Shown here in pieces: positions 1 to 64,000 of a DNA stretch of 64,000 nt; the first letter of the stretch is position 1; each line of letters opens with the position of its first letter. The stretch covers positions 62,001 to 126,000 of the forward strand of contig NZ_VJYZ01000023.1 in the NCBI RefSeq assembly GCF_007018965.1, written 5' to 3'. The notes under the pieces were generated by a model, which did no database searches, had not been told where the DNA came from, and saw nothing but the letters and a program-made list of their open reading frames with translations. The position numbers and the translations under genes are program-made. This stretch comes from Paracoccus marinus (GTDB lineage: Bacteria > Pseudomonadota > Alphaproteobacteria > Rhodobacterales > Rhodobacteraceae).

Positions 1-276
1 GCCCGTTTCCATCAGCGCGGCGAAACCGGCGTTGCGGGCGCGGGCGGCGGTGAAGGGGCGTGCAAGGTCAAGCTGCACGACCTCGGCCCCAAGCGCGCGC
101 GCCGCCTCGACGCTGCCGTCGGACGAGCCGGAATCGACATAGACAAGCCGGTCCACGCGGCCGCGAAGGGAGCTGAGGCAGGCCAGCAGGCGCGCGCCCT
201 CGTTCCGGCCGATGGCGACGGCGCCAAGGACGGAAGCGGCCGGGGCGGCGCCGTCGGGTTCGTCGGAAATCTGCAT
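1..276 (-). CDS. Glycosyltransferase family 2, N-terminal part (cut by window edge)
   Basis: The first 92 codons of a gene leaving the window. The protein starts with about 15 variable residues and then shows the opening of a GT-A fold family 2 glycosyltransferase: an AIGRNEGARL strand-helix followed by VYVDSGSSDGS, the nucleotide-sugar binding segment of this family. It would transfer a sugar from a nucleotide donor to a lipid-linked or glycan acceptor on the cytoplasmic side of the inner membrane. It is divergent from the BY-kinase/Wzz-like pair, which fits a polysaccharide locus. The ATG at 276-274 is the first in frame before the fold. Family assignment is firm; acceptor and donor cannot be told. 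Confidence 0.85.
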   Translation of the reverse strand, partial: MQISDEPDGAAPAASVLGAVAIGRNEGARLLACLSSLRGRVDRLVYVDSGSSDGSVEAARALGAEVVQLDLARPFTAARARNAGFAALMETG

Positions 277-297
277 AAACTGCGTTGCGAGCCGGTG

Positions 298-327
298 TTG
301 TGTTGGGTCCGGCGATGATCGTATCAT
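298..327 (+). promoter_or_regulatory. Candidate promoter with overlapping palindrome
   Basis: Between the divergent genes lies TTGTGT (298-303), an 18-base spacer and TATCAT (322-327), a weak sigma-70-like pair pointing at the BY-kinase-like gene. The perfect palindrome ATGAT-CGT-ATCAT (315-327) covers the -10 element and could be an operator. This is seen in sequence only; no regulator is known. Confidence 0.35.
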
Positions 328-383
328 GCCAAAGTCAGCCCGTCACCGCGGTCCCGCAGGCCCGCGCACCCCGTTCATTTCCC

Positions 384-1178
384 ATGGCCAGAACCGCGAC
401 CTTGCCCGAGCTTTCTCCGCCCGTGCCGTTTTCCGCTGCACCCGTCCCGGCGCGCGGCGATCGGCCCCATGACGTGCCCCGCGATCTGCATCGTGCCGCC
501 GACTGGTCCGCCGTCCCGGCCCGCAGCCTGCCGGCTGTGCCCGCGCTGCTCAGGCGGCTGCCTGCCGTTTCCGCGCCGCAGTCCGTGGCCGGCCAGCAGT
601 TCGACGTGCTGCGCACGCGGATGCTCGCCACGACCGAGGAACGCGGCTGGTCCCGGATCGGCCTGACCCAGCCCCGCAACCGCCCCGCCGCCGCCTTCGC
701 GGCCGCGAACCTCGCCTTCAGCCTGGCGCGGCGGCCCAGCCTGCGGGTGCTGCTCGTGGACCTTGACCTGCACATGCCCCGGCTGGCGCTGGCGCTGGGC
801 GTCGGCCGCGCGCCCGAACTCGGCGCGGCGCTGCGCGGTGGCCTGGACCTGCTGCCCGCGGTCACGCGCTTCGGCGGCAACCTCGCCTTTCTCGGCAATG
901 CCGTGCCCGACGCGCTGGCGGGCGAAACGCTGCAGGAACCGCGCGCCGCGTCCGCCCTGTCGGCGCTGATCGCGGGGCTCGCGCCCGACGTGACGCTGCT
1001 GCTGTTGCCGCCGATGCTGGAAGGGGATGCGGGCCTTGCGGGGCTGCCGCTGGCCCACACGCTGCTGATGGTGGCCGATGGAACGACGACCGTGCCGGGC
1101 GATCTGAAAACCTGCGATCGCCTGAACGAGGACGGGCCGCCGATCCTCGGCGTCGTCATGGTCGAGGCGGAGGTCTGA
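384..1178 (+). CDS. BY-kinase-like (CpsD/CapB fold) protein lacking ATP-binding residues
   Basis: 264 residues if begun at ATG 384; an upstream in-frame ATG at 315 is possible and no clear ribosome site decides. Residues about 65-264 follow the fold of bacterial tyrosine autokinases that partner Wzz-type co-polymerases: QQFDVLRTRML, then the P-loop position, then LLVDLDLHMPRLA (Walker A' position), then the Walker B position. The P-loop reads TQPRNRPAAA (about 95-104) with no GK[ST], the Walker B strand LLLLPPML has no aspartate, and there is no C-terminal tyrosine cluster. It is therefore probably a non-catalytic partner of the adjacent Wzz-like protein, whose ATG follows this gene's TGA directly. 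It could act as a structural or regulatory subunit of glycan export. Confidence 0.75.
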   Translation: MARTATLPELSPPVPFSAAPVPARGDRPHDVPRDLHRAADWSAVPARSLPAVPALLRRLPAVSAPQSVAGQQFDVLRTRMLATTEERGWSRIGLTQPRNRPAAAFAAANLAFSLARRPSLRVLLVDLDLHMPRLALALGVGRAPELGAALRGGLDLLPAVTRFGGNLAFLGNAVPDALAGETLQEPRAASALSALIAGLAPDVTLLLLPPMLEGDAGLAGLPLAHTLLMVADGTTTVPGDLKTCDRLNEDGPPILGVVMVEAEV

Positions 1179-2678
1179 ATGGGCCCGATCGGTTCCCTGC
1201 GCGACGTCATCTCGATGCTCAGGCGGCGGATCGTGCCGTTCGCGCTGATCCTGGCCGTGGGCTCGCTTCTGGCGCTCGTGAACGCCCTGTCGCAGCCCGC
1301 GGTGTTCGAGGCGGCGACGCTGATCCAGCTTCGCAACACCGGCCTTGCGGGCGACAACCCCGCCGCGCAGGCGCAGCGCCTGCAGGTGATCGAACAGCAG
1401 CTGATGCGGCGCGACAACGTGTTCGCGCTGATCCAGAAACACGGGTTGTTCGCCGACAGCCCCGGCATGTCGGACGACGACCGCCTGTTCGCGTTCCGCG
1501 ACAGCAACCGCATCAGCCTGATCGATTCGGCGGGCGGCGGCGCGGCAGGCGACGGCGGGCGCGAGGTTTCGGCGCTGCTGATTTCCAGCAAGGCCGGCAA
1601 TCCGCAGCAGGCGGCGCAGGTGGCCAACGACCTTGCCGCCAGCCTGATGGCGCAGGACCGCGAGGAACGCACCCGCGGCACGCAAGAGGCGCTGACGTTC
1701 CTCAACGGCGAATCCCGGCGGCTGAGCGAAGAGCTGGAACGGATCGATTCCCAGATCGGCGAGGTCAAGAACGCCAATGAGGAATCGCTGCCGGAGGCGG
1801 CCGAGGCGCTGCGAAGCGAACAGGCGCAGCTGCGCGAGCTTCAGCTTGAACTCGACCGCCAGGCGCTGGAACTGGAACGCGACCAGCTGGCCGCGCAGGT
1901 GCGGGCCGAGGAACCGGACCCCGACGATGCCGACTTGACCGTCGCGTCGCGGCTTGCCCGCCTCAGCTCGGATCTGACGCGGACCAAGCGCCTTCTGCCC
2001 GAAGGCCACCCCGAGATCACGCGGATCGAAAACGAGATCGCGTCGATCCGCGCCAGCGGCACGGCCTTGCCGGTGTCGCAGTCGGGCCGCGAGGTGGCGC
2101 TGATCGAATCGCAGCGCAGCGCGCTGGAAGAACAGAAACAGACGATCGCGACCCGGCAGCAGGAAATCGACTCGGCGCTGGAACGCGCGCCGCTGGTCGA
2201 ACAGGAACTCGCGGGCTTCCAGCGGCGCCAGGGCCAGCTGGTCCAGCAGCTGTCCGACGTGGCGCTGCAACTTGCCCAGGCGCAAAGCCGGCAGTCGCTG
2301 CAGGACAACCGCACGCAGGGCAACATGGTCGTGCTGGAGGAAGCGCGGGCCCCGTCCTTCGCGCTCAGCTCAAGCCGCAAGCGCGTGCTGGTGCTGGGCG
2401 TGGCGGTCAGCCTGGCGGTCGCCTTCGCCGTCATCTTCCTGCTCGAGGCGCGGCGGCCTGTATTGCGGACCGCCGCCGCGGTGGAACGCAAGCTCGGCGT
2501 CGTCCCGATCGCGGCGGTGCCGCAGATCCAGTCGGCCGCCACCCGCGCCCGGCAGTCGGTGCGCTACGGCATCGCGGTCGCCATTCTCGCCGTGGCGGCG
2601 GTGGCAGGCACGCAGATCTACCTGAGCCGTGAGAAAGGCGAGGACGGCGAAACCGCGGTCGTCACCGCGCAGCGCTGA
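1179..2678 (+). CDS. Wzz-like polysaccharide co-polymerase / chain-length determinant
   Basis: 499 residues. An inner-membrane protein with a first transmembrane helix near residues 18-37, a long periplasmic part rich in Glu/Gln/Arg with coiled-coil pattern (about 165-385), a second helix near 395-415 (VLVLGVAVSLAVAFAVIFLL) and an extra hydrophobic segment near 462-482. This is the layout of PCP-2/GumC-type proteins that set glycan chain length and link polymerisation to export. The usual C-terminal kinase domain is absent and is provided, in degenerate form, by the preceding gene, with which it is translationally coupled (TGA directly followed by ATG). Its stop overlaps by 17 bases the stop of the convergent NRPS-like gene. 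Confidence 0.85.
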   Translation: MGPIGSLRDVISMLRRRIVPFALILAVGSLLALVNALSQPAVFEAATLIQLRNTGLAGDNPAAQAQRLQVIEQQLMRRDNVFALIQKHGLFADSPGMSDDDRLFAFRDSNRISLIDSAGGGAAGDGGREVSALLISSKAGNPQQAAQVANDLAASLMAQDREERTRGTQEALTFLNGESRRLSEELERIDSQIGEVKNANEESLPEAAEALRSEQAQLRELQLELDRQALELERDQLAAQVRAEEPDPDDADLTVASRLARLSSDLTRTKRLLPEGHPEITRIENEIASIRASGTALPVSQSGREVALIESQRSALEEQKQTIATRQQEIDSALERAPLVEQELAGFQRRQGQLVQQLSDVALQLAQAQSRQSLQDNRTQGNMVVLEEARAPSFALSSSRKRVLVLGVAVSLAVAFAVIFLLEARRPVLRTAAAVERKLGVVPIAAVPQIQSAATRARQSVRYGIAVAILAVAAVAGTQIYLSREKGEDGETAVVTAQR

Positions 2679-5643
2679 GGGACTGGCCGATCTCCGCGAC
2701 CTTCGCGGCGGCGGGTCCCGCAGCGGCCGGGACCGGGCGCGGCTCGCGCAGTTCCTCGACGATCACGCGGGCGATATGCGCGACGCCCGGCTGTTCCATG
2801 ATCCCCAGATGGTCGCCCGGCACCGCGGTGAAGCGCAGGTCGGGGCAGACCGGCTTCCAGCCTAGCGCCGACAGACCCGCCCGCTCGGCCTCGCCCAGTT
2901 CATCGTTCGCGGCGAACACGACCACGCGGCCGGGATAGACAGGCGGCCGGTAGGCCGCGACCGAGGCGACGTTGGCCGCGACGAAATCCGCCAGCAAGGG
3001 CCGCTCCAGCCGCCGACCCGTCAGGCGACGCAGGTGGATCCGCAGCAGCCCCACGCCCAGCTGCGCCTCGTCCCGGGCCGCCACGGCATAGTGGCGCAGC
3101 GCCCCGCGCGTATTGTCGCGGAACCGGTTCACCAGCCGCCGCACCCGCTCGTCCAGCGACGCGCGGCGCTGCAGGCCCGGCCCCTCGGTATCCAGAAGCG
3201 CCAGCATCCGCACGTCTCGGCCCGCGCGGCGCAGCCGCACCGCGACCTCGTAGGCGACGTGCCCGCCAAGCGAAATGCCCGCGATCGCCACCGGCCCGGT
3301 CGGGCGGAACTGCTGAATCTGGCGCAGGTACAGATCGGCGAGGTCGGTCACCTCGGTCGGCGTCTCGGCGGTCAACAGCCCGACGGTCAGCCCCCAGACC
3401 GGGTGCCCGGTCCCCAGCGCCTGGGCGAGCGGGCGGTAATAGTTGGCGTTCGTCCCCAGCACGTGCAGCGCCAGCAGCGGGATCCCGTCGCCATGCGGCT
3501 GGATCGCCACCAGCCGCTCGTCCGACGCCGCGTCGCCCGCCTGCAGGATGCGCGCAAGCGCCGACGGCGTCGGCTGGTTGTAGATCGCGGGCAGGGTGGG
3601 GCGGCGGCCGAACAGTCCCGCCAGCCGCTCGGACAGTTCGATCGCCAGCAGCGAGTTGCCGCCCTGATCGAAGAACGACTGGTCGGGATGGAGCGGCTTT
3701 TGCTGCAACAGGTCGCCCATGATCCGCGCCACCGTCTCTACCGCCGGATCGGTCGGGCGGGCGGCAACCTCGGCCGCGCGCGTTCCGGCGGCGGCCAGCT
3801 TGCGCAGCGCGGCGGTGTCGAGCTTGCCGCGTTCGTTGCGCGGCATGTCGGGCAGCAGCACGACGCGAGGCGACATCGCCGGCGGCAGTTCGGCGCGCAG
3901 GACCGCGCGAACCGCCTGTTCGTCGGCGGTGCCCGCGACCCAGGCCACCAGCACGTCGGCGTGAGCGGCTACATGCGCCTCGGTCACGCCGGGCAGGCGC
4001 GACAGCGACGCCTCGATCCCCGCGGGCTCGATCCGGTAGCCGCTCAGCTTCAGCTGCCGGTCGATGCGGTCGAGATAGACGAGTTCGCCCCCGCCCGCCT
4101 GCTGCACCCGGTCCCCGGTGCGGAACCAGCGCTGTCCGTCGGGCCTGTCGATCGCGCCCGGCAGCGCGCGGAACCGCTCGGCCGTCTGGTCGGGCCGCTT
4201 GAGATAGCCAAGCCCCACCCCCGGCCCGCCGATCCACAGCTCCCCCGGCCGCCCTTGCGGCGCGGGCGACCCGTCGGGGGCCAGAACCGCAAGCCGCGCC
4301 GCGCCAAGCGGGCCGCCGATCGGCACGCTGTCCCAGTCGAGCGGATCGCCCCGGTCGACGTGGATGGTGGCGGTCGCGGTCGTCTCGGTCGGGCCGTAGC
4401 CGTTCATGAAGGTGACGTTCGGCGCGACCTGCCGCCACTTCTCAAGGCTGGCCGCGGGCACCCGTTCGCCGCCCACGATCACCAGCCGCAGGTCGGCCGG
4501 CAGCTTGCGAAGCGAGCCGTGCAGGTTCGCGGTCAGCAGCCGCCAGAACGCGGTGGGGATGTTCAGGACCGTGATCCGCTGCGCGTGAAGTTCGTCCACG
4601 AAGCGGTCGAGCGTGTCCAGCATCTCGTCGCTGCGCAGCACGACCGTGGCCCCGGCGCGCAGCGTGGGCAGGATTTCCTCGACCGCGACGTCGAAGCCGA
4701 GCGCGGCGAAGGACAGCACCCGGTCGCGCGCGGTCAGCCCAAAGGCGTCGGCGGCGGCGCGGGTGTGGTGGTCCAGCGCGCCGCGCCCGATCACCACCGC
4801 CTTGGGCGTCCCGGTGCTGCCCGAGGTGAAGATGAGATAGGCCGGATCGTCGTCGCCGGGCGCGGCCAGCGTGTTCAGGTCCACCCTCGGCGCGGCCGCG
4901 TTCTCGACCACGGCGGTCGCGACCGCGTCGTCGAACAGGGCGGCGTCGGCGGGCGAGGGGATCAGGACGAGCGCGGGCGCGGCCTCGTCGATCATGCGCG
5001 CGCGGCGTTCGGGCGCGAGGTCGGGTTCAAGCTGCAGGAACGCGGCCCCGGTCCGCAGCACCGCGACCCAGGCCGCGACGGTGGCGTTGCCGCGCGGCAG
5101 CGCCACGCCCACGACCGCGCCGGGGCCGATCCCGTGCGCCAGCAGCGTGCGCATGATGCCCGCGACGCGTCCCTCGAACGCCGGGCCGGACAGGCTTTCA
5201 CCGCTGGTCATGTCCACGCAGCCGCCGGTCAGGGGCGCGCCGCGCCCGGGCAGGTCGGGGGGCATCGTGCCGTCGATCGGGGCGAACGCGGCCGGGGCAA
5301 GGGTTGCCAGACCGGCGTCGGGGCGCGCGTCCAGGTCGCGCAGGATGGCCGAGGCGAGGGCAGTCAGCGGATGGCCCGCGCCCCCGTCGAACCGGGCCGC
5401 GTCACCACCCAGGCGCAGCGAAAGCGGGGGCAGGTCCGCCGCCTCGGTCGCCCGGATCTCGACCGGGCCCGATGCGGGCACCGGCATGTCGGCCAGCTGC
5501 GCCGCGACCCCGCAGGCGGTCATGTTGGTCGCGATCCGCGCCGTCAGCGCGTGGACGGCGTCGCCCGCGCGCAGCTCGATCGAAACCTCGGCCTCGCCCA
5601 GCCACCGCGAACAGGCGACGATCGCCGCGATGATCGCGTGCAT
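2662..5643 (-). CDS. NRPS-like protein: adenylation, carrier and thioesterase domains
   Basis: 993 residues from the ATG at 5643 (a TTG at 5724 would add 27). Residues 1-140 are not recognised and may be a remnant of another domain. The adenylation domain spans about 145-620: TSGSTG (273-278), GFDVAVEEI (316-324), NGYGPTE (414-420), FRTGD (507-511), NERGKLD (603-609). The carrier domain follows with Ser664 in GGNSL, the phosphopantetheine site. The thioesterase has GISLGG with Ser791, Asp818 and His945. My manual reading of the specificity pocket is D-V-E-N-I-G-G-A-T-K; Asp at the first position suggests an amino acid substrate. It would load, hold and release or transfer one acyl unit. It lies in a polysaccharide locus downstream of GT4 and GMC genes, probably in one operon. 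No condensation domain is seen. Confidence 0.88.
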   Translation of the reverse strand: MHAIIAAIVACSRWLGEAEVSIELRAGDAVHALTARIATNMTACGVAAQLADMPVPASGPVEIRATEAADLPPLSLRLGGDAARFDGGAGHPLTALASAILRDLDARPDAGLATLAPAAFAPIDGTMPPDLPGRGAPLTGGCVDMTSGESLSGPAFEGRVAGIMRTLLAHGIGPGAVVGVALPRGNATVAAWVAVLRTGAAFLQLEPDLAPERRARMIDEAAPALVLIPSPADAALFDDAVATAVVENAAAPRVDLNTLAAPGDDDPAYLIFTSGSTGTPKAVVIGRGALDHHTRAAADAFGLTARDRVLSFAALGFDVAVEEILPTLRAGATVVLRSDEMLDTLDRFVDELHAQRITVLNIPTAFWRLLTANLHGSLRKLPADLRLVIVGGERVPAASLEKWRQVAPNVTFMNGYGPTETTATATIHVDRGDPLDWDSVPIGGPLGAARLAVLAPDGSPAPQGRPGELWIGGPGVGLGYLKRPDQTAERFRALPGAIDRPDGQRWFRTGDRVQQAGGGELVYLDRIDRQLKLSGYRIEPAGIEASLSRLPGVTEAHVAAHADVLVAWVAGTADEQAVRAVLRAELPPAMSPRVVLLPDMPRNERGKLDTAALRKLAAAGTRAAEVAARPTDPAVETVARIMGDLLQQKPLHPDQSFFDQGGNSLLAIELSERLAGLFGRRPTLPAIYNQPTPSALARILQAGDAASDERLVAIQPHGDGIPLLALHVLGTNANYYRPLAQALGTGHPVWGLTVGLLTAETPTEVTDLADLYLRQIQQFRPTGPVAIAGISLGGHVAYEVAVRLRRAGRDVRMLALLDTEGPGLQRRASLDERVRRLVNRFRDNTRGALRHYAVAARDEAQLGVGLLRIHLRRLTGRRLERPLLADFVAANVASVAAYRPPVYPGRVVVFAANDELGEAERAGLSALGWKPVCPDLRFTAVPGDHLGIMEQPGVAHIARVIVEELREPRPVPAAAGPAAAKVAEIGQSLSAAR

Positions 5644-5755
5644 CCCTGTGCGGGTTGCGGCGTAACCGGAACAGGCTTCAATCAATTCGCTTCCAGACGC
5701 AGCTAAACGACCCGTTTGAATCAACCACCGGCGGTAAAGCCGGGCGTTACGTCGC

Positions 5756-7045
5756 TCAAACTAAGGTGCGAGTCCGGTCCGAGGCAACCTTTGATGCAAG
5801 ATTGACCAGCTGTGCGGCCTTTGCGTCCCACAGGAAATCGCGCTGCACCCGGGCGCGCGCCGCGGCCCCCCGCGCGGGCAGGACCGAGGGGTCGGCGGCG
5901 ATCCGTTCCAGAAGCGCGGCAAGCGCCGTGACGATCGCATCACGCTGGCCGATCGGCACCTTGAAGCCCACCTCGTCGTCCACAAGCTCGCCCGGTCCGG
6001 CGTAATCGACGACGACCGGGACCAGCCCCAGCGCCATCGCCTCCAGCACCGCGCCGCCGCCGAATTCGCGGATCGAGGGGAACAGAAGCAGGTGGCACCC
6101 GGCCGCCACGTCCTGCACCTGCCGGTGTTCGAGCCAGCCGTGAAACGTGACCGCCGCCCCAAGGCCGGCGGCCGCGACCTGCGCTTCCAGCGCCGCGCGC
6201 TCGCTGCCGTCGCCGATGATGTCGAAGGTCATGCGCCCGTCGGCCAGAAGCGGCGCCGCCGCCTCGATCGCCATCGCCACGCCCTTCAGCGGCACCAGCC
6301 GGCCGATGAAGCAGGCGCGGACGGGAAGCGTCCCCGGCTGCTGCGCGATCGCCTGAAAGCGCGCCGGGTCGATCCCGTTTTCGGGAAAATGGCGGGCCTT
6401 GTGGCGCAGGTCGGCCGGGATCTCTTTCAGGGCGAAGTTCGATCCGCACAGGATCACGTCGGACGCGGCCAGCATCCCGCGCCGTCCGGGGCGGAAGCGG
6501 TGGATGCCGCGCAGGGACGACAGCCACTCGCGCTCGCGCCGCCGCGTTGCCTCGAACCCTTCGGGCCAAGGGACGCCGCCGTTGATCGGCCCCAGGATGA
6601 ACGGCACGCCCGCGCGGTGGACGCGGGCCGCGAGCGATCCGACCGCCGTCGGCGATACCGGCGTGATGCGGTGGACGGCGTCGAATTCGCCCGACCGGAT
6701 GCGGCTGCCGAACGCCTTCCAGACCAGCCGCTCGAAATACGGATAGGTCAGCGCGGTCATCGCGGCGAGCGTGGTCCAGCCGCCCTTGGACCCCAGGCTC
6801 ATCCGCTGCGCGACGGCCCAAAGAGGTTTTTCCAGCCGCTCGGTGTCGATCGCGGTAAAGTCGCGCCCCTCGACCTTGCCCGCGCGCAGGAACGCGTCGC
6901 GGTTGCGGACCTGCGTCACGATATGGGCGTCGGTCCGCGCCGCGATGGCCGAGGCGAGCGACCACCCCACCAGCGGCACCGACGCCCATTCCGGGTTCGC
7001 GGCCTCGGCCACAAGCAGCATCCGGGGGCGGGGCTCAGCGGTCAT
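5756..7045 (-). CDS. Glycosyltransferase family 4 (GT-B)
   Basis: 429 residues. The C-terminal half carries the GT4 donor-binding signature: FIGRLVPLKGV, then DIIGDGSERAALE, FHGWLEH, and FPSIREFGGGAVLEAMALG with the EX7E-type glutamates, followed by VVVDYAGPGELV. The N-terminal half is the variable acceptor domain. It should add a hexose or similar sugar from a nucleotide or GDP donor to a lipid-linked glycan at the cytoplasmic membrane. Its ATG overlaps the stop of the GMC gene (ATGA), so the two are translated as a unit; the NRPS-like gene follows after a gap of about 110 bases. Acceptor unknown. Confidence 0.85.
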   Translation of the reverse strand: MTAEPRPRMLLVAEAANPEWASVPLVGWSLASAIAARTDAHIVTQVRNRDAFLRAGKVEGRDFTAIDTERLEKPLWAVAQRMSLGSKGGWTTLAAMTALTYPYFERLVWKAFGSRIRSGEFDAVHRITPVSPTAVGSLAARVHRAGVPFILGPINGGVPWPEGFEATRRREREWLSSLRGIHRFRPGRRGMLAASDVILCGSNFALKEIPADLRHKARHFPENGIDPARFQAIAQQPGTLPVRACFIGRLVPLKGVAMAIEAAAPLLADGRMTFDIIGDGSERAALEAQVAAAGLGAAVTFHGWLEHRQVQDVAAGCHLLLFPSIREFGGGAVLEAMALGLVPVVVDYAGPGELVDDEVGFKVPIGQRDAIVTALAALLERIAADPSVLPARGAAARARVQRDFLWDAKAAQLVNLASKVASDRTRTLV

Positions 7046-8619
7046 GCGGCGGCCCGTGCGCGGTCGTCCACGATCCGGTCGGCCACGCGCAGGCTGTTGG
7101 CCAGGATGACGAGGCCGGGGTTCACCCCGGTCGAGGTCGGCATGAACGACGCGTCGGCGAGATACAGGTTTCGCAGCCCGTGGACCCGGCAGTCCGCGTC
7201 CAGCACGCTGGTCCGCGCGTCGGCGCCGAAGCGGGCGGTGCCGCAGGCGTGGCCGAAGTTCAGCTCGACATCGTCGTTGAGAAAGAAGAACCGCTGCCCC
7301 TTGAGCATCCGCCGGATCGCGTCGCGGAACTGCCGGCGGCGCGCCGCAAGCTCGGGCGCGATGGCATAGTCGATGCGAGGGGTGGCGGCCGCGTCGTCGC
7401 CGGGCAGGACCCGGTTGCTGTCGTAGGGCAGGTCTTCAAGGATGCCCACGAACACCCGCGCGCTGCCCAGGACCATCGCAGCGGCCTTGGCTGGCAGGCG
7501 CAGGAACGGGCGCACCGGCCGCGCGCGCCGCATCCAGCCGCCGTCGAACTTGGACCGCAGGTGCATCAGCACGTTGCCGTAATCGGCCTGCAGCCCCATC
7601 GACTGGACCAGCCCCAGCCGCTGCCCGTCCTGCATGTAAAGATCGCGCAAGGCCAGCGACTTGGCCGGAAAGCCCAGCTCGGCGCGCCCGTCGGGCCAGA
7701 CCGCCAGCCGCTCGGACAGGTGGAACATCAGCCCGCGCCCGACCAGCCCGTTGCGGTTGCCAAGCCCGTCCGCCCAGTCCTCGGACCGCGAGGCGAGCAG
7801 AAGCTGCGCCGACGACAGCGATCCCGCCGCCAGCACCATGCGGTCGCCGGTCAGCGTCATTTCCTGCCCGTCGCGGCGGACGATGACGCGGGCGGCGAGC
7901 GGGCCGTCAACCTCGATCCGGTGGGCGGTCCAGCCCGACAGCAGCGCGGCCCGGCCCGATGCGAGCGCCCTGTTCAGCGGCTGCCGCGCGTCGGCCTTGC
8001 ATTCGCGGAAGCATTCGCGGCCGATGCATTCGGTGCAGTCGCGGTCGAAGTTGATCCCCAGATGGGCGCGATAGGGGTGAAAGCCCCGCCGGGTCAGCCC
8101 GGCCTCGATCAGCGCATCGCCGGGGCACAGGGGCGGCGGCGGCAGCATGGCGCCGGCGCCTGGCCCCGACAGCGGGTCGCGGGTGCCGCAGACATGCGCG
8201 GTCTTGCGGGCAAGGTCGAAATAGGGGGCGAACGCGTCATAGCCCACGACCCAGCCCTGCGTGGGGTGGGGCATGCCGGGCAGGTCGTCCAGGTCGTGGC
8301 GTTCGGGCTGTTCCAGCGAGGCCGCGTAGATGACCGAGGTGCCGCCCACCGCCGCGACGGTTGTCGGCACCCGGCGCGCGGACCTGCCGTTCAGCGTGAC
8401 CTCGGCTTCCAGCTGTTCCATGGGCGCGGGCTGGCCGGACACGGGTGCGACCCCGCGATCGACGAACAGGACCTTCATGCCCGCATCGACGAGCCGCGCC
8501 CCGGCATGGGCGCCGCCCAGGCCCGTCCCGATCACGATCGCATCCCAATGGACCGAATCCACGGCCCGGTTCGTATCTGCGGCCTGATGTGCGGCCAGCC
8601 TGACCACTTCGTCGCCCAC
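7042..8619 (-). CDS. GMC-family FAD-dependent oxidoreductase
   Basis: 525 residues from a GTG; no ATG lies ahead of the FAD-binding motif. Residues 26-60 form the Rossmann segment (AIVIGTGLGGAHAG, then VLFVDRG). The C-terminus has NLYLADASFMPTSTGVNPGL, the GMC_oxred_C signature that places flavin contacts and the catalytic His/Asn region. Near residue 195 is a cysteine group, CTECIGRECFREC, in the place where cholesterol-oxidase-like and long-chain alcohol-oxidase-like members also carry clustered cysteines. It would oxidise an alcohol, possibly a sugar or lipid hydroxyl. Being first in an operon with GT4 and the NRPS-like gene, it probably tailors the same product. Confidence 0.85.
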   Translation of the reverse strand: MGDEVVRLAAHQAADTNRAVDSVHWDAIVIGTGLGGAHAGARLVDAGMKVLFVDRGVAPVSGQPAPMEQLEAEVTLNGRSARRVPTTVAAVGGTSVIYAASLEQPERHDLDDLPGMPHPTQGWVVGYDAFAPYFDLARKTAHVCGTRDPLSGPGAGAMLPPPPLCPGDALIEAGLTRRGFHPYRAHLGINFDRDCTECIGRECFRECKADARQPLNRALASGRAALLSGWTAHRIEVDGPLAARVIVRRDGQEMTLTGDRMVLAAGSLSSAQLLLASRSEDWADGLGNRNGLVGRGLMFHLSERLAVWPDGRAELGFPAKSLALRDLYMQDGQRLGLVQSMGLQADYGNVLMHLRSKFDGGWMRRARPVRPFLRLPAKAAAMVLGSARVFVGILEDLPYDSNRVLPGDDAAATPRIDYAIAPELAARRRQFRDAIRRMLKGQRFFFLNDDVELNFGHACGTARFGADARTSVLDADCRVHGLRNLYLADASFMPTSTGVNPGLVILANSLRVADRIVDDRARAAA

Positions 8620-8733
8620 GGCGGACTACCCGTTCCAAAGCGCGCAACGACATGCCCGCGGCGCGGCGCTCACGCGCGGCGGGCTTCAGCCGTTGCCGTT
8701 AGCACGGCCCGCGCGGCTTGCGAAGATCATTTA

Positions 8734-8756
8734 TCAATTAGCGGTTAACAGTTGGA
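8734..8756 (-). promoter_or_regulatory. AT-rich upstream region with a near-CtrA box
   Basis: The 154-base gap before the GMC gene is GC-rich except for about 35 AT-rich bases. On the minus strand it contains TTAA-N7-TTGA (8748-8734), three of four bases away from a perfect second half of the alphaproteobacterial CtrA box TTAA-N7-TTAA, and a TGATAA that could serve as -10. It is the only promoter-like stretch seen for the GMC-GT4-NRPS-like operon. Confidence 0.3.
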
Positions 8757-8773
8757 AAATCTGCCCGGGCGCC

Positions 8774-9577
8774 TCAGCCGCCCGCCGCCAGCGCGACCAG
8801 GACGACCCCGCCCACGATGATCCGCCACCAGGCGAACAGGCCGTAGCCGCGCGCCGACACGTAGCCCAGCAGCCAGCGCACCACGAACACGGCGCTGACA
8901 AAGGCGCAGACAAAGCCCACCGCCACGTTCCCCAGCGCCGCCGCGTCAAGGATGTCGCGGTTCTTGTAAAGGTCATAGGCGAACGCGCCCGCCATCGTCG
9001 GCATCGACAGGAAAAAGCTGAACTCGGCCGCGGCCCGCTTGCTCGCGCCCATCAGCAGCGCGCCGACGATGGTCGCCCCCGACCGCGACACGCCGGGGAC
9101 CATCGCAAGGCACTGGATCGCGCCGATCCCCAGCGCGCGGGGCAGGGGGATGTCCTCGGCCTCGGCGAAGCGGGGGGTGGTGGCCATCCGGTCAACGAAC
9201 AGAAGGACGATCCCGCCCAGGATCAGCATCACCGCGATCAGCGCCGGGGTTTCGAACAGGACGGTCTTGATGAAGTCGTGGGCGATCACGCCCACCACCA
9301 CCGCGGGCAGGAACGCGACCAGCACCGACAGGATGAACCGGCGCGCGCGCGGATCGCGCGGCGCGGTCGAGAAGATGCGCCACAGCCGCCCGGCATAGAC
9401 GCCCAGGATCGCGAGGATCGCGCCAAGCTGGATCAGCACCTCGAACGCGCGGCCGGGCGAATCGAACCCCAGAAAGTGGCCCGCCAGCAGGACGTGCCCG
9501 GTCGAGGATACGGGGATGAACTCGGTCAGCCCCTCGAGCACGCCGAGAAGCGCGGCGACGATCGTCGAGTGTTCCAT
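8774..9577 (-). CDS. uppP: Undecaprenyl-diphosphatase
   Basis: 267 residues, the usual length of the BacA/UppP family. It has [14 protein letters not shown] near the N-terminus and [10 protein letters not shown] in the middle, the two conserved active-site blocks, within about eight hydrophobic helices. It removes a phosphate from undecaprenyl diphosphate in the inner membrane so the carrier can be reused for peptidoglycan and surface glycans. Its ATG lies one base after the stop of the NDUFA9-like gene, so the two form an operon. Its place beside a polysaccharide locus fits, although UppP is a general housekeeping enzyme. Confidence 0.95.
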
Positions 9578-9578
9578 G

Positions 9579-10574
9579 TCAGTTGTCGCGCAGCGACTTC
9601 GCGGACTGCTTGATGGCGTCGTACTGCCCCGACGGCCGGAACCGCCACAGATAGCTGGGGATCACCGCCGCCGCGGCCGTTGGCACGATGCCCACGTCGT
9701 CGAAGCCCAGGATCTCGCCCGCGCGGGGGGTGGCCAGGTTGTCGCGGCGCAGCGTCACCGCCTGGTCGCGGGTGATGACCCGGTTCGTGACCAGCCCGCC
9801 GGTCATCCACTGCGCGGCGTCCAGCGCCGATCCGAAGGTCGCGGCGACCACGCCCGGCAGGCCGATGATCGCGCGGCGCCGGCCGGTCACGTCCAGCACC
9901 TGCCGCGCCACCTCGCGCATCGTCATCACGTCGGGCCCGCCCAGCTCGTAGATCCCGCCCGGCGCCTGGCCTGCGGCGCACATCGCCGCCACCCGCGCCA
10001 CGTCGTTCACAAACACCGGCTGCACCCGGCTGGACGCGCCGGGCACGAACAGGAACAGTTTCAGCCGGGTCATGCCCGCGATCTTGTTGTAAAGCCCGTC
10101 GCCCTGCCCGAACATCACCGACGGGCGCAGCACCGCCGCGTCGGGCCGGTGCATCAGGACCGAGATCTCGCCCCGGCCCTTGGTCGCGGCGTAGTTGCTG
10201 GGGCTGTCCTCGTCGGCGCCCGCGGCCGAGATGTGGACCAGCTTCGGGATCCCCAGTTCGGCCGAGATGCGGGCCACCCGCATCGCCGCCTCGTCGTGGA
10301 TCATGTCGAAGCTGTTCTTGCCCTCGCGGACAAGGATGCCCACGCAGTTGATGACCGCGTCGGCGTCGGTCATGGCGGCGGTCACCGACAGGTCGTTGCG
10401 GACGTTGCAGGTGACCGGCTCGACCTGGCCCACGGCGCCCATGGCGCGGACGAACCCCGCCTCGTTCGGGCGGCGCACGGCGACGCGGACGCGCCAGCCT
10501 TCGGCCGCCATGATCCGGGCGATCTGCCGACCAAGGAACCCCGATCCGCCGAAGATGGTGACCAGTTTCGACAT
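9579..10574 (-). CDS. NDUFA9-like NAD(P)-binding atypical short-chain dehydrogenase
   Basis: 331 residues from ATG 10574. The start [20 protein letters not shown] gives a GGSGFLG dinucleotide motif at residue 9, followed by an extended-SDR fold: [28 protein letters not shown], then [13 protein letters not shown]. This is the complex I NDUFA9 subunit family, which in alphaproteobacteria is a homologue of the mitochondrial accessory subunit but is usually encoded away from nuo genes. The binding of NAD(P)H is well supported; a role in complex I is family knowledge and not shown by the context, which is uppP. Longer reading frames upstream run across the tRNA-Leu and are not likely to be real. 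Confidence 0.85.
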
Positions 10575-10766
10575 GGGTAAGCCCCTTGCGTTGCCCCGAT
10601 GCGTGCTGGCCTTGCTGATAGCGAAGCCCCGCGCCGTCAGCAAGCGCGGGCGCCCGCTCGCGGCGGGGCGGGCGCGGCCCGGGGTCGCGCGGGCAGGCAG
10701 ACGGGCCCGCCGCACGGCGCGATCTGTCCGTGACGTATTTTCTGTGACGATCGCCGCCGACCCCCG

Positions 10767-10795
10767 TTGACACCCCCCGCCCCGGTCTCTAAATC
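10767..10795 (+). promoter_or_regulatory. Sigma-70 promoter of tRNA-Leu
   Basis: TTGACA (10767-10772), exactly 17 bases, then TAAATC (10790-10795). Transcription would start near 10803, about ten bases before the mature tRNA. It is the best promoter match in the window. Confidence 0.8.
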
Positions 10796-10812
10796 CCCCG
10801 CTCACGCAACCG

Positions 10813-10897
10813 GCCCAGGTGGCGGAATTGGTAGACGCGCACGGTTCAGGTCCGTGTGCCGCAAGGCGTGGAGGTTCGAGTCCTCTTCTGGGCACCA
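10813..10897 (+). tRNA. tRNA-Leu(CAG)
   Basis: An 85-base tRNA with encoded CCA. The acceptor stem GCCCAGG pairs with TCTGGGC, the D-arm contains TGGCGGAATTGGTAGACGC typical of leucine tRNAs, the anticodon stem-loop CACGG-TTCAGGT-CCGTG gives CAG, a long variable arm follows (GCCGCAAGGC), and the T-arm carries GGTTCGAGTCC. The 5' half also overlaps spurious reading frames. It stands alone with its own promoter and terminator. Confidence 0.97.
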
Positions 10898-10910
10898 TTG
10901 CGACGATGAA

Positions 10911-10950
10911 ACCCCCTCGGAAGCTTCGGCCTCCGGGGGGTTTTGCTTTT
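10911..10950 (+). terminator. Rho-independent terminator after tRNA-Leu, possibly bidirectional
   Basis: A GC-rich hairpin (CCCCCTCGG..., TTCG-type loop at about 10924-10927, then CCGGGGGG) ends at 10940 and is followed by TTTTGCTTTT. The convergent PPC/VWA gene stops at 10950, so the same hairpin may also end transcription from the minus strand. Confidence 0.8.
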
Positions 10951-13900
10951 CAGGGGTCCCGACCGGCTTTCGGCAGGGTCATGACGGCGGTTTCGCCGGG
11001 GTGGACTTCGATCCGCAGCAGGGGACCGTCCACCGCACCGCCGCCGTCGATCCGGATGTCGTAAAGCCCCGCCGGGACCGGGATCGCGGGCGCGCCCACC
11101 GTGCCGCGCGCGACGTCGGCCCCGTCCGCGCCGATCACGCGAAAGCCGGGCGCGAGCGCCGCCGCCACCGCCGCGTCAAGCGACGCGGCGTCGCCCGCGT
11201 CGAAGAACGCGCCGCCGCCCGCCGCCGCCCAGCGGGCGAAATCCCCCGCAAGCTTCGATCCGTCCAGGTCGAAGCCCACGATGTTCAGCCGCACGTCCAC
11301 GCCCGCCGCGCGAAGCGCCGCGATCTCGGCCTCGGGGTCGCCGCCGCAGGTTTCTTCGCCGTCGGTAATCAGGATCACGAGCTGCCCCGCGCCCGCGCTC
11401 GTTCCCGCCGCTGCGCCCGCCAGATCGCCCGCGACCTCGCGCAGGCTGGCGGCGATGGCGGTCTTTGCCCCGTCCTCGGCCCGGACCGTGTCGATCGCGG
11501 CGCGCGCGCCGTCCGCGTCCAGCGGCCCCAGCGGCAGCGCCGCCGTGCTGGCGCAGGATCCCCGCCCGCCGGTCCCGAACACCCGCAGCGCAAAGGGCGC
11601 GCCCGCGGGCAGCCTGTCGGCGACGAGGTCGCGCAGGATCGACTTTGCGATCTCGATCCGGGGCGTGCCGTCGATGCGTTGCAGCATGCTGCCCGACGCG
11701 TCCAGGATCACCAGCGTCGCGCGGTCGCCGGACAGGCCGGTCGCGCCGGCCGTCCCCTGCGGCGCCACCACCTGCAGCAGCCCCGGACCGGGAAGCGTCG
11801 TTTCCGACCGCCACGACACCCGGAACGGCACCGGCCGGCGCAGGATCGCGGTCAGGTCGCGGAACGCCGTGGCGGCGTCGTCGGTGCTGGCGAGGATGCG
11901 GTGGAAGCCGCCGTTCAGCGCCGCCCAGTCCTGCATCTGCTGCGCCTGCGCCAGCGCCGCGCGGTCGCGGGTGCCGGTCGGGATCCGCAGCGCAAAGACG
12001 CGCGGCCGCGCGGCATCCAGCGCCGCCCACAGCGCGGCCGACCGGGCCGACGGCGACGAGGCGTCGGTGATCAGCACGATCGCGTGCCGCCCGTCCTCGG
12101 CCGCAAGCGCGCGCGAGGCGACGATCAGCGCCGCCTCGGCATCGCTGTCGGAATCGCGGTTGGGATAGGCTTGCAGCGCGCCCCACGCCTCGGCGGGGGT
12201 GGTGGCGAAGCGGTCCATCAGGGGCCGGCCGTCGTCGCCCGCGTTCGAGGCGCGGAAGGGGACGAAGTTCATCGCCTGCACGCCGGGCGACAGGTTCCCG
12301 GCCATGTCGCGGACCGCCGACAGGATCGCGGGCGTATAGGTCGAGACGCTGAGGCTCGTGTCCCACGCGACCACGATGGCATCGGCGGGGCGCGAGATTT
12401 CCAGCCGGAACGGCCCTTGCCCCGGCGCGATCGGGGCGGCCTGCCCGCCTGCATCGGGCGTCAGCGGCACCGATGCGCCGGTGCGGTCCGTCAGCGCGAC
12501 GCGGGCGCCGTCGCCGGTCGCGGCCAGCACCAGCCGCCGGGCATCGGGCGGCGGGTCGATCAGGAACCACGCCGACGGCCGCGCCTGCGAGACCCAGCCG
12601 GTCGCCACCGCGCCCGCCGCGATGGCCTCGGCCGCGACGGCGTTGTCGCCGCCCGCATGCCCCCGGGGGTCCTCGTCGGGGTGCATCTGCTCGCGGACGG
12701 CCCGCGGCGACAGCGCGCCCCATTCGCCAAGGATCGTGCCGCCGTTCGCCGCGCCGCGATCCTCGATCACCGAGACCGATCCGGGCATCGCGACCCTGCC
12801 GTCGCCCCGGTCGGCGGCGAACCTGAGCGCTCGGGCCCAGACCGGCGGGTCCACCGCCAGCGCGCCCGCGCCGTTCGCCGGGTCGAAGGCCATTTCGCCC
12901 AGCGGCCGCCACGGGCCCAGCGGCCCGGCCAGGCTCGCCTCGACCGCCAGCCGGGCGATCCGCTGCGCGGGCGGGGCGGCGGGATCGGCGGTCACCACGA
13001 TCCGCGACAGGGGGGCGGCGCGGCTGTCGTGGAACTGCATGACCCATTCGGGCGCGCCGGACGCGGTCTGGAACACGACCGTGGTGCCCGGCCAGGCGGT
13101 GCCTTCGCCGACGAGCGCATAGTCGGTTTCGGACGCGCGGACGACATGCCCGCCGAGGTCGGGCAGGGCGAGATCGCGCGCCTCGGGCAGGGCGGCGGGC
13201 GGGGTCAGGACCGACAGCCCGGACAGGGTCGCGGGTTCCGCGCCGCCGTCCCAGCGGTCCAGCGGCACCAGCCGGACGGCGCGGGCGGGCACGGGGCCGG
13301 GCACGGAGGCGTCGAACACGACCGGCTGGGGGTTCGTATGCCGGGCCAGCTCGCCGGTCCAGACCGGGACGAAGCCGCCGGTGTCTGCAACCTCGATCCG
13401 AAGGCGGCGCAGGCGGCTGCCGGGCGGGGCCAGCGCGGACTGCGTGGCGACCAGCCCCAGGACGGGCAGCGGCGCGTCGCCCGCAAGGTCGATGGCCACC
13501 GGCTCGGCCAGCGTCAGGTCCACCGCCGTCCCGTCGATCTGCCCGTCAAACAGCGCCGCCGCCGGGTCGGGGACGACGGCCCCGAACGCCGTCCGCGCCG
13601 CGTCGATCGCGCCCAGCAGCGGCGCTGGCAGGGCGGCTGCGGGCGCGGGATCGACGGCGGCTGCCCCGTCCCGCGCCTCGACCCGGCCTTGCGCCACAGC
13701 GACGGCCGCGCCCCCGGCGCGGGTCCGTGCGACCGCCCAGGTGATCGCGGCCCCCGGCGCGAGGTAGGGCGGCGCCTCAAGCCTGAACGAGCCGGGCGAG
13801 CCGGGCGCGGGCGCGATCCGCCAATCCGCGTCGGACACCCACGGCTCAAGCGTTCCGTCCCGCTGGTCGGGCAGCGCCGCCGTGACGCGCAGGCCCTGCA

Positions 13901-15857
13901 CGCGCGGGTCGTTCGCGGCGACCACGGCCAGCGCCGGGTCGCCGTCGATCCGCACCGCGCCGCCGTCGAACGGGGGCGACAGGGCCAGCGTCACGCGGCC
14001 CTCGTCCGCCGACAGGCCGAACCCCTGCAAGGTCAGGTCCAGCCGCCCGGCCGCCACCACGCCGTCCCACCGGGCCACCACCCGCGCCGGATCGACGGGG
14101 TCGGGCGCGAAGTCCAGCGTCGCGCCGCCCGCCCCGGTCGCCTGCGCGATCTCGCCCACGGGCGCTGTGGCGGCGGGCGCATCGACGGTCAGCGCGACGC
14201 GGTGGGGCGCCGCCAGGTCCAGCCCGAAGCGGTCGAGATCGCCGCCGTGATCCAGCCGGAACCGCATGGCCAGCGTGCCGTCGGCTTGGGTCATGGCGGC
14301 AAGCTCCGTCGCGTCGAGCGCGGCGTCGTTCGGCTCTCGCTCCTCGTCGGGGCCGGGCGGGGTGGCGGGGACGATGTCGACCGTCCACGGCCCCGCGCCC
14401 TGCAGTTCCAGCAGGTGCCGCCCCGGCGCGAGGGCCAGCCGCGGCAGTTCCGCGCCCGGCGCACCCGGCGCGCCCGTCGCCGCGGCGACGCTGGCGCCGG
14501 TGGCGTCCAGCAGGTCCATGTCGATCTGCCCCGGCCCGGTCGCGCGGATCGTCCACCAGCCGATCGCGCCGGTGGCGTCGGCGGGCAGGTCCAGCGCGAC
14601 GTAATCGCGGTCCCCCGGCGACAGCGTGCCGCGCAGCGGTTGTCCGGGTGCGACCGGGCTGGGGTGACCGTCGCGGTCGTTGGGCTCGGCCTCGGTCCCC
14701 GCCGGCAACGGCGGGGCGGGGTCCAGCGTCACGGTGTAGCGGTCGGCCGGCCCCAGGTTGCCGCGCAGCGCGACCCCGTAGCGGCCCGGCGGCAGCGCAT
14801 AGGGGCCTAGCCGCAGCGAGCCGGTGCCCGTCACCGTGTCTGCCAGCGCCACGCCGTCCGCGTCGGTGATCGTCAGGTCGATCGGGCGGGGCGAGCGGCT
14901 GTCCACCGCGATGACGACCTGCCCGTCGCCAGGCGCCACGTCAAAGGCGAAGCTGTCGATGTCCCAGTCGCTGCCCGGCGCGACCAGCCGCCCGCCAAGG
15001 CTTTGCCCGGTCGTCAGGTCGTGCGCCCGGGCAAGGTCGAAGTCGGGCTCGGCCACGACCTCGTCGCCGCCGCCGTCCGCCGCTTGGGCCGACAGGATCA
15101 CCGGCGCGCCGGCCGACAGCCCGCGCAGGTTCACGCGGTAGTCGCCGGGCGCAAGCCGCAGGTCGGCGCTGGTGGCGACCCCGTCGGCGGGCGCCCCGGC
15201 GAGGGTCAGCAGATAGGTCCCGTCCGGGCCGTAGACCTCGGCCGAGACGTTCTCGCCGATCGCCGCCTGCAACCCCAGGTCCCAAAGCGCAGCCGCGGCG
15301 TCAGGTGTCAGGGTCCACGCGAACCCGACCGTGTCGCCGGTGCCGTCCAGCCGGGTGCGAAAGGCGTCGGTGGCGGTAGCGGTTGCGCTGGAGGTGGCGG
15401 CCGCAGGGTCCGGCGCGGGCGGCAGCGGCGCGCCGCCTTCGGCATAGGCGCGCCAGCGCATCGGCTCGCCCGCCGCCGCCACGCCGAGAAACCAGCGCCC
15501 CGGCCCCAGCAGCAAGTGCGGGCTGACGGCAAGCCCGGTCGCGGGGTCGGCATCGCCCTTCCACGCGATCTCGGCGCTGGCGTCGGGCAGGGTGCGGACC
15601 AGCTGCACGTTCCCCACCGCGCCCGGCAACGTCTCGAGCCGGATGGTCCACAGGCCTGCCCGGTCCACGTCCCAGCCGATCATGTCCTGGTCGTCGGCGG
15701 TGGCGTTGCCGCGCGCGCAGATGTCGCCTGTGCCTGCGCGGGTGGCCAGTTCCGGCGTCTGGTTCGGCTCGGCCTCGGCGATGCAAGCCGCCGCCGCCGG
15801 TTCCGCCGCGAAAGACAACGCAAGTCCGACCGCGATGGGGATGAGCCCTCGCATCAC
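10950..15857 (-). CDS. Large secreted PPC-repeat and von Willebrand factor A protein
   Basis: 1635 residues with an N-terminal signal peptide (about 1-23, ending AEPAAAA-C). The first half holds several units resembling bacterial pre-peptidase C-terminal (PPC) domains, recognised by EAEPN or EREPND openings and G-x-L-x-x-GD-D-x-y/F patterns. Near residue 1170 a first VWA-like domain has DTSLS (coding about 12350-12365). Near residue 1385 a second one has the full MIDAS opening DASGS (about 11692-11706) with LVILITDGEET later. It should act outside the inner membrane, probably by metal-dependent protein binding. It follows the SEL1 protein gene by three bases, so the two are likely one complex. 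No enzyme motif is seen. The family role is unknown to me. Confidence 0.85.
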   Translation of the reverse strand: MMRGLIPIAVGLALSFAAEPAAAACIAEAEPNQTPELATRAGTGDICARGNATADDQDMIGWDVDRAGLWTIRLETLPGAVGNVQLVRTLPDASAEIAWKGDADPATGLAVSPHLLLGPGRWFLGVAAAGEPMRWRAYAEGGAPLPPAPDPAAATSSATATATDAFRTRLDGTGDTVGFAWTLTPDAAAALWDLGLQAAIGENVSAEVYGPDGTYLLTLAGAPADGVATSADLRLAPGDYRVNLRGLSAGAPVILSAQAADGGGDEVVAEPDFDLARAHDLTTGQSLGGRLVAPGSDWDIDSFAFDVAPGDGQVVIAVDSRSPRPIDLTITDADGVALADTVTGTGSLRLGPYALPPGRYGVALRGNLGPADRYTVTLDPAPPLPAGTEAEPNDRDGHPSPVAPGQPLRGTLSPGDRDYVALDLPADATGAIGWWTIRATGPGQIDMDLLDATGASVAAATGAPGAPGAELPRLALAPGRHLLELQGAGPWTVDIVPATPPGPDEEREPNDAALDATELAAMTQADGTLAMRFRLDHGGDLDRFGLDLAAPHRVALTVDAPAATAPVGEIAQATGAGGATLDFAPDPVDPARVVARWDGVVAAGRLDLTLQGFGLSADEGRVTLALSPPFDGGAVRIDGDPALAVVAANDPRVQGLRVTAALPDQRDGTLEPWVSDADWRIAPAPGSPGSFRLEAPPYLAPGAAITWAVARTRAGGAAVAVAQGRVEARDGAAAVDPAPAAALPAPLLGAIDAARTAFGAVVPDPAAALFDGQIDGTAVDLTLAEPVAIDLAGDAPLPVLGLVATQSALAPPGSRLRRLRIEVADTGGFVPVWTGELARHTNPQPVVFDASVPGPVPARAVRLVPLDRWDGGAEPATLSGLSVLTPPAALPEARDLALPDLGGHVVRASETDYALVGEGTAWPGTTVVFQTASGAPEWVMQFHDSRAAPLSRIVVTADPAAPPAQRIARLAVEASLAGPLGPWRPLGEMAFDPANGAGALAVDPPVWARALRFAADRGDGRVAMPGSVSVIEDRGAANGGTILGEWGALSPRAVREQMHPDEDPRGHAGGDNAVAAEAIAAGAVATGWVSQARPSAWFLIDPPPDARRLVLAATGDGARVALTDRTGASVPLTPDAGGQAAPIAPGQGPFRLEISRPADAIVVAWDTSLSVSTYTPAILSAVRDMAGNLSPGVQAMNFVPFRASNAGDDGRPLMDRFATTPAEAWGALQAYPNRDSDSDAEAALIVASRALAAEDGRHAIVLITDASSPSARSAALWAALDAARPRVFALRIPTGTRDRAALAQAQQMQDWAALNGGFHRILASTDDAATAFRDLTAILRRPVPFRVSWRSETTLPGPGLLQVVAPQGTAGATGLSGDRATLVILDASGSMLQRIDGTPRIEIAKSILRDLVADRLPAGAPFALRVFGTGGRGSCASTAALPLGPLDADGARAAIDTVRAEDGAKTAIAASLREVAGDLAGAAAGTSAGAGQLVILITDGEETCGGDPEAEIAALRAAGVDVRLNIVGFDLDGSKLAGDFARWAAAGGGAFFDAGDAASLDAAVAAALAPGFRVIGADGADVARGTVGAPAIPVPAGLYDIRIDGGGAVDGPLLRIEVHPGETAVMTLPKAGRDP

Positions 15858-15860
15858 GTT

Positions 15861-18332
15861 TCAGGTCTTGTCCAGCGAGCAGGCCTTGGTCGCAAGCTCC
15901 AGCTCGCGCCGCTTCTTCTCGGCCGCGTCCTCGGCTTCGATCACGGCGCGGGTGTACTTGACGATCGCGGTGGCGACCTCGCCGCCCGATCCCGACAGGG
16001 CCAGCGCAAGCGCCACCGGCGCAAGCAGGCGGGCGACCTTGCCGTGGATGCTGGCGAAGTAACCGGCGTTGCGGCACGCCTCCTGGTCCAGCTTGGCTTC
16101 CTCGGCCATCGCCTGGCGGCCGCCGTCGGCGAACAGGTCCTCGACGACCGCGTGGCGGGGATCGACGCTCCACCAGGCGAGGTCGCGTTCGGTCGGGGCG
16201 TCGGGGGCCAGCAGGATGCGGCCCCGCGACAGTTCGGCGGTGGCGCGCGCGTGGGCATCGGGCGACAGGGGGCCGGTGGTGGCGGCGTCGTCGATGACGC
16301 GGGCGGGGCCGCGGGCGCGGGCGGCGGACCACACGGCGACGGCGTCGGGGCGGGGGGCGGCAGCGGCGAAATCGTCGGCGCCCAGCTGCAACGACAGCCG
16401 TTCGGCCAGGACCGAGGCGACCGCCCATGCCGCCGCAGCGGATGCCGGGTCCTCGGTGCCGGTCGCAGGTTCGACGCCGCGCAGCATCTGGGTCCGCAGC
16501 GCGAGGCCGGGGGTCGCGTCCGCTGCGTCCGCGCCGCCTTGCCCGACCGGCATTGTCGCGGTCCAGAAGGTGGACAGAAGGCCCAGCGTCCGGGGCTTCG
16601 GCACGGCCGTCCCCGACAGTTCGGCGAAGAGCGCCCGGCGCAGCCCGTCGAAGCCCGCCATCGCGCCGCCCGACTGGCGTAACGCCGCCTCGATCCCGCC
16701 CGAGGACAGGACGAACTCGGCAGGGGCCGCGTCGAAGGAAGCCGGGTTGGAGGAAGCCGGGTCGGCCATGGTGCCGTCCAGCGGCACGAAGGTCACGATC
16801 TGCAGGAAATCGGTGTGGATGCCGTTCGCGTCGGCAAGCGGTCCGGCGGCCGGGTCGCGGTCGATCAGCGCGAAGCTTTGGCTGGGGCCGGGTCCGGCCG
16901 GGCCGTCCAGCCGCACGGTCAGGTCGAGACGGCGCAGGGTGTCGGGGATCGCGGGCGCGGAACCCGTGCCGGCCGCGGGTTCCAGCGACGGATCGGCGCT
17001 CAGCGCGGCCGCCGCCTCGCCCAGCGATCCGGTGATCGTGTCGGCGATCTCGGGCCCGGCCGAGGGCGGGCGGGGCAGGCGCAGGCTGTCGCCCCACGCG
17101 GTTTCCGCCCCCGCGATCAGGACCGGCGTATAATCCTGTGCGCCCGGCGCGGCCCCCGCATCGGGGGGCGTCATCCCCCAGCCTTCGGCAAAGGCCAGCA
17201 CCGCGTCGGACACCAGCGGCACGTCGGCCGCCAGAAGCCGGCGCGGCGGCAGGGTGCCGCCCGCGCCGTCGCCTTCGGTCGCGAGCAGGGTCAGGTGCAG
17301 CATCGGCGTCAGCGTAGCGGGCAGGTCGTGGCCGGTCTCGTAGGCGGTGCAGGCGGCGATATCGAACCCGCCGCCGCGCAAGGGATCGAGCGGGGTCCAC
17401 GCCTCGCCGTCCCGCACCTCGACGGTGACGAAGGGGGTGGCTGATAGGGCCAGGGGCGCGGTGCCGAAATCAGGCGAGGCGGCGCGGATGTCGGCGGCCA
17501 GCGCATCTGCCTCGGCCCGTCCCTCGGTCACGGCTGCGGACCAGACCGTGGCCAGGCGATCCAGAACCGCGCGCCCGTCGTCGGGCAGGTCGGGCAGGGC
17601 CGAGGCGGCGGCGATCGCCTGCGACATCGTCTGCGCGGGCCGGGGATCGGGCCGGTCCATCGCCGCGCCCGCCGCCCGCGCCGTGGCCGCATCGGGCGCG
17701 CAGATGCCGAAGCGGGTCTGCGCCACGGGGTCGCCCGCCACGATCAGCGCCGCCAGAAGCCGCGCCATGTCGGGCGCGCTGCCGCGCCGGGCGGCGAGCG
17801 TCGCCTGCGGATCGCGCAGCGCCGCGCCGTGGGGCAGGGGGGCGATGTCGCGGGCCACCGCCGCCGCGATGGCGCGCGCGGCATCCAGGCCGGTCGCGCC
17901 GCCTGCCGCATCCGCCGCATAGGCTTGCAGCGGGTCGCCGGGGGCGCCCGCACCCGTGCCCGCATCGCCGCCCGCGACCCCGGCACCCGCGGGCCGCCCC
18001 AGCCGCTCCAGCGCCAGCCGTGCCGGGGGATAGCCGTCATCGGCGGCCCAGCCGTAATACCGCTCGGCCGCCGCCATCTCACCCGCCCGTTCCAGCGTGC
18101 GGGCATACTGGTGCAGCAGCCGGGCCACGCTGTCGTCAAGGTCGAGTGCGGCGGCACAGGCGTCCCGCGCCTGCGGCTGGATCGCGGCAAGGGAGACGGT
18201 CGGGTCGGCGGCAAGGCGGTCGCAATCTTCGACCGGGCTGGCCTCGACCGGGCCAGCCGCGACTGGCGCGGCGAGGCCGAGGAACGCGGTCGCAAGCGCG
18301 GACAGGAACGCGATCGGCAGAACGGACCGCAT
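15861..18332 (-). CDS. Secreted SEL1/TPR-containing protein, partner of the VWA protein
   Basis: 823 residues from ATG 18332, which has GAGGG about six bases upstream; a longer frame runs through an unrelated plus-strand gene and is rejected. A signal peptide (about 1-26) is followed by one SEL1/TPR-like repeat (about 60-105, ARTLERAGEMAAAERYYGWA). Further on, RRGSAPDMARLLAALIVAG followed much later by VTVEVRDGEAWTPLDPL recalls the transglutaminase-like fold, but the cysteine position is Ser/Ala and no catalytic His-Asp is clear, so this is at best a dead version. A C-terminal hydrophobic stretch precedes a charged tail. It is expressed just before the PPC/VWA gene. Function unknown; a shared envelope complex is inference. 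Confidence 0.7.
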   Translation of the reverse strand: MRSVLPIAFLSALATAFLGLAAPVAAGPVEASPVEDCDRLAADPTVSLAAIQPQARDACAAALDLDDSVARLLHQYARTLERAGEMAAAERYYGWAADDGYPPARLALERLGRPAGAGVAGGDAGTGAGAPGDPLQAYAADAAGGATGLDAARAIAAAVARDIAPLPHGAALRDPQATLAARRGSAPDMARLLAALIVAGDPVAQTRFGICAPDAATARAAGAAMDRPDPRPAQTMSQAIAAASALPDLPDDGRAVLDRLATVWSAAVTEGRAEADALAADIRAASPDFGTAPLALSATPFVTVEVRDGEAWTPLDPLRGGGFDIAACTAYETGHDLPATLTPMLHLTLLATEGDGAGGTLPPRRLLAADVPLVSDAVLAFAEGWGMTPPDAGAAPGAQDYTPVLIAGAETAWGDSLRLPRPPSAGPEIADTITGSLGEAAAALSADPSLEPAAGTGSAPAIPDTLRRLDLTVRLDGPAGPGPSQSFALIDRDPAAGPLADANGIHTDFLQIVTFVPLDGTMADPASSNPASFDAAPAEFVLSSGGIEAALRQSGGAMAGFDGLRRALFAELSGTAVPKPRTLGLLSTFWTATMPVGQGGADAADATPGLALRTQMLRGVEPATGTEDPASAAAAWAVASVLAERLSLQLGADDFAAAAPRPDAVAVWSAARARGPARVIDDAATTGPLSPDAHARATAELSRGRILLAPDAPTERDLAWWSVDPRHAVVEDLFADGGRQAMAEEAKLDQEACRNAGYFASIHGKVARLLAPVALALALSGSGGEVATAIVKYTRAVIEAEDAAEKKRRELELATKACSLDKT

Positions 18333-18518
18333 GGAACCCTCGCGGACGATAGGGGGCGCAGCGTCGTGGATAGCAGTCGTGGATGGCAGTCGTATCGGGC
18401 GCAATTGACGCCACGATCCGCCTGCGCCGTCGTTCACGCAACAGGAATCTGGCGGCCGAACCCAGCCGACCGGCCCCCGCGCGGCGGAACCCGCACCCGG
18501 CGGCGGCGGTTGCCCGTG

Positions 18519-19397
18519 ATGACACAGTCCGACCTTCTGCAACCGGGGTGGAGCAGTCGTTTCCAGACGGTGAACGGCGTCAACCTGCACGTGGTCGAGG
18601 CGGGTCCGACCACCGGTCGCCCGGTGATCCTGCTGCACGGGTTCCCCGAGTTCTGGTGGGCGTGGCGCAGGCAGATCCAGCCGCTGGCGGATGCGGGCTT
18701 TCGCGTCATCGTGCCGGACATGCGCGGCTACAACCTCAGCGAGGCGCCGGGCGCGCTGCGCGACTATCACCTCGACACGCTGGCCTGCGACGTGACGGCG
18801 CTCGGCTCGGCAATGGGGCTCGACCGCTTCGACCTCGTGGCCCACGACTGGGGCGGGGTCGTCGCGTGGCGAGTCGCGGCCCGCGATCCCCACCGCGTGC
18901 GTCGGCTGGTGGTGATGGACGCGCCCCATCCCGACATCTTCGCCGGGCAGATCCTGCGCCATCCGGGGCAGGCGCTTCGCAGCACCTACGCGATGTTCTT
19001 CCAGCTGCCGTGGCTGCCCGAGGCGGCGCTGTCGGCCTTTGACTTCGCCGGGCTGCGCCGGATGATGACGGGCACCGCGCGTCCCGGCGTCTTCAGCCGC
19101 GCCGACATGGACCACTATGTCGAGGCGTGGGAGCGGCCGGGCCGGTTCACGGCGATGCTGAACTATTACCGCGCGCTGCGGGAACGGCACCCGGGCCGCC
19201 CGGACCGGATCGCGGTGCCGACGCTGATCCTGTGGGGCAGCCGCGACAGCGCGCTGGCGGTCCACGTCGCCCGCGCGAGTCTCGGGCAGTGCGACGCGGG
19301 CCGGCTTGAGGTGATCGAGGGCGCGACCCACTGGGTGCAGCACGAGGAGCCGGCGCGCGTTCTTGACCTGACGCTCGCGCATCTGCGCGCGGGCTGA
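18519..19397 (+). CDS. Alpha/beta hydrolase, epoxide-hydrolase-like
   Basis: 292 residues from ATG 18519. The oxyanion-hole motif LLHGFPEFWWAWRRQI (about 35-50), then PDMRGYNLS, the nucleophile elbow VAHDWGGVVAW with Asp as nucleophile, and a C-terminal GATHWVQHEEP with the catalytic histidine make this a member of the epoxide hydrolase/haloalkane dehalogenase branch. The HGFPE motif and the Asp nucleophile favour epoxide hydrolase. It is cytoplasmic, with no signal peptide. It is divergent from the SEL1 gene with a 186-base gap, and nothing near it names a substrate. Confidence 0.85.
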   Translation: MTQSDLLQPGWSSRFQTVNGVNLHVVEAGPTTGRPVILLHGFPEFWWAWRRQIQPLADAGFRVIVPDMRGYNLSEAPGALRDYHLDTLACDVTALGSAMGLDRFDLVAHDWGGVVAWRVAARDPHRVRRLVVMDAPHPDIFAGQILRHPGQALRSTYAMFFQLPWLPEAALSAFDFAGLRRMMTGTARPGVFSRADMDHYVEAWERPGRFTAMLNYYRALRERHPGRPDRIAVPTLILWGSRDSALAVHVARASLGQCDAGRLEVIEGATHWVQHEEPARVLDLTLAHLRAG

Positions 19398-19422
19398 GGC
19401 CGCGGGGGATAAAGACGCCGGG

Positions 19423-20046
19423 TCAGGCGCGCCGTTGCACCGGGCGCGCGGGGTTGCCCGCGACCGTCGCGCCGGGGGCCACGTCGCGGGTCACGACAGC
19501 GCCCGCGCCAATGATCGCGCCGTCCCCCACCGTGACGCCGGGCAGGACGATCGCCGCCGCGCCGATCCAGACATCCGCGCCGATCCTGATCGGGCGCCCG
19601 GATTCGACGCCCGCCGCGCGGCGGGCCGGGTCGCGCGGGTGGTCGGCGGTCAGCACCTGCACCGCCGGTCCGATCTGCGTGCGCGCGCCGACCCGGATCT
19701 CGGCCACGTCCAGAAACACGCAGTTGTAGTTCAGGAAGCACCCCGGCTCGAAATGGATGTGGCGGCCGAAATCGACGAAGAACGGCGGCCGGATCACCGC
19801 GCCGTTCCAAGTGCCCAGCAGTTCGGTCAGCACCGCCCGCCGCGCGTCGTCCACCGGCCCGTCCACCGACCCGGCGAGTTGCTGTGCCAGCCGCTGGGCG
19901 CGGGCGCGCATCGCGACCAGTTCCGGGTCGCTCGCGTCGTAGTCGAGGCCCGCGATCATCCGGTCGTACTGCCGGTCGTGCTGGCGGTCATCCTGCCGGC
20001 CATCCTGCCGGTCGTGCTGGCTCGTCGTCGTCTCGGTCATCCGCAT
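19423..20046 (-). CDS. Sugar O-acetyltransferase (maltose/galactoside acetyltransferase type)
   Basis: 207 residues from ATG 20046 (an ATG six bases later is equally served by AAAGGA upstream). It belongs to the left-handed beta-helix hexapeptide-repeat acyltransferases: [44 protein letters not shown] and [12 protein letters not shown]-like turns, preceded by the maltose acetyltransferase helical cap ([14 protein letters not shown]) and [20 protein letters not shown] with the catalytic histidine in TADHPRDP. It uses acetyl-CoA. The first 25 residues are an odd run of DRQ repeats made by short tandem DNA repeats at about 19975-20030. It is divergent from and nearly abuts the AI-2E transporter gene. 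Confidence 0.88.
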
Positions 20047-20104
20047 GGTCCTTTCGGCCGCCCCGCCCGCGCCAAGCTTGCGCCGCCGCGGGGGCCGGGG
20101 CAAC

Positions 20105-21283
20105 ATGCCGGCGGTCAACGCCGGAATCCTTGCCATGCTGGTCGTCCTGAACCGTCGGATCCTGGTGGCGGCGGCGCTTGCCGTCGTCGCGGTCCTGTAT
20201 GCGCGCCATCTTGGCCCGGTGCTGCTGCCGTTCGTGCTGGGCGCGGCGCTGGCCTATTTCCTCGACCCGCTGGCCGACCGGCTGGAACGGATGCGGCTGT
20301 CGCGCGCGGGCGCGGTCGGGATCATCGTGCTTGCGATGATGTCGCTGATCGCGGCGGCGGTGCTGCTGCTTCTGCCGACGCTCCTGGGCCAGATCCGGCA
20401 GGCGGTCGAGGCGCTGCCGAACGCGGTCCGCAACGGCTTCGACCTGCTGATGGCGCGCTTTCCCGAGATGATGGAAGACGGCGGCTTCCTGCGCCAGATC
20501 CTGTCCGAGGTGACCGAGCGCATCCGCCAAAGCGCGCTCGCGATGCTGGGAGGCACGCTCAGCACCGTCATCAGCGCGGTGACGGCGGGGTTCCTGTTCG
20601 TGGCGACGATCACCGTCACGATCTACCTGCTTTACGACTGGGACCGGCTGGTGCGGGGCGTGGACCGGCGGCTGCCGCACCGCCACGCGCCGATGGTCCG
20701 GCGGGTCGCGGGCGACATCGACGACGTGCTGACCGGGTTCGTGCGCGGGCAGGTGATCGTCGGCGCGTTGCTCGCCACGTTCTATTCCACGATCCTGATG
20801 GCCATCGGCCTCAACTACGGGCTGCTGATCGGGCTGGCGGCGGGGATCCTGAACTTCATCCCCTACCTGGGCTCGTTCTCGGGCTTCATCCTGGCGACCG
20901 GGGTGGCGCTGGTGCAGTTCTGGGGCGACTGGGGCCGGGTCGCGCTGGTGGGCGTCATCTTCGTCGCCGGCCAGATCATCGAGGGCAACATCGTCACCCC
21001 CCGGATCGTGGGCGATTCCGTCAAGCTGCATCCGGTGTGGATGCTGCTGGCGCTGGCCAGCGGCGGGGCGCTGTTCGGGTTCGCGGGGCTGCTGCTCGCC
21101 GTGCCGGTGGCGGCGTCGCTAGGGGTGATCGTGCGCTATGTCGATGCGCTGTACCTGGTCAAGCTGCGCCGCGAGGCGCGCGAGCGGGGCGAGGCCGGGG
21201 CCGCCGCCGGGGCGGACGCTGCGGCCGACGGCGGGGCCGTGTGGCAGTCGCCGCTGAAGCGGCGGACGCGGCGGCGGCGCTGA
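20105..21283 (+). CDS. AI-2E family (PerM-like) membrane transporter
   Basis: About 392 residues from ATG 20105; ATG 20135 is an alternative. Seven to eight hydrophobic helices are arranged as in the AI-2E exporter/PerM family: a pair of N-terminal helices, [16 protein letters not shown], a central soluble part, then [23 protein letters not shown] and the C-terminal block [22 protein letters not shown], which is the most conserved family motif. Members export small molecules, or exchange ions, across the inner membrane; the substrate here is unknown. The C-terminus is an Ala/Gly then Arg-rich tail. Confidence 0.85.
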
Positions 21284-21405
21284 TGGGGCGGTCACCCGGC
21301 TGACCCGATCGTTCCGCGGTACACGTCATCTTGTTGGTCCGTTCCCCGGAACGGGCGCGGCCGCACGGCGTTCGACAGCGAAACGCTGACCGAAAGGCCC
21401 TGTCC

Positions 21406-22326
21406 ATGCCCGCAGACGATAAGACCGATCCCGTCGCCCCGCCCTACCGTTCCGGCGCGATCAAGGACCCGCGGCTGCCGCTGAACCCCTATTCCGACGA
21501 CGAGCAGCCCTGGCCGGGGCTGGCGGGCAAGATGGACCCGCAGCCCGACCATGGCGAGACGAGCTACAAGGGCCACGACCGGCTCGCGGGCAAGCGCGCG
21601 CTGGTCACCGGCGGCGACAGTGGCATCGGCCGCGCGGCGGCCATCGCCTTTGCCCGTGAAGGCGCCGACGTGGCGATCTGCTTTCACCCCGACGAGGAAC
21701 CCGACGCCCGCGCCGTGATCGAGCTGATCGAGGCCGAGGGCCGGCGCGCCGTGTCCCTGCCCGCCGACCTTCGCGACGAGGCGGCGGCGCGCAAGGTCGT
21801 CGACGACGCCGTGGCCCAGCTTGGCGGGATCGAGGTGCTGGTCCTGAACGCCGGCCGCCAGCAAACCCAGGACTCCATCGCCGACATCACGTCGGACGCG
21901 TTCGACGCCACGATGAAGACCAACATCTACGCCCCGTTCTGGATGACGCAACAGGCGTTGCCGTCGATGAAGAAGGGCGCGTCGATCATCGTCACCTCGT
22001 CGGTGCAGGCGTTCTCGCCCTCGGCGCACCTGCTCGACTATGCGATGACCAAGGCGGCCGACCGTGCCTTCGCGCAGGCGCTGGCCAAGCAGCTGGCCCC
22101 CAAGGGCATCCGCGTGAACGCCGTGGCGCCCGGGCCGTTCTGGACTGCGCTGCAGGTGTCAGGCGGGCAGCCCAAGAAGAAACTGCCCGAGTTCGGGTCC
22201 GACAGCCCGATGGGCCGCGCGGGCCAGCCGGTCGAGATCGCGCCCGTCTATGTCCTGCTGGCGAGCGACGAGGCGAGCTACATCACCGGCGAGGTCTATG
22301 CCGCGACGGGCGGCAGCGGCACCTGA
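21406..22326 (+). CDS. SDR-family oxidoreductase (YghA/YhdF type)
   Basis: 306 residues from ATG 21406 with AAAGG eight bases upstream. A long N-terminal tail before the Rossmann fold (PLNPYSDDEQPWPGLAGKMDP) is typical of the YghA/GSP39 branch. The fold has TGGDSGIGRA (NAD(P)-binding), LNAGR, SSVQAF and active-site DYAMTKAA with Tyr and Lys; GEVYAATGG closes it. It probably reduces an aldehyde or sugar with NADPH in the cytoplasm. Members are often stress-induced. It stands alone and is followed by a strong hairpin. Confidence 0.88.
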   Translation: MPADDKTDPVAPPYRSGAIKDPRLPLNPYSDDEQPWPGLAGKMDPQPDHGETSYKGHDRLAGKRALVTGGDSGIGRAAAIAFAREGADVAICFHPDEEPDARAVIELIEAEGRRAVSLPADLRDEAAARKVVDDAVAQLGGIEVLVLNAGRQQTQDSIADITSDAFDATMKTNIYAPFWMTQQALPSMKKGASIIVTSSVQAFSPSAHLLDYAMTKAADRAFAQALAKQLAPKGIRVNAVAPGPFWTALQVSGGQPKKKLPEFGSDSPMGRAGQPVEIAPVYVLLASDEASYITGEVYAATGGSGT

Positions 22327-22371
22327 GCCGCGCAGCCGGTCGCCCGGGCATTGCCGCCCGGCGCAGGCCAC

Positions 22372-22402
22372 GCGAGCGCGCCCGGCGTCCAGGCGCGCTC
22401 GC
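22372..22402 (+). terminator. Hairpin after the SDR gene
   Basis: A perfect 11-bp stem, GCGAGCGCGCC with GGCGCGCTCGC, and a 9-base loop begins 46 bases after the SDR stop. A C-rich stretch with only two thymines follows, so termination may depend on Rho or on the stem alone. Confidence 0.55.
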
Positions 22403-22477
22403 CCCCCCCTTCTACCCCCGCGGGCGGCGATATGACGCGGGCCTCCGGGCTGGACAACGGGGCCCCGCAACCGCACT

Positions 22478-22496
22478 CTTTTCCCGACCGGAAAAG
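22478..22496 (+). promoter_or_regulatory. Small hairpin just ahead of the cydA ribosome site
   Basis: CTTTTCC-CGACC-GGAAAAG is a perfect 7-bp stem ending four bases before GCGAGGACG, the ribosome binding site of cydA. It could influence translation start. No FNR-type box (TTGAT-N4-ATCAA) is visible in the 180-base gap. Confidence 0.4.
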
Positions 22497-22507
22497 GTGC
22501 GAGGACG

Positions 22508-23938
22508 ATGCTTGAACAGCTTGACGCCGTGCTGCTGGCTCGCCTGCAGTTCGCCTTCACGATGTCATTCCACATCGTGTTCCCGTCCTTCACCATCGGC
22601 CTTGCAAGCTTCATCGCGGTGCTCGAGACGCTGTGGCTCATCACCAACCGCGAGGTTTACCACAACCTGCTGAAATACTGGATGCGGGTGTTCGCCATCG
22701 CCTTCGGGATGGGCGTCGTGTCGGGCATCGTCATGTCCTACCAGTTCGGCACCAACTGGTCGCGGTTCAGCGAGCTTGCGGGGCCGGTGGTCGGGCCGCT
22801 GATGGCATACGAGGTGATGACGGCGTTCTTCCTTGAGGCCGGGTTCCTGGGCGTCATGCTGTTCGGGACCGACCGCGTCGGGCGCGGCCTGCACGCATTC
22901 GCCACCTACGCGGTCGCGGTGGGCACGCTGATCTCGGCGTTCTGGATCCTGTCGGTCAACAGCTGGATGCAGACCCCGCAAGGCCACATCGTGGACGAGA
23001 CGGGCCGGATCCTGCCGGGCGACTGGTGGGCGATCATCTTCAACCCCTCGCTGCCCTACCGGCTGGTCCACATGGTGCTGGCCGCCTATCTCACCACCGC
23101 GCTGGTGGTGGGGGCCTGCGCCGCGTGGCACATGCTGCGCCGCCGCGCGCAGGACGAAAGCCGCGTCATGTTCTCGATGGCGATGTGGATGCTGCTGCTG
23201 GTCGCGCCGATCCAGATCTTCGCGGGCGACCAGCACGGGCTGAACACGCTGGAACACCAGCCGGGCAAGGTCATGGCGATGGAGGGGCATTTCGAAAGCC
23301 ATCCCGACGGCGCGCCGCTGTACCTGTTCGGCCTGCCCAACATGGAAACCGGGACGCTGGACCACGCGATCGGCATCCCCAGGCTCGGCTCGCTGATCCT
23401 CAAGCACGACATGAACGCGCCGATGGCGGGGCTGGACAGCGTGCCGCGCGAGATGTGGCCGCCGGTGCCGGTGGTGTTCTGGTCGTTCCGGCTGATGGTC
23501 GGGATCGGGCTTGCGATGCTGGCACTGGGGCTCTTCAGCGGCCTCGCGCGGCTGAAAGGCAGGCTTTACGACTGGCGCTGGCTGCACCGCGCGGCGTTCG
23601 TGATGGGCCCGGCCGGGTTCGTGGCGGTCCTTGCCGGCTGGGTCACGACCGAGGTCGGGCGACAGCCCTTCGTCGTCTACGGCGTTCTGCGCACGGCGGA
23701 CGCGGTGTCGCCGGTCGCGGCGCCCGCCGTCGGCGCGTCGCTGCTGGCCTTCATCGCCGTCTATACGGCGGTGTTCATGGCCGGCACGCTTTACATGCTG
23801 CGGATCATGGCCCGCCCGCCCCACGACCACGAGCCGGGTCCGTCGCGCGACGTGCCGCAGCGCGCCGCCGGGATCACGCCCGGCGGGGCGATGGCCGCGA
23901 CGGGCGCGCCAGGCGACGCGAAAGGGGGCCGCCGATGA
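22508..23938 (+). CDS. cydA: Cytochrome bd ubiquinol oxidase subunit I
   Basis: 476 residues, short Q-loop type. Nine transmembrane helices; the N-terminus RLQFAFTMSFHIVFPSF carries the conserved heme-ligand histidine (His22), and the quinol site region and GWVTTEVGRQPF follow. The usual GRQPW is GRQPF here. Subunit I binds hemes b558, b595 and d and oxidises ubiquinol, reducing oxygen to water at high affinity in the inner membrane; such CIO-like versions are often cyanide-tolerant. A good ribosome site (GAGGA) precedes the ATG. cydB follows by ATGA overlap. Confidence 0.95.
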   Translation: MLEQLDAVLLARLQFAFTMSFHIVFPSFTIGLASFIAVLETLWLITNREVYHNLLKYWMRVFAIAFGMGVVSGIVMSYQFGTNWSRFSELAGPVVGPLMAYEVMTAFFLEAGFLGVMLFGTDRVGRGLHAFATYAVAVGTLISAFWILSVNSWMQTPQGHIVDETGRILPGDWWAIIFNPSLPYRLVHMVLAAYLTTALVVGACAAWHMLRRRAQDESRVMFSMAMWMLLLVAPIQIFAGDQHGLNTLEHQPGKVMAMEGHFESHPDGAPLYLFGLPNMETGTLDHAIGIPRLGSLILKHDMNAPMAGLDSVPREMWPPVPVVFWSFRLMVGIGLAMLALGLFSGLARLKGRLYDWRWLHRAAFVMGPAGFVAVLAGWVTTEVGRQPFVVYGVLRTADAVSPVAAPAVGASLLAFIAVYTAVFMAGTLYMLRIMARPPHDHEPGPSRDVPQRAAGITPGGAMAATGAPGDAKGGRR

Positions 23939-24948
23939 ACGGGCTGATGCCGATGGACATGACCACGGTGATGGGCTTCATCGTCGTGTTCTCGATCTTC
24001 CTCTATGTCGTCATGGACGGCTTCGACCTTGGCCTTGCGATGCTGTTTCCCCTGGCGCGCCGGGACGACCGCAACACCATGATCAACACCATCGCCCCGG
24101 TCTGGGACGGGAACGAGACGTGGCTCGTCCTGGGCGGCGGGGCGGTGATGGCGGCGTTCCCGACCGCGTACGCGATCCTGCTGCCCGCGCTTTACGCGCC
24201 GATCATGATCATGCTGCTGGGCCTGGTGTTCCGGGGCGTCGCGTTCGAGTTCCGGTTCCGCAGCGCGCGCCGGGCGCGGCTTTGGGACGCGGGCTTCGTC
24301 GGCGGGTCGGTCGCGGCGTCGTTCATGCAGGGCGTGGCGCTGGGCGCGGTCCTGCAGGGCGTGACGGTGGTCGACCGCCAGTACGCGGGCGGCTGGTTCG
24401 AGTGGCTGACCCCGTTCTCGGTCCTGTGCGGGGTCAGCGTGATCGTGGCCTACATGCTGCTGGGCGCGTGCTGGCTCATCATGAAGACCGAAGGGCACCT
24501 GCGCGACGGCGCTTATCGCTGGGCGCGGCTGCTGCTGGTGGCGGTGCTGGCCGCGATCGTGCTGGTCAGCCTGGCCACGCCGTTCCTGCTGGGCACCTAC
24601 TGGGACCGCTGGTTCGCGTGGCCGACGATGGCCTTGACCGCGCCGGTGCCGGTCCTCGTCGCGCTGGTCGCGCTGGCGCTGGTCCGCACGCTGGCGGCGC
24701 GGCGCGACTACTGGCCGTTCCCGCTGGCGCTGGCGCTGTTCGCGCTGTGCTTCCTGGGGCTGGGGGTGTCGGTCTATCCCTACATCGTGCCCGGATCGCT
24801 GACCATCTGGCAGGCCGCCGCGCCCGAAAAGAGCCAGGCGTTCTTCATCGTGGGCGTGGTGCTGCTGATCCCGGTGATCCTGGTCTATACCGGCTATTCC
24901 TACTGGGTGTTCCGCGGCAAGGTCGGCGCGGACGCGGGCTATCACTGA
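23935..24948 (+). CDS. cydB: Cytochrome bd ubiquinol oxidase subunit II
   Basis: 337 residues, multiple transmembrane helices. Recognised by FLYVVMDGFDLGLAMLFPL, then PVWDGNETWLVLGGGAVMAAFP and FEFRFR, all conserved in CydB. It pairs with CydA to stabilise the heme cluster in the inner membrane. Its ATG overlaps the cydA stop and its own stop overlaps the next ATG, so all three are translated together. No cydDC assembly genes lie in the window. Confidence 0.95.
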   Translation: MNGLMPMDMTTVMGFIVVFSIFLYVVMDGFDLGLAMLFPLARRDDRNTMINTIAPVWDGNETWLVLGGGAVMAAFPTAYAILLPALYAPIMIMLLGLVFRGVAFEFRFRSARRARLWDAGFVGGSVAASFMQGVALGAVLQGVTVVDRQYAGGWFEWLTPFSVLCGVSVIVAYMLLGACWLIMKTEGHLRDGAYRWARLLLVAVLAAIVLVSLATPFLLGTYWDRWFAWPTMALTAPVPVLVALVALALVRTLAARRDYWPFPLALALFALCFLGLGVSVYPYIVPGSLTIWQAAAPEKSQAFFIVGVVLLIPVILVYTGYSYWVFRGKVGADAGYH

Positions 24949-25046
24949 TGGGGCGCAAGCTGGCCTGGTTCGTGGCGCTGTACCTGGCGGGGCTGGGGAC
25001 GATCACGGTGGTGGCGGCGGTGCTGCGGTTCTGGATCGGGGCGTGA
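24948..25046 (+). CDS. DUF2474 small subunit of cytochrome bd (CydX-like role)
   Basis: 32 residues starting in the cydB stop (TGATG). Sequence begins MGRKLAWFVALYLAGLG and forms one transmembrane helix with a short positively charged start and WIGA end, the pattern of DUF2474 proteins found after cydAB in proteobacteria. By position and size it should be the small third subunit that stabilises the oxidase, equivalent to CydX in role but not in sequence. It is easily missed because of its length. Confidence 0.85.
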   Translation: MGRKLAWFVALYLAGLGTITVVAAVLRFWIGA

Positions 25047-25174
25047 CCGCCCGAGGCCCCCGCGCCATGCCCCACCCCAAATCCCAAGCCGCGCCGCATT
25101 GACGCCCGGCGCCCGCGGGCGCACACCCGTCGCGAACCGCGAACAGGACCGCGCAAGGACCAGGGGCCGCCGCC

Positions 25175-25789
25175 ATGACCATCCAACTTTACCAGCACGA
25201 CCTGCCCGACGGCCTGGACCTCGGCCCGGTCGTTGCCATAGACACCGAGACGATGGGCCTCGATCCGCGCCGCGACCGGCTGTGCCTCGTGCAGTTGTCG
25301 TCAGGCGACGGGAACGCGCATCTGGTCCAGATCGGGCAGGGCCAGCGCGCGGCGCCGAACCTGACCCGCCTGCTGGCCGACCCGGCCGTCGAAAAGCTGT
25401 TCCACTTTGGCCGCTTCGACATCGCGGCCATGTATCAGGCGTTCGGGGTGCTGACCGCGCCGGTCTGGTGCACCAAGATCGCGTCCAAGATGATCCGCAC
25501 CTTCACCGACCGGCACGGGCTGAAATACCTGCTGAACGACCTCGTCGGCGTGGACGTGTCCAAGCAGCAGCAGACCAGCGACTGGGGGGCCGAGGTGCTG
25601 ACCGACGCGCAGCGGGAATACGCGGCCTCGGACGTGCTTCACCTCCACGCGCTCAAGGCGCAGCTGGAACTGCGGCTCGTGCGCGAGGGGCGGCTGGCGC
25701 TGGCGCAAGCGTGCTTCGACTTTCTGCCCACGCGCGCCCGGCTGGACCTGATGGGCTGGGGGGATGACAACGACATCTTCCGCCACTAG
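25175..25789 (+). CDS. RNase D-like 3'-5' exonuclease domain protein
   Basis: 204 residues containing only the DEDDy exonuclease fold: DTETMGLD (Asp-Glu of ExoI), FHFGRFDIAAM (ExoII) and YAASDVLHLHAL (ExoIII, with Tyr and Asp). The HRDC domains of full-length RNase D are absent, as in the short ribonuclease H-like proteins common in Rhodobacterales and rhizobia. It would trim RNA 3' ends in the cytoplasm using two metal ions. The kdsD gene begins nine bases after its stop, probably in the same transcript. Confidence 0.88.
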   Translation: MTIQLYQHDLPDGLDLGPVVAIDTETMGLDPRRDRLCLVQLSSGDGNAHLVQIGQGQRAAPNLTRLLADPAVEKLFHFGRFDIAAMYQAFGVLTAPVWCTKIASKMIRTFTDRHGLKYLLNDLVGVDVSKQQQTSDWGAEVLTDAQREYAASDVLHLHALKAQLELRLVREGRLALAQACFDFLPTRARLDLMGWGDDNDIFRH

Positions 25790-25798
25790 GTCAGGCGG

Positions 25799-26743
25799 AT
25801 GACCAGTTACCTCGACACCGCCCGCCGGGTGATCCGCACCGAAGCCGATGCGCTCGCCCTTCTGGAACAGTCGCTCGGCGCCCCGTTCGAGGCGGCGGTG
25901 GGCGTGATCCTTGCCGCCACCGGGCGCGTGGTCGTGTCGGGCATGGGCAAGTCGGGCCATGTCGGGCGCAAGATCGCGGCGACGCTGGCCAGCACCGGCA
26001 CGCCCGCGCAGTTCGTCCACCCGGCCGAGGCGTCGCACGGCGACCTTGGCATGGTGACCCGCGGCGACGTGGCGCTGGTCCTGTCCAACAGCGGCGAGAC
26101 GCCTGAAATCGCCGATATCGTGGCCCACACCCGCCGCTTCGCGATCCCCCTGATCGGCGTCGCGGGGCGCGAGGGGTCCACCCTGCTGCGCCAGTCCGAC
26201 GTGGCGCTGCTGCTGCCGCAGGCGCCCGAGGCGTGCGGCACCGGCATCGTGCCCACCAGTTCCACCACCATGACGCTGGCGCTTGGCGACGCGCTGGCCG
26301 TGGCGCTGATGGAACATCGCCGCTTCACGCCCGAACATTTCCGCACCTTCCACCCCGGCGGCAAGCTGGGGGCGCGGCTGGCGACCGTGGCCGACCTGAT
26401 GCACGCCGAGATGCCGCTGGTCGCCGAGGCGACCCCCATGACCGAGGCGCTGCTGACCATCAGCCGCACCGGCTTCGGCGTCACCGGCGTCGCGGACGCC
26501 GATGGCCGCCTGGCCGGCATCATCACCGACGGCGACCTGCGCCGGCACATGGACGGGCTGTTGGGTCATTCCGCGGCCGAGGTGATGACCCGCGACCCGC
26601 GCACCATCTCGCCCGACGCGCTGGCCGAGGCGGCGCTGGCGCAGATGCAGGACAGCAAGATCACCACGCTTTTCGCCGTGCGCGAGGGGCGGCCGGTCGG
26701 CATCCTGCACATCCACGACTGCCTGCGCGCCGGGATCGCCTGA
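25799..26743 (+). CDS. kdsD: Arabinose-5-phosphate isomerase (KpsF/GutQ family)
   Basis: 314 residues: a SIS domain (about 25-165, GMGKSGHVGRKIAATLASTG and LVLSNSGETPEI) and a pair of CBS domains (about 200-314). It converts ribulose 5-phosphate to arabinose 5-phosphate, the first step of KDO synthesis for LPS, in the cytoplasm. It heads the lptCAB block, a linkage conserved in alphaproteobacteria; its stop overlaps the lptC ATG. Confidence 0.93.
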   Translation: MTSYLDTARRVIRTEADALALLEQSLGAPFEAAVGVILAATGRVVVSGMGKSGHVGRKIAATLASTGTPAQFVHPAEASHGDLGMVTRGDVALVLSNSGETPEIADIVAHTRRFAIPLIGVAGREGSTLLRQSDVALLLPQAPEACGTGIVPTSSTTMTLALGDALAVALMEHRRFTPEHFRTFHPGGKLGARLATVADLMHAEMPLVAEATPMTEALLTISRTGFGVTGVADADGRLAGIITDGDLRRHMDGLLGHSAAEVMTRDPRTISPDALAEAALAQMQDSKITTLFAVREGRPVGILHIHDCLRAGIA

Positions 26744-27321
26744 TGCGCAGCGCGGGCCGCCTGCGCAGCCGGGTCGTCCGCGCGCTGCGGGTCCTGCTGC
26801 CGCTGGCGGCGCTGGGCGTCCTGTCGATGCTGTTCCTGCTGGCGCGCAGCCCCTCGCCCGAGACGGCGATCCCGTATGTCGAAGGGGACGGCGCCGACCT
26901 TGCGCGCCGCACCGGGATGACCGCGCCGCGCTTCGCGGGCGTCAGCGCCGACGGCGCGCGCGTCACGCTGAGCGCCGCGCGCGCCGATCCCGCCGGCACT
27001 GACGGCCGGGCCGAGGATCTGGCGCTGGAATGGCAGGCCGACGGCGTGACCGCGCGCGTCCGCGCCGGGTCGGGCGCGGTCGAAGGCGGGCTGATCCGGC
27101 TGGACGGCGGGGCCGAGATGACCACCTCGACCGGGTGGACGCTGAGCGCGCCGGGGTTCGCCGCCGACACCGCGGCGGGCCGCATCACCTCGCCCGGCGC
27201 GGTGCGCGTGACCGCGCCTTTCGGCACGCTCGACGCGGGCGGCATGGACCTTGCCCGCGCCGAAAACGGCGATCACGTTCTTGATTTGAAGGGCCGGGTG
27301 CGTCTGCTATATCGCCCCTGA
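26743..27321 (+). CDS. lptC: LPS export ABC transporter periplasmic protein LptC
   Basis: 192 residues. One N-terminal transmembrane helix (about 14-36) and a periplasmic beta-jellyroll with TSTGWTLSAPGFAADTAAGRI. It passes LPS from the LptBFG complex in the inner membrane to LptA. The ATG overlaps the kdsD stop (TGATG). Sequence conservation in LptC is low; the call rests on layout and on the flanking kdsD and lptA. Confidence 0.88.
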   Translation: MRSAGRLRSRVVRALRVLLPLAALGVLSMLFLLARSPSPETAIPYVEGDGADLARRTGMTAPRFAGVSADGARVTLSAARADPAGTDGRAEDLALEWQADGVTARVRAGSGAVEGGLIRLDGGAEMTTSTGWTLSAPGFAADTAAGRITSPGAVRVTAPFGTLDAGGMDLARAENGDHVLDLKGRVRLLYRP

Positions 27322-27411
27322 CCGGGGCCTGACCCCGCGCCCGACCCCTGTCGCCGACCCGAGCCTCACCCGTTCCCGACCCGTATCCGACCCGACCCCC
27401 GCGCAAGAAGG

Positions 27412-27933
27412 ATGGCCGCCGTGCCGCTGCAGACATTCCGCGCCTCGAGCCTGTTTCTGCTGCTGGCCGCGGCCCTCGCCGCCGGGGTCCCGCTGGCCAC
27501 GCCCGCCGCCGCCCAGTCGGTGGCGTTCGGCCAGTCCGCCGACACCGACGCGCCGGTCCAGGTCGAGGCCGACAGCCTCAAGGTCAACCAGACCACCGGC
27601 GAGGCGACCTTCACCGGCAACGTGGTGATCGGCCAAGGCGAGATGCGCCTGTCGGCGGGCGAGGTCACGGTCGTCTATGCGGGCGAGGGGAACCAGCGCA
27701 TCAGCAGCCTGCGCGCGACCGGCGGCGTGACCCTGGTCAACGGCCCGGACGCGGCCGAAGCCAGCGAAGCCGCCTACGACGTGGAAGCCGGCACCGTCGC
27801 GCTGTCGGGCGACGTGGTGCTGACGCAGGGGCAGAACGTTCTGTCGGGCCAGCAGGCCAGCATCGACCTGAACAGCGGCGCCGCGACCGTGGCGGGCCGG
27901 GTCCGCACCGTGCTGCAACCCGGCACGAACTGA
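27412..27933 (+). CDS. lptA: Lipopolysaccharide transport periplasmic protein LptA
   Basis: 173 residues with a signal peptide (about 1-33, ending ATPAAAQ-S). The OstA/LptA jellyroll shows [23 protein letters not shown] and a later repeat of the same strand pattern. It forms the periplasmic bridge that carries LPS to the outer membrane. The 90-base gap from lptC is filled by degenerate CCGACCC repeats. Its stop overlaps the lptB ATG. Confidence 0.92.
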
Positions 27934-28775
27934 TGGACAGCCCGTCCGATCCCGGCCGGCCGCGCGGCGCGTCCGCCCCGGTGCAGGCCGATGCCGCGCC
28001 CGATCAATTCGGTTCAACGCAGGCACGCCCCGCCCCCCCGGCAAGCCGCGTCGAAGGGCTGCGGATCGACAGCCTGCGGAAATCCTATCGCAACCGCCCG
28101 GTCATCCGCGACGTCTCGCTGCGGCTGGACCGGGGCGAGGTCGTGGCGCTGCTGGGTCCGAACGGATCGGGCAAGACCACCTGCTTTTACTGCATCGCCG
28201 GACTGATCCTGCCCGATGCAGGCCGGGTCGTGATCGAAGGCCGCGACGCCACCCGCCTGCCGATGTACCGCCGCGCGCGGATGGGGATCGGCTACCTGCC
28301 GCAGGAGATGTCGATCTTCCGCGGCCTCACGGTGGAACAGAACATCATGGCCGTGCTGGAGGTGTCGCATAAATCCCAGCACCGCCGCCGCGACCTGCTG
28401 GAGGAACTGCTGGGCGATTTCTCGATCGGCCACCTGCGCCACGCGCCCGCGCTGGCCCTGTCGGGGGGTGAACGGCGGCGGGTGGAAATCGCGCGCTGCC
28501 TCGCCTCGGACCCGCGCTATCTTCTGCTGGACGAGCCCTTCGCGGGCGTCGATCCGATCGCCGTGGGCGAGATCCGTTCGCTGGTCCACGACCTCAAGTC
28601 GCGCGGCATCGGCGTTCTCATCACCGATCACAACGTCCGGGAAACGCTGGGGATCGTGGATCGCGCCTATATCCTGCACGACGGCGTGGTGCTCAAGTCC
28701 GGCAGCACCGAGGAAATCGTCGCCGACCCGCAGGTGCGCGAGGTCTATCTGGGCGAAAGCTTCCGCATGATCTGA
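27933..28775 (+). CDS. lptB: LPS export ABC transporter ATP-binding protein LptB
   Basis: 280 residues with an N-terminal 40-residue tail before the ABC domain. Walker [10 protein letters not shown], signature [15 protein letters not shown], Walker [12 protein letters not shown] and H-loop [10 protein letters not shown] are all intact. It powers extraction of LPS from the inner membrane with LptF and LptG, which are not in the window. Many relatives have rpoN directly after lptB; here hpf follows instead. Confidence 0.95.
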
Positions 28776-28811
28776 GCGGCGGGCCGGGGGAACAACCGGC
28801 CGGGCTCGCCG

Positions 28812-28840
28812 TTGACAGGAACGGCGCGACGTCACCAAAT
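28812..28840 (+). promoter_or_regulatory. Candidate promoter of hpf
   Basis: TTGACA (28812-28817) then 17 bases and CCAAAT (28835-28840). The -35 is perfect and the -10 is weak. A GGCCGG/CCGGCC hairpin (about 28782-28802) just after the lptB stop may end the preceding transcript, making hpf-ptsN a separate unit. Confidence 0.35.
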
Positions 28841-28965
28841 GGTCATGCGGGCGGCATCCCGCCCCGTTGGGCCGGGGATGCGCGCCGCAAGGACGATCCG
28901 TCGTCGGCGGCCCCATGCGGGAACCTCCGTCCGGCGCGGGCAACCGCAGAAAGGACGCAAACACC

Positions 28966-29547
28966 ATGCGCTATCAGATCAGTGGCAAGCAGATCGATAT
29001 CGGTGACTCGCTTCAGGGCCACGTGAAATCGAGCCTGGGGGAAACGGTCGCCAAGTATGCCCAGCGGCCCACCGACGCGACGGTGATCTTTTCCCGCGAC
29101 GCGCACGAGTTCCAATGCGAGGCCGTCGTCCACCTGTCCACCGGCCTGACCGCGCAGGCAAAGGCCCGCGACACCCAGATCTACGGCGCGTTCGAGAACT
29201 GCCGCGAAAAGATGGACAAGCAGCTGCGCCGCTACAAGCGCCGGCTGAAGGACCACCAGAAAAGCCGCGTCGAGCAGCCGGTTGAATACGGCGCGGCGTC
29301 AAGCTATGTGCTGGCCGTTGACGAAGATGTGTGGGAAACGCAGGACGATCAGGGCCTGCAGCCCGTCATCATCGCGGAAATGGAAACCCGCGTGCCGACC
29401 CTGTCGGTGGGCGACGCGGTGATGCAGATGGAACTGTCCGGCAGCCCGATGCTGGTGTTCCGCAACGAGAAGCACGGGGGCGTCAACGTGGTCCATCGCC
29501 GCGACGACGGGAATGTCGGCTGGATCGACCCTCGCCACGTGAAATGA
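28966..29547 (+). CDS. hpf: Ribosome hibernation promoting factor, long form
   Basis: 193 residues from ATG 28966 with AAAGGA nine bases upstream. Residues 1-100 are the S30AE fold (ISGKQIDIGDSL, then the long helix REKMDKQLRRYKRRLKDHQ). Residues about 135-193 are the C-terminal dimerisation domain (SVGDAVMQMELSGSPMLVFRN) of long HPF. It binds the 30S subunit and pairs ribosomes into inactive 100S particles in slow growth. The gene order hpf-ptsN is conserved in proteobacteria. Confidence 0.95.
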   Translation: MRYQISGKQIDIGDSLQGHVKSSLGETVAKYAQRPTDATVIFSRDAHEFQCEAVVHLSTGLTAQAKARDTQIYGAFENCREKMDKQLRRYKRRLKDHQKSRVEQPVEYGAASSYVLAVDEDVWETQDDQGLQPVIIAEMETRVPTLSVGDAVMQMELSGSPMLVFRNEKHGGVNVVHRRDDGNVGWIDPRHVK

Positions 29548-29584
29548 AGTTGAAAGCGGCGGACCGCACGCGTCCGTGACATCC

Positions 29585-29615
29585 GCCCGTCGTGGGCCTC
29601 ACGCCCGCGACGGGC
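29585..29615 (+). other. Strong hairpin between hpf and ptsN
   Basis: GCCCGTCG at 29585-29592 pairs fully with CGACGGGC at 29608-29615; one wobble and four further G-C pairs close to a five-base CTCAC loop. There is no T-run, so it may be an attenuator, RNA-stability or processing element rather than a classical terminator. Confidence 0.6.
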
Positions 29616-29648
29616 AGCCGGACAGGCGGCGCAAGGGACCTTTACACC

Positions 29649-30113
29649 ATGCAGATCAGCGACATCCTCCTGCCCTCCGCGGTGAAATCGGTGTCCCAGG
29701 TGTCAAGCAAGAAGCGCCTGTTCCAGGACGTCGCCGAACTGGCGCAGACCGTCTATCGCGTCGATGCGGTCCGCACCTTCGACGCGCTGCAGGAACGCGA
29801 AAGCCTTGGGCCGACCGGCGTCGGCAACGGCGTGGCGCTGCCGCATGCGCGGCTGCACGGGCTGGACAAGGTGGTGGCGCTGTTCTTCCGGCTGGAAAAG
29901 CCGATGGATTTCGACGCGGTGGACAAGCTGCCGGTGGATCTGGTGTTCGCGCTGCTGGCGCCGCAAAGCTCGGGCGTCGATCACCTCAAGGCGCTGGCGC
30001 TGGTGTCGCGCACGCTGCGTGATGCCGACCTGCGGGCGAAGCTGCGCGCCAACGACGATCCCGTGGCGCTGCACGCGGTGCTGGCCGCCGCGCAGGACAG
30101 CCAGGCCGCCTGA
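29649..30113 (+). CDS. ptsN: PTS IIA-like nitrogen regulatory protein PtsN
   Basis: 154 residues from ATG 29649, with AAGGGA nine bases upstream. EIIA-Ntr fold with GNGVALPHARLHGLDKV, where the histidine accepts phosphate from NPr, and FALLAPQSSGVDHLKALALVSR. It is the end of the regulatory PTS that senses nitrogen/carbon status and controls potassium and cell-envelope functions. No ptsO or ptsP is in the window. Confidence 0.93.
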   Translation: MQISDILLPSAVKSVSQVSSKKRLFQDVAELAQTVYRVDAVRTFDALQERESLGPTGVGNGVALPHARLHGLDKVVALFFRLEKPMDFDAVDKLPVDLVFALLAPQSSGVDHLKALALVSRTLRDADLRAKLRANDDPVALHAVLAAAQDSQAA

Positions 30114-30148
30114 TCTCCTGACCGCCTGATCGCCTGACCGCTGACGCC

Positions 30149-30895
30149 TCAGCCCGGGCGATACCCCTCGAACGTGATGTTGTCGGCGACGGCGCGGGCC
30201 GCCCGCTCCTCCTGCGGCGACCGGATCGTCCAGCACAGGACGGGCGCGCCTTGCGCTTTCAGGGCAAGGACCGCAGGGCGACCGAGGTCGCGGTGGTCGT
30301 GCGAGACGAAGGACGCGCCCGTGCGTGCAAAGTCATCGATCCGCGTCAGCGCCGCCAGCCGGTCATGCGGCACCCCCGGCCAGTCCGCAGGCGCGAAACC
30401 GCAGGTCGTCAGGCCCACCGTCAGCCCCGGGGCGGCGGCATGGACGGCCGCGACCGCATGGGGGTTGAACGACATCACCGCCACCGGTCCGGCATAGGCC
30501 GACAGGACGTCGGCTACCCGCGTGGGCAAGGCCCCCACATCCGGCCCCAGCGCCCCGTCGCTGTCCTTGACCTCGATCAGCAAGGGCACCCGGCCGGCGA
30601 CCTCGGCCAGAACCCCGGCCAGCGTCGGGATGCCCTGATCGCTGTCCAGCAGCCGCAGCGCCGCCGCGTCGGCGACGCTCAGCCCGGCGATCGGCCCGTC
30701 GGTCCCGGTCAGCCGGAACAGGTGGTCGTCGTGAAACACCAGCGGCGTGCCGTCGGCGGCCGGCTGGATGTCCATTTCGATGGCATAGCCCGCCGCGACC
30801 GCCGCGCGGAACGCGGCCATCGAGTTTTCCGGCACCCCGGCCCCGTGCAGCCCCCGATGGGCGATCGGGCGGGCAAGCAGGTCGCGCAGGGGCAC
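30149..30895 (-). CDS. Glycerophosphodiester phosphodiesterase family protein
   Basis: 248 residues from GTG 30895. TIM-barrel GDPD signature: IAHRGLHGAGVPENS (metal and phosphate ligands), EMDIQPAADGTPLVFHDDHL, LLIEVKDS, then TIRSPQE. No signal peptide, so cytoplasmic. It would split glycerophosphodiesters into glycerol 3-phosphate and an alcohol. It is five bases downstream of the RidA gene, so the two are co-transcribed. Confidence 0.88.
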   Translation of the reverse strand: MPLRDLLARPIAHRGLHGAGVPENSMAAFRAAVAAGYAIEMDIQPAADGTPLVFHDDHLFRLTGTDGPIAGLSVADAAALRLLDSDQGIPTLAGVLAEVAGRVPLLIEVKDSDGALGPDVGALPTRVADVLSAYAGPVAVMSFNPHAVAAVHAAAPGLTVGLTTCGFAPADWPGVPHDRLAALTRIDDFARTGASFVSHDHRDLGRPAVLALKAQGAPVLCWTIRSPQEERAARAVADNITFEGYRPG

Positions 30896-30900
30896 CCGCC

Positions 30901-31359
30901 TCAGCCCTCGATCTCGAACACCGCCTCAATCTCGACCGCGACGCCGCGTGGCAGGGACGGCGCGCTGACGGCCGCGCGGGCGTGGCGGCCGCGATCGCCG
31001 AACACCTCGACCATCAGGTCCGAACAGCCGTTGATGACCTCGGGCTGGTCGGTGAAATCGGGGGTCGAGGCGACGAAGCCCGTCAGCTTCACGACCCGCG
31101 CCACCCGGTCCAGCGACCCCAGCGCCGCCCGCGCCTGCGCCAACAGCGACAGCCCGCAGGCCCGCGCCGCCGCGGCCCCCGCCGCCGTGTCCATGTCGTG
31201 GCCGAGCCGCCCCTTGATGAGCCCGTCGGCCCCCGCAGCGATCTGCCCCGACACGAACAGAAGATTGCCCGTCCGCACGTAGGGCACATAGTTGGCGGCC
31301 GGCGCGGGCGCGTCGGGCAGGGTGATGTTGAGCTCGGACAGGCGGGCATCGATCGACAT
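30901..31359 (-). CDS. RidA/YjgF family protein
   Basis: 152 residues, the long RidA subtype with VSGQIAAGADGLIKGRLG near residue 40 and SLPRGVAVEIEAVFEIEG at the C-terminus (the usual final block with Arg and Glu of the active cleft). Members hydrolyse reactive enamine/imine intermediates formed by PLP enzymes. This subtype is often next to a GDPD gene in Rhodobacterales, as here. Substrate uncertain. Confidence 0.88.
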   Translation of the reverse strand: MSIDARLSELNITLPDAPAPAANYVPYVRTGNLLFVSGQIAAGADGLIKGRLGHDMDTAAGAAAARACGLSLLAQARAALGSLDRVARVVKLTGFVASTPDFTDQPEVINGCSDLMVEVFGDRGRHARAAVSAPSLPRGVAVEIEAVFEIEG

Positions 31360-31443
31360 CGGCGGCTCCTTCGATTTGTGTCGCGCGGACCCTAGCCCGG
31401 CGACCGCCGCGTGTCACCCGAGGGGATGCGGCGGATTTCGGGC

Positions 31444-31500
31444 GGGACCAAATATCCCGGGGGACGCGGTCGCAGACCGCGGGGGGCAGCGCCCCCGGCC
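31444..31500. repeat. Two-hairpin intergenic element between smc and ridA
   Basis: The segment opens with ACCAAATATCCCGGGGG, then CGCGGT-CGCAG-ACCGCG (31465-31481) and GGGGGC-AGC-GCCCCC (31482-31496). AATATCCCGGGG-type elements with a following GC hairpin look like a dispersed intergenic element of Rhodobacterales, in my recollection. It lies after the smc stop on the minus strand and may act as a transcription end or a boundary. Confidence 0.5.
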
Positions 31501-31529
31501 GTTGCGCGGATTCTCAGGCCACCCGCGCC

Positions 31530-34500
31530 TCAGGCCACCAGCGCCTCGGCCCGGCTCAGGTCCACGCTGACCAGCTGGCTCACCCCCTGCTCGACCATCG
31601 TCACCCCGAACAGGCGGTCCATCCGCCCCATCGTCACGGCGTGGTGGGTGATGACGAGGAACCGGGTGGCGGTGCGCCGCGTCATCTCGTCCAGAAGGTC
31701 GCAGAACCGGCCCACGTTGGCGTCGTCCAGGGGCGCGTCCACCTCGTCCAGCACGCAGATCGGGGCGGGGTTGGCAAGGAACACGGCGAAGATCAGCGCC
31801 ATCGCGGTCAGCGTCTGCTCGCCCCCCGACAGCAGCGACAGGGTCGCCAGCTTCTTGCCCGGGGGCTGGCACATGATTTCCAGGCCAGCGTCCAGCGGGT
31901 CGTCGGATTCGACCATCACCAGCCTCGCCTCGCCGCCGCCGAACAGGTGGGTGAACAGCGTGCCGAAGTTCGCGTTCACGGTATCGAAGGCGGCCAGCAG
32001 CCGCTCGCGCCCCTCGCGGTTCAGCCCCGCGATGCCGCCGCGCAGCTTGCCGATCGCGGCGGTCAGTTCGTCACGCTGGGCGGCGAGGGTGTCGCGCTCT
32101 TCCTCCAGCGCGCGCTTGTCCTCGTCGGCGCGCAGGTTCACCGGGCCGATCGCGTCGCGCTGCACGCGCAGGCGGGCGATCCGGTCGTCCAGCGCGGCGG
32201 CGTCGGGGATGGCGGCCGGGTCCAGCGCCAAGCGGTCGGAAAGGTCGGCGGGGGTGCAGCCCGCGTCCTCGGCGATGCGGGCGCGGGCGGCGGCCTCGGT
32301 CGCGGCGGCGGCGTCGGCGCGGGCTTCCTGCGCGGCGCGACCCTCGCGCGCGTTCGAGGCGGCGCGCTCGGCGTCGCGTTCGGCGGCGGCCGCCGCAATC
32401 AGCGCCGCGTCGGCCGCGGCGAGCGCATCGCGCGCCCGGCCCGCCCGCGCCCGGGCGGCCGCTTCGCGCCCGGCCAGTTCGTCGCGGATGACGGCCAGCC
32501 GCGCCGGTTCGCCCTGCGCGTGGTCCAGTTCCGCCCCCGCCTGCGCGCGCCGCGCGGCCAGTTCGGCGGCCCGGCCGCCCGCCTGTTCCAGCCGCAGCCG
32601 CCAGCCGGACTCCTCGGTCGCGATGTCCTGCAACCGCTTCACCCGCGCGGTCCCGTCGCGCCTGAGCTCGTCGGCGGCCGCCCGCCGCGCCATGGTGGCG
32701 ATGCGCGCGGCCTCGACCCCCGTGCGCGCGTGGTCCAGCGCGTCCGAGGCGCGGGCGGGGTCGGGCAGCGCCGCGCGCGCGCGTTCCGCATCGGCCAGCC
32801 GGGTGCCCGCGTCGGCGGCGTCGGCGCGGTGCCGGGCGAGTTCCGCGCGGGCCGATTCGATCCGTCCGGCGGCCAGCGACAGGTCGGATTCGGCGCGGGT
32901 GGCGGCGCGGGCGTGATCGGACAGGGCGCGCTCGGCCGTGCGGCGCTCGTCGCGGGCGGCGGTCTCGTCCCGGGCGGCGGTGGCCAGCGCCGCGCGCGCC
33001 GCCTCGTGCAGGGCGGCCGCATCGCGCGCGACGGCCGATGCCGCATCGGACCGGGCCGAGACGTCGGCCAGCCGGTTCACCTGCTGCAGATGCAGCGCCG
33101 CCGCCGACGCCGCCTGTCCCGCCGGAACCACGATCCCGTCCCAGCGGAACAGGTCGCCCGCCGCCGTCACCAGCCGCTGCCCCGGACGCAAAAGCGCCTG
33201 CAGCGCGGCGCCGGTGGCCGCGTCGGGGACGATCCCGGTCTGCGACAGCCGCCGGTCCAGCGCGGCGGGGCCGGTCACGCGGGCGGACAGCGGCGCGGCC
33301 CCTTGGGGCAGGGGAGCCGCGTCGTCATAGCCGGGCAGGTCGCGCCAGACGGCGCCTTTCGAGTCAGTCCCCGTGGCCGCCGCAGGGCTTGCGCGCAAAT
33401 CGTCGCCCATCGCCGCGCCGAACGCCGCCTCTGCCCCGGCGGCGACCTGGACCAGATCCAGCATCGTCCGCCCGCCCGCCCGCGCGCGGTCCACCAGCCG
33501 CGCCAGCGCCGCCGTTTCAGAGGCAAGCGCCCCGGCCTCGCCCTCGGCCGTGGCGCGGGCGGTGCGGGCGGTCGTTTCGGCGGCCTCGGCCCGGGCCCTG
33601 CGGCCCTCGGCGGCGGTCAGCGCCGCTTCGGCCGCCTCGGCGCGGTCGCGGGCGGTGGTCTGCGCGGCCTCGGCCTGCGCCAGCGCGGACTGCGCGGTCT
33701 CGCCCGCCGCGCCCGCGCGCGTGGCGGCGGCGTCGGCGTCGGCCGCCGCGCGCTCGGCCCGCGTCAGCATCGCGCGCAGGTCGTGGACCAGCCGCTCGGC
33801 CGACTGGTGCCGGGCGGCCAGCCGCGCGGCCTCGTCGGTCAGTTCCGCCAGCCGCGCCTCGATGGCGCGCAGGGCGGCCGCCGCCTCGTCGGCCGCCGCC
33901 GCCGCGTCGCGGGTGCGGTCGTCGTGGCCCTCGCCCGCCTTCAAAAGCTGTGCGCGCTCCCACTCCAGCCGCTCGATCATGTCCGTGGCGTCGCGGTTCA
34001 GCACCGCCTCGCGCTCGATGTCGCGGTCAAGCTGGGCCACGCGCGCGGCCAGCGTGTCGATCGCCTTTGCCGCCCGCGCCTCGGCCTCGTCCAGCGCCTC
34101 GCGTTCTACCTGCGCCCGCGACAGGATCGCGGCGGCCACGGTTTCCTCGTCGCGCAGCGGCGGCAGCGCGGCTTCGGCCCGGGCCCGGTCCCGGGCGGCG
34201 CGGCTGGCGGCGGTTTCGGCGCGGGACGCCAGCGCGCGGGCCTGTTCGCGCGCGTCGGCCGCGGCGCGGCGGGCAAGGTCGGCCGCTGACCAGCGCGACA
34301 GCAGCAGCGCCCCTTCGGCGGACCGCAGCTCGGCCCCGATCTCGCGGTAGCGGGCGGCGGCACGGGCCTGCCGGGTCAGGGTCGCCGCCTGCGCCGCCAG
34401 CTGTTCCAGCGTGTCGTCCACGCGCGCGAGGTTCGCCTCGGCCCCGTTCAGCTTCAGCTCGGCCTCGTGTCGGCGCTGGTAAAGGCCGCTGATCCCCGCC

Positions 34501-35000
34501 GCTTCCTCGAGGATGCGGCGGCGCGCCTTCGGCCGCGCGTTGATGAGTTCGCTGATCTGCCCCTGCCGCACCAGCGCGGGGCTTTGCGCCCCGGTCGAGG
34601 CGTCGGCGAACAGCATCTGCACGTCGCGGGCGCGCACCTCGCGTCCGTTGATGCGATAGGCGCTGCCCGCGTCGCGGGTGATCCGGCGCGAGATGTCCAG
34701 GCTGTCGGCGTCGTTGAAACCGGCGGGCGCGAGGCGGGCGCGGTTGTCCACCGTCAGCACGACCTCGGCGTGACCGCGCGCGGGCCGGCGCGTGGTGCCG
34801 GCGAAGATCACGTCCTCCATCCCGTCGCCGCGCATGGCGGTGGGGCGGTTTTCGCCCATGACCCAGCGCAACGCTTCCAGAAGGTTCGACTTGCCGCAGC
34901 CGTTCGGCCCGACGACGCCGGTCAGCCCTTCGCGGATGACCAGTTCGGTCGGGTCCACGAAGCTTTTGAAGCCGTTGAGGCGAAGCCGGTCGAAACGCAC
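31530..35000 (-). CDS. smc: Chromosome segregation protein SMC
   Basis: 1156 residues. N-terminal ATPase half with GPNGCGKSNLLEALRWVMGE (Walker A, about residue 32), two long Ala/Arg/Glu-rich coiled coils (about 165-500 and 660-1000), a hinge near 510-640 (RTMLDLVQVAAGAEAAFGAA), and the C-terminal half with LSGGEQTLTAMALIFAVF and CVLDEVDAPLDDAN (signature and Walker B). It forms the bacterial condensin with ScpA and ScpB, which are not in the window, and organises the chromosome. The coiled coils are very rich in Ala and Arg, as in other high-GC alphaproteobacteria. Confidence 0.95.
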   Translation of the reverse strand: MRFDRLRLNGFKSFVDPTELVIREGLTGVVGPNGCGKSNLLEALRWVMGENRPTAMRGDGMEDVIFAGTTRRPARGHAEVVLTVDNRARLAPAGFNDADSLDISRRITRDAGSAYRINGREVRARDVQMLFADASTGAQSPALVRQGQISELINARPKARRRILEEAAGISGLYQRRHEAELKLNGAEANLARVDDTLEQLAAQAATLTRQARAAARYREIGAELRSAEGALLLSRWSAADLARRAAADAREQARALASRAETAASRAARDRARAEAALPPLRDEETVAAAILSRAQVEREALDEAEARAAKAIDTLAARVAQLDRDIEREAVLNRDATDMIERLEWERAQLLKAGEGHDDRTRDAAAAADEAAAALRAIEARLAELTDEAARLAARHQSAERLVHDLRAMLTRAERAAADADAAATRAGAAGETAQSALAQAEAAQTTARDRAEAAEAALTAAEGRRARAEAAETTARTARATAEGEAGALASETAALARLVDRARAGGRTMLDLVQVAAGAEAAFGAAMGDDLRASPAAATGTDSKGAVWRDLPGYDDAAPLPQGAAPLSARVTGPAALDRRLSQTGIVPDAATGAALQALLRPGQRLVTAAGDLFRWDGIVVPAGQAASAAALHLQQVNRLADVSARSDAASAVARDAAALHEAARAALATAARDETAARDERRTAERALSDHARAATRAESDLSLAAGRIESARAELARHRADAADAGTRLADAERARAALPDPARASDALDHARTGVEAARIATMARRAAADELRRDGTARVKRLQDIATEESGWRLRLEQAGGRAAELAARRAQAGAELDHAQGEPARLAVIRDELAGREAAARARAGRARDALAAADAALIAAAAAERDAERAASNAREGRAAQEARADAAAATEAAARARIAEDAGCTPADLSDRLALDPAAIPDAAALDDRIARLRVQRDAIGPVNLRADEDKRALEEERDTLAAQRDELTAAIGKLRGGIAGLNREGRERLLAAFDTVNANFGTLFTHLFGGGEARLVMVESDDPLDAGLEIMCQPPGKKLATLSLLSGGEQTLTAMALIFAVFLANPAPICVLDEVDAPLDDANVGRFCDLLDEMTRRTATRFLVITHHAVTMGRMDRLFGVTMVEQGVSQLVSVDLSRAEALVA

Positions 35001-35123
35001 GAGCTGCCCCTAGATCGTGTGAATGGTGACGCGAGTATCGCGGGGCGCTGTGCGTGTGTCAACATTTGGTGGGGTTGGTCGGGCCGGGTACCAGATGAGG
35101 CATCGGGCCGCCGGGCTTTGTCC

Positions 35124-35156
35124 AAAAGCAAAAGCCGCCCGATGGGCGGCCCTTTT
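35124..35156 (-). terminator. Rho-independent terminator of the DUF6280-like gene
   Basis: Read on the minus strand: GCCGCCC-ATCG-GGCGGC followed by TTTTGCTTTT. It lies 25 bases after the stop of the small gene on the same strand and ahead of smc. Confidence 0.8.
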
Positions 35157-35180
35157 GCCGAAACGACCAGCCTGACGGGA

Positions 35181-35501
35181 TCAGGCGGCTTCCGCCTCTT
35201 CCGCAGCCATGCGGCGTTCGCTTTCCTCGCGCGACAGGGCGACCGAGGTCCGCACGCCCTTGCTCACGAATTCGACCAGGCCCTTCACCACCCGCTCGTT
35301 GGGGTCGATGCCCGCGCAGCTCAGCACTTCGCGGCCGTCGCGCGACCGTGCCCAGCGGGCGATCTGCTCGGCCCCGTTGCCGTATTTCTTGTCGTCGGAA
35401 ATCGCGTCGTCCAATGCCGCAAGCACGACGGCCGCAAACAGCTTGCGCGCCCGCTGGCCCTGCTCGAAGTTGAAGGCCGATCCATCCACAAAATCGCGCA
35501 T
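35181..35501 (-). CDS. Small conserved protein resembling DUF6280
   Basis: 106 residues from ATG 35501, preceded on the minus strand by AAAAGGAATAAT with a clear AAGGA ribosome site. Begins MRDFVDGSAFNFEQGQRARK and contains AALDDAISDDKKYGNG and CAGIDPNERVVKGLVEFV. From memory this matches the Rhodobacterales-restricted DUF6280 family, whose function is unknown. It is soluble, helical and rich in charged residues, with no signal peptide. It has its own AT-rich leader and terminator, so is probably well expressed. Confidence 0.8.
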   Translation of the reverse strand: MRDFVDGSAFNFEQGQRARKLFAAVVLAALDDAISDDKKYGNGAEQIARWARSRDGREVLSCAGIDPNERVVKGLVEFVSKGVRTSVALSREESERRMAAEEAEAA

Positions 35502-35936
35502 ATTATTCCTTTTCTTTTGTTTGCGCCGACCCAGGCGTCGCGCTGATCCGGGTCGATCGTTTTTCGGGATTGCCATTCCGGGAATAACCGGTCCGGCCTC
35601 GATTCGTTATGTGCCCCCGCACAGAGCCGCCATGCACCAGACGCAAAGCGGAAAACAAAGGCGAATGTCGTGGCAGGATGACGGGCGCAGCGAGGGTCAA
35701 GCAGGTTTGATCGCTTGACAACGCCGATAATCGAACGCCGGTTCCAGGGTCTTGTCACCAATATGGGGTGCGGCGCCGAGCGGTCAATGGCGGCCCGCGC
35801 AACCTGCGCTTGCGCGGGGCGGATTCGCAGCCATGCAACGGGCGCCGGGTCGGATGGACAGCGGGACCGGCTTGTGGATAGCCTGCCCGCGGGCGCGCTG
35901 CCGCGCCCAAGCGCCAGGGTGAAGACGGGGAACGCG
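35502..35936. promoter_or_regulatory. Divergent intergenic region, 435 bases
   Basis: It holds promoters for the DUF6280-like gene (an AT-rich leader at 35502-35525) and for the phosphatase gene (TTGACA at 35715-35720 with no clear -10). A single DnaA-like box TGTGGATAG lies near 35874, and an inverted repeat ATTCCGGGAAT is near 35575-35585. I see no additional gene or RNA. Confidence 0.4.
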
Positions 35937-36704
35937 ATGCTGAAGGGTTGGCCGGACACGCTGTGGATCGTGCGGCATGGCGAAAGCGCCGGGAACGTGG
36001 CGCGCGACTTTGCCTATCAGCAGGGGCTTGCCCGCATCGACCTAACCGGGCGCGACGTGGACGTGCCGCTGTCCGACCTTGGGCGCGAGCAGGCGGCGGC
36101 GCTGGGGCGGTGGTTCGCGCAGGGGCGCGAAGACGGGCGGCCGAACGTCGTCTTGGCCTCCCCCTACCTCCGGGCGCAGGAAACCGCGCGGCTGTTTCGC
36201 GACGCAGGCGGCTGCCCCGCCGATACCCGCATCCACCTGGACGAGCGGCTGCGCGAAAAGGAGTTCGGGATCCTCGACGGGCTGACCGGGCGCGGCGTCC
36301 GGGCCGAGTTTCCGCAGCAGGCCGAGCTGCGCGCGAGCCTTGGCAAGTTCTACCACCGACCCCCGGGGGGGGAGAGCTGGTGCGACGTCATCTTCCGCCT
36401 GCGGGCGATGATGGACACGATCAGCCTGCATCACAGCGGCTGCCGGGTGATGATCGTGGCGCATCAGGTGGTGGTGCTGTGCCTGCGCTATGTCGTCGAG
36501 GGCCTGACCGAGCAGGAGATCCTGGAAATCGACGCCGACGGCGACGTGGCCAACTGTTCGATCACCGAATACCGCCACGCGCCGGGGGCCGAAGGCACCG
36601 ACGGGCGGATGCGGCTGGTCCGCTACAACGTGACCGCCCCGATGGAGGCGCAGCAGACCCCCGTCACCACCAAGCCCGACCCGATCATGGGGGCACGGGG
36701 TTGA
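35937..36704 (+). CDS. Histidine phosphatase family (phosphoglycerate mutase-like)
   Basis: 255 residues from ATG 35937. Branch-1 histidine phosphatase: WIVRHGESAGNVA (RHG with catalytic His and following Glu/Asn) near residue 10, SPYLRAQETARLF with the second Arg, a central EKEFGILDGL (acid Glu), and IVAHQVVVLCLRY with the second catalytic His. It may be a phosphoglycerate-mutase-like phosphatase; the substrate is open. The next gene begins inside its stop codon. Longer N-terminal frames pass through non-conserved DNA and are not used. Confidence 0.85.
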   Translation: MLKGWPDTLWIVRHGESAGNVARDFAYQQGLARIDLTGRDVDVPLSDLGREQAAALGRWFAQGREDGRPNVVLASPYLRAQETARLFRDAGGCPADTRIHLDERLREKEFGILDGLTGRGVRAEFPQQAELRASLGKFYHRPPGGESWCDVIFRLRAMMDTISLHHSGCRVMIVAHQVVVLCLRYVVEGLTEQEILEIDADGDVANCSITEYRHAPGAEGTDGRMRLVRYNVTAPMEAQQTPVTTKPDPIMGARG

Positions 36705-37585
36705 GCGGCGGGACGGACGCGCGTCCGCTGGACCCCGCGTGGCTGCGATGCCACCCGCTGCCCGACCATCCCGAGGGGACGGACAAGAACAGCCGCGGCC
36801 GGGTGATGCTGGTCGGCGGATCGACCCTGGTGCCGGGCGGGCTGATCCTGACCGCGACGGCGGCGTTTCGGGCGGGCGCGGGCAAGGTGCAGGTCGCCCT
36901 GCCCGAGCCGCTGGCGATCCCCACCGGCATCGCCGTTCCCGAAGCCGGGGTGCTGGCCCTGCCGGCCGACGAGGGGGGCGAGATCGCGGACGCCGCGCCG
37001 CTTGCGTCGAAGATCGGCGATTGCGGCTGCCTCGTGCTTGGCCCGGCGATGGCGTCGGCCGATGCGGGGGGCCGGGTGATGGACGCGCTGCTGCCCGCCG
37101 CAGGCTCCGGCCCCGTGGTGATGGACGCCGCCTGCATCGAGGCTGTGGCCTCGCGTCTGGACGCGGTCGCGGCCCTGTCGGGCGGCGCGGTGCTGACGCC
37201 GCACGCGGGCGAGATGGCGCGGCTGACCGGCCTTGACGCCGACGAGATCGAGGCGCGGCGCGCCGAGGTGGGCGTCGAATGGGCCGCGCGCCTGCGCGCC
37301 GTCATCGCCATCAAGGGGTCCACCACGCTGATCGCCAGCCCCGACGGCGAGGTCGCGGTCTATGCGGGCGGCGGCGTGGGCCTTGCCACCGGCGGGTCGG
37401 GCGACGTGCTGGCGGGCTTGATCGCGGGGCTGGTCGCGCGCGGCCTGCCCGGGTGGGAAGCGGCTTGCTGGGGCGTCTGGCTGCACGGCGAGGCGGGCCG
37501 CCGAATGGCCGAGCGCATGGGCCCGGTAGGCTTTCTTGCGCGCGAGCTTGCGGCCGAGGTGCCCGGCCTGATGCGCGGGGCCTGA
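36701..37585 (+). CDS. nnrD: ADP-dependent NAD(P)H-hydrate dehydratase
   Basis: 294 residues if begun at TTG 36701, which overlaps the phosphatase stop (TTGA); no ATG or GTG is available close by in frame. Ribokinase-like fold with GRVMLVGGSTLVPGGL, VLGPAM, VLTPHAGEMARL and GGSGDVLAGLIAGLVARG (the nucleotide-binding turn with catalytic Asp). It repairs hydrated NADH and NADPH using ADP. The NnrE epimerase domain, often fused in front, is missing here. Confidence 0.9.
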   Translation: MSGGTDARPLDPAWLRCHPLPDHPEGTDKNSRGRVMLVGGSTLVPGGLILTATAAFRAGAGKVQVALPEPLAIPTGIAVPEAGVLALPADEGGEIADAAPLASKIGDCGCLVLGPAMASADAGGRVMDALLPAAGSGPVVMDAACIEAVASRLDAVAALSGGAVLTPHAGEMARLTGLDADEIEARRAEVGVEWAARLRAVIAIKGSTTLIASPDGEVAVYAGGGVGLATGGSGDVLAGLIAGLVARGLPGWEAACWGVWLHGEAGRRMAERMGPVGFLARELAAEVPGLMRGA

Positions 37586-37625
37586 CGGCGACCCGCGCCG
37601 GGGCGGCCCCGGCAGCGTCAGGGGA

Positions 37626-38516
37626 TCAGCGAAGCTCGGCGGGCGAAAGCCTGCGGCGCCGCTCGAACGTGGCGATCAGGACGCCGCCCACCACCAGCAC
37701 GCCCGCCGCAAGCTCGACCAGCGCTGGTGCCTCGCCGAACGCGACCCAGGACGACAGCACCCCCACGACCGGCACCAGCATCGACCACGGCGCAACCGCG
37801 CTGGCCGAATAGCGCGCGATCAGCGTGTTCCAGATGCCGTAACCAAGGATCGAGGCGCAGACGACGATGTAAAGCAGGCCCAGGTTCGCGGGCAGCGCCT
37901 CGCGGGTAAGGGCGGTCGAAAGCGCGGGCGCGATCCGCGGCCCCTCGAACCACAGGGACATCAGGAACGTCGGGATCGGCGGCACCAGCGACATCCACAT
38001 CGTCAGCTGCAGCGGCTTCGGCGCCCGCGCCAGCCGCGAGCAGATGTTGCCCGTGGCCCACCCCAGCGCCGCCAGCAGCGTCAGCGCGACCGGCACCCAG
38101 CTTGCCGCCTGCGCCCGGTGGGCGCCGATGAAGGCCAGGCCCAGCACCGCGATCCCCACCCCCGCCGCCCGCCGCGCGGTCAGCCGCTCGCCCAGCAGCA
38201 GCGTCGCCAGCAGCATCGTGAAGGGCGCCTGCGCCTGCAGCACCAGCGAGGCGAGGCCGGGCGGCATCCCCGCCTCCATCGCGACGTACAGAAAGCCGAA
38301 TTGCAGCACGCCAAGGCCGAAGCCGGTGCCGATCAGCCAGATCGTGCGGACCTGCGGGCGCGGCACCAGCAGGATCGTGGGAATCGCCAGCAGCGTGAAC
38401 CTGAGCGCGGCGGCAAGAAACGGTGGATAGTGCTGCAAAGCATAGGCCGTCGCCGGAAAGTTCAGCCCCCACAGCACCGGAACGGCCAGGGCCAGCAGGC
38501 GGTCGCGTGGTTGCAT
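37626..38516 (-). CDS. EamA-family (DMT) transporter
   Basis: 296 residues from ATG 38516 with ten predicted helices in two repeats: WGLNFPATAYALQHYPPFLAAALRF opens the first and LGWATGNICSRLA the second. This is the 10-TMS drug/metabolite exporter branch related to YdeD/RhtA, which exports amino acids or similar metabolites. Substrate unknown. Its 80-base leader is short and holds a tandem 20-bp repeat. Confidence 0.9.
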   Translation of the reverse strand: MQPRDRLLALAVPVLWGLNFPATAYALQHYPPFLAAALRFTLLAIPTILLVPRPQVRTIWLIGTGFGLGVLQFGFLYVAMEAGMPPGLASLVLQAQAPFTMLLATLLLGERLTARRAAGVGIAVLGLAFIGAHRAQAASWVPVALTLLAALGWATGNICSRLARAPKPLQLTMWMSLVPPIPTFLMSLWFEGPRIAPALSTALTREALPANLGLLYIVVCASILGYGIWNTLIARYSASAVAPWSMLVPVVGVLSSWVAFGEAPALVELAAGVLVVGGVLIATFERRRRLSPAELR

Positions 38517-38524
38517 CGGGCACA

Positions 38525-38564
38525 GTCTTTCGTTGCGGCGCGCGGTCTTTCGTTGCGGCGCGCG
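38525..38564. repeat. Perfect 20-bp tandem duplication in the EamA leader
   Basis: GTCTTTCGTTGCGGCGCGCG occurs twice without a change at 38525-38544 and 38545-38564, nine bases upstream of the EamA start on its strand. On the minus strand each unit ends CGAAAGAC. It might be a paired operator or a recent slip duplication. Confidence 0.8.
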
Positions 38565-38596
38565 CACCCTGCACGGGCCGCCCGGCGCCCGCAAGG

Positions 38597-39712
38597 TCAG
38601 CCGAAAAGCGGCAGCTGGTCGTCCGCGGCGGGCGGTTCGGGCGGGCACAGGGCGGACAGGGTGATCCCCAGCAGCCGCACCCCCTGCGGCACCTGATGCG
38701 GACGCGGGTCGGGCAGCACCTGCGGCAGCATCGCGGTGGCGAGCGCGAGCAGTTCGTCGCGTGACGCGACGGGGCGGGGCAGCGACCGGGCGCGGGTGAC
38801 GATCCGGAAGTCGGCGTATTTCGCCTTGAGCGTGACGGTGCGGCCGCTGATCCCGTTCGGCTCGGCATGCCGCCAGACCTTGTTGGCAAGGGGGGCAAGC
38901 GCCTCGGCGGCGGCGGTCAGGTCGTGGATGTCGGTGAAGAAGGTGTTCTCGGCCCCGACCGACTTGCGCTCGCGGTCGGGGCGCACCTCGCGGTGGTCGA
39001 TGCCGCGGGCGATGTTGAAATAATAGCTGCCGGACTTGCCGAAGGTGGCGCTGAGGAACTCGAGGCTCTGGCGGTGTAGGTCGGCGCCGGTGCGGATCCC
39101 GTGCCGTTCCATCCGGGCCGAGGTGGCGGGCCCGATCCCGTGAAAGCGCCCGATCGGCAGGGTCAGGACAAAGGCGGGTCCGGCCTCGGGCGGGATCACG
39201 AACAGGCCGTCGGGCTTGCGCTGGTCGGACGCGAGCTTGGCCAGGAACTTGTTGTAACTGACCCCGGCCGAGGCGGTGAGCCCGGTTTCGGCCCGGATCA
39301 GCGCCCGGATTTCCTGCGCGATGCGGGTCGCGGTGCGGCCGTGCAGGTGGTCGGTCAGGTCCAGGTAAGCCTCGTCCAGCGACAGGGGTTCGATCTGCGG
39401 GGTGAAGCGGGCGAAGATGTCGCGGATCTGGCGGCTGACGGCCTTGTAGACCTCGAACCGGGGCTTGACGAAGACGAGGTCGGGGCAAAGCCGCGCGGCC
39501 CGCACCGACGGCATGGCCGAGCGGACGCCGAAGGGCCGCGCCTCGTAGCTGGCGGCGGCGACGACCCCGCGCAGCGACGACCCCCCGACGGCGACGGGGC
39601 GGCCGCGAAGGGCCGGGTCGTCGCGTTGTTCGACGCTGGCGTAGAAGGCGTCCATGTCGACGTGGACGATGCGGCGGATGCGGGCGGGGTCGGGGGTGGC
39701 GGGGTCGGTCAT
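38597..39712 (-). CDS. dinB: DNA polymerase IV
   Basis: 371 residues from ATG 39712. Y-family polymerase: VHVDMDAFYASVEQRDDP with first metal ligands, PLSLDEAYLDLT with Asp-Glu pair, SAGVSYNKFLAKLASD and HGIGP (helix-hairpin-helix), then little-finger domain. The C-terminus DDQLPLFG ends in a beta-clamp binding QLPLF motif. It copies past damaged bases with low fidelity. A second fork of the family, the imuB/dnaE2 type, is excluded by the clamp motif and length. No LexA box is evident upstream, where the structured repeats lie. Confidence 0.95.
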   Translation of the reverse strand: MTDPATPDPARIRRIVHVDMDAFYASVEQRDDPALRGRPVAVGGSSLRGVVAAASYEARPFGVRSAMPSVRAARLCPDLVFVKPRFEVYKAVSRQIRDIFARFTPQIEPLSLDEAYLDLTDHLHGRTATRIAQEIRALIRAETGLTASAGVSYNKFLAKLASDQRKPDGLFVIPPEAGPAFVLTLPIGRFHGIGPATSARMERHGIRTGADLHRQSLEFLSATFGKSGSYYFNIARGIDHREVRPDRERKSVGAENTFFTDIHDLTAAAEALAPLANKVWRHAEPNGISGRTVTLKAKYADFRIVTRARSLPRPVASRDELLALATAMLPQVLPDPRPHQVPQGVRLLGITLSALCPPEPPAADDQLPLFG

Positions 39713-39743
39713 CGAGCGGGCCGGCGGGCAGGGGCGGTCATGC

Positions 39744-39901
39744 GATGAACCCCCCGGTTTGCGCAAAGCAAACCGGGACGCGCCCGCCCGCCCCTTGGCG
39801 GGCGCGTTCGCACCCACCCGGGCGGCCGCGTCCCTCCGGCGTGCTGGCGTCGGCGCGGCGCACGGAAACGGGCTCGTGGCCCGTTTCCTTTAGCGGCACG
39901 G
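39744..39901. repeat. Structured tandem repeat, copy 1 of 3
   Basis: About 158 bp. Plus-strand hairpins: CCGGTTTGC/GCAAACCGG at 39754-39776 (9 bp), ACGCGCCCGCC/GGCGGGCGCGT at 39778-39807 (11 bp), and GGAAACGGGC/GCCCGTTTCC at 39864-39888 (10 bp) followed by TTTAGC. Copies 2 and 3 keep these stems while changing both bases of several pairs. Confidence 0.9.
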
Positions 39902-39952
39902 TATCGTCGATAAGCCGCGTGACGCCAATATTCGGTCTTGCCCCGGTCCTTC

Positions 39953-40108
39953 GATCCACCCGCCGGTCCGCCCAAAGCGGACCGGGACGCACCCGCCCGC
40001 CCCAGGCGGGTGCGTTCGCACCCACCAGGCGTGCGCGTCCCTCCGAAGTGCTGGCGTCGAGGGGCCGCACGGAAACGGGCTTGTGGCACGTTTCCTTTAG
40101 CGGGACCG
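39953..40108. repeat. Structured tandem repeat, copy 2 of 3
   Basis: About 156 bp, 209 bases after copy 1. First stem CCGGTCCGC/GCGGACCGG, second stem ACGCACCCGCC/GGCGGGTGCGT, third stem GGAAACGggc/gcaCGTTTCC with one mismatch. Relative to copy 1, the first two stems carry paired compensatory changes. Confidence 0.9.
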
Positions 40109-40148
40109 CTTTTGCCGGGTAGGCGCAAACGGCTTGCCCGGGTCATTC

Positions 40149-40306
40149 GACCCACTCCCCGGTTTGCCCAAAGCAGACCGGGACGCGCCCGCCCGCCCTC
40201 AGGCGGGTGCGTTCGCACCCACCCGGGCGTGCGGGTCCCTCCGAAGCGCTGGCTTCGCTGGACCGCACGGAAACGGGTTCGTGACCCGTTTCCTTCAGCA
40301 AGACCG
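40149..40306. repeat. Structured tandem repeat, copy 3 of 3
   Basis: About 158 bp, 196 bases after copy 2. First stem CCGGTTTGC/GCAGACCGG (one wobble), second stem with a G-T wobble where copies 1 and 2 have G-C and A-T, third stem GGAAACGGGT/ACCCGTTTCC, compensatory to copy 1. It ends 50 bases before the ygfZ stop. Confidence 0.9.
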
Positions 40307-40355
40307 CAGCAAACGGGCCGGAGCGCATACGCATCGCCCATCCCGCCGCGCATCC

Positions 40356-41081
40356 TCACCCCGCCGCGCTGATCCGCGCGTCGCCCGCGGTCAGCGGCCC
40401 GTCCATGCGGTCGAAGCGCATGTGGGCGATCGCCCGGCCGCCCGACTGCGTGTAAAGCGTCCCCGCCTCGCGCCCGTCCTCCATCAGGATCGGAGTGCCC
40501 GGAGGCGCCGCGCCGTCCACCGCCACCGCAATCAGGCCCTTCCGCAGCTCGGTCTTGTGCTTCATCCGGGCGGTCACTTCCTGCCCGACATAGCAGCCCT
40601 TGCGGAAATCGACGCCGTGGAGCCGCTCGAACCCGGCTTCCAGAATGAAGGTTTCATTCGGGACCAGCTCGACCAGCGTCTCCGGAATGGTGTGCGCCAC
40701 CCGCACGGCGTCCCAGTCGGTCCCGTCGTCGCCCGCGGCGTCGCCGTAAAGCCGCCAGCCCATGTCGGGATGGCGCGGGTCGGCGACCGCGCCCTCGGGC
40801 GCCGTTCCGACCCCGCGCGACATGTGCAGGCCGGCATCCTCGACCCCCACCTTGGCCCGCAGCCTGTACATCGACAGCCGCCGCATCAGGTCTTCCGCCA
40901 GCCGCGCGTCAACGTCCACCAGCAGCGCGTCCCCCTGCGGCACCACGAAGAAATCCGCGAGGTATTTTCCCTGCGCCGTCAGCAGCGCCGCCCAGACCGG
41001 CGCGCGGCTCACGTCGTTGGTCACCAGCCCCTGCAGGAACTCCACCCGGTCGTCGCCGGTCACGCGCAGGATACTCCGCAT
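40356..41081 (-). CDS. ygfZ: YgfZ/GcvT-domain folate-binding protein
   Basis: 241 residues from ATG 41081 (a GTG one codon upstream is possible). GcvT-like fold with VEFLQGLVTNDVS near the N-terminus and the family signature KGCYVGQEVTARM with its conserved cysteine in the middle. YgfZ proteins use tetrahydrofolate and help iron-sulfur cluster assembly or repair, for example of MiaB. Its ATG overlaps the stop of the ABC exporter gene by one base, so they are translated together. Confidence 0.92.
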   Translation of the reverse strand: MRSILRVTGDDRVEFLQGLVTNDVSRAPVWAALLTAQGKYLADFFVVPQGDALLVDVDARLAEDLMRRLSMYRLRAKVGVEDAGLHMSRGVGTAPEGAVADPRHPDMGWRLYGDAAGDDGTDWDAVRVAHTIPETLVELVPNETFILEAGFERLHGVDFRKGCYVGQEVTARMKHKTELRKGLIAVAVDGAAPPGTPILMEDGREAGTLYTQSGGRAIAHMRFDRMDGPLTAGDARISAAG

Positions 41082-42820
41082 CACTCGCCCCCAAATTGCA
41101 GCCGGACCAGCGCCGCATAGGCGCCGCCCTGTTCCATCAACTGGTCATGCGTGCCCTGTTCGACAACCCGCCCCGCCTCCATCACCACGATCAGGTCGGC
41201 GGCGCGGATCGTGGACAGCCGGTGCGCGATGATGAGCGTGGTGCGCCCCGCCGACAGCTCCTCCAGCGCGGCCTGCACCAGCCGTTCGGATGCGGCGTCC
41301 AGCGCGCTCGTCGCCTCGTCCAGCAGCAGCACGGGCCGGTCGCGCAGGATCGCGCGGGCGATGCCGATCCGCTGGCGTTGCCCGCCCGACAGGGCCGAGC
41401 CGCGGGGACCGGCCGGCGTTTCCAGCCCGCCGGGCAGCGTATCGGTGAAATCCGCCACATGCGCCGCCACGACCGCGCGGCGCAGCGCGGCCGGGTCGGC
41501 GCGGTGGCCGGGGTCGATGTTTTCACGCAGCGTCTCGTCGAACAGCGCGCTGTCCTGCGTCACGACCGAAAACTGGTCGCGCAGCACCGGCAGCGTGAAA
41601 TCGGCGACCGGGAAGCCCCCCAGCGTGACCTGGCCCGCGTCGGGATCGACCATCCGCGACAGCAGGTTGAACACCGTCGATTTCCCCGCCCCCGACGGCC
41701 CGACCAGCGCGGTGGTCCGGCCCGCTTCGGCGGTGAACGTGAGCCCGCGCAGGACCGGCTGCTCGCCATAGGACAGATGCACGTCCTGAAACCGGATCGT
41801 CGTGCCCTCGGGCGGCGCGGTGCGTGGGCCCGAGGCGATGGTGGGCCTTGTGTCGAACACCTCGTAGATGCGTTCGAGCGAGGTCATGGCCGCCTGCCAG
41901 CCCCCCGCAAGCCCGCCCAGCCGCCGCAGCGGCTGGAACGCCAGCGACAGCGCGGTGAAGAACGACATGAAGTCGCCCACGCTGCGCTCGCCCCGCGTGA
42001 CCTGCGCGCCGCCGAGCGCGAGGACGCCTACGAACCCCAGCCCGGTCACGATGTCGATCAGCGCGGGGATCAGCGCCTTCATCGCGCTCATCTTGGTCTC
42101 GCGCTGGCGCAGCCCCTCGACGATCGCGCGGAAGCGGCCGGACTGGTAGCTTTCCATGCCGTTCACGCGGATCGCGGCGATGCCGTGCAGCACCTCGTCC
42201 AGGCGGGTTGCGCGGCGCGACGCCTCGATCCGCGTCTCGCGGGTGCGGCGGCGGATGTAGCGCTGGACGAAGTAGGTCGGCACGATCAGCAGCGGCGCGC
42301 CCACGGCGGCGGCCAGCGTCCACAGCGGGTCGATCGCGATCGCGACCCCGAAGAGGCTGACAAGCGAGATCACGTCCCGCCCCGCGCCGCTGATGAAGGT
42401 GGTCCAGATCCCCTGGATCGCCTGGGTGTCGCCCTGGATCCGCTCGATCAGCGCGCCGGGGGGGTTCTTCTGGTAGAAGCTGCCGTCGAGCGTCAGGATG
42501 TGGCGCAAAAGGTCGGTCTGCATCGACACCGCGACGCCCTGCTGGACCGACGTCAGCAGCGCGCGGGTGATGACGAGGGTCGTCGCGCGGATCAGGAACA
42601 GGCCGAAGATGATCCCGCCGACCCACCAGATCGCGCCGCCGTCGCCGCCCACGAACACCCGGTCGAACAGCGGCCGCAGCATCCACGACAGCACGGCGAG
42701 GGTCGATCCCTCGACGATCATCAGCGCCATCGCCACGCCCATGCGCGGGGCATAGGAGCGCAGGTAGTCGCGCCACAGGCGGCGCGGCAGGCTGCGGTCT
42801 GGGTCGGCGCGTGACGTCAT
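41081..42820 (-). CDS. MsbA-like ABC exporter (fused membrane and ATPase domains)
   Basis: 579 residues from ATG 42820. Residues about 20-320 form the six-helix type IV exporter domain; 340-579 form the ATPase with GPSGAGKST, LSGGQRQRIGIARAIL, VLLLDEATSALD and the H-loop IIAHRLSTI. This half-transporter dimerises in the inner membrane. FYQKNPPGALIERIQGD and the general match are typical of lipid A flippases, but the same family includes peptide and drug exporters. A longer frame that starts upstream runs through the G-rich repeat array and is not real. Confidence 0.88.
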   Translation of the reverse strand: MTSRADPDRSLPRRLWRDYLRSYAPRMGVAMALMIVEGSTLAVLSWMLRPLFDRVFVGGDGGAIWWVGGIIFGLFLIRATTLVITRALLTSVQQGVAVSMQTDLLRHILTLDGSFYQKNPPGALIERIQGDTQAIQGIWTTFISGAGRDVISLVSLFGVAIAIDPLWTLAAAVGAPLLIVPTYFVQRYIRRRTRETRIEASRRATRLDEVLHGIAAIRVNGMESYQSGRFRAIVEGLRQRETKMSAMKALIPALIDIVTGLGFVGVLALGGAQVTRGERSVGDFMSFFTALSLAFQPLRRLGGLAGGWQAAMTSLERIYEVFDTRPTIASGPRTAPPEGTTIRFQDVHLSYGEQPVLRGLTFTAEAGRTTALVGPSGAGKSTVFNLLSRMVDPDAGQVTLGGFPVADFTLPVLRDQFSVVTQDSALFDETLRENIDPGHRADPAALRRAVVAAHVADFTDTLPGGLETPAGPRGSALSGGQRQRIGIARAILRDRPVLLLDEATSALDAASERLVQAALEELSAGRTTLIIAHRLSTIRAADLIVVMEAGRVVEQGTHDQLMEQGGAYAALVRLQFGGE

Positions 42821-42869
42821 TCGCGGCCTTTCGTGACGCTCGCTTCCGGGGATAGCCCGGCGCGCCCGG

Positions 42870-44630
42870 GGGCGGCAAGGGCGGGGTGCGCGAGGGGGTT
42901 GCGCGCGGCGGCGCGGTGCAGGCGGGGGGGGCTGGGAGCGCGACGGGTGGGCGGCAGGGACGCAGGTGCAGAGGCAGGTGCACGCCTCGGCCTCGACGCG
43001 GGCGTGAAGCCCGGCGACAGCGGGTCGCGTCCACGGGCGCGAGGGCGGGTCGCCCCAGAGCGGCAGGGCGGGGTGTGCGATGCGATTGGCCGGCTGGGCG
43101 GTGCACAACCGGGCGAACGGTACGGGGCGAGCGCGGCGAGCGGGCGGCGACGGAGCGAGCGGCCGGGGGCAGGCAGGGACGCAGGAGCAGAGGCAGGTGC
43201 CGGCGCCGGCCAGAACGGGCGCGTGAAGCCAAAGACAGCGGGCGCGTCCGTGGGCGCGGAGGTGGGATCCCCCGGGGGGCATGGGCGGAGTGTAAGAGCG
43301 GGCTGCGGGCCAGCAGGGGCGTGCAGGAGGGGCGCTATCGGGCAAGCGGGAGGGGACGAGCGCGCCGGGCGAGTGGGGCGGGCGGTCGGCGAGGACGCAA
43401 GCGGCCGGGCGGCAGGCAGGATTCAGATGCAGGCGTCGCCCGGGACGCGCGCGTGAAGCCCAGAGACAGCGCGGGCGCGTCCATGAGCGCGGGGGTTGGC
43501 CAGACACGGCAAGGGCGGCGTGTGCGATGAGGCTGTGGGCAGCGGGGCGGCGCAGGCAAGGCGCAACCGGGCGAGCGGGAGGGGCAAGCGCGACGGGTGA
43601 GCGCGGCGCGTGGGCGGCGAGGGCGCGAGCGGCCGTGCGGGAGGCGGGGATAAAGATGCAGAGGCAGGCGTCGGCCGGAACGTGCGCGTAAAGACGAGAG
43701 GCAGAGCGGGCGCGTCTATCGGCACGGGATAGGGTGTCCGGGGGGCGGCAAAGTCAAGGTGCGTGAGGGGGCGTTGGGCCAGAGTGGCGGTGCCGGATGG
43801 GCACAGCCGGACAAACGCGACGGTGCGAGCGCGGGAGCGCGCGGCGAGGGGGTGGGCCGGGCGGCAAGCAGGGGTGCAGGTGCGAAGGCTGATGCAGGCA
43901 TCGGCGGTGGTGCGCGCGTGGCATCCCAAAGACGGCGCAGGCGCGTCGATGAGCGCGGGTAGGGAGCTCGGGCGCGGAAAAGGCGGGGTATGGGGGGCAA
44001 GCTGCGGAGCGGTGGAGGGGGCACAACCGAGCGAGCGGGACGAGGCGAGCGGGACGAGGCGAGCGCGCCGGGCGAGCGGGCGGCGCAGGCGCGGACGGCC
44101 CGGCGGAATGCAGGTGCAGGCGTCGGCCGGAACGCGCGAAGCGCAGAGGCAGCGGGGGCGTGGCAATCGGTACGGGGGCGGGGTGCCCCTGAGAGGGAAG
44201 GGAGGGGTGTGCGAGGGCGATGGGCCGGCTGGGCGGTGCAGGCGGGGCACAACCCGACGAGCGGACGGGCGAGTGGGGCGAGTGGGCGGCGAGGGCGCGG
44301 GTGGCCGGGCGGCAGGCAGGGATAAAGGTGCAGAAGCAGGTGCAGGCATCGGCGGGGACGCGCTTGAAGCTTGGCGGCAGTGGGGGCGGGCCCATGCGCG
44401 CGGAGGTTGGATGCCCGGCGGCGATGGCAGAGTGTGCGAGGGGCGACGAGCCAGCGGGGCGGTGCAGGCGGGGTACAGTCGGACGAGCGGGAGGGGACCC
44501 GAGCGACGGGCGAGCGGGCGGCGCGCGAGAGCGGAAGGGCGGCAAGCAGGGATGCGGGTGCCGGCGCCGGCCGGCACAGGCGTGTGAGACCTCGGGACAG
44601 CGCGGGCGTGCACATCGGCACCAGGCGGGG
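42870..44630. repeat. G-rich tandem array: eight degenerate copies, period about 226 bp
   Basis: Marked by a recurring CGCG-TGAAGC-like motif at about 43004, 43223, 43453, 43688, 43918, 44136, 44364 and 44583 (spacing 218-235). Each unit also has AGGCAGGGA-GCAGG, then CGGCCGGAACGCGCG, then an AGAGACAGCGCGGGCGCGT, then a GGCGGGGTGTGCGAG segment. The plus strand is strikingly G-rich with many G-runs. Because spacing is not a multiple of three and frames shift between copies, I read it as non-coding despite long open frames on both strands. It fills the divergent gap between the MsbA-like gene and the aminotransferase. Confidence 0.88.
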
Positions 44631-44841
44631 TGGCCGTCGGCAGTTCGCTCCAGCGACGGGCCGAGGCGTTACAGGGCTGTTGCGGCAACCCGGACGACCG
44701 CCGCCGGGGTGTGCGACGATCCGGCCCCTACCGAGCCGCCTGCCTCGCCCCCATCCCACCCCAATCACCCCCGATTGACGCCGCGTCACCGCCCGCCTAC
44801 CGATGGCCCGTCTTGTCCCCCTTCTCCCTTCGAGGTCCTCG

Positions 44842-46050
44842 ATGAGCTTCGCCGCCGGCCGTCCCGTCATTGCCATTCCCGGCCCCTCGCCGGTGCCCGA
44901 CCGGGTGCTCCGGGCGATGCATCGGCCGGCGCCGGACATCTATGCGGGCGAGCTGGTGGGGATGAACGCGGCGGCGATTGCGGGCCTTAAGCGGCTTGCG
45001 GGCACCCGGCACCACCTCGCGCCCTATATCGGCAACGGCCATGCCGGGTGGGAGGCCGCGAACGCCAACCTGTTCGCCCCCGGTGACCGGGCGCTGGTGC
45101 TGACCACCGGCCATTTCGGCCGCGGCTGGGCGGCGGCGGCCGGGGCGCGCGGGATCGACGTCGAGACGATGGATTTCGACACCGCCGTGGCCCCCGACCC
45201 CGCGCGCCTGGCCGAGCGGCTCGCCGCCGACCTGCGGGACGGGGGCCAGCCGTTCCGCGCCGTGCTGGTCTGCCACGTCGATACCGCGTCGGGCGTCCGC
45301 GCCGACATCGCGGCGCTGCGGGCCGCGATCGGGGATCATCCGGCGCTGCTGGCGGTGGACGCGATCGCGAGCCTCGGCTGCGACGAGCTCAGGATGGACG
45401 ACTGGGGCGTGGACGTGCTGGTCTCGGCCAGCCAGAAGGGGCTGATGGTGCCGCCGGGCCTTGCCTTCGTCTGGTTCTCGGACCGGGTCGGGCCCAGCCG
45501 CGCCGCCGCCTCGCCCTATTGGGACTGGACCCCGCGCGCGGCCGCGCTGCCCGAGGAGGTGTGGCGGTTCTGGGGCGGCACGCCCCCGGTCCAGCATGTC
45601 TTTGGACTTGCCGAGGCGCTGGCGATGCTGCTGGACGAGGAGGGGCTGGACGCCGCATGGGCCCGGCACGAGGGGCTGGCCCGCGCGGTCTGGGCGGCCG
45701 TGGACGCATGGGGCCGGGGCGCGGACGGGGCGGCCACCGGCATCGCCTGCAACGTCGCCGACCCGGATCACCGGGCGCGGTCCGTCACCACGGTGAACCT
45801 GCCCGGCGCCGACCGGCTGCGGGACTGGTGCGTGACCCAGGCGGGCGTCACGCTGGGGATTGGCCTGGGGGCGGCGGATCCCGCGAACGCGCTGCGGATC
45901 GCGCATATGGGGCACGCGAGCGCGCATATGCTGCTGGGCGTGCTGGGGGTCATGCAGGCGGGGATGACGGCGCTGTCGATCCCGCACGGGCCGGGCGCGC
46001 TGGACGCCGCCGCCGCGACGATCGCGCGGCTGGCGCGGACGAACGGCTGA
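44842..46050 (+). CDS. Class V aminotransferase (alanine/serine-glyoxylate type)
   Basis: 402 residues from ATG 44842 with GAGG upstream. PLP fold: IPGPSPVPDRVLRAMHRP at the start, GNGHAGWEAANANLF (cofactor phosphate region), DAIASLGCDELRMDDWGVDVLVSASQKG with Lys199 as the PLP lysine, and HVFGLAEALAML. It belongs to the branch with alanine- and serine-glyoxylate aminotransferases. The exact amino donor cannot be read. Single gene; the region from 44631 to 44841 is its leader. Confidence 0.88.
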   Translation: MSFAAGRPVIAIPGPSPVPDRVLRAMHRPAPDIYAGELVGMNAAAIAGLKRLAGTRHHLAPYIGNGHAGWEAANANLFAPGDRALVLTTGHFGRGWAAAAGARGIDVETMDFDTAVAPDPARLAERLAADLRDGGQPFRAVLVCHVDTASGVRADIAALRAAIGDHPALLAVDAIASLGCDELRMDDWGVDVLVSASQKGLMVPPGLAFVWFSDRVGPSRAAASPYWDWTPRAAALPEEVWRFWGGTPPVQHVFGLAEALAMLLDEEGLDAAWARHEGLARAVWAAVDAWGRGADGAATGIACNVADPDHRARSVTTVNLPGADRLRDWCVTQAGVTLGIGLGAADPANALRIAHMGHASAHMLLGVLGVMQAGMTALSIPHGPGALDAAAATIARLARTNG

Positions 46051-46166
46051 GGCGCTGCGGATTGGGCCGGATTGCGGCGGACTGACGTGAGGGGCGCGCG
46101 GACAAAGGGTTGAGGCGCGCGGGCCAGAGTGCGGCGGGTGCGGAAGAACGGCCGGGGCCCGCCGCG

Positions 46167-46592
46167 TCAGGGCTTCGGGGCAGGGTCCGCCGCTGCGCCG
46201 TCCTTGCGCGCCAGCCACGCCTTCATGAACGCGATCTCGCTTTCCTGCGCGGCGATCACGTCCTGGGCCAGCTTGCGCAGCTCGGGGTCGGTGCCGTGCG
46301 CCAGTTCGACCCGCGCCATGGCCACCGCGCCCTCGTGGTGGGGGATCATGCCGCGCACGAAGTCGGCATCCGCATCGCCGGTATAGTCGATCGCCATGTC
46401 CGCGTGCATCCGGTCCATCGCCGCGCGGTAGGCTGCGGTCGCGGGGGTGTCCTGCGCGGCCGGCCCGGTCGGGGTCCCTGCCGCCGCGCGGGCCATCCCG
46501 GCGTGGTCGTGCGCGGCGGGCTGCTGCGCCTGCGCGGCGGTGGCGAGCATCAGCGCGATGCAGGCGAGACGGGCGGTGCGGGGTGTGGGCAT
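46167..46592 (-). CDS. Secreted DUF305 protein
   Basis: 141 residues from ATG 46592 with GGAGG eight bases upstream. A signal peptide (about 1-23) is followed by DHAGM and the DUF305 core: MDRMHADM, then [23 protein letters not shown] and [15 protein letters not shown]. The paired histidines and methionines are thought to bind copper or another metal in the periplasm. It lies alone between convergent and same-strand neighbours. Function in detail unknown. Confidence 0.88.
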
Positions 46593-46671
46593 GGCGGTGC
46601 CTCCGGTTCGGTCCATGCCACGGCAACGCGGCGGTCCCGCGCGCGGGTCCCGCAGCCGCCCGCGCCGGCGA

Positions 46672-47550
46672 TCACTTCCGCTGGACCAGCCGGAACGCCG
46701 CCGATGCGGCCCAGCCCGCCCCCACGGCGAAGCCCAGCGACATCAGCCCGTACCAGAACGGCCGTTCCATCGCGAGGCGGTAGAGCCAGCGTTCCAGCCC
46801 CACCTTGGCCACGCCGACCGGGGCGCTGTATTCGCTGATGACGTGGCCGTTGCGGGTCAGGAAGATGCTGGCCTTGTACTGCCCCTCGACCAGCGCCGCG
46901 GGCAGGGCGATGTCGGCCCGGAACAGTGTATCCTCGATCAGGCGCACGCTGCCCTCGTCCAGCCGGTAGCGGCCGTTCGCCTCGCGCAGGCGCAGGAAGG
47001 CCGAAGTGAAATCGGTCGCGTCCGACACCCCCACCGGCTGCCCCAGCGCGCGCACCGCAAGCGGGATCGAGATCCGGTGCTGCACGTCCTCGGCCGGAAG
47101 CAGCATTTCCCCCAGGGGCGCGCTGGTCGCCACGGCGTAGAAATCGGGCGCCGCGCCAATGACCAGGGACGAGGTGTTCATCCAGATCCCGAACCGGCGT
47201 TCCTTCTTGCGGACCTTCACGGCCTGCGACGGCCCCTGCATCGTCACGATGACGCCAAGCGGGCCGCCGTCCGGGGGCGCCGTCTCGCGCTTGACGGCGC
47301 CGTAGATCAGGATCTCGGACCCGGTGAAGTCGGTGGTGATCGACACGGCGTCCTGCGACAGGCCGGCCACGACCTGCTCGGTCGATCCCTCGGCCTGGGT
47401 GCGGACGGGTTCGGGCGATGCGGTCTGCGATTGCAGCCCCAGCGGCAGCGCCGCCAGCAGCAGCGCGACCACGGCCGCGATCGCGGGGACGCGGGCACGG
47501 GCGGGGACGCGGGCGCAGGCGACCCGGGCGAAAACCATCCGCGCCCTCAT
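46672..47550 (-). CDS. TIGR02186 family membrane protein
   Basis: 292 residues from ATG 47550. An N-terminal helix (about 22-42) and a C-terminal helix (about 258-282) hold a periplasmic beta-rich part: [43 protein letters not shown]. It is the alphaproteobacterial TIGR02186 family, normally next to a TauE/SafE permease as here, with an ATGA overlap. The pair probably works together in sulfur-compound or other anion export; this is inference from linkage. Confidence 0.85.
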
Positions 47551-48449
47551 TGCAGCGAATACAGGTCGTCGGGCCGCAGCAGCAGCTCAAGCGCGAGCCG
47601 GAAGCACACCGCCAGCACCAGAAGCGCAAGCAGGATCCGCAACTGCTCGGCCCGCAGCCGCGCGCCCATCTGGGTTCCGATCTGCGCGCCCACGACCCCG
47701 CCTACGATCAGCAGCACCGCCAGCATGATGTCCACGGTGTTCGAACTGATCGCGTGCATGAGCGTGGTGAACGCGCTGACCGCCGCGATCTGGAACAGCG
47801 ACGTGCCGATGACCACGCGGGTGGGCATCCCCAGCAGGTAGATCATGGCGGGCACCATGATGAAGCCGCCGCCGACCCCCATGATGGCGGCAAGAACCCC
47901 CACGGCAAGGCCCACGAGGAACGGCGGGATCACGCTGATGTACAGCCCCGACTTGCGGAACTTGACCCGCCAGGGCAGCCCGTCGATCCAGCTGCGCCCG
48001 CGCCTGCGGGGCTTGGCGGTTCCGCGCCGCGACGCGCGCAGGCTCGCCACGCTTTCGCGCAGCATGGTCAGGCCGATGAAGCCAAGGAACACGACGTAGC
48101 TCAGTTGCACGACCAGATCGACCTGGCCCAGCCGTTGCAGCAGGTTGAAGACGCCGACGCCCAGGAACGACCCGACGACGCCCCCGCCCAGCAGCACCCA
48201 CCCCATCCGCAAATCGACCGCGTCGCGCTTGAGATGCGCGAACAGCCCCGACATGGACGACGCGACCACCTGGTTGGCGCCGGTCGCCACCGCGATGGGC
48301 GGCGGTATCCCGATGAAGAACAGAAGCGGCGTGATCAGGAACCCGCCGCCCACGCCGAACAGCCCGCTCATCAGGCCGACGATCCCGCCCAGCCCGATCA
48401 GGACGAAGGCGTTGACCGACACTTCGGCAATGGGAAGAAAAATCTGCAT
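47547..48449 (-). CDS. TauE/SafE-family anion permease
   Basis: 300 residues with about eight helices in two inverted halves, each opened by a glycine-rich turn: [21 protein letters not shown] and [15 protein letters not shown]. This GVGGGF pair marks the TauE/SafE (DUF81) family, which moves sulfite, sulfonates or related small anions across the inner membrane. ATG 48449 was chosen because upstream frame residues are charged and not part of the helix. It is coupled to the TIGR02186 gene. Confidence 0.9.
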
Positions 48450-48679
48450 GATCGATCCGCTGCGCCGGCGCATCTTGCAAGGTGGGGGCGGCGGCGTCAA
48501 ACCTCGATCGGCCGGTTTTCGGGCACTTCGGCGGTCTCGTTTGCGTGCGCGCGCAGGTTGCGCCGCCGGGCCCGCTGCGGCTAAGCAGGGCGGGCGGAAA
48601 GCGGCCCTTCCCTGCGCCGCGACAAATCGGCACACGGGCGGCGGCCGGGTCCCGGGTCGGATGCCGGGACGGGCGCCGG

Positions 48680-48753
48680 GTCGGGCGGAACGGGTTGCGG
48701 GAACGGGCGGCAGAAACGGGCTGCTGAAACGGGCGGCGAGAACGGGCGGGCGG
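48680..48753. repeat. Short imperfect tandem repeats directly before surE
   Basis: Four to five copies of a 13-15 base unit (GAAACGGGCGGC type) lie end to end right up to the surE ATG, and supply the G-rich ribosome site. The rest of the 304-base gap (48450-48679) shows no gene. Confidence 0.7.
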
Positions 48754-49548
48754 ATGCGGATACTCATCACCAACGACGACGGCATCAACGCCCCCGGCCT
48801 TGCCGCGATGGAGGCGATCGCGGCCGAGGTCGCGGGCCCCGGCGGTGAGGTCTGGGTGGTCGCGCCCGCGTTCGAGCAGTCGGGCGTCGCCCACTGCATC
48901 AGCTACACCCACCCCACGATGATCGCGGAACTCGGGCCCCGCCGCTGGGCGGCCGAGGGCAGCCCGGCCGACTGCGTGATGGCGGGGGTGGCCGACATCC
49001 TGAAGGATGCGCCCCCCGACCTCGTCCTGTCGGGCGTGAACCGCGGCAACAACGCGGGCGAGAACGTCATGTATTCGGGCACCGTCGGCGGCGCGATGGA
49101 AGCGGCGCTTCAGGGCCTGCCCGCGATCGCGCTGTCGCAATACCTCGGGCCGGGCACCCAGGGGCTCGCCGATCCGTTCGAGGCCGCCCGCGTCCACGGC
49201 CCCCGCGCGATCCGCCGGCTGCTGGATCTTGGCGACTGGTCCGACGGGCCGGGGTTTCGGCTGTTTTACAACATCAACTTCCCCGCCGCCCCGGCCGACC
49301 GGGTGCGCGGCATCCGCGTCGGGCACCAGGGCCGGCGGGCGGGCGTGCGCTTCGGCGTGGCGCCCCACATCTCGCCCGGCGGCAAGCGGTTCCTGTGGAT
49401 CACCGGCGGCTCGCAGCAGGCGTGCGCCGACGCGGGCAGCGACGTCGAGCTGCTGATGGACGGCTACGTCGCCGTCACCCCGATGCGCGCCGACCTGACC
49501 TGCCACGCGACGCTGAGGACCTTGCAGGAGGCGCTGGACGAGGGATGA
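48754..49548 (+). CDS. surE: 5'/3'-nucleotidase SurE
   Basis: 264 residues. Begins [16 protein letters not shown] with the metal-binding Asp pair, then [26 protein letters not shown] and [28 protein letters not shown], all conserved in SurE. It removes phosphate from nucleoside monophosphates in the cytoplasm. It starts the surE-pcm-nlpD-like order familiar from gammaproteobacteria, with ATGA overlap to pcm. Confidence 0.95.
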
Positions 49549-50282
49549 GCGCGGGCACCGGCGACGACAGCGACGACGACATTCCCGGCGCGGGCGAGGG
49601 AGGCGCGGGCCAAGGCGGCGCAGGCGAGCGCGGCGCGGGCCAGGGCGGCGCGGGCGAGCAGAAGATGCGCTTCCTGTTCGCGCTGCGCTCGCGCGGGATG
49701 ACCGACCCGCGCGTGCTGGACGCGATGGAACGGATCGACCGCGGCGCCTTCGTGCGCGGCCATTTCGAGGATCGCGCCTACGAGGACACGCCGCTGCCCA
49801 TCGTCTGCGGCCAGACGATCAGCCAGCCTTCGGTGGTGGGGTTGATGACGCAGGCGCTGGACATCGGCCCCCGCGACACCGTGCTGGAGGTGGGGACCGG
49901 CTCGGGCTACCAGGCGGCGATCCTGTCGCTGCTCTGCCGCCGGGTCCTGACCGTGGACCGCCACCGCCGGCTGGTGGTCGAGGCCGAGGCGCTGTTCCGC
50001 CAGCTCGGCCTGTCCAACATCACCGCGCGGGTCGCCGACGGGTCGCGCGGGCTGCCCGAACAGGCGCCCTTCGATCGCATCATGGTGACGGCGGCGGCCG
50101 AGGACCCGCCCGGGCCGTTGTTGTCGCAGCTCAAGATCGGCGGTATCATGGTGGTGCCGGTCGGGCAGTCCGACGCGGTCCAGACGCTGATCCGGGTGAC
50201 CCGCACGGCGAACGGTTTCCGCTATGACGAGCTACGGCAGGTGCGGTTCGTGCCGCTGGTCGAGGGGTTGGGACAGACATGA
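49545..50282 (+). CDS. pcm: Protein-L-isoaspartate O-methyltransferase
   Basis: 245 residues. The catalytic domain (about 40-245) has [32 protein letters not shown] (SAM site) and [13 protein letters not shown], as in Pcm. It methylates damaged isoaspartyl residues so they can reset. The first 38 residues are an acidic then Gly/Ala repeat ([10 protein letters not shown] units) made by short DNA repeats and are not part of the family; an internal ATG at 49665 would remove them. The overlap with surE supports 49545. Confidence 0.92.
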
Positions 50283-50312
50283 CCCCCGAAAACGAATGAG
50301 GACGGGCAGAAC

Positions 50313-51485
50313 ATGGGCAATTCATTCCGTAGCGCGCTGACGGCGGCGGTGCTGGCGCTGGCGGCTTCGGGCTGCGCGCCGATCGGACCGGGCGCGGGCG
50401 TAGGCAGCCCGTATGCCGCGCCGGGCCAGACAGTGGGCGGCCAGACGGGCGCGCGGGCGCCGATCTTCGGCCGTCTGACCCTGCCGCGCGCGACCGTGCA
50501 GCGCCCCGTGCTGCCCGCGCCCACGGGTGCCGGGATCGGGGTTGGTCCGGCCTCGTCGAGCCCTGCCGCGCGGGTGCAGATGCCCTCGGCGGCGCGGATG
50601 CCGCAGCTGCGGATGCCGGGCTTCGGCCGTCTCGGCGGCGGTGCGCCCGCCGGCGCGCCCGCCGGGGCGCAACCGCAGGTGACCGACCCCTATGCGGGCC
50701 AGGGCGTGCGGCAGCCCGCGATCCAGCCGCCGTCGGGCACCGTCGCGCCGGCCACGACCGGGGTGGCCGCGACCGTCCCCGTGGCAACCGTCGCGCAGCC
50801 CGTCACGGCACCGACGGCGCAGGCGGCCGCCGCCAGCCACACCGTCGTCGCGGGCGAGACCGCGTGGTCGATCGCGCGCAAGTACGGCGTCTCGATCCAG
50901 GCGCTGGCCGCCGCGAATGGCCTGCCCGAGACGATGACCGTGCGGCTGGGCCAGAAGCTGGCGGTCCCGGCCGCAGGCGCCACGCGCCAGGTCGCCGTCA
51001 CCGCGCCCGGCGCGGGCAGCCCCACGCCCACCCCGCCATCCGCGTCGAGCCCGCTGCCGAAAGAAAGCACCGCGCCCGCGTCCCGCCCCGCGCCGCGCGC
51101 CGACGCGCCGGACCTGGGCGCGACCCGCACCGCCGCGTCGGGCAGCGGCAAGCTGTCGATGCCGGTCAACGGCTCGATCGTGCGGGCCTACAGCAAGGGC
51201 AAGAACGAAGGCATCGACATCGCCGCCGCCGCCGGAACGACCGTGAGGGCCGCGGGCAGCGGCACGGTCGCCGCGATCACCCGCGACACCGACGGGGTGC
51301 CGATTGTCGTGGTGCGCCACGACGGCGACCTGCTGACGGTCTATGCCGGGATCGACGACCTTGCGGTTGCGAAGGGCGACAAGGTCGCGAAGGGTGACGC
51401 GATCGGCAAGGCCCGCGCCTCGGGCCGGGTCCATTTCGAGGTCCGGCGCGGGTTCGAGAGCGTGGACCCGGAAGGGTATCTCTGA
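50313..51485 (+). CDS. NlpD-like lipoprotein with LysM and degenerate M23 domain
   Basis: 390 residues. Signal peptide with lipobox LAASGC (Cys21) for outer or inner membrane anchoring; a long Pro/Ala/Gly linker; LysM at about 174-219 (TVVAGETAWSIARKYGV); a second linker; an M23/LytM fold at about 280-390 (VNGSIVRAYSKGKNEGIDIAA). The first metal histidine of M23 is replaced by Asn/Glu in KNEGIDIA, while HFEV in the last motif is kept, so it is probably not an active endopeptidase. NlpD proteins of this kind activate amidases at division. surE-pcm context supports the name. Confidence 0.85.
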   Translation: MGNSFRSALTAAVLALAASGCAPIGPGAGVGSPYAAPGQTVGGQTGARAPIFGRLTLPRATVQRPVLPAPTGAGIGVGPASSSPAARVQMPSAARMPQLRMPGFGRLGGGAPAGAPAGAQPQVTDPYAGQGVRQPAIQPPSGTVAPATTGVAATVPVATVAQPVTAPTAQAAAASHTVVAGETAWSIARKYGVSIQALAAANGLPETMTVRLGQKLAVPAAGATRQVAVTAPGAGSPTPTPPSASSPLPKESTAPASRPAPRADAPDLGATRTAASGSGKLSMPVNGSIVRAYSKGKNEGIDIAAAAGTTVRAAGSGTVAAITRDTDGVPIVVVRHDGDLLTVYAGIDDLAVAKGDKVAKGDAIGKARASGRVHFEVRRGFESVDPEGYL

Positions 51486-51526
51486 CGGGATCGCAGTCGC
51501 GGGCGTTTGGCCCGGCGATTTGGAGA

Positions 51527-51557
51527 GGGCGGCGTCGTGGCGCCGCCCTTTCGGTTT
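51527..51557 (+). terminator. Rho-independent terminator after the NlpD-like gene
   Basis: GGGCGGCG at 51527-51534 pairs with CGCCGCCC at 51541-51548 around a 6-base loop, followed by TTTCGGTTT. It ends the surE-pcm-nlpD-like unit 42 bases after the stop. Confidence 0.75.
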
Positions 51558-51819
51558 GGCGCACGAGCCGCGCGTGAGTGCGGTGCGCGGAGGGTGCCAG
51601 CGCCGCAGTGGTCAGCCGGTGAGCGCCGCGCAGGATGTCGCCGCTGGCCCGGGTCCGACCACCGCGCGCGGCACCTCGGCCAGTCCTCAGCGCGTTGGCT
51701 GGCCGCAGTACGTCGCCCAGACGCAAAACGACCGCCCGTCGCATGGCATCCACCGATTGCAGCACATCGGCCGCGCGCGGCACGCGGGTTGCGCGCCGCG
51801 TCAAGGCCGCGCGTTGCCG
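51558..51819. other. Convergent gap with no supported feature
   Basis: 262 bases between the terminator and the stop of the PopZ-like gene. Frames are open only because of high GC, and none resembles a protein I know. Confidence 0.5.
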
Positions 51820-52632
51820 TCAGCCCTTGGCCGGCTGCATCGCCTCGGCCACCGCATAGGCGACCTCCTGGCGGATCACCCGGCGCAGGTTGCGGCTGAA
51901 GCGGCCGCCCATCTCGCCCTGAAGCTCTTGCCGGATCGCCTCGCGCAGAAGATTGCGCAGAAGGCTGCCGTTCGGGATGTCCTCGTCCGCGGGTGCGAAC
52001 AGGTGCAGCGCGGTGCTGTCCTCGGCTCGGGTCGGGGCAGGGGCAGGGGCAGGGGCAGGGGCGGGGTTCGCGGGAACGGAGTCCGCAGCGGGGTTGCCCA
52101 AATCGACGGTCCCGACGGGCTCCGCCTTCGCGGCCGTCTCGCGCCGCGTGGCGTCGGCCACGTTCGCGGCGGGGCGCGCGGGCCAGGCGGGCGCGTGTGC
52201 GGGTTCATCGCGCAGCGCAGGCTTGCCCGCCCCATCAGCCGCAACCGGCAGAACAGGCGCGTCCACGGCGGCAAACGCGGTGTCGGGCGGTTCCGGGAAC
52301 GCACCCGCCAAAGTAGCAAGGCGCAGCCGGGGCCGGGCAGGTTCCGGCGCAGCAGCGTCGCGCGACAGCGGCGAAGCGGGTGGCACCAGCGAAGCGTGTT
52401 GCAGCCGCAGCGGCGTCACCTCGTCGGCCGCAGGACGCGCCGGGATTTCCGCACCACCGTCCGCCGCCATGTGTTCCATCGCCGCGACCAGTTCGGCCGC
52501 GCGGCGCGGTGCGGGCGGCTCGTGCCGGACGCGGGCGCCGCCGCCATCCTGGGCGATCAGACGGCGGATCGAGGCCAGCACGTCGCTGGAGCCATCGGCA
52601 GGTTGGGGCGCGCGCGGGGACAGGTCGGTCAT
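51820..52632 (-). CDS. PopZ/DUF2497-like polar organising protein (candidate)
   Basis: 270 residues. The N-terminus has SSDVLASIRRLIAQDG (about 14-29), close to the EEILASIRRII helix of PopZ/DUF2497 that binds partner proteins. A long Pro/Ala-rich disordered middle (about 40-215, with PAPAPAPAPAP) is followed by C-terminal helices LLRNLLREAIRQELQG and RVIRQEVAYAVAEAM, in the place of the PopZ oligomerisation helices. The order pcm, tolC, popZ on one strand also resembles the popZ neighbourhood of Caulobacter. It is in the cytoplasm. PopZ gathers chromosome origins and regulators at a cell pole. The match is short, so call with care. Confidence 0.65.
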   Translation of the reverse strand: MTDLSPRAPQPADGSSDVLASIRRLIAQDGGGARVRHEPPAPRRAAELVAAMEHMAADGGAEIPARPAADEVTPLRLQHASLVPPASPLSRDAAAPEPARPRLRLATLAGAFPEPPDTAFAAVDAPVLPVAADGAGKPALRDEPAHAPAWPARPAANVADATRRETAAKAEPVGTVDLGNPAADSVPANPAPAPAPAPAPTRAEDSTALHLFAPADEDIPNGSLLRNLLREAIRQELQGEMGGRFSRNLRRVIRQEVAYAVAEAMQPAKG

Positions 52633-52692
52633 CGCCGCACCCCCGCCGCAGCGGTCAGCGTCGCAGCGGCCGGCTTCGCAGGGGTGGGCGCA

Positions 52693-54099
52693 TCACTTGC
52701 CGATCGCGCGCAGCACCCGGTCCAGGTTGTCGCCCTGGGTGCTGGTGTAGGGCGCGTCGCGGACCGCGCCGTAATAGGCCGATGGGTCATAGGTCGGGAT
52801 TCCCAGGTTGAGGTCTTCTACCGTCAACAAACCCATACCGGCCAAAAGTTGATAATGTGCTAACTGCAGATTGGTCTCTGCGGTGATGCGGTCGGCCCGC
52901 GCCTGCAGCAGGTCCTGTTCCGCGTCCAGCACGTCCAGCGTCGTGCGCGCGCCCAGCGTCGCTTCCTCGCGCACGCCCTCGTAGGCCTGCTGCGCGGCCG
53001 AGATCTGCTCGTCCGTCGCGGAAATCTGCGCCCGCGCCACGTCGATGTTGGCCCAGGCCGTGCCGACCGACAGATCGACCTGCCGCGCCGCATCCAGCAG
53101 CGCCGCGCGGGCGCTGTCGCGCCGCGCCATCGCCTGCCGGTGGATCGAGGGCAGGCGGCCGCCGGAATACAGCGTCTGGTTCAGTTCGACCCCGGCGCTG
53201 AGCGTGCTGGTCGTGCCCTGGCGCGACCCGCCGTCGGGCAGGCCGATCACGTTGCGCGTCGCCTCGGGCGCGCGGGTCGTGGACAGGCCCGCGTTGCCGG
53301 TGATCGTCGGGCGGCGCTCGGCCGCGGCGGCGGCGACGCCCAGTTCGGCCCCGGCGGTCGCGCGCTGCGCCTGCAGGATCGCGGGGTTTGTGCGACGCCC
53401 CACGGCCTGCGCCGCCTGCAGCGATTCCGGCCGCTTGGGCAGCGCCGGCGGCGGGTCGAGGTCGATCGGCGCGCGCCCGACAGATGCGGTGAACGCCTCG
53501 ATCGCGATTTCCAGGCTGCCCTCGGCCGCGGCCAGGTTCGCGCGGGTGGCGGCCAGCTGCGCCTCGGCCAGGGACACGTCGGTGGTGGTGATCTCACCCA
53601 CCTCGAAGCGGTCGCGCGCGGCCTGAAGTTCCTGCCCCAGAAGGTTGACCGAGTTCTGCTGCAGGCTGATCTGCTGCTGCGCGTTGCGGACGCGCAGATA
53701 GGAATCCACCGCGTCCAGCAGGACGTCCTGTTCGATCGCCAGCAGCGATTCGCGCGTGGCGAGGACGTTTTCCTTGGCGATGTCGATGGCCAGTTGGCTG
53801 CGGCCGAAATCGAAAAGCGTCATCTGCGCGACCAGCTGCATCGTCTGCGACACGCTTTCCTCGCCGTCGATCTGGCGGAACCCGTGCGAGGCGGCCCACT
53901 GCACCACCGGGCGCAGCGCCGACATGGCCTGCGCCACGTCCTCGTCCGCGGCCCGCACCACGGCGCGGTTCTGTTCCAGCAGTGCCGAATGGCGATAGGC
54001 GGCGACGAGCACGTCGGCCAGCGACTCGGCCGACGCGGGAAGCGCCGGGGCGGTGGTCAGGGCCAGCACAAGCGCCAGCCTGCTAAACGAGAGCTTCAC
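52693..54099 (-). CDS. tolC: TolC-family outer-membrane efflux protein
   Basis: 468 residues from GTG 54099, which overlaps the pcm-type gene's stop (GTGA). A signal peptide (about 1-24, ending ASA-E) is followed by two outer-membrane-factor repeats: long helices with [21 protein letters not shown] and [20 protein letters not shown], plus NAQQQISLQ and [17 protein letters not shown]. It makes the trimeric channel for type I secretion and multidrug export. No membrane fusion protein is next to it, as is common for a general TolC. Confidence 0.92.
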
Positions 54100-54800
54100 A
54101 GGACAAACCCTTCGGTTTTGGCGAGCCCCGGCAGGACCGGGGCGTGGGCGTTGAAGGCGTAGCGCCAGTTGATCCGGCCGTCGATCTTGTAGCCGAGGCG
54201 GGCGACGCCCATCCCCGATCCGTTCGGGCACCCCAGCCCGGACGCGCCCAGGCCCAGCGCATGGGGATCGTCGCGCCACAGCGCGGCGATGCGCCCGCCC
54301 TCGGCCAGCTGGTCCGCGATCGCGTCGGGCAGCACGCCGATCGCGCCGTTGATGACGATGGCGTCATAGGGACCCTGCGCGGGCGCGCCGACGGTCAGGT
54401 CGGCGTGGACCACGGCCGCGTTGTCCACGCCCTGCGCGGCCAGCCGGCGCTCGGCCTCGGCGGCCATCGTGGGGTCGGGTTCGACCGCGACCACCGCCTG
54501 CGCCATCCGCGCCAGCACCGCCGCCGAATAGCCAAGCCCGCAGCCCAGATCCAGCACCAGGTCGGTCGTCCGCAGGTCGAGCGCGTCGATCATCTTGGCG
54601 AAGGTGCGCGGTTCAAGCAGGACGCGGCCGGGGGCGAGATCCAGGTTCTCGCCCTTGTAGGCGACCTCGCGCCGCGCCTCGGGGACGAAGCATTCGCGGG
54701 GCACGTGCAGCATCGCGGCGATGACGGGATAGCGGGTCACGTCGTTGGTCCGCACCTGGGTGTCGACCATCGTGGTTCGGCGCTGGGCGAAGTCAGGCAT
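54096..54800 (-). CDS. Protein-L-isoaspartate O-methyltransferase family protein (second copy)
   Basis: 234 residues from ATG 54800 (ATG 54770 is an alternative). SAM-binding [18 protein letters not shown], then [17 protein letters not shown] and [20 protein letters not shown]. It is the divergent alphaproteobacterial Pcm family regularly found upstream of tolC; the substrate may be another carboxylate. It is more distant from enzymatic Pcm than the copy at 49545. [16 protein letters not shown] near the start is typical for this branch. Confidence 0.88.
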
Positions 54801-54882
54801 GCGGCGAAACCTCGGCTGCTGTTGTCGCGTTGGCCGGTTCTTGGCACGAAAGAAGGTCCGGGGCAACGGCGCGCGGCCCGCC

Positions 54883-54911
54883 TTGCGCGGCGTGACGCGA
54901 TGGCCTATCTG
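54883..54911 (+). promoter_or_regulatory. Promoter of tRNA-Cys
   Basis: TTGCGC (54883-54888), exactly 17 bases, TATCTG (54906-54911). Start would be near 54918, eleven bases before the mature tRNA. Confidence 0.65.
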
Positions 54912-54928
54912 CCTATTCACCTCACGGC

Positions 54929-55002
54929 GGCGGGTTGGCGGAGAGGTTACGCAGCGGATTGCAAATCCGTGAAGACCGGTTCGATTCCGGTACCCGCCTC
55001 CA
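54929..55002 (+). tRNA. tRNA-Cys(GCA)
   Basis: 74 bases with encoded CCA. Acceptor GGCGGGT pairs with ACCCGCC, discriminator T, anticodon arm GCGGA-TTGCAAA-TCCGT giving GCA, T-arm CCGGTTCGATTCCGG. The tRNA 3' end is directly followed by an integrase remnant on the opposite strand, the usual sign of an old integration site. Confidence 0.97.
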
Positions 55003-55012
55003 CATGGATACA

Positions 55013-55330
55013 GGTGCTTATGCGATTGCCTTGGACCTGTCGCACACTGCGTTTACAGGTCCGTTTACAGCACTGTTCAGGCTCTGCCCTTTCCGAATGG
55101 GGGCAGCTTGACCAAAGTTGCGTCAATTCTTCGGGCGAGACGCGGTCGTACTGCCCGATGATTGCCGCGGCGTACCGCGCGGACCAGCCCATGTGCGAGG
55201 CAGTCTTGGCAAGGCTAAGCCCGGCGCTGAGAAGGCGTGTCGTCGAGGTGCCCCGGGAGTCCTGCAGCCGCAGCGAATGGCCCATCGCTTCTTCGGTGAG
55301 ACCAGCCATGTCCCTGTTATAGCGCAGCAC
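55013..55330 (-). pseudogene. Remnant of a site-specific (tyrosine) integrase, C-terminal piece
   Basis: The minus strand reads RLQDSRGTSTTRLLSAGLSL then MGWSARYAAAIIGQY, matching the HDLRGTAATRLYLAGL...MGW...I..Y block of phage/island integrases of Rhodobacterales. The family histidine is Gln here; the catalytic Arg is present. The frame has a stop upstream and reads on through the tRNA with no stop of its own, so both ends are lost. It is therefore a decayed gene, not an active enzyme. The tRNA-Cys next to it is the likely attachment site. No matching attachment repeat is seen within the next 1.2 kb. Confidence 0.6.
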
Positions 55331-56177
55331 TCGTCCGCATGCGCGCCGTCAGTCGGCCCCCGTCCGGTTTGACCAGGGTCATCAGGCGATCAGAAGGAGT
55401 GGCATCGACAACAGCAGCCAACTAGGGGTGATCAGTCTGTTCGCCACGCACTGGCGCTTGTCCGTGCGGCTTCGTATCCGGCGACGGTCGGGCGTTGTCT
55501 CGATCTGTCCGCGTGAAAGCTTCACCCTGTCAAGCTCCGTTGGGAGAAGTGCACTGCGAGCACAATCATCAAGTCGAGCGGCGGGTTGGGCAGGAGTTAT
55601 CAACTCCAGGGTAAGGATTGGCGATCGAACCCCTGCGCATCCACGGAGAGCAGCTACAGGGCAACGGCCGGCAGCGCTGCGATGGGCGGAGGTTTTCGCG
55701 TCGCCGGCCTTTGCTCTACGTCGATGTCCGTCTGCGCCGATGTAGGTGATTGTCTGGTGCGCAGAGGCTGATGTTCTAGCGCGACGTATGCACCTGGTGG
55801 AGCGGATTGACGAACAGCGGCGTGTTGCGCCGGACCTGCCATCCCGCCCCCAACCGGTCCGCCGGCTGGTAAGGAAGGCCTGGGCAGCTGATGACGATGC
55901 AACGGCGTGAAAGGGCGGAGAGCCGACGGTCGGCGGCGCAGCAAGGCAGCTGCAGCAAGGGGTAACGCTGTCATTCATCTGCAGCGCAGCACCTTTGGCA
56001 CGCTGATGGATCCGCGGGGCCGAACGCCGCCTCCAGGTAATTCGCATCACGTGCTCTTCGAAGTTCAGGATCAGACGCTCGGTTGGTTGGAGATGCTTTT
56101 AGGCCGAGCGAAAATGGCAGAGGCGTCGCCTCGGGTGCATGCCAGACGTCCCGGCTCCGCCCATTCTACGCTCCGCA
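55331..56177. other. Decayed, lower-GC DNA after the integrase remnant
   Basis: 847 bases between the remnant and the prpB stop. GC is visibly lower than in the neighbours, with stops in every frame and only short frames, the longest clear one being about 41 codons at 55787. I recognise no protein. It looks like leftover foreign DNA next to a tRNA site. Confidence 0.5.
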
Positions 56178-57092
56178 TCACCTGTTCCAATCCGGCACGA
56201 CCGATTGCGCGATCGAGCTGTCGAGCGCCTCGAAGTCGTTCAGCCCGATCAGGTCGTAAAGCTCGGCGCGGGTCTGCATCTCGGGCAGCATTGCCGTGGT
56301 CTGCCCCTCGCGGGCGAGCGTGGCGTAAAGCCGCTCCTGCGCCTTGTTGGCGACGCGCAGCGACGAGACCGGCCAGATCACCATGTCATAGCCAAGCTCT
56401 TGGAACGCCTCGGCCGTAAGGGACGGGGTGCGGCCGAACTCGGTCATGTTGGCCAGAAGTCTGACGCCGGGCAGCCGCTCGCGGACCTCGCGGAACATCT
56501 CGACCGAGGTCAGAGCCTCGGGGAAGATCGCATCGGCGCCCGCCTCGACGTAAAGCTTCGCGCGGGCGACGGCGCCCTCGATCCCCTCGCTGGCTGCCGC
56601 GTCGGTGCGGGCGATCACGACGAGATGGCGGCGGGCGCGGGCGGCGGCCGCCACCTTGGCGGCCATGTCGGCGGCACTCGCCAGCTTCTTGTCGTTCAGA
56701 TGCCCGCATTTCTTCGGCAGAAGCTGGTCCTCCAGGTGCACGGCGCCTGCGCCCGCATCCTCGAACACGCGGACCATGTGCATGACGTTCAGCGCCTCGC
56801 CATAGCCGGTGTCGCCATCGACCAGCAGCGGCAGGCCGCAGGCTCGGGTGATCTGGCGGATGAAGAAGGCGACCTCGTCCACGGTGATGATGCCGAGGTC
56901 CGGCAGCCCCATCGAAGCGGTCATCGCCGCGCCCGACAGATACAGCGCCTCGAACCCGGCGCGCCTGGCCTGCAGCGCGGCCATGCCGTTGTGGGCGCCC
57001 GGCAGGCGCAGGATGCCGGGGCGGTCCAGCGCCTCGCGGAAGCGCTGGCCGGCAGGAGTGGCGGGAAGGTCGTCCGAGATCAGATAGGGCAT
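56178..57092 (-). CDS. prpB: 2-Methylisocitrate lyase
   Basis: 304 residues from ATG 57092. PEP mutase/isocitrate lyase fold with LYLSGAAMTASMGLPD, VDGDTGYG and the catalytic KKCGH in LLPKKCGHLNDKK, then ARTDA and NMTEFGRTP, as in PrpB. It cleaves 2-methylisocitrate to pyruvate and succinate, the last step of the methylcitrate cycle for propionyl-CoA. It is last in the minus-strand operon. Confidence 0.95.
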   Translation of the reverse strand: MPYLISDDLPATPAGQRFREALDRPGILRLPGAHNGMAALQARRAGFEALYLSGAAMTASMGLPDLGIITVDEVAFFIRQITRACGLPLLVDGDTGYGEALNVMHMVRVFEDAGAGAVHLEDQLLPKKCGHLNDKKLASAADMAAKVAAAARARRHLVVIARTDAAASEGIEGAVARAKLYVEAGADAIFPEALTSVEMFREVRERLPGVRLLANMTEFGRTPSLTAEAFQELGYDMVIWPVSSLRVANKAQERLYATLAREGQTTAMLPEMQTRAELYDLIGLNDFEALDSSIAQSVVPDWNR

Positions 57093-57096
57093 GGCG

Positions 57097-58278
57097 TCAC
57101 TTTGCTGCGGTCTGAGGGGCGGCGGACGGCAGCAGGCCCCGCCGGTCCAGAGGCTGAAAGGCCCGGTTGTCGGGCCCGATGTAGTTGGCCGAGGGGCGGA
57201 TGATCCTGTTGTCCTGGCGCTGCTCGATGACATGGGCGCCCCAACCCGAGGTCCGGGCGATCACGAAGATGGGCGTGAACATCGCGGTGGGCACGCCGAG
57301 CAGGTGATAGGAGACCGCCGAATACCAGTCGAGGTTCGGGAACATGCGCTTGGTTTCGGCCATCACGTCCTCGATCCGCTCGGCGATGTCGAACATCCTG
57401 CTTGATCCCGCCGCCGCGGAAAGCTGCCGGGCGACGCGCTTGATGACGGCGTTGCGCGGGTCCGAGATGGTATAGACCGGATGGCCGAAGCCGATCACGA
57501 CCTCTTTCGCCTCGACGCGGGCGCGGATGTCGGCCTCGGCCTCGTCCGGGTCGGCGTAGCGCTTCTGGATCTCGAATGCGACCTCGTTGGCGCCGCCGTG
57601 CTTGGGCCCCCGCAGCGCCCCGATCGCGCCTGCGACGGCCGAATAGACGTCCGAGCCGGTGCCCGCGATGGTGCGGGCGGTGAAGGTCGAGGCGTTGAAC
57701 TCGTGCTCGGCGTAAAGGTTGAGGGTGGTGTGCATGGCGCGCACCTCGGCTTCGCTTGCAGGCTTTCCGTGCAGAAGGTGCAGGAAGTGACCCGCTACCG
57801 TGTCGTCCGGGGTTTCGACGTCGATCCGGCGACCGTTCTGGGCGAAGTGGTGCCAGTAGAGCAGCATCGAGCCCTGCGACGCGATCAGCCGGTCGATGAT
57901 GTCGCGGGCACCGGGGATGTTGTGGTCGGCCACCTCGGGCAGGACGCAGCCGAGCGCGCTGACGCCCGAGCGCAGCACATCCATGGGATGCGCCGCGGCG
58001 GGGATCGCCTCGAGCGTATCGCGCACGGCTTTCGGAAGGCCCCGCAGGACCTTCAGCCTTTCCTTGTAGGCCCGCAGCTCGGGGGCCGTGGGCAGGCTGC
58101 CATGGACCAGCAGATGCGCCACCTCCTCGAACTCGCAGGCCGCCGCGAGATCGAGGATGTCGAAGCCGCGGTAATGCAGGTCGTTGCCCGACTGGCCCAC
58201 GCTGCAAAGCGCGGTATTGCCGGCCACCACCCCGGACAGGGCGACGGATTTCTTGGGCCTGGTGATGATTCCGCTCAT
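57097..58278 (-). CDS. prpC: 2-Methylcitrate synthase
   Basis: 393 residues of the citrate synthase fold: GLRGFD-like [28 protein letters not shown] and GFGHPVY with the catalytic His residues, and the PrpC-type length (shorter than GltA, no N-terminal extension). It condenses propionyl-CoA with oxaloacetate. ATG overlaps the prpD stop, so translation is coupled. prpB follows after four bases. Confidence 0.95.
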
Positions 58279-59789
58279 TTGTTTCCCCAGTCGAAGATGC
58301 CCCCCGGACGCCGGGCGCCCAGCTTGCCCGGATCCACCGTGAAGTTCAGGGCCGCAAGATCGCCGGCGCCGAGGTCGGCAAGCGCCTCGGCAGCCTGCAG
58401 GAAGCGCTGCTGCTCGGCGGGGCCGACAATGCCGTCAGACAGGGTCAGGAACTTTGCGACATAGTTCTCGCGCGCGAAGGGGCGGGCGCCGTCGGGATGC
58501 GCGTCGGCCAGCGCAAGCTGGTCCTCGACGACCCTGCCGTTCCGAAGCGTGACTACCACGCGGCCGCCGAACGCCTTTTCCCTGGGATCGCGCGCGTGAT
58601 AGCGGCGCGTCCACTCGGGATCCTCGACGGTCGTGATCTTGTGCCACAGCGCCACGGTTTCCGGCCGGCCGGCACGTTCGGGCGCATAGGATTTCTCGTG
58701 ATGCCAGCCGCCGTCCTCCAGCGCCACGGCGAAGATGTAGGTGATCGAATGGTCCAGCGTTTCGCGGCTGGCCTTGGGGTCCATCTTCTGCGGATCGTTG
58801 GCACCCGTGCCGATCACGTTGTGGGTGTGATGGCTGGTGTGGATGACGATGCTTTCGACCTGCGACAGGTCGCCGACCTGCGGACCCATCCTGCGGGCAA
58901 GGTCGATCAGCGCCTGGCTCTGGTATTCCGCCGAATGTTCCTTGGTGTAGGTGTCGAGGATCGCGCGCTTGGCCTCGCCCTTGCCGGGCAGCGGCACGTG
59001 ATAACGGGCGTCCGGCCCTGACAGCAGCCAGGCGATGAAGCCATCCTCGCCCTCCCAGGCCGGGCTGGGCGCGCCCTCGCCGCGCATCACCCGGTCCACC
59101 GCCTCGATGGCCATCTTGCCGGCGAAGGCGGGGGCGAACGCCTTCCAGGACGAGATCTCGCCCTTGCGGCTCTGGCGGGTGGTGGTGGTGACGTGCAGCG
59201 CCTGCTGGACGGCCTGATAGATCACCTCGGCGGGCAGGTTCAGCAAGGTGCCGATCCCCGCCGCGGCCGACGGGCCGAGATGGGCGATATGGTCGATCTT
59301 GTGCTCGTGCAGGCAGATGGCGCGGACCAAGTTCACCTGGATCTCGTAGCCCGTCGCCAGGCCGCGGATGAGATCGGCGCCGGATCTGCCGGTATGCTGC
59401 GCCACCGCCAGGATCGGCGGGATGTTGTCGCCGGGGTGGGAATAGTCGGCAGCCAGGAACGTGTCGTGGAAGTCGAGTTCGCGCACCGCCGTGCCGTTGG
59501 CCCATGCCGCCCATTCCGGGCTGACCCGTTCGGCATCAAGGCCGAACACTGTCGCGCCTGGCTTCGCCGGATGGCAAAGCGCCTGCGCGCGGGCGGAGGC
59601 GACGGGGCGCCGCGCGACCGATGCCGCGGCCACGGCGGCGTTGTCGATGACGCGGTTGATGATCATGCCGGTCACGTCGGCATCCACCGGCACCGGATCG
59701 GCCGCCACCTCGGCGATCTTCCATGCGAGCTGGTCTTCGCGGGGCAGGTGTTCCGCGGACCTGTAGGTCCGCACGTCATGCGTGATCAT
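58275..59789 (-). CDS. prpD: 2-Methylcitrate dehydratase
   Basis: 504 residues of the MmgE/PrpD family. [11 protein letters not shown] at the start, then [32 protein letters not shown], and NRKVVVTL-type [28 protein letters not shown]; a large C-terminal domain is kept. It removes water from 2-methylcitrate without a cluster. It is flanked by overlapping starts with the thioesterase gene upstream and prpC downstream. Confidence 0.94.
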
Positions 59790-60193
59790 GTTTCTTCCTT
59801 CTGGTTAAGCTTCGTCGAGGCAGACGGGCCGAGCGGCCGGGGACGGCCCTCCGCGTCCACCGCCACCATCTCGAACCGTCCCGAAAGCGCGGGCCGGCCG
59901 GGGGCGATCCCCGCCGCGCCGGCCGTGCCCTCGACCTCGACGGTCATCGAACTCCGTCCGGTGCGGGTGACGCGGGCCACAAGCTCCAGCATCTCGCCCA
60001 CGCGGATCGGGTCGGCGAAATCCGCGCGCTCGGACCGCGCCATCACCACCGAGGTCCCGGCATGCCTTCTGGCGGCGACAAACGCCGCCTTGGCCATCAG
60101 CGCCAGCGCGTTGCCGCCGAACAGGGTCCCGTAATGGTTCGCCTGTTCGGGAAAGATTATCTCGATCAGGCGGGTCTCGGCGGGAATGGACAT
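59786..60193 (-). CDS. Hotdog-fold acyl-CoA thioesterase heading the prp operon
   Basis: 135 residues from ATG 60193. [31 protein letters not shown] is the acyl-CoA thioester hydrolase (YciA/BACH-like) core, with [18 protein letters not shown] after it. It is the first gene of the methylcitrate operon and overlaps prpD by ATGA, which suggests that it hydrolyses propionyl-CoA or a related short acyl-CoA to release CoA when the cycle is overloaded; this role is inference. Confidence 0.9.
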
Positions 60194-60312
60194 TGCAGCT
60201 TGCCTTCGCAGGATTGGCACGCTCTGCTTTTCACATCACGCCGGACCGGATAAATGACTGAAAAGGCGTAGGTCTGCAAAGGATCGGCTTGCGAATTGCG
60301 AAGGCTGCGAAG
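60194..60312. promoter_or_regulatory. Divergent control region of the prp operon and its regulator
   Basis: 119 bases. Contains TCTGCAAAGGATC (60271-60283), then a direct repeat TTGCGAATTGCGAA (60289-60302). TTTGC/GCAAA motifs are typical of operators of ScfR/RamB/PccR-type regulators, so these are candidate sites. A TTG start at 60289 for the regulator is less likely than ATG 60313. Confidence 0.4.
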
Positions 60313-61692
60313 ATGAGCAAGACATTCATGGGCGTCCGCCTGCGTCGCCTCCGCGAGGAGCGGGGGATGACCCAGGCGGCGCTCGCCCGCGCGCTGGAGA
60401 TCAGCCCGAGCTATCTCAACCAGATCGAGCAGAACGCCCGGCCGCTGACCGTGCCCGTGCTGCTCAGGCTGAACGCGGTTTTCGGGCTGGACGTGCAGCT
60501 CTTTTCGGACGCGGACGAGGCGCGCCTGATCACCGACCTGCGCGCGGCGCTGGCCGACCAGGGAACCGACGTCGCTCTGGCCGAGGTGCGGGAGCTGGCC
60601 TCGAACATGCCCGCGATCGCTCGAAGCATCGTCGCCATGCAGCGCCGCCTGCGCGATACCGCCGAACGCGCCGACCTGCTGGCCGGGCGGATCGAATCGC
60701 CCGGCACCACCCCCGCCGCATTCGAGGCCGTCCGCGACTGGTTCTATGAACGGCGCAACCACGTGGCCGAACTGGACCTTGCGGCCGAGGCGATCGGCGA
60801 TGCGCTGCCGCCCGGCCGCATGGCCCCGGGGCTGATCGACCGGCTGGCCGGCCGCCACGGCATCCGCATCGCGCAGGGCGCGGGCGAGGCGCTGCGCCGC
60901 TTCGATGCCGAAGCGCGCATCCTGCATCTGGCCGCGCATCTCGACCCCGGCCAGACCGCCTTCCAGATCGCCACGCACCTCGCCTTCCTGGAACAGGGCG
61001 ACGTGATCGCCCGGCTGTCGGACGACCCCGCGCTGTCGAGCGATGCCCGGACCCTATTGCGGATCGGGCTGGCCAACTATTTCGCGGGCGCGCTGATCCT
61101 GCCCTATCAGGCATTCCTGCAGACGGCCGAGGCGGCGCGCTATGACATCGACCTGATCGCCCGCCGCTTCGGCGTCGGATTCGAGACGACCTGCCACCGC
61201 CTGTCCACCCTGCAGCGTCCCGAGGCGCGGGGGGTGCCGTTCTTCTTCGTCCGGGTCGACCGGGCGGGCAACATCTCCAAGCGCCAGTCGGCCACCGACT
61301 TTCATTTCAGCCGCATCGGCGGTTCGTGCCCGCTGTGGAACGTCTACGCGGCATTCGCCCGCCCCGGCGAGATCCTGCGGCAGGTGGCCCAGATGCCCGA
61401 CGGCCGCAGCTACCTGTGGATCGCGCGGATGGTGCAAAGCGGACAAGGCGGCTTCGGCGCGCCGGTCAAGACCTTCGCCGTGGCGCTCGGCTGCGACCTC
61501 GCCCATGCCGACCGCCTGGTCTATGCCCGGGGGCTGGACCTTGGAAATCCTGGAACGGCCATTCCCATTGGTCCTGGCTGCAAGGTCTGCGAACGGCGCG
61601 CCTGCCCCCAGCGCGCCTTTCCGATGGTCGGCCGGCCGCTGGCCGCCAGTCCCGGCGAGGCGCGCTTCGCCCCCTATTCCGGCGCGGGCTGA
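60313..61692 (+). CDS. Short-chain fatty acyl transcriptional regulator (PccR/PrpR/ScfR type)
   Basis: 459 residues from ATG 60313. HTH_XRE (about 10-60: RLRRLREERGMTQAALARAL, SYLNQIEQNARP), then a DUF955/IrrE-like and DUF2083 body (GVPFFFVRVDRAGNISKRQSA) and a C-terminal cysteine group GCKVCERRACPQRAFP. This layout is that of PccR of Rhodobacter, RamB and PrpR, which sense short acyl-CoA and control propionate use. In mycobacterial PrpR these cysteines bind an iron-sulfur cluster, so the same may hold here. Divergent from the prp operon, its obvious target. Confidence 0.92.
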   Translation: MSKTFMGVRLRRLREERGMTQAALARALEISPSYLNQIEQNARPLTVPVLLRLNAVFGLDVQLFSDADEARLITDLRAALADQGTDVALAEVRELASNMPAIARSIVAMQRRLRDTAERADLLAGRIESPGTTPAAFEAVRDWFYERRNHVAELDLAAEAIGDALPPGRMAPGLIDRLAGRHGIRIAQGAGEALRRFDAEARILHLAAHLDPGQTAFQIATHLAFLEQGDVIARLSDDPALSSDARTLLRIGLANYFAGALILPYQAFLQTAEAARYDIDLIARRFGVGFETTCHRLSTLQRPEARGVPFFFVRVDRAGNISKRQSATDFHFSRIGGSCPLWNVYAAFARPGEILRQVAQMPDGRSYLWIARMVQSGQGGFGAPVKTFAVALGCDLAHADRLVYARGLDLGNPGTAIPIGPGCKVCERRACPQRAFPMVGRPLAASPGEARFAPYSGAG

Positions 61693-61833
61693 ACGCCGTT
61701 CCCCGCGCCGGGTCCCCGAAACCCGACGCCGGCGAGCCTGCGCCGGAAAGAAAATCCGCCGCGGCCTCACGTCCCCGACCGGAATCGCCCCCGCACCCGC
61801 AGGCAGAGCGAGGCAAGGCGCCCCACGGCTGCC

Positions 61834-61867
61834 CGACAGATTGTCGATGCCTCATGATCTACATGAG
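61834..61867. promoter_or_regulatory. Two adjacent inverted repeats upstream of the mesX promoter
   Basis: CGACA-GAT-TGTCG (61834-61846) and CTCATG-ATCTA-CATGAG (61851-61867) lie 22 bases ahead of the -35 element. Both are perfect and look like protein-binding sites, or the first may belong to the regulator gene's end. Only sequence symmetry supports this. Confidence 0.4.
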
Positions 61868-61888
61868 AAATTCGACGCGTCGGTCACG

Positions 61889-61917
61889 TTGACATGCAGC
61901 CCCATCCGACCGAGTTT
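61889..61917 (+). promoter_or_regulatory. Promoter of the riboswitch-mesXD transcript
   Basis: TTGACA (61889-61894), 17 bases, GAGTTT (61912-61917). The start would fall close to 61925, at the 5' edge of the cobalamin aptamer, which supports it even though the -10 is weak. Confidence 0.5.
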
Positions 61918-61924
61918 GCCCGCA

Positions 61925-62100
61925 GATCAAGGTGCCGGGGGAAGCCCCGGGTAAAAGGGAATCCGGTCCGGCTCGGGCCAAATCCGGAACTGCCCCCGCA
62001 ACTGTAGGCGGAGAGCCTGTCCGACATGCCACTGGCGCAGCCCTGCGCCGGGAAGGCCGGGCAAGGCGCCAATCCGCAAGTCAGGAAACCTGCCCTGATC
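61925..62100 (+). ncRNA. Cobalamin (adenosylcobalamin) riboswitch
   Basis: All conserved parts are in order: AAAAGGGAATCCGG (61953-61966), CCCCCGCAACTGTAGGCGG (about 61994-62012), the B12-box core GCCACTG (62029-62035), GGGAAGGCC and the closing CAGGAAACCTGCC (62082-62094). A P1-like stem joins GATCA near 61925 with TGATC at 62096-62100. Bound B12 normally switches the following gene off. The 136-base expression platform (62101-62236) is GC-rich with a GGGCCG/CGGCCC hairpin near 62180-62200 and no T-run terminator, so control is probably at translation start. Confidence 0.95.
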
Positions 62101-62236
62101 GTTCACCTGTTCCGGCCGCGGAGGGCGCGTCGGGCGCGGTCCCATCCGCAAGGTGACATCGCCGCCCCAAGGCATCCGCCCCGGGGCCGTTTGTTTACCG
62201 GCCCGCCACGGCAGGCCGCCCGGAAGGCATGTCAGG

Positions 62237-63208
62237 ATGACGACGGAACTGACCTATACCATCAGGACGATCCCGTTCGACGAGGATTACCACCCCGCCG
62301 ACGGCACGCGCGCCACGACCAACTTCGCCAATCTCGCGCGGGGGCCGCGCCGGCAGGAAAACCTGCGCAACGCCTTTGCCATGATCGATCGCCGCTTCAA
62401 TGCGCTGGCCGACTGGGACAACCCCGACGCCGACCGCTACAAGGTCGAACTGGAGATCGTCACGGCGGAGATCGCCATCGGCACCACCGCCTTCCCGCTG
62501 ATCGAGATCCTAAAGCCGACCATCCTCGATGGCGAGACCGGGAAACGGATCCCCGGCATCGCGGGGAACAATTTCTCATCCTATGTGCGGGACTACGATT
62601 TCAGCATCCTTCTGCCGCAGCATAACGCGGGCCGGGACGAGTTCGCCTTGCCGCAGGATTTCGGCCGGCTGCACGGCAATCTGTTCCGGCGGTTCCTCGG
62701 CTCGTCCGCCTATCGCACGGCCTTCGCCAAGCCGCCGGTCATCTGCCTCAGCGTCTCAAGCAGCCGGACCTATCACCAGACCGCGAATTCGCATCCGGTC
62801 CTGGGGGTCGAGTACAGTCAGAACGCGCAATCCGCCACCGACCTGTATTTCGGCGAAATGGGGCTGCGGGCGCGCTACTTCATGCCCAGGGGCGCCGTGG
62901 CGCCGCTGGCTTTTTACGCCGGCGGCGACCTGCTGAACGATTACTCCAGCCTGGAACTGATCGGCACGATCGGCACGATGGAGACCTTTCAGCGGATCTA
63001 CCGGCCCGAGATCTACAACGCCAATGCCGCCGCCGGCCTTTGCTTCCGGCCCGGCCTGACGCATCAGGACTATTCCCTGACGCGGGTCGAGTACGATCGG
63101 GAGGAACGCAGCCGCCTGGCCGTCCAGCAGGGAAAGCTGGCCGAAGAAAAGCTCATCAAGCCTTACGGGCCGATCCTCGAAGTATGGTCCGCCAGCCACG
63201 CCGCCTGA
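62237..63208 (+). CDS. mesX: MesX: DUF1852 partner of the methionine synthase MesD
   Basis: 323 residues from ATG 62237. Recognised as DUF1852 by LTYTIRTIPFDEDYHPADG at the start, NFANLARGPRRQENLRNAF, SVSSSRTYHQTANSHP and GLTHQDYSLTRVEYD. DUF1852 (MesX) is found only with the short MetE-like MesD and is needed for its folate-independent, oxygen-dependent methionine synthesis. Its own reaction is not known. It lies between the riboswitch and mesD, with a 29-base gap to the latter, and both should be expressed when B12 is low. Confidence 0.9.
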   Translation: MTTELTYTIRTIPFDEDYHPADGTRATTNFANLARGPRRQENLRNAFAMIDRRFNALADWDNPDADRYKVELEIVTAEIAIGTTAFPLIEILKPTILDGETGKRIPGIAGNNFSSYVRDYDFSILLPQHNAGRDEFALPQDFGRLHGNLFRRFLGSSAYRTAFAKPPVICLSVSSSRTYHQTANSHPVLGVEYSQNAQSATDLYFGEMGLRARYFMPRGAVAPLAFYAGGDLLNDYSSLELIGTIGTMETFQRIYRPEIYNANAAAGLCFRPGLTHQDYSLTRVEYDREERSRLAVQQGKLAEEKLIKPYGPILEVWSASHAA

Positions 63209-63237
63209 TCCCCCTTTACGCGCCAAGGTTACATGTC

Positions 63238-64000
63238 ATGAACAAGCTGCTGCCCACCGCCACCGCCGGAAGCCTGCCGAAGCCTTCCTGGCTTGCCGAG
63301 CCCGAGACCCTCTGGTCGCCCTGGAAGCTGCAGGGCGCAGCCCTTACCGAGGGCAAGGAGGATGCCCTGCGCGTCGCGCTGCACGATCAGGTGCGGGCCG
63401 GGATCGACATCGTCAGCGACGGCGAGCAGACGCGCCAGCATTTCGTCACCACCTTCATCGAGCATCTGGATGGCGTTGATTTCGACAAGCGCGAAACCGT
63501 GCGGATCCGTGACCGCTATGACGCCAGCGTGCCGACCGTGACCGGCCCCGTCTCGCGGCCCCGCCCGGTCTTTGTGGAGGATGCGAAGTTCCTGCGCGCC
63601 CAGACCGACCGGCCGATCAAATGGGCGCTGCCCGGCCCCATGACCATGATCGACACGCTTTACGACGCCCATTACAAAAGCCGCGAGAAGCTCGCTTGGG
63701 AATTCGCCGCGATCCTGAACCAGGAGGCGAGGGACCTGGAAGCAGCCGGCGTGAACATCATCCAATTCGACGAGCCCGCCTTCAACGTCTTCTTCGACGA
63801 GGTGAACGACTGGGGGATCGCGGCGCTTGAAAGGGCGGCCGAGGGGCTGGCATGCGAAACCGCCGTCCACATCTGCTACGGCTACGGGATCAAGGCCAAC
63901 ACCGACTGGAAGAAGACCCTTGGCGCAGAGTGGCGTCAATACGAGCAGGTGTTCCCGAAACTGCAGACCTCGTCCATCGACATGGTGTCGCTGGAATGCC
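63238..64000 (+). CDS. mesD: MesD: core-MetE-like methionine synthase (cut by window edge)
   Basis: The first 254 codons of a gene leaving the window. It begins at the MetE catalytic barrel (GSLPKPSWLAEPETLW) with no N-terminal folate-binding half: VRAGIDIVSDGEQTRQHFVTTF, WALPGPMTMIDTLYD, IIQFDEPAF and AVHICYGYG, whose His and Cys are zinc ligands. The lack of the folate domain and the pairing with mesX identify the MesD group, which methylates homocysteine using an unidentified methyl donor. The riboswitch upstream means it stands in for B12-dependent MetH. The C-terminal end, with the last zinc cysteine, is outside. Confidence 0.9.
   Translation, partial: MNKLLPTATAGSLPKPSWLAEPETLWSPWKLQGAALTEGKEDALRVALHDQVRAGIDIVSDGEQTRQHFVTTFIEHLDGVDFDKRETVRIRDRYDASVPTVTGPVSRPRPVFVEDAKFLRAQTDRPIKWALPGPMTMIDTLYDAHYKSREKLAWEFAAILNQEARDLEAAGVNIIQFDEPAFNVFFDEVNDWGIAALERAAEGLACETAVHICYGYGIKANTDWKKTLGAEWRQYEQVFPKLQTSSIDMVSLEC

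Follow-up and report, generated by a model that had tools for sequence, protein, structure and literature searches.

A probable REP/BIME-like extragenic palindromic repeat at gene 3' ends in Paracoccus marinus and its counterparts in the Rhodobacteraceae

The array of three units between the ygfZ- and dinB-like genes of Paracoccus marinus probably represents a REP/BIME-like extragenic palindromic repeat located at gene 3' ends, for which we infer a function in transcript ends. The array lies in the window, the 64,000-nucleotide stretch of DNA that was analysed. The element belongs to a family of dispersed non-coding repeats that extends through much of a single bacterial family, the Rhodobacteraceae. 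It behaves as REP-type palindromes do, being non-coding, dispersed and present at gene 3' ends in both orientations, with variants specific to individual lineages. The original prediction described three copies at 196-209 bp spacing, and this is borne out by the sequence, a repeat search and alignment; the mean column identity of the three copies is 87% (203 aligned columns, flanks included). The same prediction put the unit at ~157 bp. The copies are real but the unit measures ~170 nt, because an outer imperfect inverted repeat, CGGTCCT...AGGACCG, had been missed; it was revealed by aligning the genome's copies. The features of the array are given below, with copy coordinates from the genome-wide model R1 (window position = contig position minus 62000).

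38597..39712, - strand: dinB-like gene (IMS family DNA polymerase; Pfam IMS 7.3e-53, IMS_C 2e-24; gene caller)
39735..39904, + strand: copy 1, whole unit (R1 match, 167.1 bits, E 3.2e-35)
39736..39742, + strand: copy 1, left arm of the P0 closing stem or terminal inverted repeat (consensus CGGTCCT)
39754..39776, + strand: copy 1, P1 hairpin CCGGTTTGC-GCAAA-GCAAACCGG (sequence, fold, covariation)
39775..39834, + strand: copy 1, P2 module with complementary segments a / a' / a2 / a2'
39864..39888, + strand: copy 1, P4 hairpin GGAAACGGGC-TCGTG-GCCCGTTTCC (sequence, fold, covariation)
39944..40111, + strand: copy 2, whole unit (R1 match, 177.2 bits, E 1.5e-37)
39963..39985, + strand: copy 2, P1 hairpin CCGGTCCGC-CCAAA-GCGGACCGG (sequence, fold)
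40071..40095, + strand: copy 2, P4 hairpin with one G-A mismatch (sequence, fold)
40140..40309, + strand: copy 3, whole unit (R1 match, 177.8 bits, E 1.1e-37)
40159..40181, + strand: copy 3, P1 hairpin CCGGTTTGC-CCAAA-GCAGACCGG with one G-U pair (sequence, fold)
40269..40293, + strand: copy 3, P4 hairpin GGAAACGGGT-TCGTG-ACCCGTTTCC (sequence, fold)
40356..41081, - strand: ygfZ/CAF17-like gene (Pfam Beta-barrel_CAF17_C 5.8e-19; GCV_T 3.7e-5, below its cut-off; gene caller)

Copy 1 begins 23 bp from the start of the dinB-like gene and copy 3 ends ~47 bp from the stop of the ygfZ/CAF17-like gene. The right arm of P0 (consensus AGGACCG) aligns at ~39895-39901 in copy 1, where it pairs poorly. The four segments of P2 can form either a long nested stem (a:a2' with an inner a':a2) or a simple hairpin a:a', and each of these pairings is conserved. 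Elsewhere in the window, an Rfam search places a cobalamin riboswitch at 61913-62111 on the + strand (123.8 bits).

Copies of the element are dispersed through the P. marinus genome and its relatives. When the genome from which the window comes (3.13 Mb, 38 contigs) was searched at the DNA level, 18 near-full-length copies were identified at nine sites, all at E ≤ 9.4e-35 among 51 matches at E ≤ 1, the rest being short. Sites hold one to four head-to-tail copies, and one array has a decayed fifth; a core model recovered the window's three copies and no further ones in 400 kb of other stretches of the genome. The covariance model R1 was built from 19 copies, 18 from the window's genome and one from a congener, and searched across the genus with at most 22 candidates scored per genome. 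It returned 144 matches in at least 23 of 125 genomes, the window's own included. In all searches of more than 40 genomes, 11-22 candidates were scored per genome under strict filters, which makes copy and carrier counts lower bounds. The core model R2 matches at least 84 of 394 family genomes at E ≤ 1e-4, again with the window's own included; the 394 represent one genome per genus, with the exception of Paracoccus, for which there are two. In a class-wide sample of 289 genomes, R2 matched two, both Rhodobacteraceae, and none from other families. An exact core pattern was present in 12 of 12 carriers and in none of six non-carriers (four congeners and two genomes of other families), while a reversed control pattern was absent from all 18. 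Among the matches listed, the core was seen, for example, in Paracoccus halophilus, P. aeridis, P. isoporae, Marivita, Roseovarius, Loktanella, Leisingera, Salinihabitans, Pseudoruegeria and Cognatishimia, and also in a MAG titled Hyphomicrobiales, which is outside the family by name and may reflect a binning error. Of the three options in the original prediction, a palindromic repeat is supported, as a dispersed one, by the 18 copies at nine sites in the window's genome and the many more in relatives.

Subfamilies differ between species and have in common a core consisting of hairpin P1 followed by the P2 module with segments a (GCGYCCGCC), a' (GGCGGRCGC), a2 (GCGYCCACC) and a2' (GGnCGGRCGC). 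This P1-P2 core is common to many genera while the ends change. In the window's subfamily the P4 hairpin follows P2, another subfamily carries additional hairpins on both sides of the core, and in a minimal subfamily of ~105 nt only P0, P1 and P2 are seen. Unit length is accordingly ~170 nt in the window's genome and about 75-230 nt in other subfamilies. Many copies in L111-L140 (G073, G098), L150-L152 (G139) and L160 and L162 (G114) have an extra hairpin on either side, GGCGAAGGCCATCGCCTTCGCC in front and one of the GGGCGGGGGAAAYGC... type behind, giving a unit of ~230 bp; the GGCGAAGGCCATCGCCTTCGCC hairpin is likewise found in front of a copy from another genus (L222).

The fold of the element covaries within and between species. 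All shuffled sequences (200 for each copy) fold worse than copies 1-3, with z values of -3.71, -4.43 and -5.42, respectively. The compensatory changes quoted in the original prediction, TTTGC/GCAAA versus TCCGC/GCGGA, GCGCCC/GGGCGC versus GCACCC/GGGTGC and GGGC/GCCC versus GGGT/ACCC, were all found; in addition, copy 3 has G-U intermediates in stems 1 and 2, and stem 3 of copy 2 contains one G-A mismatch. The predicted stem 2 is one of two competing pairings. Over the 19 copies of R1, 94.4% of cells pair, falling to 34-48% with slid partners, and 10 of 44 pairs show double changes compared with 3.2 ± 1.1 in shuffles (0 of 500 shuffles reach this number). The weakest measure of covariation, the number of further pair types, is 19 versus 17.1 in shuffles, with 44 of 500 shuffles reaching it. 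Helix 1 (P0) has 82% of cells paired and one double-change pair, while the inner helices have 95-100% and nine. We further scored nested P2 in 48 core sequences, all from Paracoccus, across subfamilies; seven of 108 loci yielded no core and array L004 only one. The covariation score is 0.256 compared with 0.097 in shuffles and at most 0.083 with slid partners, and there are nine double-change pairs versus 6.2 ± 0.9 (4 of 500 shuffles reach this).

The same fold recurs in other genera. Among 114 unique pattern matches listed, mostly from other genera and some from Paracoccus, 80% contain, in the upstream 45 nt, a hairpin resembling P1 with 7 or more pairs, against a background of 24% in mononucleotide shuffles and 23% in the 40 nt downstream. 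The 5' arms of P1 are diverse, with 51 distinct among 91 pattern matches listed. In the variable part of the outer P2 stem at least 7 pairs form in 49% of the pattern matches listed with the own partner, and in 12% when partners are swapped between loci of differing 5' arm. Own-partner pairing with many stem sequences in other genera indicates that the fold is kept while the sequence changes. Isolated P2 cores are predicted to be nested in 83 of 97 cases and a simple hairpin in 3 of 97; unlike most of these, P2 of the three full-length window copies folds as a simple hairpin. Wobble asymmetry was considered as a pointer to the working strand and rejected, as the helices contradict each other (G-U versus A-C is 31:1 in a:a' and 14:55 in a:a2'). 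The original prediction took covariation to mean that the fold is kept by selection. This is plausible but unproven, given that the copies are related and not independent and may convert each other. In its favor, elements at shared sites are ~0.80-0.84 identical where non-coding flanks are near shuffled background at most of six sites, and the fold persists through the many different stem sequences of other genera.

The element does not appear to encode a protein, and a function as a small RNA is very unlikely. No reading frame is conserved and copies differ by 1-nt indels, in agreement with the earlier remark that open frames through the copies do not look protein-like. A protein-coding role was rejected on these indels and on gene calls: no called gene overlaps any of the 108 Paracoccus loci by more than 30 bp, and none covers the core in the 119 pattern matches listed. 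A family of small trans-acting RNAs encoded by tandem genes on the + strand, a form of the small-RNA reading that the original prediction had also offered, would account for the stable multi-stem fold with its covariation and for tandem arrays of 2-4 units. Against it, no conserved DNA precedes the unit across dispersed copies, no sigma-70 match is found in 38400-41300 (a weak test in this taxon) and, as detailed below, orientation is unbiased. Rfam likewise contains no family matching at gathering score over the window elements or 11 loci of other subfamilies; the region 39600-40450 gave four sub-threshold matches with a best E of 0.17.

Copies adjoin stop codons and rarely sit in promoter-bearing gaps. 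We compiled a Paracoccus set of 108 loci from 15 genomes, counting tandem copies as one locus and using a home-made codon-model gene caller that yields the expected genes around the window's array. Outside this set are 11 matches of G024, G043, G046, G052, G084, G094, G127 and G132, five matches of G069, G098 and G139, the two-copy locus L123 and L145. Convergent gaps hold 66 of the loci, tandem (co-directional) gaps 39 and divergent gaps 3, compared with 12-17, 63-65 and 27-32 expected from 464 kb of the window's own genome only. The binomial p values, 3e-27 for convergent (by gap count) and 7e-13 for divergent gaps (by length), apply to loci that are not independent, as the three sister species share sites. 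G107, G073 and G098 alone contribute 38 convergent, 12 tandem and 0 divergent of 50. The median distance to the nearest stop codon is 35 bp, and it is at most 60 bp for 87 of 105. A second set, mostly from other genera, consists of 119 pattern matches listed, 24 of which have no gene on one side. The remaining 95, among the matches listed, are 44 convergent, 47 tandem and 4 divergent; background gaps in the second-set loci number 91, 274 and 110, respectively, element-bearing gaps included. At least seven loci of this set are Paracoccus and several come from one MAG, so that its members are not wholly independent of the 108 loci or of one another. With respect to the upstream gene the element shows no orientation bias and occurs either way, with 16 sense and 23 antisense in Paracoccus tandem gaps (p 0.34) and 20 sense and 27 antisense in those of the second set, among the matches listed.

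This location, extragenic and in convergent or co-directional gaps near stop codons, is the one described for REPs. In the bacteria studied in PMC1590033, stem-loops in general also favor gaps between convergent genes over those between divergent genes. Since ordinary stem-loops share the preference, a position in convergent gaps is not specific to a repeat, and it could reflect only the purging of insertions from promoters and genes. Position is also what speaks for the transcript-boundary element that the original prediction had listed among its possibilities. Another reading is a bidirectional transcription terminator copied to many gene ends, consistent with the strong convergent-gap bias beside stop codons in both orientations and with the symmetric, A-rich/T-rich P4 hairpin. 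However, no long U-tract is seen by eye to follow the hairpins, and a terminator scan of 38400-41300 gave 3 matches versus 1.5 ± 1.2 in shuffles, two of the 3 being weak and inside copy 1 on the - strand. By eye, P4 is not seen in several subfamilies, and some copies (L079 and L089) have ordinary terminators, a hairpin plus a T-run, in their flanks. As judged from sequence, intrinsic termination is not supported, and we consider the terminator reading unlikely. At L079 and L089, which come from two species, the elements lie beside such terminators and beside what by eye is apparently the same tRNA gene.

REP/BIME repeats of E. coli are clustered, palindromic, alternating in orientation and RAYT-linked, and they bind gyrase, IHF and Pol I. 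Structured intergenic repeats of the ERIC and bcr1 types, found in other taxa, are ~100-170 bp long, dispersed and have an RNA-like fold; the present element can be likened to them, by description, in these three respects. With E. coli REP/BIME, which are frequently found between convergent genes (PMC1525189), the element shares its convergent-gap location and its clustered, palindromic nature, and differs in sequence and size. REPs lie mostly between convergent or co-directional genes close to 3' ends, and roles in RNA 3' ends and supercoiling have been proposed for them (PMC3733652). GTAG- and CGTC-tagged REPs are palindromes of 20-40 bp, the CGTC type mostly having a CCA tail and A-T first pairs (PMC3733652). 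Like the present element they are extragenic palindromes that follow the same location rule, with some families being species-specific (PMC3733652). In contrast to these 20-40-bp repeats, the element measures 75-230 bp, is multi-stemmed and has no such tag at its ends, which read CGGTCCT...AGGACCG in the window's genome; by eye, the ends differ in other subfamilies. The words 'Paracoccus', 'Rhodobact' and 'Roseo' are absent from the main text of PMC3733652. GTAG-type REPs are further marked by a RAYT in the genome, which 15 of 18 carriers of the element do not have. REPs usually number more than 100 copies per genome (PMC2817692); 18-20 copies of the element are present here and tens at most were seen elsewhere, these counts being lower bounds from candidate lists capped at 11-22 and from a strict pattern. 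Element arrays are head-to-tail (matches above 30 bits, three sister species), whereas BIME units alternate (PMC2817692). A further parallel is Br-REP1 of Bradyrhizobium, a repeat of three palindromes situated where the 3'-UTRs of convergent genes overlap, for which transcription of both strands has been suggested (PMC5082802). Like the present element it combines several palindromes at convergent gene ends of an alphaproteobacterium; it differs in sequence (core CCGGAATCTCGAGATTCCGG), occupies about 200 sites and belongs to another order (PMC5082802). We found no description of the element in open-access papers, preprints excluded. Overall, the element is REP-like in behavior and lies outside the two tagged REP superfamilies by its size, its ends and, usually, the lack of a RAYT. 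By eye, the dinB-ygfZ spacer of G002 (L058) carries another repeat, whose GTAGGGTGCGTG...CACGCACC palindromes resemble GTAG-tagged REPs; two further genomes have it adjoining the present element (flanks of L100 and L274).

Sites keep the element while the identity of individual copies is not retained. The ygfZ-dinB site carries three copies in the window's species, four in its sister species G041, two of which are decayed, and one in G113. Seven congeners (G002, G107, G066, G069, G058, G125 and G015) have ygfZ and dinB side by side, with matches 20-131 bp apart, and no element, in further agreement with a dispersed repeat. Not counted as empty sites were G073, G098, G139, G064 and G114, where the genes are not adjacent, and G024, where they are ~1 kb apart. 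In the simplest reading, the ygfZ-dinB element was gained in the ancestor of a species group. Other element sites are common to the three sister species, among which same-site copies of different genomes are 0.804 identical (34 pairs) and different-site copies 0.806 (185 pairs); for the two closest species the values are 0.835 and 0.836, respectively. Same-site copies are no more alike than different-site copies, and therefore sites keep the element and not the identity of a copy. Copies within a genome are 0.838 identical over the three species and, at different sites of the two closest, 0.842 versus 0.836 between genomes. The best match outside the own array lies in the same genome for 17 of 28 copies (11.2 expected; 25 of 1000 label shuffles reach this), or 17 of 25 without G113 (63 of 1000), while 2 of 28 copies have it at the same site (2.6 expected). 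Strong homogenisation within genomes was rejected, the control showing a weak excess only. The lack of site memory may be explained by conversion, by replacement or by a burst of spread near the species split, which would also erase it. The non-coding flanks of arrays are near shuffled background at most of six sites, as compared between two species.

At one intergenic site of two sister species the element lies in opposite orientation (L003:1500-1669 and L076:1159-1324), which could have arisen by in-place inversion or by insertions that hit the site independently. By eye, G041 has apparent decayed remnants at two other sites. At the site of L087, G113 has the element and G041 an apparent relic, while in the window's genome (G000, L192) ~1 kb of other sequence lies between the same flanking genes.

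The element could instead be a MITE, a functionless non-autonomous insertion-sequence relic whose fold is conserved only through the need of an enzyme or the youth of the copies. Its 7-bp imperfect terminal inverted repeat CGGTCCT/AGGACCG is of the kind by which MITEs are recognized, and the dispersal of copies, the apparent relics at two G041 sites, the opposite orientation of L003 and L076 and the missing site memory would all follow. However, no target-site duplication or autonomous parent is seen; empty sites exist, but their flanks are too diverged for a junction to be read. P0 is moreover less well kept than the inner helices (82% paired and one double change compared with 95-100% and nine), the P1-P2 core is common to many genera while the ends change, and elements persist at shared sites of three species where most flanks are near background (two species, six sites). 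We view a MITE as rather unlikely. Mobilisation by a RAYT was rejected, the RAYT family (Y1_Tnp, PF01797) being absent from 15 of 18 carriers including the window's own genome; one of the 15 is only 71% complete, and one of the three matches is weak. No element match was found in phages; plasmids gave three, all of Leisingera and each covering only part of the query (30-31%).

In the preferred explanation, a REP/BIME-like repeat of gene 3' ends, an imperfect terminal inverted repeat P0 encloses P1, a P2 palindrome with two possible folds and, here, P4. Copies may spread by gene conversion or by non-autonomous transposition with a putative enzyme. Lying in the 3'-UTR of either neighbour, the element would be transcribed from either side, and its hairpins may protect the 3' ends of mRNAs against exonucleases and/or reduce read-through from one convergent gene into the other, separating their transcripts. 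Copies would be kept at 3' ends for these reasons, and we infer 3'-end protection or separation of convergent transcripts as the function. Alternatively, within the same explanation, the element may act as DNA, for example as a topoisomerase or nucleoid-protein site, as convergent transcription would build supercoils at such gene ends. A bolder version, which we hold to be quite improbable, has the element act family-wide at gene ends as a device with two states, in RNA or single-strand DNA. In it a would pair with a' or a2', both of these pairings being conserved, and a copying mechanism other than RAYT would turn copies over between sites, which keep the element and not the copy.

The REP/BIME-like repeat described here would add a structured repeat family to the Rhodobacteraceae, for which searches of the open-access literature gave no earlier description of extragenic repeats. 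Its unit exceeds that of tagged REPs in both size and complexity. It also serves as an annotation aid: GC-rich intergenic hairpins of this shape can be recognized and should not be called genes or small RNAs. Its near-restriction to one family, its preference for convergent gaps and the usual lack of a RAYT make two questions testable in tractable laboratory bacteria, namely why REP-like repeats persist at gene ends and by what route those lacking a RAYT spread.
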